Positions 1 through 23,865 of a stretch of DNA of 23,865 bases are shown one piece after another (position 1 is the stretch's first letter; each line of letters starts with the position of its first letter). The stretch comes from a virus. The stretch lies in IMG/VR virus record IMGVR_UViG_3300024520_000495, positions 1 through 23,865 of that record; one strand, 5' to 3'. The notes under the pieces are model-generated. The model did no database searches and had not been told where the DNA came from. It saw only the letters and a program-made list of their open reading frames with translations. The position numbers were made by a program, and so were the translations under genes.

Positions 1-189
1 TTTCAACCGAGGCGGAATGCCTAATTGCTCATACACCCGCGCCTCAACCTCGGTACGGAAAGACTTTGCCCGGCTGGATAGATACTTCAGCACCACCCAG
101 CGGCGCGTCTTGCGTGACCTGACAGCCTTGTGATTCCAGTAGTGGTTCACACTCGGCGGATACGGCAGAGACAGTGTAACGTCGGGCAC
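1..189 (-). CDS. rusA: RusA-like Holliday junction resolvase, N-terminal part (runs off left edge)
   Basis: RusA-family enzymes are small homodimeric endonucleases that cut Holliday junctions during phage recombination and replication. The minus strand stays open for exactly 63 codons from a GTG at 189-187 to the window edge. The N-terminus reads VPDVTLSLPYPPSVNHYWNH, the family's opening strand and P-P-S-x-N-x-Y-W/Y signature at residues 9-18, followed by a basic stretch (residues 21-35) typical of RusA. The GTG follows directly on the TAA of the upstream gene (TAAGTG), so translation is probably coupled. The catalytic aspartates lie beyond the edge and cannot be checked. Family assignment is confident; activity is inferred. 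Confidence 0.85.
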   Translation of the reverse strand, partial: MPDVTLSLPYPPSVNHYWNHKAVRSRKTRRWVVLKYLSSRAKSFRTEVEARVYEQLGIPPRLK

Positions 190-402
190 TTAGTTCGCTC
201 GTTGCTTTATTTGTTGCGCCACAGCATCGCATACTTGAACAACGTCGCCAATATCGACATTGCTAATGAAACTGGCTTCGCGTGTGGCCACTGCAGGGCC
301 GTCATAAATGATTACGATGTATTTCAATTGGCGTGGATCCGTTTCGACCTTTACCGCCTTTTCCGCAGCGTTCAGCGCCGCGTCGTGTCGTGCGTGTCTC
401 AT
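190..402 (-). CDS. hypothetical protein, 70 aa, upstream of rusA
   Basis: A small protein that I do not recognise. The N-terminal third is charged (H, R, K, E) and the central part IVIIYDGPAVATRE looks like beta strand. There is no signal peptide, membrane segment or cysteine motif. The ATG at 402 is preceded by AAGGAG about 7 nt upstream. The stop abuts the GTG of rusA, and the upstream gene ends 12 nt before this start, so it sits in the leftward replication/recombination operon. No function can be assigned beyond that context. Confidence 0.7.
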   Translation of the reverse strand: MRHARHDAALNAAEKAVKVETDPRQLKYIVIIYDGPAVATREASFISNVDIGDVVQVCDAVAQQIKQRAN

Positions 403-414
403 TATATTTCTCCT

Positions 415-633
415 TCATTTTACTTTGGGCAACACGCGGAACAATCGCAGTCGCCGTGAGCGGTCACGCTCATAATCGCTCATTGATTTGCTTACGTTGC
501 GAACTGCGGCGGGGTGCATGCCAAGTGCCAGCCACAAATCGTTGTCTGCCGGTTCAATGGTGTCTGCACTCATGTCGCGCATTGCCGTCCAAAGCGTAAC
601 AATTGCCTTATCTATAAATTCTCGCTCAGTCAT
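415..633 (-). CDS. hypothetical protein, 72 aa
   Basis: An unrecognised small protein, probably helical. Residues 1-20 (MTEREFIDKAIVTLWTAMRD) form an amphipathic helix. The C-terminus is strongly basic (YERDRSRRLRLFRVLPKVK), so nucleic acid binding is possible but unproven. The ATG at 633 has AAAGGA about 9 nt upstream, and the previous gene's stop lies 3 nt before it (TGATTTATG). Co-transcription with the zinc-finger and replication-type genes upstream is therefore likely. Confidence 0.7.
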   Translation of the reverse strand: MTEREFIDKAIVTLWTAMRDMSADTIEPADNDLWLALGMHPAAVRNVSKSMSDYERDRSRRLRLFRVLPKVK

Positions 634-636
634 AAA

Positions 637-1020
637 TCACTGTCCTTTCTCGACTGCGGGATAATCGAAGCCACATTCAGGGCACTTCACCGGATACCTC
701 ATACCTCCGCATGTCGTGCATTCCTCATCCGGGCCAATGACGCTATCCCACGGTTCATGTTCCTGCTTATCCTCGTCAGCAGGGCATTTATGTTCTCGGA
801 GCGCCTCAACTGAATCGAATTTGGCGAAACAGTACGGGCAAGGCACGTTGCGTAAATGCTTTGGAACCTGCTGCCCATTCCCGTCAGAAGGAACCTCGGC
901 GCGGGCAAGCTGAATCATAATGTCCATTGCGCCCTCAATGTCCAGTACATCTGTTTGCCCGTTATCCGCGAGAAATTGCCGAATGTATTTTTCCGCCGCG
1001 ATCCGTTGTTCTATTTTCAT
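637..1020 (-). CDS. zinc-binding protein with C2HC finger and C4 ribbon
   Basis: A 127-aa protein with two visible metal-binding modules. The first has C61, C64, H77 and C79 (CPYC...HKC). The second is a zinc-ribbon-like set with C101, C104, C113 and C116 (CTTC...CPEC). The first 50 residues are helical and lack cysteines. Such proteins are usually DNA- or RNA-binding accessory factors, but no specific family is recognised. A strong SD (AAGGAG, 7 nt spacing) precedes the ATG at 1020, and the start overlaps the upstream stop as ATGA, indicating translational coupling to the replication-like gene. Confidence 0.75.
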   Translation of the reverse strand: MKIEQRIAAEKYIRQFLADNGQTDVLDIEGAMDIMIQLARAEVPSDGNGQQVPKHLRNVPCPYCFAKFDSVEALREHKCPADEDKQEHEPWDSVIGPDEECTTCGGMRYPVKCPECGFDYPAVEKGQ

Positions 1021-1631
1021 TTCGGTCTCCTTGCCATGTTGATGATCTGGCCCTTGAAGTGTCGCCCGGTCAACATATCGAATCGGGTGAGCATCGTTTC
1101 AGCGAGTAAGAATCCCATATCACTTTTCGCTTGGCTCTTGTCCGTTGCCGTATCGATTTCCTCGTTCACCGTGGCGATCAATTCTGCATGTACCTCGTTT
1201 TTGATTTTCAATAACTGAGCGCACATCGCGTCGTTAACGCCACCGAGTTTCAGCAGGTAATTTCGACCGAGCCGATTCAGCATAGACATCCAGTGACCGT
1301 TTCCATGACCGGGATTCTCGACCGCAGGTTTCATTGGCGTGTATGTGTGCCCCTGTTTGTCCTGCCCGCGAGTTTTGATATCGTCTTCCCACCCCTCGTC
1401 CAGATAGCGTTCCTGATTGATCCACGTTGCAGCATGAGGAATCTTGGTGGTATCGAACGGCCACCATTTCAGACGGGTGCGTTTCTCAAGATCATCAATG
1501 ACAGCCTTCGACATAAAGGCGTCAGTTTCGTCGACGTTTTTCTGCCACGATTTGAACGCAGGACCCTTTGCTGTTTTTCTTGGATACGCTCGCCAGAACC
1601 TTTCAAACTCTGGTGTGTATTTAGTCGCCAT
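1017..1631 (-). CDS. replication-protein-like protein (phage O/DnaT-type C-terminal motif at N-terminus)
   Basis: 204 aa. Residues about 6-80 carry the pattern F-E-x-F-W-x-A-Y-P-R-K followed by K-x-x-x-x-W-x-K and, about 45 residues later, IPHAATWINQERYLDE. This pattern typically ends phage replication-initiation proteins and helicase-loader-like proteins. Here it sits at the N-terminus with no DNA-binding winged helix before it, and is followed by about 120 residues I do not recognise (helical, TDKSQAKSDMGFLLAE). The ATG at 1631 has GGAG 7 nt upstream and was preferred to a TTG two codons earlier. It overlaps the upstream gene's stop by 11 nt. The motif match is solid; a role in replisome loading is inferred. 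Confidence 0.65.
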   Translation of the reverse strand: MATKYTPEFERFWRAYPRKTAKGPAFKSWQKNVDETDAFMSKAVIDDLEKRTRLKWWPFDTTKIPHAATWINQERYLDEGWEDDIKTRGQDKQGHTYTPMKPAVENPGHGNGHWMSMLNRLGRNYLLKLGGVNDAMCAQLLKIKNEVHAELIATVNEEIDTATDKSQAKSDMGFLLAETMLTRFDMLTGRHFKGQIINMARRPK

Positions 1632-1980
1632 TCTCAAACTCCATTGTTAGTTGTCGTTCCTTATCGTTCCACAGTGTTTTCAATTCCCGTTCCGCTTCAT
1701 CGAATAAGTGCATCGGATAATGCGCGATACAATGCGGCGCACTGACTGACGGATTCGGATTGGTTTTTTTTGCGAGTAACCTCAATGGTTGAACTCCGCG
1801 CTTGGCCGCAAACGATACAAGCCACTGTCCGACCGCCCAATTATTTTCATTGCTACTCAGCACACCCGCGCTGTGCATTAAATCGCGGAAGGTAAAAACA
1901 CCGCGCTGTTTTCGTTTCCTCAGTCCGTAGTATTCCATCGACAATTCGATCGCTTGATCCATCATTGTTTTTAAGTCCAC
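1621..1980 (-). CDS. hypothetical protein, first gene of leftward operon
   Basis: 119 aa, not recognised. Helical segments at residues 1-20 and 30-62 (FTFRDLMHSAGVLSSNENN, then AVGQWLVSFAAKRG) resemble a winged-helix-like arrangement, but this is weak. The start is GTG at 1980, chosen because a TGGAG Shine-Dalgarno lies 7 nt upstream; the internal ATG at 1965 has none. It is the promoter-proximal gene of the leftward block, and its position next to a replication-like gene suggests the missing DNA-binding half of a split initiator. That is only an inference. Confidence 0.65.
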   Translation of the reverse strand: MDLKTMMDQAIELSMEYYGLRKRKQRGVFTFRDLMHSAGVLSSNENNWAVGQWLVSFAAKRGVQPLRLLAKKTNPNPSVSAPHCIAHYPMHLFDEAERELKTLWNDKERQLTMEFENGD

Positions 1981-2050
1981 TCGTTTTCTCCAGTTGCAGT
2001 TAAGGGCCTTTCCCTCAATGGAAACATTCCACTTCGGTACTCAGCGCGCC

Positions 2051-2066
2051 TGTGATCTTTATCACA
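2051..2066. promoter_or_regulatory. CRP/Vfr-consensus binding site
   Basis: TGTGA at 2051-2055, six bases, then TCACA at 2062-2066: both half-sites match the CRP consensus TGTGA-N6-TCACA exactly. Its centre is about 78 nt upstream of the GTG of the first leftward gene, a distance compatible with a class I or II site for a leftward promoter, although I cannot see a good -10. A phage repressor operator with the same half-sites is an alternative. Confidence 0.5.
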
Positions 2067-2375
2067 TTCCATTCGTGACCGGGATGCAAGGCCCTACAGC
2101 ATAGCCCGGAATAATATTTGCGTTGCTTTCACAACACGACGCTTTGACAGTTGGATGCACATCGCGAACACCTCGGCTGGAAACCGAGTACGGTGCAAAA
2201 AACAGAAAAGAGAAAAATGAATTTCTCGAATTGTTTTTAACACCATGCCCGGTCCAGAGAAACTACCGCAACACAACGTCCATTGCTATACCGTTTTCAA
2301 TTCGCTACGCTCCCGGTGTGCGTTTATTCTTTTTCGCACTCTCGGATTGTTATCACCTTGCCCGTGGCGCGATCC

Positions 2376-2402
2376 AAAGCCCTCCATCCGGGGGGCTTTT
2401 TT
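2376..2402 (+). terminator. rho-independent terminator, rightward
   Basis: The stem AAAGCCCTCC pairs with GGGGGGCTTT (10 pairs, one of them G-U) around an ATCC loop and runs into six T. The polarity is rightward only; the opposite strand lacks a U-tract. No gene precedes it on the plus strand, so it would end a short leader or non-coding transcript. Confidence 0.75.
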
Positions 2403-2642
2403 ATGCGCGGATTTCCAGTTTCTCTGATTTCCCAGTTTGAGCTCACCTGTACAGGCCGCGTGGTTAGTGGCTCCGATTTTTGGTGTTCTAGCTCACCGAG
2501 CCGTTTTTCCCGAAACTTGCTATCCGCTATATATTTGCTGCATGACCATCGCCGCCGCATTCAGCCACACCGCCCCGCGCACATACGGGTTGCGGCGCGC
2601 GATTCATAGCCAAGGGCAAGTGGAATATCCGCGCAATTTTTT

Positions 2643-2672
2643 AGCACCCATGATTGGTGCTGCTAATTTTTT
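2643..2672 (+). terminator. hairpin with downstream T-tract (possible weak terminator)
   Basis: A perfect 6-bp inverted repeat AGCACC / GGTGCT (2643-2648 and 2656-2661, 7-nt loop) is followed 5 nt later by a TTTTTT tract. A near-identical AATTTTTT also precedes it, so the hairpin is flanked by direct repeats. The gap between stem and U-tract makes this a weak terminator; it could instead be a protein-binding palindrome. Confidence 0.3.
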
Positions 2673-2854
2673 GCAGGAAAACAGCCGGACCGAAATCCGA
2701 TTGCAGGGATTGCAATTTGCTGGTTCCACCGATTTCTGGACTAAACGAGAAATTTAAGCTGCCCTCCTTCGCGCCCACCGCGAAGTAAAATAAAGCACTG
2801 GCCACCCGGCATCGGAACGCGAGCATTGCGGAACGCGGAATTATGCTAGTAAGT

Positions 2855-2873
2855 AAAACTGCTAGTTTTTTTT
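2855..2873 (+). terminator. AT-rich hairpin with T-run (weak terminator-like)
   Basis: AAAACT (2855-2860) pairs with AGTTTT (2864-2869) around a 3-nt loop and runs into a T8 tract. The stem has only one G/C pair per side end and is weak. It overlaps two direct copies of TGCTAGT (2844-2850 and 2860-2866) spaced 16 nt apart, so a protein-binding role is equally possible. Confidence 0.25.
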
Positions 2874-2908
2874 AGTCGCCGACCATTCAAGCAAGTTCAC
2901 ACCGGGAC

Positions 2909-2927
2909 GCAGAGTTCAACGCTCTGC
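2909..2927. repeat. perfect 6-bp palindrome GCAGAG/CTCTGC
   Basis: GCAGAG at 2909-2914 and CTCTGC at 2922-2927 are separated by 7 nt. The palindrome lies about 230 nt upstream of the first rightward gene, between two imperfect GCAA(G/T)TTCACACC repeats. It could be an operator half-site pair or a small hairpin; there is no T-tract. Confidence 0.3.
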
Positions 2928-3083
2928 AATTTCACACCACATACAAGAGCGCGGCGGAAGTGCAAGTTCCCCGCGTTGTGGCGTTGCTGCATTCCGCCTT
3001 CCCTGATTGGACTATCCCGGCCAATGGAAATCGTTAACCTGATCGGTTCACAACCTTTTCTGTAGTCGCACAGTGCGGAACAG

Positions 3084-3127
3084 CAACGAAGTGAGACCGA
3101 AGCGCATTCGCCGAGTGTGCTTCGTTG
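3084..3127 (+). promoter_or_regulatory. structured 5' leader of the rightward operon
   Basis: CAACGAAG (3084-3091) is exactly complementary to CTTCGTTG (3120-3127). The intervening 28 nt contain a second small stem, CGAA (3098-3101) with TTCG (3107-3110). The nested hairpin ends about 18 nt before the AAGGAG that serves the first gene at 3157, so it would lie in the 5' untranslated leader. A role in stability or translation is inferred. Confidence 0.35.
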
Positions 3128-3156
3128 TCATTTCAACACCCACTAAGGAGAACACC

Positions 3157-3369
3157 ATGTTAGTCACCATCCGCAAAAACGAGTACGACGAATATGAATG
3201 CCCGACAGCATTCGTTTTTCATAACCGCCGAGAAGTCGCCGCCGAGATTTACTACACCGACGATATCGAGGACGGTAAAGCAACAGTCCGTCACCAACTG
3301 GCGGCAGACGGTAACCCCGACAAAATCACTTTCCGCGTTCGTCGCGGCACATACGGAGAACAGCAATGA
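3157..3369 (+). CDS. hypothetical protein, first gene of rightward operon
   Basis: 70 aa, unrecognised and mostly beta by appearance (MLVTIRKN, VAAEIYYTDD, KITFRVRRG). It has one cysteine and no membrane segment. The ATG at 3157 was chosen because AAGGAG lies 6 nt upstream; the frame extends further upstream but without an SD. Its stop overlaps the next start as ATGA. As the promoter-proximal gene behind a structured leader it is probably among the earliest and most highly translated products of the block. Confidence 0.7.
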   Translation: MLVTIRKNEYDEYECPTAFVFHNRREVAAEIYYTDDIEDGKATVRHQLAADGNPDKITFRVRRGTYGEQQ

Positions 3370-3590
3370 GCAACCAATACGAACTGGCAATGAAATTGAA
3401 AGCACACGCCGAGAAACATTACGACGAAGGGTGGGACACATTCGTTGAGTGTTACGAGGATTCCGAGTACGTCGAATTTGTTGGCGACATGACCACATGG
3501 GCGGAAGTATTGGCAATGGCCGAGGACATTAATTCGGTCACGAACGATCGCCGCGCCGATGCACGTTACGAAATTGAAATGGGAGGATGA
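3366..3590 (+). CDS. conserved phage-type small acidic protein
   Basis: 74 aa and acidic. It has a helical N-terminus (YELAMKLKAHAEKHYDEGWD) and a segment TTWAEVLAMAEDINSVTNDRRADARYE that resembles small proteins found in many proteobacterial phages. I know no function for them. The start overlaps the previous stop (ATGA), so translation is likely coupled. It ends in GGGAGG, which forms the Shine-Dalgarno of the next gene. Confidence 0.7.
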   Translation: MSNQYELAMKLKAHAEKHYDEGWDTFVECYEDSEYVEFVGDMTTWAEVLAMAEDINSVTNDRRADARYEIEMGG

Positions 3591-3592
3591 AC

Positions 3593-3811
3593 ATGAACAT
3601 GACTACAAGATTGTGGAACGGAACACGCGACAGTCACCCTTATCACGCCCGAACCAAAATGTTGAACGGCGGGATTATCGAAGTGGACGTCATAATTTTT
3701 CACCGCCGCACAGGTGAACCGTTCGATAGTTTTATCCGCACCGTCGAAGATGATGGTCGCGGTTACCGCGCATGGGTCCGAGCCGTGATCGCCAACCCCG
3801 ACAACTTTTAA
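3593..3811 (+). CDS. hypothetical protein, 72 aa
   Basis: Unrecognised and basic in its first half, with a beta-like centre (GIIEVDVIIFHRRTG). Three ATGs occur in frame at 3587, 3593 and 3599. I chose 3593 because GGGAGG ends 6 nt before it, whereas 3587 directly abuts the SD. A start at 3587 would add two residues. The gene is part of the tightly packed rightward operon, with 10 nt to the next start. Confidence 0.65.
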   Translation: MNMTTRLWNGTRDSHPYHARTKMLNGGIIEVDVIIFHRRTGEPFDSFIRTVEDDGRGYRAWVRAVIANPDNF

Positions 3812-3821
3812 GGAGAACGAA

Positions 3822-4037
3822 ATGGACAAACTTTTAATCAGCTTGTACGTATCCGAATACATCGACGAAATCGCCAGTTGTATTCCCGACTTGGTTGGTT
3901 CAATGAATCCCGGTCCAGATGATGCCGATGCAATTACCGACTTCGCAGCGGATTACATTCACGACCGAGAGAACCCCGACCATCCCATCCCTGAAATCAG
4001 AGCCGCTGCCGAATCTATCGCGCAGTCGTATTGCTAA
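3822..4037 (+). CDS. hypothetical acidic protein, 71 aa
   Basis: A strongly acidic, helical small protein rich in D and E (DDADAITDFAADYIHDREN). Acidic small early phage proteins sometimes mimic DNA or bind host enzymes, but nothing here proves that. The SD AAGGAG sits 7 nt before ATG 3822. An identical AAGGAGAACGAA-ATG cassette precedes the following gene, pointing to recent shuffling or uniform expression of these small genes. Confidence 0.65.
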   Translation: MDKLLISLYVSEYIDEIASCIPDLVGSMNPGPDDADAITDFAADYIHDRENPDHPIPEIRAAAESIAQSYC

Positions 4038-4047
4038 GGAGAACGAA

Positions 4048-4308
4048 ATGAAAAATAACACACGACAATGTTTTTGCATCCCACCGAGTTCACTCACCGA
4101 GTACGGCTACGTACCGTCGCTCGTAACCGAGAACGAACCCGGCCATTCCCCAATGGCGGGCGAAGGTAAAACGCCGTGGTATTGGGGGAAAACGATTGAA
4201 CGGGCCGAGCAGATTTGTGCCCGCGTTAACCAAAAGCGATTCGGTATCAGCCCCGCTACTGCCAATCGCATCGTAGCCAGCACCATGTTCGAAGGAGAAA
4301 CAGCATGA
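4048..4308 (+). CDS. hypothetical protein, 86 aa
   Basis: Unrecognised. It has a short cysteine pair near the N-terminus (CFC, residues 8-10), a W-x-W motif (TPWYWGKT) and a C-terminal helix (AEQICARVNQKRFG). No membrane segment is seen. The ATG at 4048 is preceded by AAGGAG at 7 nt; a longer reading frame upstream overlaps the previous gene entirely and was rejected. The stop overlaps the next start (ATGA). Confidence 0.65.
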   Translation: MKNNTRQCFCIPPSSLTEYGYVPSLVTENEPGHSPMAGEGKTPWYWGKTIERAEQICARVNQKRFGISPATANRIVASTMFEGETA

Positions 4309-4646
4309 GTAATATGAGCTATTGCCGATTCCAAAATACGTTACGCGACCTGCAAGATTGCCACGACGCTTTGGAGGATTTGCGAGACACGTACCACGAA
4401 GCCCTCGCATACAAAGAATTGCTGCCGCAGTTCAAAGCGGCCACCGCAATCGTATATCCAACCGATGAACAAGAAATGGAATGCGACGAAATGGCCGAGG
4501 AACTTGACCGACTGCGTAATCGAGTTGATCCGCTATCCGCCGAGGAATATCGCGCCGCAGGAATGCTGATTGAACTCTGCGACGAAATCAGCAGTAACGA
4601 TATTGGCGAGGACGATCTACCAAAGGAGAGTGACTATGAAATCTGA
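4305..4646 (+). CDS. conserved phage protein with MSYCRFQNT N-terminus
   Basis: 113 aa. The N-terminal MSNMSYCRFQNTLRDLQDC is the hallmark of a family of small proteins common in phages of Proteobacteria, of unknown function. The rest is helical with a coiled-coil character (DEMAEELDRLRNRV), and the C-terminus is acidic. The start overlaps the upstream stop by ATGA with GAAGGAG 8 nt before it. The gene overlaps the next one by 11 nt. Confidence 0.8.
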   Translation: MSNMSYCRFQNTLRDLQDCHDALEDLRDTYHEALAYKELLPQFKAATAIVYPTDEQEMECDEMAEELDRLRNRVDPLSAEEYRAAGMLIELCDEISSNDIGEDDLPKESDYEI

Positions 4647-4914
4647 AACACTGGAACTGATGTTGCAGGCCGAGCGCCGAGACATTCCCGCAGTAACTTG
4701 CCTCGCAGAAATCGAGGATGGTTTCTATCTGGATCCGTTTGAAGATTGCGACACCGTTGTCAAATTCGTGAAGGAATCAATGGAGTTCGATTTGTTCTCG
4801 TGCGGTGAAATTGATGCGGTCGATCAAGGGCATTTTCTACGTGGTCCGAACTACGATCCTCAGATGGACCCGGACTACGCCCAAGAGCGGCGCTGGTATG
4901 GAGACAACAAATGA
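4636..4914 (+). CDS. hypothetical acidic protein, 92 aa
   Basis: Unrecognised. It is acidic throughout, with many aromatic-acidic pairs (EDGFYLDPFEDCD) and a basic-aromatic end (QERRWYGDNK). The ATG at 4636 lies in the end of the previous gene and has AAAGGAG about 7 nt upstream. An upstream in-frame start at 4570 lacks an SD and was rejected. Its stop overlaps the next start by ATGA. Confidence 0.65.
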   Translation: MKSETLELMLQAERRDIPAVTCLAEIEDGFYLDPFEDCDTVVKFVKESMEFDLFSCGEIDAVDQGHFLRGPNYDPQMDPDYAQERRWYGDNK

Positions 4915-5273
4915 AAACGAGCGAACTTCACCACAATAGTTTCCTGCTGGATTGGGACCAGATAGTCGACCGCAAGCTATCAAAAAAGAGACTGGCATCG
5001 CACCACTACCCACCGCAGAAATTCACCATTGACTATGCACTACCGCAAGCGTGGCTGGACGACGTGGCGGAAGCCGCGAAAGCGGGGGACGACCCAATGA
5101 GCTATGCCGACATTTTGTACACAACGGTATGGCTCTATCCCGATAAATCGGAATCCCCCGCCTTCTGGTTGTGCGGAATCCCTGCGGTCCTCTGTGAAGA
5201 TACGGCGCGGCTATTGGCTCACCTGAACATCGCGTTCTGGACACCACGCGGTTATCACGGAGCGAAGCTATGA
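4911..5273 (+). CDS. hypothetical protein, 120 aa
   Basis: Unrecognised and apparently soluble, with an aromatic-rich composition (FLLDWDQ, TVWLYPD, AFWLCG, NIAFWTPRGY). It starts at an ATGA overlap with the gene before and ends at an ATGA overlap with the YkgJ-like gene after, so the three are probably made in fixed proportion. It may work with the cysteine-cluster protein, which is inference from adjacency only. Confidence 0.65.
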   Translation: MKTSELHHNSFLLDWDQIVDRKLSKKRLASHHYPPQKFTIDYALPQAWLDDVAEAAKAGDDPMSYADILYTTVWLYPDKSESPAFWLCGIPAVLCEDTARLLAHLNIAFWTPRGYHGAKL

Positions 5274-5875
5274 AACCGAAAAGGAACTGCGGTACGTGCC
5301 GCGAGTGTTGCATCGTTCTGGAAGTGGAACCAATCGGCAGCCCGCGTGACATTCCCTGTACGAAACTTTGTGCAGGGGGTTGCGGGATATATGCCGAGCG
5401 CCCGGAGTCATGTAAGACGTTCACCTGTGCATGGATCGAGGGGATGATGAGTCGGTCGTTGCAACCGAATCGAACTCACATGGTTATCTGGTCCTCGAAA
5501 TTGCTCGGTGCCGGTTCACAGGACCTACCGTGTGTTCAATGCAATATCGGAGTCGGGCATAAGCGGAACAAGAAAACGATGCGACACCTGATGGGTTTCA
5601 GCTTTCAGTATCCAGTGCTGGTTATCCAAAGCGGTCGATGCGAGCTATTCAAGAATGGCCGCACGATTGCTGAATGGAATGAGGGGGATTTCCTCCGCTT
5701 CGATTATGACGGTGATGAAATTACAGGGGCACAAGTAATCCCTGCCGACGAAGTATTGGACACCGCCGAGAAGCGGGCAGCGTGGCGAAAGACACAAATC
5801 GAAAATCTGGAAGTGGTCGAAACCGACCCGAAGTATCGCGCTGAACAAATCAAACGAGTGGAGGAACTATCGTGA
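5270..5875 (+). CDS. YkgJ-type CxxCxxCC cysteine-cluster protein
   Basis: 201 aa. Residues 7-53 hold a C-x2-C-x2-C-C motif (C7, C10, C13, C14), then C30, C34, C38, C48 and C53 in the arrangement of the YkgJ / CxxCxxCC family, whose members are thought to bind zinc or iron. Residues 55-125 are unrecognised. The C-terminal third is acidic and helical. In cells, family members are linked to metal binding and protein modification; a phage role is unknown. Start and stop both overlap neighbours (ATGA and GTGA). The fold assignment is good; the metal is not identifiable from sequence. Confidence 0.75.
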   Translation: MKPKRNCGTCRECCIVLEVEPIGSPRDIPCTKLCAGGCGIYAERPESCKTFTCAWIEGMMSRSLQPNRTHMVIWSSKLLGAGSQDLPCVQCNIGVGHKRNKKTMRHLMGFSFQYPVLVIQSGRCELFKNGRTIAEWNEGDFLRFDYDGDEITGAQVIPADEVLDTAEKRAAWRKTQIENLEVVETDPKYRAEQIKRVEELS

Positions 5876-6261
5876 AATCACACGTAAGCATGGAACAAAA
5901 CGTTTGCCCTATATGTCGCGAGACATTCGACACCGGAGCGATTCTATTGGATCGCAGACTGCGCGACTCAATGGAACGCCACACCACTACAGGCGCATCA
6001 ATCTGTCCCGCTTGCATTACGCAATCCGAGGATGGATGGATCGCGCTGGTTGGTGCGGACGGTCCAACGCGTAACGGAAAGCTCAAGCCACAGGATGCTG
6101 TCTACACAGCGGAATATCTTTGGGTGAAGCGATACGTTGCCGACCAACTTTTCGACGTGTCACTCGACACACACCCGTTCGTGTATTTGGAACCCGCTGC
6201 AATCGAACGAGTGAAGGAAATCATCGCAGCGCACACAGAAAAGGAAAACGACAATGAGTAA
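5872..6261 (+). CDS. putative zinc-ribbon phage protein
   Basis: 129 aa. Two CxxC pairs, C12/C15 (CPIC) and C45/C48 (CPAC), enclose a conserved-looking segment GAILLDRRLRDSMERH and probably bind one zinc. The remainder is helical. The start is GTG at 5872, supported by GGAGG 7 nt upstream and overlap with the preceding stop; ATG at 5890 is an alternative without a good SD. Directly following another cysteine-rich gene, it may share a metal-dependent role, but this is speculative. Confidence 0.7.
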   Translation: MKSHVSMEQNVCPICRETFDTGAILLDRRLRDSMERHTTTGASICPACITQSEDGWIALVGADGPTRNGKLKPQDAVYTAEYLWVKRYVADQLFDVSLDTHPFVYLEPAAIERVKEIIAAHTEKENDNE

Positions 6262-6442
6262 ACGACCCGAAGGAATGACCGAGGAACATTTCGACTATCT
6301 GGATAATCTTCGCGAAAGCGGCCGCACAAATATGTTCGGTGCCGCTGCGTATCTTACAGATGAAATGTCTGTCCCTCGCCGCGATGCGCGTATGTATCTG
6401 TCGCACTGGATGGAAACATTCGGCGAGAGGCATCCGCAATGA
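6254..6442 (+). CDS. conserved small phage protein, 62 aa
   Basis: The core E-H-F-D-Y-L-D-x-L-R-E-S-G-x-T-N-M-F-G-A (residues 11-30), followed by an R-x-A-R-x-x-L-S-x-W-M motif, matches a small protein family widespread in tailed phages with no known activity. It is helical and lacks cysteines. The ATG overlaps the previous gene by 8 nt, with an AAAAGGAAA SD-like stretch upstream, and the stop overlaps the next start by ATGA. Confidence 0.75.
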   Translation: MSKRPEGMTEEHFDYLDNLRESGRTNMFGAAAYLTDEMSVPRRDARMYLSHWMETFGERHPQ

Positions 6443-6672
6443 GAAATTCAACCAGAGACAAATTGTTCGATGGTCTGAACGAGTACATCGTCCTGTGGAA
6501 TATCGACGATTTAGCAATTGGATCGGTGTCGCTCTTGTCCGTAGGTGGGCGCGTGGCGATCATCCATGAATATCCCGACGCGCGTAACGGGTTCGAAGTT
6601 TACACGCAAGCCAAAGGAAGTACCGTCGCCGACGTTCGCAATGAACTCGGCTTAAACCCCAAAGGAGAGTAG
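6439..6672 (+). CDS. hypothetical protein, 77 aa
   Basis: Unrecognised mixed alpha/beta small protein (YIVLWNIDDLAIGSVSLL, then VAIIHEYPDARNGFEVYTQ). No membrane segment or metal motif. It begins at an ATGA overlap and ends with AAAGGAGAG-TAG, so its 3' end doubles as the Shine-Dalgarno for the gene at 6676. That arrangement is good evidence that it is a genuine member of the operon. Confidence 0.65.
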   Translation: MRNSTRDKLFDGLNEYIVLWNIDDLAIGSVSLLSVGGRVAIIHEYPDARNGFEVYTQAKGSTVADVRNELGLNPKGE

Positions 6673-6675
6673 AAA

Positions 6676-6942
6676 ATGATCAGAGTATTACTAGCAGCAT
6701 GGCTGCTGAGAAACACCGGAGCGGACGTTCAGTACATTGTCCGTAGACGATACAGCGGCACGAAAGGGCGCGGTACATCGGTACTGCGAGCATCGAACTT
6801 CAAGCAGGCGCGAGCCAAGTATCGAGCGATGCGAATAGCCGATGCCGACACCATCACCATCACGCTTGCGGCAGTAGTTGCGCAACGACACGGAACCGTT
6901 GCCGCTTCTGGCGCGGTATCACAATCGGAGAGTGAGAAATGA
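6676..6942 (+). CDS. hypothetical basic protein, 88 aa
   Basis: An unrecognised basic protein (many R and K between residues 12 and 55), with a short hydrophobic N-terminus MIRVLLAAWLLRN that could be an amphipathic or membrane-contacting helix. The C-terminus is A/S-rich. The ATG at 6676 has AAAGGAG 9 nt upstream, located in the end of the previous gene. The stop overlaps the next start (ATGA). DNA binding is possible from charge alone. Confidence 0.6.
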   Translation: MIRVLLAAWLLRNTGADVQYIVRRRYSGTKGRGTSVLRASNFKQARAKYRAMRIADADTITITLAAVVAQRHGTVAASGAVSQSESEK

Positions 6943-7115
6943 CACGAACACAAATGGAACACTGGTTGGGTAATCTCACCAGCGACGAAGCTGAAACATG
7001 CGCCGCAATAATCTTGAACGATATCAGCGAAGCGGCCGCATTGAACGCAATGATCGAATGGGCGCAAATGAACGGCGCGTCCGACAACCTGATCAATGCA
7101 ATGGAGGCGGAATAG
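6939..7115 (+). CDS. hypothetical protein, 58 aa
   Basis: This short gene lies in what would otherwise be a 170-nt gap. ATG 6939 overlaps the upstream stop as ATGA with CGGAGAGTGAG upstream. The product (MTRTQMEHWLGNLTSDEAE...MEAE) is acidic and wholly helical, ending in TAG at 7113-7115. No family is recognised. The matching overlaps on both sides make it a likely real gene. Confidence 0.65.
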   Translation: MTRTQMEHWLGNLTSDEAETCAAIILNDISEAAALNAMIEWAQMNGASDNLINAMEAE

Positions 7116-7270
7116 TGGATATCGTAATCAGCAGAGAGGAAATGAAGGAAGTCATTAAAGTATTTTTGACTGACCGCCTGAAACACAACAACCCGAAACC
7201 CGATGTCACAGCGATCTATTTCAGCAGTAACGATGAAACAGTTACCGCCGAACTCGCAGACGTAATTTAA
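7115..7270 (+). CDS. hypothetical protein, 51 aa (GTG start)
   Basis: A small unrecognised protein with alpha then beta character (MDIVISREEMKEVIKVFLTD, then VTAIYFSSNDETVTAEL). GTG 7115 shares its G with the TAG of the previous gene and has GGAGG 7 nt upstream, so it is preferred to the upstream in-frame codons and to ATG 7142. It ends 10 nt before the next start. Confidence 0.6.
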   Translation: MDIVISREEMKEVIKVFLTDRLKHNNPKPDVTAIYFSSNDETVTAELADVI

Positions 7271-7280
7271 GGAGAAAAGA

Positions 7281-7502
7281 ATGAACCACGGCAAAATAGA
7301 ATGGTGGGGCTACCTGCACACCAACGGGGCAATACTGCCCAAGCGGTATTTCGGGCCGCGCGATATTTCCGAAGCAAACGAGTCGCCATTCGTGGCGGAA
7401 GTTTACGGGCCATTCAACGCACACGGTGTTGAGGACGCTCGGATCATTTTGAACAAACACTTTCGACCCTTCAAAGGAGATACACCATGCATAACGGAAT
7501 GA
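7281..7502 (+). CDS. conserved phage protein (WGYLHTNG...KRYFGPRDI)
   Basis: 73 aa. The motif W-G-Y-L-H-T-N-G-x-x-x-x-K-R-Y-F-G-P-x-D-I followed by S-P-F-V-A-x-V-Y-G-P-F is shared with small proteins of unknown function in many enterobacterial and other proteobacterial phages. AAGGAG precedes ATG 7281 at 7 nt. The 3' end overlaps the DUF932 gene by 16 nt and supplies its SD (AAAGGAG), so the two are probably co-translated. Confidence 0.75.
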   Translation: MNHGKIEWWGYLHTNGAILPKRYFGPRDISEANESPFVAEVYGPFNAHGVEDARIILNKHFRPFKGDTPCITE

Positions 7503-8614
7503 CATTACAGGACATGCTCACCGAGGTAGTCCGACACAACAGCACGAAGCAAGATTACATCGCCAAGACCGATGAACACCTCGCGATGGTGAACATGCCG
7601 AATGCCGGGTATGAAAATGATCTTTCGCTTGTACTCTCGCGGCCAGAATCAAGCGAGTTGGAACGCTTCGGGATCACCGAGAATTTCCACCGTCAGGTTT
7701 CCGCGCGGCTACAGATTCCGTCGAAGTATTATTTTCGACTGATGAAGGATCACCGCGATTTACTGTTGAACAATGTGAATGAGTTGTTCAATCGTGAACC
7801 GGAACTTCGCATGGTTCGAACGCTGGACGGGCAGGCCAGAGCGTTTTTGTCTCGCCAGTATCGGCGCGTGGACAATCAGGAAATTCTTGAGTCCACATTG
7901 CCTGTGATCCAAAGCGGGTTCGACACGACGATTCTCAATACCTTCGTGGACGATAACCGCATGAAGTTCAAATGCCTTTTCAATGGCAAGGACCACGAAA
8001 TCAATCTTGGTGAAACACCGCGGTCGCGTGGCAAGGACGAGATCGTTCACACCGGGTTTGAAATGGGGAACTGCGAAACAGGCGGCGGCTCGTTTTACCT
8101 TCGTGGCTTCACGTTCACCGACTACTGCACGAATGGGTGTGTATTCGGGGCCGAGGAAATCGCATCGTTCAAGCAGATTCATGTTGGATCGAAACTCGGT
8201 ATCACCGAGGGCATGTTGCTATCGAATGAAACGATGAAAAAAGAGGACGAGTTGATCATCAGCGCCGCGAAAGATGTTCTCACCAGCCTCGCATCGCCGA
8301 AGTTCACCGAGCAAGTCGGCAACAAGTTACGGGCAATGAGGCAAGGGCAAACGGTAAAGGACCCACACGCCGCTGTTGAAGTGATCACAAAAGAATTGCG
8401 ACTGTCTGAAAAACAATCGCGTGGTGTACTTGAATCGTTCATTCGCGATCAAGATTACTCCCAATGGGGAATGCTCAATGCCGTGACGGAACAGGCCAAC
8501 AAGGAGGACGATTATCTGCAAGCGTCGCACATTGAGGAACTCGGAAACAACATCATCAACCTTCCCGCTAACCGCTGGTCGGGTATCGCAAACGCAGTGT
8601 TAGTCGCTGCATGA
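7487..8614 (+). CDS. DUF932 family protein
   Basis: 375 aa, a good length for the phage/plasmid DUF932 family. Typical features are the N-terminal region with QVSARLQIPSKYYFRLM (about residues 68-85), the conserved L-x-x-x-Y-R-x-V-D-N core (SRQYRRVDNQEILE, about residues 119-133), and the later TDYCTNGCVFG segment. The biochemical role is unproven; family members often sit beside recombination or mobilisation genes, as here, where an annealing protein and an exonuclease follow. The SD AAAGGAG precedes ATG 7487, and the gene overlaps neighbours on both sides. Confidence 0.85.
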   Translation: MHNGMTLQDMLTEVVRHNSTKQDYIAKTDEHLAMVNMPNAGYENDLSLVLSRPESSELERFGITENFHRQVSARLQIPSKYYFRLMKDHRDLLLNNVNELFNREPELRMVRTLDGQARAFLSRQYRRVDNQEILESTLPVIQSGFDTTILNTFVDDNRMKFKCLFNGKDHEINLGETPRSRGKDEIVHTGFEMGNCETGGGSFYLRGFTFTDYCTNGCVFGAEEIASFKQIHVGSKLGITEGMLLSNETMKKEDELIISAAKDVLTSLASPKFTEQVGNKLRAMRQGQTVKDPHAAVEVITKELRLSEKQSRGVLESFIRDQDYSQWGMLNAVTEQANKEDDYLQASHIEELGNNIINLPANRWSGIANAVLVAA

Positions 8615-8781
8615 TCCGTGTGATATTCGAGTTCGAAACTGAGGATGATGCTCAGGCATTTATCGTCAACGTCGAACACAATATCAATCTTGGCAACCTT
8701 ACGATCACAAGGACGTGGTCGTGGGGTTCCGAGGTATTTGAACCTATTGCATTACTGGAGAACGAAAATGACGAAGACTGA
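8611..8781 (+). CDS. hypothetical protein, 56 aa
   Basis: A small gene nested between DUF932 and the next gene. ATG 8611 overlaps the DUF932 stop (ATGA), and the frame stays open to TGA 8779-8781, overlapping the next gene by 14 nt. The product (MIRVIFEFETEDDAQAFIVNV...) begins with a beta strand and helix and is acidic at the end. No family is recognised and no strong SD is visible, so translation would rely on coupling. It fills an otherwise unexplained 150-nt gap. Confidence 0.6.
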   Translation: MIRVIFEFETEDDAQAFIVNVEHNINLGNLTITRTWSWGSEVFEPIALLENENDED

Positions 8782-9088
8782 AACCGCAGCACACGAAAAC
8801 GAACTGAACCGCATCGCATCCGACTTTACTGCGAAGGGATTACCGCCTCGCATGTGGGGTGGCATTGCCCGCTATCTAGCGCATGGGATTCCGCCCGGTG
8901 GATTTTTGACCGCCGTTATCTCAAACGATTTACGGGGAAGCGTAGCTCACGGAGACGATGAAAATATCAACCTACTGCCGCAGTACGTAAAGTTTTTTTA
9001 CAACTGCGTATCCAGTAACTGTTGGGGATCACCCAAACGATTCGATGCGTGGATCGATAAAGGCGGTTTCGTAGGTGGTGCCCAATGA
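8768..9088 (+). CDS. conserved phage hypothetical protein, 106 aa
   Basis: Contains R-Y-L-A-H-G-I-P-P-G-G-F-L-T-A-V-I-S-N-D-L-R-G with a following D-E-N and a C-terminal C-W-G-S-P-x-x-x-x-A-W-I. This pattern recurs in phages of Proteobacteria without known function. GGAG lies 7 nt before ATG 8768. An upstream extension of the frame runs through the previous small gene and was rejected. The stop overlaps the next start (ATGA). Confidence 0.75.
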   Translation: MTKTETAAHENELNRIASDFTAKGLPPRMWGGIARYLAHGIPPGGFLTAVISNDLRGSVAHGDDENINLLPQYVKFFYNCVSSNCWGSPKRFDAWIDKGGFVGGAQ

Positions 9089-9297
9089 AAGTTTACGAAA
9101 TGATGTTTACCGATCCCGAACAGGGATTCATCAGGCAATGGCGGCGCAACAAAAAAGGAGTGGCAGAGTTAACGCTTGAATGGAGTCAGGCATATCCGCT
9201 ACGGGAACTACACACGGTTGAGTATCTGGAAATTCCAACCGACAAAGTGGCGCTGATCGACTGGCTGAATATCAATGCCAAAAGGAGTTCGACATGA
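9085..9297 (+). CDS. hypothetical protein, 70 aa
   Basis: Unrecognised and mainly beta in character (KVYEMMFTDPEQGFIRQWRR, then TVEYLEIPTDKVALIDWLN). It starts at an ATGA overlap, and its last codons (AAAAGGAGTTCGAC) form the Shine-Dalgarno of the next gene. It has no membrane segment or cysteines and lies between two conserved phage small genes. Confidence 0.65.
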   Translation: MKVYEMMFTDPEQGFIRQWRRNKKGVAELTLEWSQAYPLRELHTVEYLEIPTDKVALIDWLNINAKRSST

Positions 9298-9557
9298 TGA
9301 GCGACCGCGAACGGGCACAGCTTTCCAAGATGCTTGATCCTATCTGCAACGCCGTTGCGGAATCCTACCGCCAAGCGATAATCATGCGATGTGAAGTAAC
9401 GCAATTCCTCGCTGTGTACAACGGCGCGGAGGGTGAGGATTTAGGACCTTTGATTGCTACTACTATCGAAACCTCTCAGCCGTTGACGCAACGCTGGCTG
9501 GACGAGATTGGAATGATTACACGGGCACGAAAAATTGAGAAAGGAGAGTACGAATGA
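9294..9557 (+). CDS. hypothetical helical protein, 87 aa
   Basis: Unrecognised, probably all helical (RERAQLSKMLDPICNAVAES, QPLTQRWLDEIG). Tandem ATGs at 9294 and 9297 are both usable; AAAGGAG ends 6 nt before the first. The stop overlaps the ERF gene start (ATGA), and its last codons carry the AAAGGAG that serves ERF. The fixed coupling suggests it may be an accessory to the annealing protein, which is inference from position. Confidence 0.65.
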   Translation: MMSDRERAQLSKMLDPICNAVAESYRQAIIMRCEVTQFLAVYNGAEGEDLGPLIATTIETSQPLTQRWLDEIGMITRARKIEKGEYE

Positions 9558-10357
9558 CAGGCGACAAAAAAGAAAAGGCATTTATGGCTGATGCAGTACC
9601 AGCCGAAAACAGGCTGGACGAAAACGACGACGTAGATGATCGTCCAGAATCCAATCAGACTGAACCAGTGGACGGGCCACCAGCAAAAGAGGCCACGCTA
9701 TATGAACGCATACTGTGGGTTCGTGATCGCGTGACACGCCTCGGTAAAGACTCGACCGTATCCACAGGCGGCAGCGGATCGTACAACGCAATCAGCCATG
9801 ACAAGGTGACTGCATTCATTCGCCCGAAGATGGTTCAGGCAGGGATCATGTCGTATCTGGACTGCATCGAGGCAACGGACGCAGATACGGGCGCGGTCAC
9901 CGGGAAGGGTCGAAAGATCGTTCAGCACCGAGCCAAGTTCAACGTCATTTTCGCGAACTGCCACGACAAAGAGGATGCGATTGCGATTCAGCTATACGCT
10001 TATGCGGACGACTTCGGAGACAAAGCCCCCGGCAAAGCGGCCAGCTACGCAATGAAATACGCGCTGCTGAAAATGTTTATGATCGAAACAGGCGAAGAGG
10101 ATGAGGAACGCGTCGAACCAGATGGAGGTCAAGCGGCGCTATTAGTCGATAACGAAACGATGCTCACCGACCTGTACGCCGTTGCCGAAGAATGTTTTGG
10201 AGACGATGCGCCGAAGATGCTACTGGCAATGGCGAACCGTCGCTTCAACGTCGACAACTACGGCAAGATTCCACAGGACCGATTCAACGATGCAGTCCGA
10301 TCGCTCCGGGTCAAGGCCGCTTCACTCGCGCCGAAGGAGAGTGCCGATGAATCGTGA
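9554..10357 (+). CDS. erf: ERF family single-strand annealing protein
   Basis: 267 aa. ERF proteins bind single-stranded DNA and promote annealing in phage recombination. The family core runs from about residue 77 to 186: Y-N-A-I-S-H-D-K-V with I-R-P and Q-A-G-I, then G-D-K-A-P-G-K-A-x-S-Y-A-x-K-Y-A-L-L-K-M-F, ending IETGEEDEE. The first 45 residues are acidic and disordered-looking, and the C-terminal 80 residues are less conserved, possibly a protein-interaction tail. AAAGGAG precedes ATG 9554. Four genes downstream lies a YqaJ-type exonuclease, its expected partner. Confidence 0.9.
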   Translation: MTGDKKEKAFMADAVPAENRLDENDDVDDRPESNQTEPVDGPPAKEATLYERILWVRDRVTRLGKDSTVSTGGSGSYNAISHDKVTAFIRPKMVQAGIMSYLDCIEATDADTGAVTGKGRKIVQHRAKFNVIFANCHDKEDAIAIQLYAYADDFGDKAPGKAASYAMKYALLKMFMIETGEEDEERVEPDGGQAALLVDNETMLTDLYAVAEECFGDDAPKMLLAMANRRFNVDNYGKIPQDRFNDAVRSLRVKAASLAPKESADES

Positions 10358-10550
10358 ATTCAAATCGGATCTCATTCGAACGAACCAGAAAACCAAAGAG
10401 TGTTATCACGAACTGAACGATCACATGTATACCGTTCGCGATAAAAAACTGATCGGCGTTCGAAACGATAAATTGAATCGGGCGTTTCTATTGCTCGATC
10501 TGGCTATCTGCGAAATGAACGAAGCGCTGGGCAAAAATAGGAGTGATTGA
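10347..10550 (+). CDS. hypothetical helical protein, 67 aa
   Basis: Unrecognised, basic and helical (KSDLIRTNQKTKECYHELND, then KLNRAFLLLDLAICEMNEAL). It overlaps the end of ERF by 11 nt and uses the GAAGGAG inside the ERF 3' end as SD. The longer frame upstream lies wholly in ERF and was rejected. Lying between ERF and the exonuclease, it may be a recombination accessory, but nothing in the sequence proves that. Confidence 0.65.
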   Translation: MNREFKSDLIRTNQKTKECYHELNDHMYTVRDKKLIGVRNDKLNRAFLLLDLAICEMNEALGKNRSD

Positions 10551-10551
10551 A

Positions 10552-10740
10552 ATGACCGAGAATGAATCGAAGGACAAACTGTGTCCGCTAATGGCGTGTC
10601 GGCCAATGTCATTTTGTGTTGGTAGTAATTGCATGGCTTGGCGTTGGAACGAACCGATGTTCAACGGCGAGGACAGTTACGTTTCCGAGCCGGGTCCAAC
10701 TGGTTACTGCGGGCTGGCAGGAAAGGAGGTATCGGAATGA
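10552..10740 (+). CDS. conserved cysteine-rich phage protein, 62 aa
   Basis: Cysteines C11, C16, C22, C27 and C53 lie in the pattern CPLM...C...C-V-G-S-x-C-M-A-W-R-W ... G-Y-C-G-L, which recurs in small phage proteins and suggests a bound metal, zinc or possibly an iron-sulphur cluster. ATG 10552 follows the previous stop by one base, with AGGAG 8 nt upstream. The in-frame GTG at 10543 has no SD. It ends in AAAGGAGG, the SD for the next gene. Position beside the exonuclease gene is its main clue. Confidence 0.7.
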   Translation: MTENESKDKLCPLMACRPMSFCVGSNCMAWRWNEPMFNGEDSYVSEPGPTGYCGLAGKEVSE

Positions 10741-11057
10741 CTGTTCATTACCCCGCAGGATTTTGGCAATGGTACCGAAGCGCGGACGGTCAGCGAGTCT
10801 GGAAAGACTTTGAACGCCGCGCTTTGGAAATGGCAACGGTTCGGAAACACTACGGAGCGAAGGCGATCATCGAAGTGATTCGGTGGGACACTGCGTTGCG
10901 TGGTGGAACCGACTTCAAGATGAATAACAACTGGGCACCCGGCTTGGCACGACGCTGGCTATCGAAACATGGCCGACAGCATCCGGGATTTTTTAGACTG
11001 CGCGACGCTTTCGGTAATGACGAAGTGATCGTTCACGGACAGAAGGTACCGTTCTGA
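10737..11057 (+). CDS. conserved phage protein, 106 aa
   Basis: The segment A-K-A-I-I-E-x-I-R-W (residues about 41-50), then F-K-M-N-N-N-W-A-P-x-x-A-R-R-W, then G-F-F-R-x-R is a recognisable conserved pattern in proteobacterial phages, often next to recombination genes; its function is unknown. A very strong SD (AAAGGAGG) lies 7 nt before ATG 10737, and the stop overlaps the exonuclease start by one base (TGATG). Co-translation with the nuclease suggests a shared pathway. Confidence 0.75.
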   Translation: MTVHYPAGFWQWYRSADGQRVWKDFERRALEMATVRKHYGAKAIIEVIRWDTALRGGTDFKMNNNWAPGLARRWLSKHGRQHPGFFRLRDAFGNDEVIVHGQKVPF

Positions 11058-11743
11058 TGAGAGTTCTGACAGAGAAACAAGGTGATGATCTTTGGGACAT
11101 TGCTCGCAAGGGTCGCATCACCGCATCGAGTATCGGGAAAGTGTTAGCGGGCAAGGGCACGAAAGGCCGATACGAATATATGTTGCAACTAGTAATGGAC
11201 TTGGAAGGGATCGAGGATTTCCAAGACTCGGCAAGCTGGTTCGAAGATGGGCGCCGCTACGAAGGTCATGCGCGAGGCTGGTATGACTGGAACGTGAAGG
11301 AGGTAAAAGAAACCGGGTTCGTATTGCACGACGAATACAACTGGCTCGGCGCGTCACCGGATGGACTGGTCGGCGATGATGGAATGATCGAGATTAAGTT
11401 CCGCAAAACGCTCAAGACGTATCACGATTCGAACATCAAGGACCCACCACGCAGTTATTTATCGCAGATGCAAACGGGCATGTGGGTATGCAATCGCGAG
11501 TGGTGCGATTACGTTAACTATTGGCGGTCCGATGAACACGGAAAGGAGCAAGCACACGTTCGCAGAATCTACCGCGACGAAGGACGCATCCGAGAATTGG
11601 AGGACGCTGCATTGGTTTTCTGGTCCGAGGCTTTAACGCTATTCAGGAAACGAACAGGTAAGGATCAATTCCTGTTTCCGTTCGATGATCCCGAAGCACA
11701 CAAAAAACGCACCAAGAAAAGAGAGGTACAAAATGAAACGTAA
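11057..11743 (+). CDS. YqaJ-type viral recombinase / lambda exonuclease family nuclease
   Basis: 228 aa. The family degrades one strand of linear duplex DNA from 5' ends to give 3' tails for an annealing protein. The PD-(D/E)xK core is intact: E69 in G-R-R-Y-E, then G-A-S-P-D-G with D102, E112 and K114 (I-E-I-K), and Q137 in the L-S-Q-M-Q motif. The D-x9-E-x-K spacing equals that of lambda Exo (D119, E129, K131). The start shares a base with the upstream stop. It pairs functionally with the ERF protein at 9554. The C-terminus is strongly basic. Confidence 0.9.
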   Translation: MRVLTEKQGDDLWDIARKGRITASSIGKVLAGKGTKGRYEYMLQLVMDLEGIEDFQDSASWFEDGRRYEGHARGWYDWNVKEVKETGFVLHDEYNWLGASPDGLVGDDGMIEIKFRKTLKTYHDSNIKDPPRSYLSQMQTGMWVCNREWCDYVNYWRSDEHGKEQAHVRRIYRDEGRIRELEDAALVFWSEALTLFRKRTGKDQFLFPFDDPEAHKKRTKKREVQNET

Positions 11744-11951
11744 CAAAGAGAATTACCGTTCGAACAAATCCCGCAAGCGGGCATTACACATCAACCAGCG
11801 CGGTCACAGTGACGGATTCACGTATACGACTTTGGGTATCTCGTTTGCGGGACTCGATATTGTCAACCGTCTGAAAAACGCATTCAGAAAATCGAAACAT
11901 CGTGCGGCTCGCATAGCGCGATTCAAAAGTAAGCAACGGAGGGGTCGATAA
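11733..11951 (+). CDS. hypothetical very basic protein, 72 aa
   Basis: Extremely rich in K and R, especially residues 2-18 and 47-72 (FRKSKHRAARIARFKSKQRR). This is consistent with nucleic acid binding or a disordered polycation; no family is recognised. It overlaps the exonuclease end by 11 nt with GAGAGG 6 nt before ATG 11733. The frame upstream lies inside the nuclease gene and was rejected. The stop overlaps the next ATG (TAATG). Confidence 0.6.
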   Translation: MKRNKENYRSNKSRKRALHINQRGHSDGFTYTTLGISFAGLDIVNRLKNAFRKSKHRAARIARFKSKQRRGR

Positions 11952-12133
11952 TGTTCAGAGGTGAAACAGTTTTATCCGGTGGGCAACACCCCGGTACCGA
12001 TCTGGTCGTATGCGAAACGGCTGCTGGTTTTTACTTAGGATTTCGGAACCCGGACGGTTCCCCCTACTCGCGAGAAACCGCTTACATGACTGAGCGAATG
12101 GCTCGCGCGATTTATGAATTGATCCGACGATAG
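11951..12133 (+). CDS. hypothetical protein, 60 aa, last gene of the rightward operon
   Basis: A small, mostly beta protein (GETVLSGG, DLVVCETAAGFYLGFR) with a helical end (TERMARAIYELIRR). No family is recognised. GGAGG lies 8 nt before ATG 11951, which shares its first base with the upstream TAA. It is followed by a hairpin and then by the operon terminator about 75 nt on, so it appears to be the last translated gene of the block. Confidence 0.6.
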   Translation: MFRGETVLSGGQHPGTDLVVCETAAGFYLGFRNPDGSPYSRETAYMTERMARAIYELIRR

Positions 12134-12146
12134 ATCGGACCCCCAG

Positions 12147-12176
12147 CATCGGCGTTTCATTCTCCTTTCGCCGATG
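12147..12176 (+). repeat. 8-bp hairpin with Shine-Dalgarno-complementary loop
   Basis: CATCGGCG (12147-12154) pairs perfectly with CGCCGATG (12169-12176) around a 14-nt loop containing TCTCCTTT, the complement of the AAAGGAGA ribosome-binding motif used throughout this window. It lies just after the last operon gene and has no T-tract, so it may protect the transcript 3' end. Confidence 0.35.
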
Positions 12177-12208
12177 TACGAATGCCCTTGTCGGAGGGTG
12201 TTCAGCTT

Positions 12209-12250
12209 GCCGCTCCGCAGCGCCGCTCGTTGTGGGGCGGCCTTTTTTTT
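12209..12250 (+). terminator. rho-independent terminator of the rightward operon
   Basis: The stem GCCGCTCCGCA pairs with TGTGGGGCGGC over 11 positions with two G-U pairs, enclosing an 11-nt loop, and is followed by T8 (12243-12250). It is positioned to end the 28-gene transcript. Confidence 0.8.
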
Positions 12251-12458
12251 GTTTTAGATTTACTGCTATTGCCTCTGGTGGGCGCGTGGTACGTGTGATC
12301 TGAGGCGGTCTGGTCGATACCCGTTTTGAGAATGGCTTACCTATGCCGATAAATCCGCGCAAAACGGATCCGGAATTCTACAAGCTAACAACCACGCGGG
12401 TTGTAGCACCGCGCCTCGATGCCCAACGCTGGTAAGCGGTTGATTGTGGGGTGCGTAG
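12251..12458. other. intergenic, with inverted repeats and one micro-ORF
   Basis: No gene of normal size. CCGTTTTG (12321-12328) and CAAAACGG (12360-12367) form an 8-bp inverted repeat, and ACAACC (12388-12393) with GGTTGT (12399-12404) a 6-bp hairpin. A 30-codon plus-strand frame, ATG 12343 to TAA 12435, has coding-like composition but no good ribosome-binding site. These may be operators upstream of the single-gene unit. Confidence 0.4.
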
Positions 12459-12508
12459 TAAAATGGGTATGTGGGGCGAACTGCTACCCCGCGTGTTCTT
12501 TAACAATT
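12459..12508 (+). promoter_or_regulatory. promoter -10-like box, hairpin and rrn-type boxA leader
   Basis: A TAAAAT hexamer (12459-12464; no well-spaced -35, with TTGATT at 12440 only 13 nt away) is followed by the hairpin GTGGGG (12471-12476) / CCCCGC (12487-12492). Two bases later comes TGTTCTTTAACAATT (12494-12508), which matches the boxA antitermination motif of proteobacterial rRNA leaders. The order hairpin-then-boxA is that of E. coli rrn leaders. NusB/NusE would bind boxA RNA; antitermination here is inferred. Confidence 0.55.
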
Positions 12509-12546
12509 CGTCGCACAAACCAATCCACGATTAAAGGAGAAACACC

Positions 12547-12810
12547 ATGTCTAACGACAAAAAAGAAACCGGAACCCCGAAGATTCTAATCATCGTCCCC
12601 CACTATTGGGGCAAGGGTTCCACCATCGCGGAAGCATGGCGGCAAGTCAAAAAAGCCAGCTACAAAAATCTGCGAGATTTGAAGCGTGGGTCGTATGCCA
12701 TTTATTCCGGGCACGATACGGAAGCGGTGAAACTAGCCGTTGATGATATGGGATGGGTACGGCACGACAAAGATTTTCCGATTACTGAAATCGAAGTCGT
12801 ACGCAAATAG
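12547..12810 (+). CDS. hypothetical protein, 87 aa, single-gene transcription unit
   Basis: Not recognised. A strand KILIIVPHYWGKG (residues 12-24) is followed by a helix with basic residues (AEAWRQVKKASYKNLRDLKRG), then beta-like YAIYSGHDTEAVKL and a C-terminal EIEVVRK. It has no cysteine or membrane segment. AAAGGAG precedes ATG 12547. The gene has its own promoter-like element with boxA and its own terminator 8 nt after the stop. This isolation between two large operons suggests separate, probably constitutive or very early, expression, as for regulators or host-takeover proteins; this is inference. Confidence 0.75.
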   Translation: MSNDKKETGTPKILIIVPHYWGKGSTIAEAWRQVKKASYKNLRDLKRGSYAIYSGHDTEAVKLAVDDMGWVRHDKDFPITEIEVVRK

Positions 12811-12817
12811 CAACCAG

Positions 12818-12844
12818 CCCCCGGCGAAAGTCGGGGGTTTTTTT
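12818..12844 (+). terminator. rho-independent terminator with GAAA tetraloop
   Basis: CCCCCGGC pairs with GTCGGGGG (8 pairs, one G-U) closed by a GAAA GNRA tetraloop and followed by T7. It ends the single-gene unit. The minus-strand lysis gene stops at 12843 within the T-run, but the opposite strand lacks a U-tract, so the leftward transcript is not ended here by the same mechanism. Confidence 0.85.
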
Positions 12845-13142
12845 ATGTCTGCTGATTTTGTTTCGCGATCAATGCGTCGAGCTTTCCCATAACAAGGGAG
12901 TGATGCGAATCAACCTTCTGGATAATTTCCCGACGCTGTGAATCCCGCAAGTCACGATCCTCGCGGCGACGAATCAACTCGGTAGAGTCGTGTTGCTTGA
13001 TCAGTGCAACGGCAGTCGTAAGCTGCCCAAGCAAATCATCCTGTGCTTTTAATCGTCTGAACACAAATAGAAACCCAAAGCTGAGAACAACCCAGAACCA
13101 GTCTAATACCTTTGAAAGTATAGTCGCTTCAATCGGGTCCAT
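12843..13142 (-). CDS. small membrane protein with coiled-coil tail (lysis region)
   Basis: 99 aa. One transmembrane segment lies near the N-terminus (WFWVVLSFGFLFVF, about residues 14-27), followed by a charged, helical C-terminus rich in R, D, E and Q (LIRRREDRDLRDSQRREIIQ) that could form a coiled coil. It is the last gene of the leftward tail/lysis block, two genes after a holin, so a holin-accessory, antiholin or spanin-like role is possible. ATG 13142 has AAGG 9 nt upstream. The longer frame to 13196 lacks an SD and overlaps the preceding gene. Confidence 0.6.
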   Translation of the reverse strand: MDPIEATILSKVLDWFWVVLSFGFLFVFRRLKAQDDLLGQLTTAVALIKQHDSTELIRRREDRDLRDSQRREIIQKVDSHHSLVMGKLDALIAKQNQQT

Positions 13143-13177
13143 CCGTTTATGCCTTCTGCTTGGGAAAAATACACCAG

Positions 13178-13480
13178 TTACTCTGGTTCGTCGCACAGCC
13201 TATCATCAGGTCGTATTTCGCAAAGCGTGTCAATTAGATCGGCCAGATCATCCTCAAGATACTGGTCGTCGGGATTGTCTTCAAGTAATTGGCGAACCTG
13301 ACGAATATCCTTTTTCAGTTGCAGAACATACTGACTCTGTTCCGCATCGAGATATTTTGCGAACTCCGATACCCGCACATACAAATGATCCACCGCTAAT
13401 GCACTACCAGCGATGGATGCCATTGCCGCTACGACTGCGGCACCCTTGATGATCGGGTTCATGCTTTCATCGCTCGCCAT
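13178..13480 (-). CDS. exported or membrane-anchored coiled-coil protein (lysis region)
   Basis: 100 aa from ATG 13480 (GGAG 7 nt upstream). ATG 13462, giving 94 aa, overlaps the holin stop as ATGA and is an equally serious alternative. After MNPIIKG comes a hydrophobic stretch AAVVAAMASIAGSALA, a signal peptide or anchor, then an acidic helical domain with two cysteines near the end (LCEIRPDDRLC). Inner-membrane anchor plus periplasmic helix, directly after a holin, resembles an i-spanin layout, but no lipoprotein partner is seen. The function is uncertain. Confidence 0.55.
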   Translation of the reverse strand: MASDESMNPIIKGAAVVAAMASIAGSALAVDHLYVRVSEFAKYLDAEQSQYVLQLKKDIRQVRQLLEDNPDDQYLEDDLADLIDTLCEIRPDDRLCDEPE

Positions 13481-13908
13481 TTCTCGGCTCCGCGAACGCC
13501 CATGTATGTCAGAGCGGGGGAATACAGCAACATCAATACGGACCACTGAAATTGCCACGGCATAACCAAAACGTAATGCAGATTGATCCCCGCTTCCGGG
13601 AGTGACGTCAGCATCGCATACGCCAGCCCCGCATAAAACGAACGGCGCGCAATGATCGGTCGAGTTCGTTTTGTGTACTGATCGTTCTGGTGTAGCTCGG
13701 CTTGGATAGTCACCTGCTGGTCGGCGAACATTTCCTTTTCAGCTTGCACACCAGCGGCTTCGTATTCCGCCCGGTTGTCCTCAACCTGCGTTCGGAATTC
13801 GTGCGTGAGCCTTTCCGCCAAGTCTTTGTCCTTGACCATTTTTTTGATTATGTCGCCGCCCTTATTGACAACACTATCGATGATTTTACCGATGAATGGA
13901 ATCGCCAT
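13459..13908 (-). CDS. holin, three-TM GTA/phage type
   Basis: 149 aa. Matches the three-transmembrane holin family first named in gene transfer agents: a soluble helical N-terminus (residues 1-75), then the motif N-D-Q-Y-T-K-R-T-R-P-x-x-A-R (about 75-88), hydrophobic segments from about 92 onward, and the C-terminal Y-x-G-V-R-G-A-E-K-W. Such holins permeabilise the inner membrane to release a muralytic enzyme. It lies 4 nt after the upstream gene and overlaps the next. The SD is weak (ACGAG, 9 nt). No endolysin of a standard family is adjacent. Confidence 0.8.
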   Translation of the reverse strand: MAIPFIGKIIDSVVNKGGDIIKKMVKDKDLAERLTHEFRTQVEDNRAEYEAAGVQAEKEMFADQQVTIQAELHQNDQYTKRTRPIIARRSFYAGLAYAMLTSLPEAGINLHYVLVMPWQFQWSVLMLLYSPALTYMGVRGAEKWRAMKA

Positions 13909-13912
13909 GTGA

Positions 13913-14296
13913 TTACTCGTCCGTAGCTGCGAAGTTTAGTGCTTGACCGGGACGATCCGAAGCCCCGGTGATTTCGATTTCTGCCGGGTCCACATCCGTC
14001 TGCCCCTCAATATCAACGATGGTGCAACGGTAAAAAAACGTGCCGGGGTTTACATCAATGAGTAACAGCGATGGTTCCTCACCGTCGACGTATGGAACAA
14101 TATCTTGCTGATCCCACGGTAACGATTCGTCGACTCGCAAATCAATGATCGCGTGATCGAGTTCCGCCTGTCTCGGACCAACATCAGGCCAGCCCCAAGT
14201 CAATCGTCTATTCGCCATGTCGTACTCCAAGTTGATAGCTTGACCGGGACGCTTGCGCCACCATCGTTTCCACCATCGTATTAACCAGCCCCACAT
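13913..14296 (-). CDS. fibronectin-III-like protein with W/R-rich N-terminus
   Basis: 127 aa. Residues 17-110 resemble a fibronectin type III fold (RPGQAINLEYD... LTWGWPD ... GTFFYRCTIVDIEGQTD). The first 16 residues, MWGWLIRWWKRWWRKR, contain six tryptophans and seven basic residues. RPGQAI/LN occurs near both ends (residues 16-21 and 115-120). ATG 14296 overlaps the previous gene by 16 nt without a clear SD. ATG 14218 has GGAG at 6 nt and would drop the W/R segment but also cut the first Fn3 strand, so I keep the longer form. It may be a tail-associated or cell-surface adhesive protein. Confidence 0.6.
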   Translation of the reverse strand: MWGWLIRWWKRWWRKRPGQAINLEYDMANRRLTWGWPDVGPRQAELDHAIIDLRVDESLPWDQQDIVPYVDGEEPSLLLIDVNPGTFFYRCTIVDIEGQTDVDPAEIEITGASDRPGQALNFAATDE

Positions 14297-14838
14297 TCTG
14301 CGACCGCGACTTTCGCATCTGCATCACCCGCAAACACGACCGCACTAACCGGAACTCGATGAAATCCATTCACGCTCATATCGGGATCGCACTCAACGCC
14401 CGCTGCAACCGTGCCGACCGGATAGGTATTTACAACATCAAAACTCATTTGCACAGCATAGGCCACCAAGTTTCCGTTCGTAACAAGATCGGTCGGTGGC
14501 TCTGGTGAGATAGACGATACAACCTTCGTCGCCTCACCTGAATATACGCTTTCGATACCGCTTTCGTTGTAAGCCGCGGCGACGTAGAAATACTCGCCGG
14601 GAGGACGCTCTAAATACGCACCACAAAGCGTAGCGTCTGTCTCGTCATAGACCAGCGCATAAGGGCCACCCGTTACATTCGCCTCATAGTAGCGAGTACC
14701 GTCAAGATCGGTCAGCTCGGAACCGTCTTCATTCTGAGTCGGCAACGTGCAAGTGAGTTGAATCGAATCTGCCGCTGCAAGCGGCATGAACAACATGGAC
14801 ACCCAAGTAATAGCAATGAGGGTGATTACGGTTTTCAT
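14281..14838 (-). CDS. secreted fibronectin-III-like protein
   Basis: 185 aa with a clear signal peptide, MKTVITLIAITWVSMLFMPL then AAADS (cleavage near residues 23-25). The mature part holds one Fn3-like domain (about residues 35-110; TRYYEAN..., EYFYVAAAYNESGIESVYSGEATKV) and a second beta-rich part with PEPPTDLV. Four cysteines (residues 30, 70, 148 and 182, by my count) could form disulphides outside the cytoplasm. The start overlaps the DUF5675 stop (ATGA). Export from the host is unusual for a structural phage protein and points to a role in the periplasm or on the cell surface. Confidence 0.7.
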   Translation of the reverse strand: MKTVITLIAITWVSMLFMPLAAADSIQLTCTLPTQNEDGSELTDLDGTRYYEANVTGGPYALVYDETDATLCGAYLERPPGEYFYVAAAYNESGIESVYSGEATKVVSSISPEPPTDLVTNGNLVAYAVQMSFDVVNTYPVGTVAAGVECDPDMSVNGFHRVPVSAVVFAGDADAKVAVAECGAG

Positions 14839-15290
14839 TGTTTCGCTTCCGCAGCCTGAATCAAAATCGATTCTGGTTTCGCTGCCATGATGTGACCAAC
14901 TGCAATGCGTGAACTGTTCACCTTCGCTGCATCGCTCATTAATTTGTTGCGAGACATTCCGGGCGCTATGCAACCCACAATTTGGCTCACCCAATTCGCT
15001 GAGTGAATTAGGATCAGGAAACGACCGGGCTTGTCTCCGCGTTCGTCTTCGGTGTAGTACACGTGGCAATCGGGATTCCGCAACGCGAACACTTCATCAC
15101 CGTTTTGCCTTGTGTGCGGGACAAGTTCGTATTCACCATCGGGCACACAGGATTCGCGGGACACACCACCCGGCATACCGTCAAGCCACGGTCGTTCCAA
15201 TGTACAAATTTCCTGTCCACCATCCAGCCTCATATTTCCGAGCGTCACTGCATCGGAATAACAAAAACGCTCGAGGATTATTTGACCCAC
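14835..15290 (-). CDS. DUF5675 family protein
   Basis: 151 aa, matching DUF5675: L-x-R-F-x-Y-S-D-A-V-T-L-G-N at the start, C-T-L-E-R-P-W (29-35), S-C-V-P-D-G-E-Y (47-54) and the C-terminal I-L-I-H-S-A-N-W-x5-G-C-I-A-P-G (93-111). H96 and C107 are in an I-H...G-C-I arrangement reminiscent of L,D-transpeptidase (YkuD) active sites; that link is my inference. The start is GTG 15290, 9 nt after the upstream stop, with only a weak SD. The family is common among phage tail/lysis genes, function unproven. Confidence 0.8.
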   Translation of the reverse strand: MGQIILERFCYSDAVTLGNMRLDGGQEICTLERPWLDGMPGGVSRESCVPDGEYELVPHTRQNGDEVFALRNPDCHVYYTEDERGDKPGRFLILIHSANWVSQIVGCIAPGMSRNKLMSDAAKVNSSRIAVGHIMAAKPESILIQAAEAKQ

Positions 15291-15299
15291 CGAAGTTAC

Positions 15300-15470
15300 T
15301 CAGTGCCGCTTTGTCGGCGGTCGACTTCCACCACCACCACCACCTGATCCGCCAAGTAGTTTCGAGCGATCTTCGCTTCGCTTTTTGGATTGTTTGTATA
15401 TGCCGATTACGAGAATCACTGCAACGATAATCACCACAACAACTACGGGTGTGTTGGCAGTCTGGTCCAT
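15300..15470 (-). CDS. small single-TM protein with poly-glycine tail, 56 aa
   Basis: Residues 9-24 (VVVVVIIVAVILVIGI) form one transmembrane helix, followed by basic residues (KQSKKRSEDRSK) and then a run of six glycines within SGGGGGGS. ATG 15470 has GGAG 7 nt upstream. Similar tiny membrane proteins with glycine-rich ends often follow tail-tip genes in siphophages; they are of unknown role, perhaps superinfection exclusion or tip-membrane contact. It is too short for many gene finders but fills the gap between the tip gene and DUF5675. Confidence 0.75.
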   Translation of the reverse strand: MDQTANTPVVVVVIIVAVILVIGIYKQSKKRSEDRSKLLGGSGGGGGGSRPPTKRH

Positions 15471-15532
15471 CGGTTTTCTCCGGTTCGTTTAATCCACCCG
15501 GACAAGATACGCGAAAAACGTTTCGAAATCGA

Positions 15533-18500
15533 TCAGCCTTGCGTTCCGGTAATGGTTCCGTTGTTTGTGACGGTTGCCGAGTGGCCGTTTTTGCGAACAG
15601 CGTATCCGCGTGCACCGCCAGTTCCGCCAGTTCCGTTGTTGAGCGAGCCGGTGCCGTTCGCACCAGACGCGCCGACTGTGTTGACGTTGCCGCCTGCGCC
15701 GCCGTCGCCTGCATTACCCGATCCATTACCTTTCGCACCGCCGCCGCTACCTGTGCCCGCTGCGCCGTTTGTTGCACCAACGCCGCCCGATCCTTTCGTG
15801 CCGCCTGCACCATTCGGGAAACCGCCGCCACCGCCGCCACCACCGTGTGGCAGAGGTTCGCTTGCTGGATACTCTGCACCGCCGCCGCCGCCAGCACCGC
15901 CGCCCGACGCTTGAACTACGCCGCCGCTATTGACAAGGATTCCACTTACCATCGGCTCTTGTAAATAAATCGCGTCGCCACCGTCGCCGCCGCCTGCGCC
16001 ATTTCCTGCCGTAGCACCGATACCGCCGTTGCCACCTGAGCCGCCGCCGCCGCGAACTGTTCCCGTCACTTCAAGTTTCAAATCAATCGTTGGTGATGCA
16101 GGCCACGAACCCGTATCGATGCCGTGACCGCCGCCTGCGTTGCCGGTAATTGTTACGCCGGCACCGAGTTGGAAAATGATCGTTGCATTAGCAATACCAT
16201 CGTATGCGGGTGAGTGAGCATTCGCCAGTGATCGCAAGTTCACCGGACCAGAACCAGTGATCGCAATCGTTTCATTGAACGTTGTTGGCGGATCGCCGGT
16301 GTCACCTTTGCCTGCCAGCAAGTCCCATTGTGTATTTCCGGCATTCGTTCCCGATGGGGCGTTGCCGGTTGTTGGTAGAACGCAAATATATGATCGCTCT
16401 TGATACGTCACAACATCGTGCAAAATGTACGCCGTTCCAGCAGCGTATGCGTTCCGATAAACCAACCCGGAAACGATACCCGGAGTTGACCAAACGCCAA
16501 CCAAAACACCAGCGGCCGTTTTCGTTCCTGTGACGCTCCACAGCGTATCGGTACCCGCAGGAACATCATCGGTCCACCCCGCAGGATTATCACCCGTAGG
16601 CGTTGCTGGCGCCGTAGTTGAACGCTTGAATTTTATATCCCGATATTCCCCATCGGCCCCTTGATTACCCGGTGATAGCGTAACGTCAAGAGCAAAAAGT
16701 CCCGTGAGGTTGAGCGTACTTCGCATGTAATAATTGATTCGATAAACCGTAACCTGAGTTAAGTTTCCCGCCCAATCAGCGATGTTTGCCTGAGCGGTTC
16801 CCGCACCTGTTATCGCGGGCTCAGTCAATGTGTCGCCGGATACCTTCGTAATGTTGATATTGAACTTACCAACGCCCGCAGGGAAAGCGGCGGTTTGCGT
16901 GTTGGTATTGAGCTCCAAAAGGTCGGCACCCTCATACGCATGCGCCGCGCCGCCACTGCCCGTCCAATCTTCGACACCGGCATTTGTGACCGGCACCGAA
17001 TGACTTTGATTTGTAGCGTTTGCGGTCAGTGATAAATCACCGTCCGCACCATCGGCGGGTGCCGAAGTATTGTTGCCCGTAAGTGTAGTGGTGGTCAGAT
17101 TAGGTTCCCAAGTTGAACGAACGCCAATTCCACTTACAGATCGGAGCCAGTAATAACGGGTTCGTCCGTCACCGACCTGATCTAAATACGATGCGCCTTT
17201 TACCGTAGCAACCAGTACCGCATTGCCTCGAACATTATCATCGGACCCCCACACTTCAACATCGGAAACTACCGCAAGCGGCGGGCTAGTCCAAGCCAGT
17301 TGCACACCACCAGTTGCAGAGTCCGCAGTGACAGACGTAGGCGGCGGAACTGCTAAATCGCCATACGCAATCACCCCGGTTGCGGATCGCGTAACGTACT
17401 CACCGACGAGCGGATCATCCCAAGCCGAATCGACTTCCTCCACCAGCGTAAGCTCGACACCTTTCTCGCTCATTGCCCATTCAGAGACAAAGAATTTCTC
17501 GCCGCTGAATCCGTACTCGGCCATATCAAGCAGAACAGTTGATCCGGGTTGAATGCGGAAGCACGACATATTTCCTGAGTAGTGAACGATGCGTTGCTGC
17601 CGCGATTGTTTGAGAGTCGCAATTCCTTTTCGCTGAGCTTCGAAATTATTATTCGTAGCGAGAAAATCCGCCACCAGCGGTCGCACTTCATCCCCGTCTT
17701 CGGTTTCATAGGTGGACGAGCGTAATTCTGGATACGTGCTTGCGGTGTAGTTGCGAGAGGGGTCGATGAACTTTCCGCGCACACGGTTATAGCGTTCCTT
17801 TGCCCCTGCACTGGCCTGAACGGTGACGCCGCCACTTAAATTCGATTCGGTTAGCGTCACATCGGGAGTGATTGCCGCGCCTGCCCACATACACCACACG
17901 CCCTGAGTGAAAACCATTCGACCGAGCATGGCATTCAACAATGCGTCGCGAACTTCACCGCGCTTTTCGGTTGATTGGAATGTGGCGTTGCAGGTATATC
18001 GGTCCTGAGTTGACGATGGAATCGTAACTGTCTGCTCGCAAATATCTGCCGCATCAATAACCAGCGGCCAATTCACCCGCGCATCGTCTTCCTTCATGCC
18101 GAACTTTTCATCGCGAATAAAGTCTGCGAGACACAGCGCCGGGTTTGCGGACCACTCCCATGTGGACGGTGTTGCTAACCGATGCGCGCCCGTTCCGCCG
18201 TTCGTATCATCCAGTCGCGGGTCGTAGACTTTTTTGCCCTTGATGATCGCGCGTAGATTCTGTGGCGCGCCAGCTTCGAATGCGTTGTTATCGTCCTCCA
18301 GCGTGAACTTCCACACCATATAGGTATGACCAAGACCGCGATGCGTACTCGCGCCGAACAGCGCCGGGAAATCGGTCGACAGCATGGCCGCACAGTTTTG
18401 TGTTTGCGTTCCAAGCAGCATGTTCACCGAAGCAACGCCGGAAAGTCGGCCGCCCGTTACGTCGCTACCAGTAATATCGGTCAGCGGAATATCCACATCA

Positions 18501-18847
18501 TCCAAACGGTAAGCGACCACTGAATCAACTTCATGGCCCACCAGTTCGACCGCCAGTGTCATGTGTTCGTTTTTGGTTCCGCTTACCTGACCATAGATAA
18601 TCGGACCCGATAACATATCTTCACCGTAGACGAATCGTTGCGGGTGAATCGAATCTTTGACCGTGTGTAATTTCTCATGCGCCGCTTGGCTTAGGTCCGC
18701 TTTCGGTGAAAGGTGTTTTGCTGCAATCGCCAGCGTCGCAATCCGGGCGACAGTTACCGCAAAATAATACCAGCCCGTTCCTGCCGAACCGTATCCGAAG
18801 ATCGCGCCGACAAACTTACCAATTGCGATCCATGTTTCAACGCCCAT
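15533..18847 (-). CDS. tail tip / receptor-binding protein (lambda J-like) with glycine-rich C-terminus
   Basis: 1104 aa. The hydrophobic N-terminus (residues 1-45) and the region to about 490 resemble tail-tip proteins of the J/TipJ type (GPIIYGQVSGTKNEHM, LADFIRDEKFG, ERYNRVRGKFIDPSRNY). A fibronectin III domain follows at about 499-582 (PPPTSVTADSATGGVQLAW). Near 792-850 there is a carbohydrate-binding-like repeat (AYAAGTAYILHDVVTY...W) and a collagen-like GKGDTGD. Residues about 929-1085 are glycine-rich with runs up to eight G, then a GYAVRKNG...NNGTITG end. It probably recognises the receptor at the tail tip. The ATG is 18847 with GGA 6 nt upstream, overlapping the previous gene by 11 nt. 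Confidence 0.85.
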   Translation of the reverse strand: MGVETWIAIGKFVGAIFGYGSAGTGWYYFAVTVARIATLAIAAKHLSPKADLSQAAHEKLHTVKDSIHPQRFVYGEDMLSGPIIYGQVSGTKNEHMTLAVELVGHEVDSVVAYRLDDVDIPLTDITGSDVTGGRLSGVASVNMLLGTQTQNCAAMLSTDFPALFGASTHRGLGHTYMVWKFTLEDDNNAFEAGAPQNLRAIIKGKKVYDPRLDDTNGGTGAHRLATPSTWEWSANPALCLADFIRDEKFGMKEDDARVNWPLVIDAADICEQTVTIPSSTQDRYTCNATFQSTEKRGEVRDALLNAMLGRMVFTQGVWCMWAGAAITPDVTLTESNLSGGVTVQASAGAKERYNRVRGKFIDPSRNYTASTYPELRSSTYETEDGDEVRPLVADFLATNNNFEAQRKGIATLKQSRQQRIVHYSGNMSCFRIQPGSTVLLDMAEYGFSGEKFFVSEWAMSEKGVELTLVEEVDSAWDDPLVGEYVTRSATGVIAYGDLAVPPPTSVTADSATGGVQLAWTSPPLAVVSDVEVWGSDDNVRGNAVLVATVKGASYLDQVGDGRTRYYWLRSVSGIGVRSTWEPNLTTTTLTGNNTSAPADGADGDLSLTANATNQSHSVPVTNAGVEDWTGSGGAAHAYEGADLLELNTNTQTAAFPAGVGKFNINITKVSGDTLTEPAITGAGTAQANIADWAGNLTQVTVYRINYYMRSTLNLTGLFALDVTLSPGNQGADGEYRDIKFKRSTTAPATPTGDNPAGWTDDVPAGTDTLWSVTGTKTAAGVLVGVWSTPGIVSGLVYRNAYAAGTAYILHDVVTYQERSYICVLPTTGNAPSGTNAGNTQWDLLAGKGDTGDPPTTFNETIAITGSGPVNLRSLANAHSPAYDGIANATIIFQLGAGVTITGNAGGGHGIDTGSWPASPTIDLKLEVTGTVRGGGGSGGNGGIGATAGNGAGGGDGGDAIYLQEPMVSGILVNSGGVVQASGGGAGGGGGAEYPASEPLPHGGGGGGGGFPNGAGGTKGSGGVGATNGAAGTGSGGGAKGNGSGNAGDGGAGGNVNTVGASGANGTGSLNNGTGGTGGARGYAVRKNGHSATVTNNGTITGTQG

Positions 18848-19223
18848 CGGTTTTCCATCCCACCATTTGCGGTTCGATTTGGAGTCGGTGAATTGTCTTT
18901 CCCATCTTCACCGCAACGTACCCTTCCATCAGCAACCCTATCGTTGCAGGCTTATCGAACCACACGACGTCGCCCGGTTCCAGTTCCGTTACCGGACGCT
19001 GCTCACCCATTGCATGATCACACGCCTGTTTCAATCCGCCGAGTTGTCGTAGCCGCTGCACAGCAGAGCGACGATCATCGTATTGCAGGTAGCCAAAGAA
19101 ATCGCGACCCCATCCGATGAACACCGCTTGCGTCACAAACGAAACGCAATCAACGGTGCCGAGTTTCTGGCGCTGGTTCGCTGCCGTATTGAAAAACAAG
19201 CGGAGTGCGTCGACGTTCATCAT
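18837..19223 (-). CDS. DUF6950 / NlpC-P60-like tail assembly protein
   Basis: 128 aa. The pattern T-V-D-C-V-S-F-V (C26) followed by A-V-x-x-G-W-G-R-D and, after about 60 residues, E-P-G-D-V-V-W-F matches the DUF6950 type of NlpC/P60-like phage tail proteins, equivalent in position to lambda gpK. C26 would be the catalytic cysteine. A partner histidine in the second half is not obvious (H112 is a candidate), so enzymatic activity is unsure. Tandem ATGs at 19223 and 19220 overlap the previous stop. Its place between hub and tip genes is the usual one. Confidence 0.75.
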   Translation of the reverse strand: MMNVDALRLFFNTAANQRQKLGTVDCVSFVTQAVFIGWGRDFFGYLQYDDRRSAVQRLRQLGGLKQACDHAMGEQRPVTELEPGDVVWFDKPATIGLLMEGYVAVKMGKTIHRLQIEPQMVGWKTDGR

Positions 19224-19864
19224 TTCAGATGGATTTTCGTGTTCGGATCATTTCGAGTACCACCACCACCATACGAAGTAACTTTTCCGCCCCACTTCAA
19301 AACCATATCCATCACGGAGTAAACGTATTCGAACAAAAGATCAGCTGTACTTTCCGCCTGTAAATCCTCGTCCGTCACTCGCAAGTCCGAAGACGATAGT
19401 AAGTTTGTTCCGCGTGATTCCAGTTGCAGCGACATGCTCGCGCTACCTTTTTGCATCGCAATGTCGATCTTGTCCATGAATCCGCTGAATAGGATTTCGG
19501 GATCGTCAATCAGATCGCCGTTTGCGTCTTCGAGTCCGATCATTACTTCCGCTTCACGCCGAAAATAATCGTCAGTGAACGCCGTGTTGATCAATGCAGA
19601 GTCCAGACCAGACAGGCCGATAGTCAAACCGATGGGCGCGCCAGAAGTCGATTCCTTCACGGCTCCATTGATACCGCCGAACGTTCCGATACCTTCGTAC
19701 GATTCGCTGCCGTGAATTGGATGCGTTGCAGTCTTGGGTCCTATCTCGGTGTGATAGCGTTTCACCCCCGACGAGAAATCGAGCCGCGTGAATATGACGA
19801 GTTTGACATACGCCTCGGCGAACGCCGCTTCATTCGATGCCGATATATTTCGTTTGCTGGTCAT
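19220..19864 (-). CDS. tail hub/tip assembly protein (DUF2163-like)
   Basis: 214 aa. Features match a siphophage hub family: L-D-F-S-S-G-V-x-R-Y-H-T-x-I-G-P near residue 30, Y-x-G-I-G-T-F-G-G-I-N-G (about 56-67), a central L-S-G-L-D, and D-P-E-I-L-F-S-G-F-M-D (about 120-130), with D-E-D and W-G-G near the end. The protein probably forms part of the ring joining distal tail and tip protein. Start and stop overlap neighbours as ATGA, so tail-tip subunits are translationally coupled. Confidence 0.75.
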   Translation of the reverse strand: MTSKRNISASNEAAFAEAYVKLVIFTRLDFSSGVKRYHTEIGPKTATHPIHGSESYEGIGTFGGINGAVKESTSGAPIGLTIGLSGLDSALINTAFTDDYFRREAEVMIGLEDANGDLIDDPEILFSGFMDKIDIAMQKGSASMSLQLESRGTNLLSSSDLRVTDEDLQAESTADLLFEYVYSVMDMVLKWGGKVTSYGGGGTRNDPNTKIHLK

Positions 19865-20499
19865 GGTGCGGTCGCGAAAACATCCTCAAGTAGTTCCAGA
19901 CTCACGACTGAGCGTTTGTTCACGCCGGGCCGCGAACTCCAATTCTGTTCACCGTTCGCGAGCAAGAATACGCCCTGCGGTTTGGATAGAACACCGTCTT
20001 CGACAAATACCACGGCACTGTTTGCTGGCGAGAAACGCAAGCGTGGTTCGAACGACACGGTTATCAAACCCGTTCCATTCGAGCTTGCGTCTGCTGTGCA
20101 CATTTTCAATTCATGCTCGCCGTTGATCGCAACGCTGAAATAATCACCGCGACGGATCCAGTTCGAAATGTTGTTGCTGCATCCTTTCAGATCAATGCTC
20201 GATCCGGTTTGCGATGCACCATCCACCAGTGGCGTACCACCGTACGCGCCGCGTTTCTCGTTGTCGTAAACCGATACCCGCATGCGGTTCGCTCGCCCTC
20301 GCATTGCCGCTATCGTGCCGAGCATTTCACCGCGATCATCGTTCCGCAATTCGGTGTACGTATATGTTGCAATCCAATGCAGTCCGCCGCGATCGATCGT
20401 TTGCTGTGATGCAATCATCGGTGAGTCGAACACCCCGGAGTTGTCGCGCAATTTCATCGCAACGATATTCGGTACGGGCGTCAGGTCGAAGTTACTCAT
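19861..20499 (-). CDS. distal tail-like minor tail protein
   Basis: 212 aa. A beta-rich protein immediately after the tape measure gene, the slot taken by distal tail or lambda gpM/L-type proteins. Recognisable signs are an N-terminal F-D-S-P-M-I-A-S-Q-Q-T followed by G-L-H-W-I-A-T-Y-T-Y, A-A-M-R-G-R-A-N-R-M-R-V, and a C-terminal ligand-like W-S-S-R-P-G segment then V-S-L-E-L-L-E. The match is to a family of about 200-aa siphophage tail proteins. It overlaps the tape measure stop and the hub start (ATGA at both ends). Confidence 0.7.
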   Translation of the reverse strand: MSNFDLTPVPNIVAMKLRDNSGVFDSPMIASQQTIDRGGLHWIATYTYTELRNDDRGEMLGTIAAMRGRANRMRVSVYDNEKRGAYGGTPLVDGASQTGSSIDLKGCSNNISNWIRRGDYFSVAINGEHELKMCTADASSNGTGLITVSFEPRLRFSPANSAVVFVEDGVLSKPQGVFLLANGEQNWSSRPGVNKRSVVSLELLEDVFATAP

Positions 20500-22505
20500 G
20501 CGTAAGACCCTCGATCAAATGCGTCCAGCATTTCGCCTTTCACTTTGCGGTTATTTTCCTCAAGAATCGGAATCAGCGTGGCAATGTCCAGAGCGTTGCC
20601 GCCTTGAATCGTGGTGTTCGATTCGAAACTCATTGCACCGAGCGGACGTATTGCACCCGTCGCGCCGGGCGTAAACATTTCCGGGCCGCGTTCACCCACA
20701 AGCAACGGAACACCACCTGCACGATTGCCACCGATAGCGGCAGGCGCACCAGAGGCGACCGCAGCGGGAGTTCCGACAACGGGTATCGTCCCGGAAGCGT
20801 TACCGAGGAATCCAAATAAGTACTCGAGAATTTTGGTGGCGACAATTTGCGCTACCATTTTGCGGAGCATATCCACGAACGATTTGAACATTCCATCCAG
20901 TCCACTTTCCCACGGATCGAAAAGGTACTGGCCGAGAATGTCCTGCATGTTGCTGAACGACCGCTTCTGGAACTCCGTCATATCCTTGAACAGATCGTCG
21001 CTTTCATCTTTGAGGCGTTTCATTTCCTCCAAGTATGCGTCGACCGCGGCACCGGCTTGTCGCCCCGCAATTTCGGGAGTCCAAAACGGATTCGTTTCAA
21101 GGTCCTCGCGAATTTTATTCAATCGTTCCTGTAGTTCCTCGCTCGGTGTTGCGACCGCAGCGGAAGCGGATTCGAAATCGGCCTTCTGTTTGTCCACCAA
21201 TGCGGTACTGGCTTTGTCCACGCGATCCAGTTCCTTAAGGTACGCATCGACCGCTGCACTGGCCTGCCGCCCCGCGAGTTCGGGACTCCATAGCGGGTTC
21301 GTTGTTAGCTGATCCCGGATCGCCGCCAGCTTCAAATGCAACGCTTCCAATGGTTTTGCGGTAGCACGAATCGCAGCATCGAAATCACGCTGGAATTTGA
21401 TCGCATCCATATCGCCCGTCAGGTTATCGTCGCCGCCGAGTCCAACCGAATCAGGCGTCGTTAGCTCGCCTGTCTCCAACAGTTTTGTTTGTGCTTCCTT
21501 TGCCGCAACGTATCGCAACCGCAGTGTTTCGATTTTCTCACTCAGCTTATCGATAACCATCTGCGTACCAGCAGGGGGCTTACGAAACTTGTCAGAAAAT
21601 GCCTGCAACCCAGCGCGTTCATCGACCAGTGCGCCAGTATCCTTTTGAATCTGATTCAGTTCCGCTGCTAAGTCTGCCAGCGTTAGGTTTGTCAGTTCGC
21701 GATTTACGCCGAAGATCGATGCGGCCCATGCAGTCCACTTTGGAATGGCGTCTGTGACACTGCTTGTCAGGCTCTCAATCTTTTCCGCGACGACGATAAT
21801 AGTAGGCGCAACCCGCGCGGCGATCTGATTACCCAGACCAGTGAACGCAGTCTTCATCACCAGAATGGCATCGTTCGCCTCTTCGATGTTTCCCGTCTGC
21901 TTGTCGGTTAGCGCAACGCCGAGTTCATCCACTTTTTTGATGTACTTGTCCAGCCCTTCGGCGCCGAGTTCCAGTACGTTCAGAAGGTCCGCATTTTTCG
22001 CGCCGAAGATATCGGATGCGATGCCGACTTTGAGGGTTTGGTTTTCAACATCGTTCAGCGCAGTAACGATAGATTTGAATTGTTCCTCAACGGGCATACG
22101 GATCAAGTCGGCGGTCGCTAATCCGAGTCGGTCGAATGCCTTTTTCTGAGTCAGCAATCCATCGTTTGCGTCGACCACCGCTTTCAGTTGTTTCTTGAGT
22201 GCCTTTTCAAATGACCCGACTGCAACGCCGCTGATTCCTGCCGCGAGGGACAGGCCAGCGAATACCCGCTGCGTCGTGCCGAGAGTTCGCGCGACTTTGC
22301 GTTGCGAATCAACTGTTGCGAGTGATTGTTTGGTCAGTGCGGTTAACGCAATACCCAATCCGGCAGTAGCAGCGGCAGCGACTTTGAAACTCTTAGCGAG
22401 TGCGTCCGAAAATCCTTTGCCTGTTTTCTTGGCCTTTTTAAGACCGTTTTCGAACTTGGCCGTTTCCGCTGTGATGTTTACCGTTACTGTCGATGCGACT
22501 GCCAT
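20496..22505 (-). CDS. tail length tape measure protein
   Basis: 669 aa and largely helical. An N-terminal coiled coil (AETAKFENGLKKAKKTGKGF) leads into hydrophobic AAAATAGLGIALTAL, then TMP-like sequence, and the C-terminus carries G-G-V-P-L-L-V-G-E-R-G-P-E-M-F-T-P-G-A-T-G-A, a hallmark of tape measures. At roughly 0.15 nm per residue it predicts a tail near 100 nm. Residues about 385-432 and 455-502 are an internal duplication (TNPLWSPELAGRQASAAVDAYL against TNPFWTPEIAGRQAGAAVDAYL, broken here for comparison only). AAAGGA precedes ATG 22505, inside the 3' end of the GT reading frame. Confidence 0.9.
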   Translation of the reverse strand: MAVASTVTVNITAETAKFENGLKKAKKTGKGFSDALAKSFKVAAAATAGLGIALTALTKQSLATVDSQRKVARTLGTTQRVFAGLSLAAGISGVAVGSFEKALKKQLKAVVDANDGLLTQKKAFDRLGLATADLIRMPVEEQFKSIVTALNDVENQTLKVGIASDIFGAKNADLLNVLELGAEGLDKYIKKVDELGVALTDKQTGNIEEANDAILVMKTAFTGLGNQIAARVAPTIIVVAEKIESLTSSVTDAIPKWTAWAASIFGVNRELTNLTLADLAAELNQIQKDTGALVDERAGLQAFSDKFRKPPAGTQMVIDKLSEKIETLRLRYVAAKEAQTKLLETGELTTPDSVGLGGDDNLTGDMDAIKFQRDFDAAIRATAKPLEALHLKLAAIRDQLTTNPLWSPELAGRQASAAVDAYLKELDRVDKASTALVDKQKADFESASAAVATPSEELQERLNKIREDLETNPFWTPEIAGRQAGAAVDAYLEEMKRLKDESDDLFKDMTEFQKRSFSNMQDILGQYLFDPWESGLDGMFKSFVDMLRKMVAQIVATKILEYLFGFLGNASGTIPVVGTPAAVASGAPAAIGGNRAGGVPLLVGERGPEMFTPGATGAIRPLGAMSFESNTTIQGGNALDIATLIPILEENNRKVKGEMLDAFDRGSYA
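21005..21345 (-). repeat. internal duplication in the tape measure gene, about 210-nt period
   Basis: Two related stretches, roughly 21215-21345 and 21005-21135, encode the same 45-residue pattern (N-P-L/F-W-S/T-P-E-L/I-A-G-R-Q-A-S/G-A-A-V-D-A-Y-L). The copies lie 70 codons apart and are diverged at DNA level but conserved at protein level, so the duplication is old and under selection. Such units let tail length change in steps. Confidence 0.6.
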
Positions 22506-23141
22506 AGCGTTTGTCCTTTGCCAACTGGCGGAAAGTGTCCCACGTTTTGGCGAGCGGGTCGAACTCTGGATCGACTTCTGGCTGATCGGCGGGCATGAAA
22601 TCGCCGACCGTGTACGGCTTCGTTTTCTTGTCCCGCATCAAGTTCGAAATCAGGCAAGCGAGAAACGCTGTGTCGTATGACCACGGAAACAGTCGATAGT
22701 ACGCAACGTAGTCGGTGTACTCCCGGCTTGTGACTACTCGCTCTTTGGCTTCGCGAACGGTGCAATGGAGGTCACGCGCTATGAACCACCAATATCGATC
22801 TCGTCCGCTGATTCGTTTCCCGCTTCGGCTTCATCGTCTGTATCCATGCCGCTCAATGCGAGAATCGCGTTCGCAATCTTGACTACCCACTCCGTTCGAA
22901 TCTGGTCCAAATCTTCTGGCTGTTCTATCGCAGGTTCGACCAGACCGATTGACGAAACGAATAACATTGTTTCCCAGCGATCCGCCTCAGCACGTTCGCT
23001 TAGTGAAAAGCGTTCCCGTCCTGTGAGTTCCCGAATAGTGACCGAATGATCGCCGACCTGAATTACCTCTTGTTTGAGTTCAGAGTCGGCGACCAGATCG
23101 GCAAACGATGTGCTTTGTTTGTTTTTTGCTGCCGCTTTCAT
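22438..23141 (-). CDS. tail assembly chaperone GT fusion by -1 frameshift
   Basis: The G frame runs to codon 109 and slips back one base at G_GGA_AAC (22821-22815). The new frame is then open for 125 codons to the stop at 22438, giving about 234 aa. The extension is protein-like and characteristic of gpT: Y-W-W-F-I-A-R-D (soon after the shift), then R-E-Y-T-D-Y-V-A-Y-Y-R-L-F-P-W, L-I-S-N-L-M-R-D-K-K-T-K-P-Y and D-F-M-P. It has no convincing start of its own. It overlaps the tape measure start by 68 nt. In lambda, GT binds the tape measure and recruits tube subunits; the same role is expected here. Confidence 0.8.
22779..23141 (-). CDS. tail assembly chaperone G
   Basis: 120 aa. The unshifted product of the G/GT pair. 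Features are a basic N-terminus (MKAAAKNKQ), a beta segment EVIQVGDHSVTIRELTGRER like other chaperones of this slot, and a helical acidic C-terminus ending SADEIDIGGS. It lies between the tube and tape measure genes, as lambda gpG does. AAGGA precedes ATG 23141 at 7 nt. Most ribosomes should terminate at the TAG 22779-22781, and a fraction shift at codons 108-109 to make GT. Confidence 0.85.
   Translation of the reverse strand: MKAAAKNKQSTSFADLVADSELKQEVIQVGDHSVTIRELTGRERFSLSERAEADRWETMLFVSSIGLVEPAIEQPEDLDQIRTEWVVKIANAILALSGMDTDDEAEAGNESADEIDIGGS
22815..22821 (-). promoter_or_regulatory. -1 ribosomal frameshift slippery heptamer GGGAAAC
   Basis: Read on the minus strand, the codons are GCG GGA AAC in the G frame, so the heptamer is in the canonical X XXY YYZ phase (G GGA AAC). 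A -1 slip re-pairs as GGG AAA and enters the open GT frame. It sits within the overlap between the upstream stop in the -1 frame and the G stop at 22779. No obvious strong downstream stem is visible by eye. Confidence 0.75.
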
Positions 23142-23151
23142 GGTCTGTTCC

Positions 23152-23592
23152 TTAAACGATTGTGACGCTGCCAGTGATCTTGATGCGACCCGTTACGGTG
23201 AACACCGATGCCTGTGCCGCATCTTCGGTCCACTCCATAACTTCACCGACGAAATCGACTGTTTCCAGAACAGAATCATCGGCAGGGTCAAGACGCTGAA
23301 CGCGAACGTTGCGCTGAACTTGCGCCAGAACATCATCACGGATTGCCTCTTGACCTGCGTTGCCGATATTGCGGTTGCAGGTAAAATTGACTGAGCCGGG
23401 ATTCGGCAGGTCGCCAAAAAACTCTTTGGCAGTCGAATCCATATCCGTGTGTTCGATTTCGTCCTTGCTGAACTCAGGACCGGACAGTGCGGTTAAATTA
23501 CCGATAATGTCGAAAGTATCCACGGCCGGCAGCGTAGCCGGTGCGACACCTTGACCCAAAGATAGTACCGACTTCGAAAGTACCTTCGCCAT
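23152..23592 (-). CDS. major tail tube protein
   Basis: 146 aa, beta-rich (LETVDFVGEVMEWTEDAAQASVFTVTGRIKITGSVTIV at the end, shown in context only). In place and character it matches lambda gpV/HK97-type tube proteins: an N-terminal arm (VLSLGQGVAPATLPAVD), a long flexible loop with H-T-D-M-D-S-T, L-P-N-P-G-S-V-N-F and a C-terminal strand pair. It stacks as rings around the tape measure. The gene lies 10 nt upstream of G. ATG 23592 has AACGGAG, about 8 nt before it. It is probably among the most abundant products of this strand. Confidence 0.8.
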   Translation of the reverse strand: MAKVLSKSVLSLGQGVAPATLPAVDTFDIIGNLTALSGPEFSKDEIEHTDMDSTAKEFFGDLPNPGSVNFTCNRNIGNAGQEAIRDDVLAQVQRNVRVQRLDPADDSVLETVDFVGEVMEWTEDAAQASVFTVTGRIKITGSVTIV

Positions 23593-23607
23593 GCTGTTTA
23601 CTCCGTT

Positions 23608-23865
23608 CTACAAAATGATTGAGAAATCAAGCGAAACCCTGCGTCGTAACTTATCGCCACGGTGTTCGCCAAGATGAGAAACGTTAGTCAGGCGAACGTG
23701 CTGGACTCGCGTCGCCGACATTGTACCGCGAAAGTTTCGGAAAATGCCCAAAAAGGTATCAGCCGCCGCCAGTGCGTCCTGACTTCCATCCGCCACGATA
23801 TCGAATTGATACTGAACTTCGTCCAATTTATCATCGTCAGGCGCGTCCATATCGTCCGCGTATTC
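23608..23865 (-). CDS. tail terminator/completion-like protein (runs off right edge)
   Basis: Open from the right edge to TAA at 23608-23610, 85 codons visible. The C-terminal half V-Q-Y-Q-F-D-I-V-A-D-G-S-Q-D-A-L-A-A-A-D, then R-V-Q-H-V-R-L and a final basic strand L-R-R-R-V-S-L-D-F-S-I, resembles the DUF3168-like tail terminator family. These form the ring that caps the tail for head joining. The in-frame ATG at 23850 is probably internal, because the reading frame upstream is open and reads EYADD. Its place just before the tube gene fits. Confidence 0.6.
   Translation of the reverse strand, partial: EYADDMDAPDDDKLDEVQYQFDIVADGSQDALAAADTFLGIFRNFRGTMSATRVQHVRLTNVSHLGEHRGDKLRRRVSLDFSIIL

Follow-up and report, generated by a model that had tools for sequence, protein, structure and literature searches.

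A hairpin-boxA leader resembling that of rRNA operons before a single small phage gene, and its recurrence in unrelated phages

The window, by which we mean the whole stretch of DNA analysed here, is an IMG/VR virus record of 23,865 nt. Its genes include those for an ERF annealing protein, a YqaJ exonuclease, and holin-like, tape-measure and J-like tail proteins, in line with the first-pass annotation, which had spoken of a phage gene. The similarity of these other genes points to gamma-proteobacterial phages, the record being fragmentary. The rightward early genes (ERF, YqaJ) stop at a strong terminator, and the right side of the window holds the leftward holin-like, tape-measure and J-like tail genes. 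A lone rightward unit preceded by boxA is flanked by the early operon's end on one side and by the convergent lysis and tail genes on the other. Since the terminator at 12209–12250 closes the early operon, the boxA leader opens a separate unit, with the following features:

12209–12250, + strand: intrinsic terminator (14-pair stem and T-run) closing the upstream rightward early operon
12459–12464, + strand: TAAAAT, a putative −10 hexamer with no recognisable −35, at the same place with respect to hairpin and boxA as its counterparts in other phage leaders
12471–12492, + strand: 6-bp hairpin, GTGGGG (12471–12476) with CCCCGC (12487–12492), at the presumed RNA 5′ end, abutting boxA
12494–12508, + strand: boxA, TGTTCTTTAACAATT, with the core GTTCTTTAACA at 12495–12505
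12533–12539, + strand: Shine-Dalgarno sequence (SD) AAAGGAG, 28 nt past the boxA core (script count from AAGG/AGGA)
12547–12810, + strand: ORF of an 87-aa orphan protein, ATG at 12547, with a P-x-YWGKG-x-T-[IL]-A-x-A motif near the N-terminus
12816–12846, + strand: intrinsic terminator of the single-gene unit, stem 12816–12839 followed by a T-run

The TAAAAT box, the hairpin and the 15-nt boxA that the first-pass annotation had placed before the gene at 12547 are all present, as is the single 264-nt gene with its own terminator, and the hairpin-boxA leader before a single gene is a real observation. With terminators on both sides and convergent neighbours, the unit is a candidate phage moron, its promoter being only putative. 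The gap before the leader contains a possible 30-aa ORF (12343–12435, MPINPRKTDPEFYKLTTTRVVAPRLDAQRW), whose start resembles that of ORF054 of the Pseudomonas phage PA11 (MRINPND).

The boxA core (12495–12505) matches without mismatch GYTCTTTAANA, the gamma-proteobacterial consensus of Baniulyte et al. 2017 (PMC5725501). The consensus is present once in the window, at this boxA only, and no second site was found there when one mismatch was allowed. The 11-mer alone is weak evidence, because 7 of 100 dinucleotide shuffles of the window contain it somewhere; the weight rests instead on the 15-nt extension of boxA, its strand, its place and the hairpin. For the full 15-mer, 3e-5 occurrences are expected from base composition, a figure calculated after the fact.

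The isolated hairpin (12471–12492) has a predicted folding energy of −10.1 kcal/mol (z −2.1) and ends 1 nt upstream of boxA; shuffling the 36 nt upstream of boxA produced an equally good abutting stem 42 times in 2000. It belongs to the best fold of an RNA begun at 12471. When the RNA is begun at 12465, another fold wins that pairs the two flanks of boxA; this fold (12465–12521), which applies to RNA starts upstream of 12466, has 13 interrupted pairs enclosing boxA and is not significant against shuffles (z −0.69). An Rfam search gave no match. As a −10 hexamer, TAAAAT ties for a place in the top three of the window's + strand. No acceptable −35 was found at 15–19 bp from it, so that its rank as a complete promoter is 561 out of 23,815 positions; the promoter scan called none at 12459–12464, and a slightly better-scoring candidate lies at 12327–12354. 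For want of a −35 box, the start site of the boxA leader is only putative. We also considered a Nus-operated translational switch in which boxA sequesters the SD, as suggested by the pairing of GUGUUCUUU with AAAGGAGAAACAC in the fold started at 12471. This was rejected, as 19 of the 38 other ribosome-binding regions of the window pair with boxA equally well or better, and the other leaders have no consistent excess of such pairing.

No homologues of the 87-aa protein were found in viral contigs, genome contigs, phages, plasmids, Pfam or PDB, and the best PHROG match had an E-value of 0.2. A search with the degenerate pattern P-x-YWG-x-G-x-T-[ILV]-A returned three unrelated proteins and a 77-aa protein from a phage contig of 64% GC (L327); extended by a further A, the pattern gave only chance matches in genomes. 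The L327 protein shares 11 of 17 residues with the window protein around P-x-YWGKG, with a BLASTP E-value of 8e-7 for a single comparison on a motif-chosen segment. From these residues homology is plausible, if not proven. The L327 gene has the same anatomy as the window, but with a clear and strong promoter (TTGCAA-17-TATAAT-AGCCTCA). It is followed by a 5′ hairpin of −12.7 kcal/mol (z −4.6; 0 of 200 shuffles as good), a boxA-like TGTTCTTT (TGTTCTTTCATA), the SD and the ATG, and a GC-rich hairpin comes after the stop codon. In contrast to the window, its boxA is one base off the consensus and is separated from the SD by 8 nt rather than 28.

The first-pass annotation had suggested a search of related phages for the same motif ahead of this gene. 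The arrangement recurs in unrelated phages. Exonuclease synteny yielded no relatives of the window phage, and the holin relatives (L122–L124) have a different neighbourhood without a consensus boxA. To measure recurrence, viral contigs were searched for TGTTCTTTAACAA-N10-40-GGAG-N4-10-ATG, with the reversed motif as a control, which gave 58 stretches against 34. Of 38 non-redundant boxA-SD-ATG sites, 15 lay outside ORFs of at least 95 codons, as against none of 32 sites with the reversed motif (Fisher p 2e-5), which indicates that boxA before phage start codons is selected and not due to chance.

The best stem ending no more than 5 nt from boxA was then scored at all non-redundant boxA sites of the fetched viral loci other than the window; the set is mixed, part of it coming from a scan restricted to sites with a −10-like hexamer, a criterion that does not select stems. 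At intergenic phage sites (n = 55) the mean stem score was 10.31, a value reached by 0 of 200 shuffles (7.95 ± 0.43), and strong abutting stems numbered 21 where 6.7 were expected. For boxA inside long ORFs (n = 117) the mean was 8.33 against 7.79 (6 of 200 shuffles reach it), with 12 strong stems observed and 13.2 expected. The abutting hairpin is therefore common but not universal, being strong at only 21 of the 55 phage sites. Examples of abutting stems are:

L113: GCCCT/AGGGC
L285: GATTGA/TCAATC
L262: GTTGA/TCAAC
L290: TGTCAGCT/AGTTGACA
L014: TATGCCCT/GGGGCATA
L238: GATGG/CCATC

Several of the clear hairpin-boxA cases have TTGAC...TATAAT promoters shortly upstream. Behind boxA lie either single small genes, often with a nearby terminator (L157, L029, L146, L154, L287 and the window) or phage tRNA arrays (L262, with 25 tRNA genes in the locus, L285 and L232). 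Among 20 phage leaders measured, 14 have 26–40 nt between boxA and the SD, in a sample taken partly from a pattern with an upper limit, with PA11 ORF054 and LKA1 coming from outside that pattern. Short gaps of 4–9 nt occur in L327, L238 and L014, as in suhB, so both spacing classes may exist.

Some further features of these leaders were observed. boxA together with a strong promoter precedes the tRNA arrays at L262:4852, L285:5259, the L232:6700–6800 region and L106, and among the tRNA-array leaders the hairpin abuts boxA in L262 and L285. The reverse strand of L147 (reverse-complement position 12523) carries three tandem boxA-like copies, one perfect and two ATTCTTTAACA, directly preceding the SD of a 128-aa gene. 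L139, L157, L146, L154 and L287, which represent two different leader families, have a further hairpin with a GAAA tetraloop (GTGCGAAAGCAC, CCGCGAAAGCGG) between boxA and the SD.

The conservation of boxA can be followed in a gene family of Pseudomonas phages. ORF055 of PA11 (Zobellviridae) and ORF1 of LKA1 (Autographiviridae) encode proteins of 49–50 aa that are 58% identical, and boxA lies 62 nt before the ATG in the former. LKA1, which was reached by protein homology alone, carries a perfect GCTCTTTAACA at a distance of 54 nt from the ATG, the chance of which we estimate at about 1e-4 for 60 positions. PA11 ORF054, which precedes ORF055, also has a boxA, 55 nt before its start. L133 (29%) and perhaps L138 (21%) are weaker, more distant relatives of these proteins, and are not independent cases because they were found via their boxA. 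Relatives of PA11 retain the ORF055 boxA and the gene but have exchanged what lies upstream of them; the corresponding segment of PP21 is the one found before the ORF054 boxA in PA11. A more distant homologue in Marinobacter phage PS6 has no boxA, so the link between boxA and gene is not universal. Like the window, the leaders of ORF054, ORF055 and LKA1 ORF1 have a perfect boxA before a small phage gene (54–62 nt), but the hairpin is not adjacent to boxA and the protein family is another one. The feature tables of the PA11 and LKA1 records contain no boxA annotation. The elements, their order, their recurrence and their conservation are all observed in phages. As a separate observation, when L338:1250–1660 (PA11) is compared with the related Pseudomonas phages L334, L335 and L336, boxA and the gene are conserved but similarity breaks off sharply immediately 5′ of boxA, a pattern that would suit boxA as a junction at which promoter segments are swapped.

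We tentatively read 12459–12546, at close to but under an even chance, as the rrn-type leader, using host Nus factors, of a moron-like phage cassette with one gene, probably protecting the transcript from Rho and from pausing. Host RNA polymerase would start near 12471, and the first ~22 nt of the transcript would fold into the hairpin. Host NusB-NusE(S10) would then bind the adjacent boxA and form, with NusA, NusG and SuhB, an rRNA-type elongation complex. The short transcript would be shielded from Rho-dependent termination and pausing before translation begins, and the leader's output would be tied to the supply of Nus factors. In this scheme we infer where transcription starts, that Nus factors bind and which way the effect goes. 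The first-pass annotation had proposed that the leader may sequester NusB/NusE, speed elongation or act on the terminator. Since the main target of rrn-type complexes is Rho, suppression of the intrinsic terminator is the least likely of these functions. The same annotation had found antitermination of a long operon an odd purpose for one gene, which is a fair objection given a 264-nt ORF followed by a terminator; a translated gene of this size has little obvious need of protection from Rho. Furthermore, the published mRNA cases (suhB and a ParE-like toxin) repress.

Repression of the suhB type is the main rival, a less likely but possible reading. NusB-NusE-SuhB on boxA would block the 30S subunit at the SD, leaving translation uncoupled so that Rho terminates, and the gene would be expressed once rRNA synthesis draws Nus factors away. 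Both mRNA boxA leaders studied experimentally, suhB and C. koseri CKO_00699 (ParE-like toxin), are repressive (PMC5725501), E. coli suhB and the window have the same boxA core, GTTCTTTAACA, and L327, L238 and L014 have suhB-like gaps. However, the spacing argues against repression and leads us to favour protection and elongation: the gap in the window is 28 nt, against 6 in suhB, and most measured phage leaders fall at 26–40 nt. In addition, suhB itself has no hairpin upstream of boxA, and the same leader is found ahead of phage tRNA arrays, for which translational repression makes no sense; there, by analogy with rrn, shielding of untranslated RNA from Rho would be the obvious role.

A role for boxA is absent altogether if transcription starts elsewhere or the leader is inert, the resemblance being chance or a relic. 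The missing −35, the slightly better promoter candidate at 12327–12354 and the occurrence of the 11-mer in shuffled windows agree with this, but we consider it quite unlikely in view of the 15-mer identity to rrn/suhB-type boxA on the right strand and in the right place, the accompanying hairpin, SD and terminator, the enrichment of the layout in phages and the retention of boxA between PA11 and LKA1. It is very doubtful that the leader serves as a decoy, an abundant RNA that titrates NusB/NusE and so lowers host rRNA synthesis or a competing phage's antitermination. The triple boxA-like leader of L147 and the two boxA leaders in adjacent genes of PA11 would suit such a role, but the window has one boxA per transcript and no strong promoter, and all leaders in the gap count are joined to an SD-bearing gene. 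Least probable of all is a 5′ hairpin that mainly guards the mRNA from 5′-end-dependent decay with boxA as a bystander; with TAAAAT as the −10 the hairpin would indeed open the transcript, but a perfect boxA, and a hairpin abutting boxA specifically, are then left unexplained.

Returning to the protective leader, the hairpin-boxA arrangement is probably a real and little-described phage route for borrowing a host transcription complex, because other small genes and tRNA clusters of unrelated phages are preceded by it as well. It is possible, short of an even chance, that unrelated phages carry a class of portable cassettes, each with a single gene or a tRNA array, whose leaders imitate host rrn P2 (promoter, 5′-terminal hairpin and boxA) and recruit the rRNA-type Nus elongation complex and in which boxA is kept while the surrounding leader is exchanged. 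To our knowledge, boxA beyond rRNA and lambda-type nut sites is documented in only a few mRNAs, all bacterial, and is repressive in both tested. An rrn-like hairpin-boxA leader on single phage genes or phage tRNA arrays was not found in the open-licence literature searched. If the reading is true, phages exploit the rRNA elongation complex with no antiterminator of their own, and it becomes testable whether an mRNA boxA activates or represses according to its distance from the SD. Unannotated boxA-led genes are then candidates for growth-linked or early host-takeover functions.

Among known systems, suhB mRNA and the C. koseri ParE-like toxin leader (CKO_00699) resemble the window in that boxA lies in the 5′ UTR of one protein-coding gene. 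suhB has the identical core, but the window has a hairpin before boxA and a longer gap to the SD. In the window the start of the boxA core is 52 nt from the ATG, just beyond the 50 nt that the screen in PMC5725501 allowed between boxA and the start codon; the same paper gives 407 predicted cases of mRNA boxA. Lambda-type nut sites are likewise phage RNA elements that work with host Nus factors (putatively so in the window), but in the window the order is reversed, with the hairpin before an rrn-like boxA. No N-like gene was identified in the window record, which is incomplete.

The first-pass description of an rrn-type hairpin-boxA leader on a single gene is supported by E. coli rrnB P2 as well as by the recurrence in unrelated phages. 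The rrnB P2 leader reads TATTAT-GCACACCCC-GCGCCGCT...AGCGGC-AC-TGCTCTTTAACAATT, that is −10, hairpin and boxA, where the hairpin segment between GCACACCCC and AC-TGCTCTTTAACAATT is GCGCCGCTgagaaaaagcgaAGCGGC, and the boxA of the E. coli 16S–23S spacer likewise lies directly 3′ of a hairpin. The phage leaders thus follow the rrn arrangement, opposite to that of lambda nut (boxA, then boxB). By eye, 12509–12530 is unlike the E. coli boxC (TGTGTGGGC), and no stable GNRA-type hairpin was seen after the window boxA in predicted folds. With E. coli rrn P2 (boxB hairpin, boxA, boxC) the window shares a putative −10, the hairpin at the presumed RNA 5′ end and the adjoining boxA, whereas its boxA is a 1-nt variant (TGTTC), it has no consensus −35, and it leads one small translated gene rather than an rRNA operon. 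The window does not transcribe a long untranslated RNA, only one 264-nt ORF and then a terminator, and its leader is therefore best described as one that works like an rrn leader, rather than as one that is an rrn leader.

Follow-up and report, generated by a model that had tools for sequence, protein, structure and literature searches.

In the 23,865-nucleotide stretch of viral DNA analysed here (IMG/VR record IMGVR_UViG_3300024520_000495, taken as a whole and called the window below), two overlapping frames, the second at -1 relative to the first, lie between the genes for the major tail protein and the tape measure protein. This arrangement raises the question of how the second frame is translated. 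The initial annotation had proposed a programmed -1 frameshift at a GGGAAAC heptamer, by which the two frames, G and T, would be joined into a fusion, GT.

The G and T frames and their putative junction

All genes and signals of this cassette are located on the minus strand. Gene G (22779..23141) runs from an ATG at 23141 to a TAG at 22781..22779 and encodes 120 aa, with an AAGGAA sequence resembling a ribosome-binding site at 23153..23148, six bases 5' to the ATG. Directly 5' to G is the gene for the major tail (tube) protein (23152..23592, 146 aa; phrog_158, E 6.6e-14). The tape measure gene (20496..22505, 669 aa; phrog_9483, E 1.3e-36) begins inside the end of T, so that 68 nt (22438-22505), T stop included, belong to both reading frames. 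In three related contigs (L002, L003, and L005), the T end likewise contains the tape measure start.

PHROG 344 (phrog_344), annotated as 'tail assembly chaperone', was matched by each of the seven proteins aligned for G (A3). Against the Pfam family of lambda gpG (PF06894, Phage_TAC_2), G of the window scored 16.4 bits, below the gathering score of 27, and it was therefore filed as a tail assembly chaperone and not as a member of PF06894. The top PDB match of the predicted G model in Foldseek was the HK97 tail assembly chaperone, 2OB9 (E 0.02, probability 1.00; TM 0.49-0.54, with the G model itself of moderate confidence, pLDDT 71). PDB sequence searches with the G and T profiles gave no match.

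In the -1 frame, no stop interrupts reading between 22830 and 22440..22438, where the frame ends. Counted from the slip, the T part of GT (22438..22815) consists of 125 codons, as the initial annotation had it, plus the stop, and is entered at CGA (22815..22813). The nearest -1-frame stop 5' to the slip is a TGA at 22831..22833, which sets the limit of the crossover, since any shift must occur downstream of it. The T frame matched Pfam PF06223 (Phage_tail_T) above the cut-off (E 1.5e-7, 32.2 bits versus a gathering score of 25.9), and each of the seven sequences aligned for T matched PF06223, which bore out the earlier reading of the frame as a gpT sequence. In the T-only part, difference rates at codon positions 1, 2, and 3 were 0.30, 0.27, and 0.54 among eight sequences. 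These rates are typical of a translated frame, and by this measure coding constraint acts on the T frame.

It had also been claimed that T has no good start of its own. Indeed, the first ATG, GTG, or TTG of the frame in the window was at codon 58 after the slip (22641), beyond the conserved N-terminal half of gpT, and fusion to G is thus the only evident route to a full gpT. The rival explanation is that T is made alone and never fused, either from an internal start or through termination-reinitiation where G ends. The G stop overlaps the T frame, as in coupled gene pairs, and in the window a short ORF of 67 aa with a start codon of its own (22641..22438) does lie in the -1 frame; however, between the upstream stop and codon 58 there was no start to be used, a stretch that extends past the conserved DRYWWFIAR block. 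Four of the seven relatives (L002, L003, L006, and L033) likewise had their first T-frame start at codon 39 or later, and late starts of this kind would leave out roughly half of the conserved part of T. The remaining relatives had a TTG at codon 15 (L004) or a GTG 25 codons 5' to the slip (L005 and L007). Given the lack of starts, independent initiation of T was rejected as very unlikely.

The putative junction, G_GGA_AAC, is located at 22815..22821. Its first base, a G, occupies the third position of codon 107 of gene G, GGA is codon 108, and AAC is codon 109, so the zero-frame phase at codons 108-109 and the coordinates given in the initial annotation were exact; 11 codons separate the heptamer from the G stop. 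The 7-mer by itself means little against chance. There were 5 copies of GGGAAAC in the window versus 3.6 expected, and a second copy inside G (22975..22969) was out of phase. Strict XXXYYYZ sequences in phase accounted for 0.25-0.5% of codon pairs, and approximately 0.04-0.07 such sites were expected by chance in the crossover stretch of about 14 codon pairs. The main and real weight against chance comes from the relatives.

On this evidence the locus is very probably a lambda-type G/GT tail assembly chaperone cassette, in a tailed phage with a siphophage-like tail module, with a predicted -1 frameshift at GGGAAAC. The lambda G/GT design named in the initial annotation was supported by protein family, gene order, frame, phase, the lack of a T start, and the position of the shift in relatives. 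The majority of ribosomes would read G through to its TAG. In a minority, we infer, tRNA-Gly on GGA in the P site and tRNA-Asn on AAC in the A site would slip back by one base to GGG and AAA, and reading on in the -1 frame would yield a GT fusion with a predicted length of 234 aa (109 + 125; ...EAEAGN-RISGRDRYWW...). By analogy with lambda, the role of G would be to coat the tape measure protein, and the rare GT would use its T domain to recruit the tube subunit. Such a fusion would be a hidden gene product of an uncultivated phage group, one likely to be overlooked by ordinary gene callers.

Position and sequence of the slippery site in relatives

Scans of IMG/VR yielded seven contigs with a relative of T (L002-L007 and L033), and in T the first six shared 50-78% identity with the window. 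Further searches did not enlarge this set: tblastn with T and with G gave no match among 50,697 phage records, no relative was found in bacterial and archaeal genomes scanned twice, and of 25 contigs retrieved with a degenerate DNA pattern of the RYWWF block only five encoded relatives, all five already known.

Both frames and the same frame relation were kept in all seven relatives. At the codon pair aligned with GGGAAAC of the window, the heptamer was GGGGGAA in L002 and L005, GGAAAAC in L003, and GGAAAAA in L004, L006, and L007, and L033 carried A_AAA_AAG one codon further on. The initial annotation had looked to related phages for a slippery heptamer at this place. Strict GGGAAAC did not hold up, in that XXXYYYZ was found only in the window and L033, with six of the seven relatives lacking a canonical heptamer at the site, whereas the position did: in all eight genomes, both tRNAs could re-pair one base back at codon positions 1 and 2 when G-U pairs were allowed, and this re-pairable site was always within one codon of its position in the window. 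The residues encoded at the codon pair varied (GN, GE, EN, and EK), and protein conservation is therefore not the explanation for the kept site.

Codon pairs that can re-pair under this G-U rule made up 1.8% of the total across long frames at these loci; in G genes the share was 2.5%. When the G tails were codon-shuffled, a site fell within one codon of the position in 4-7% of trials for each genome. A chance origin of the site in all eight genomes thus appears very unlikely, with the reservation that the number of independent lineages is perhaps four or five and a chance multiplied over eight therefore overstates the significance.

The relatives also limit where the shift could occur. L003 has a -1-frame stop one codon before the heptamer and L005 has a zero-frame stop one codon after it, and together these stops leave only a few codons around the heptamer where the shift could take place. 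This bears on the possibility that the -1 shift is real and is brought about by RNA polymerase slippage, or at another codon of the overlap, instead of by tandem slippage of tRNAs at GGGAAAC. Cases of transcriptional slippage are known from other systems (PMC5009743), and runs of A and G are present at the site, reaching seven A in L033, but the runs in the window and L003 are just 3-4 bases, which is short for it. A slip elsewhere in the overlap was rejected on account of the confining stops, and in five of the eight genomes there was no other re-pairable site in the whole permitted stretch. We regard either form of this explanation as highly improbable. Equally rejected was the idea that the frames meet through a sequencing or assembly error or in a decayed gene, with a coincidental heptamer; although short G and A runs are possible places for sequencing errors and a chance in-phase XXXYYYZ site has an expectation of roughly 4-7% in a single genome, its probability is negligible in view of seven other contigs, all of which share the frame relation and have a re-pairable site, and of the coding constraint on T. 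In L005, the TAA after the heptamer (3005-3007) shortens G by about 10 residues compared to the other relatives, and the T frame continues.

It seems reasonably likely, with some room for doubt, that the slippery site in this phage group is held by position and not by sequence, and that its variants interchange yet always stay G-U re-pairable. If this holds, the group would provide evidence from nature that non-canonical heptamers function in vivo and that turnover of slippery sites proceeds by small steps. The natural series of heptamers at one site would be useful for testing which of the non-canonical ones shift.

A candidate stem-loop (22753..22808) was also present 6 nt downstream of the heptamer, its stem made up of 22808..22800 and 22762..22753. 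Consensus folding predicted the stem in the window and six closer relatives, both sides had changed at two of its pairs, and it was the best consensus fold along the region (rank 1 of 541 windows). Compared to column-shuffled alignments the stem was not significant (170-260 of 1000 were as good), and its single-sequence z-scores were weak and likewise not significant. The early strength of the stem was lost against the column shuffles because the region is very highly conserved and part of it is read in two frames. A conserved stimulatory stem or pseudoknot would be expected 5-9 nt past the slippery sequence, and the present stem is offered here as a suggestion.

Comparison with known systems

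The design is a known, textbook type among phages; no new mechanism is involved, and the understanding of tail assembly is left unchanged. The lambda heptamer is G_GGA_AAG, with AAG as the A-site codon where the window has AAC. Like lambda, the window has the order major tail protein, G, T in the -1 frame, and tape measure, with the slip near the end of G, a gpT homologue (PF06223), and a G of chaperone fold. Unlike lambda, the T end overlaps the start of the tape measure gene, by the 68 nt described above, and G is weakly similar to lambda gpG, at a score below the cut-off. In lambda, G and GT arise through a programmed -1 frameshift (Levin et al. 1993; Xu, Hendrix and Duda 2004, as cited in PMC5009743), are found at a ratio of about 30:1, and are both absent from the virion (PMC5009743). 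The A-site codon AAC is of a kind described as mammalian-like and not bacterial (PMC5009743), and the efficiency of the shift in the window phage could be low.

GGGAAAC has already been reported at this kind of site. In Burkholderia phage KL1, a GGGAAAC is predicted to join the tail chaperone frames gp18 and gp19 by a -1 shift (PMC3483164), and the window carries the same heptamer in the same role. The two differ in that the KL1 heptamer is directly before the gp18 stop, whereas 11 codons intervene in the window, and in that KL1 has an extra gene ahead of the tape measure gene. The haloarchaeal virus HCTV-1 has G_GGA_AAC at a G/T-type gene pair, as cited in PMC5009743. It shares with the window both the heptamer and the kind of gene pair; its host is archaeal, and no close sequence relation between HCTV-1 and the window was found.

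The non-canonical heptamers of the relatives have counterparts as well. GGGGGAA, carried by L002 and L005, is a common slippery site of SEA-PHAGES tail assembly chaperones, for which a G-U explanation was proposed (PMC10274946). Judged by class names, GGAAAAC of L003 and GGAAAAA of L004, L006, and L007 fit the PRFect classes twofour and twofive (PMC10274946). The SEA-PHAGES/PRFect set consists of annotated isolates and is biased to high G+C, whereas in the present case different classes substitute for each other in a single gene family.

A related tape measure was found in three annotated phages, Alteromonas PB15, Paracoccus Shpa, and Vibrio K303, where it is preceded by two separate 'hypothetical proteins' (L040 2111-2383, L041 2006-2395, and L042 2115-2390). 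In each case the second 'hypothetical protein' is in the -1 frame and overlaps the first, and in-phase heptamers were present (CCCAAAG in PB15, AAAAAAG in Shpa, and AAAGGAA in K303). The second frame of PB15 matched Pfam Phage_TAC_6. From these arrangements, the three pairs are probable unannotated frameshift fusions.

Elsewhere in the window, positions 15533-18847 encode a J-like central tail fibre of 1104 aa, whose residues 800-830 weakly match CBM_5_12, a carbohydrate-binding module, at a score below the cut-off. On the plus strand, an Erf-like annealing protein and a RecE-like exonuclease (9554-10357 and 11057-11743) make up a phage recombination pair.
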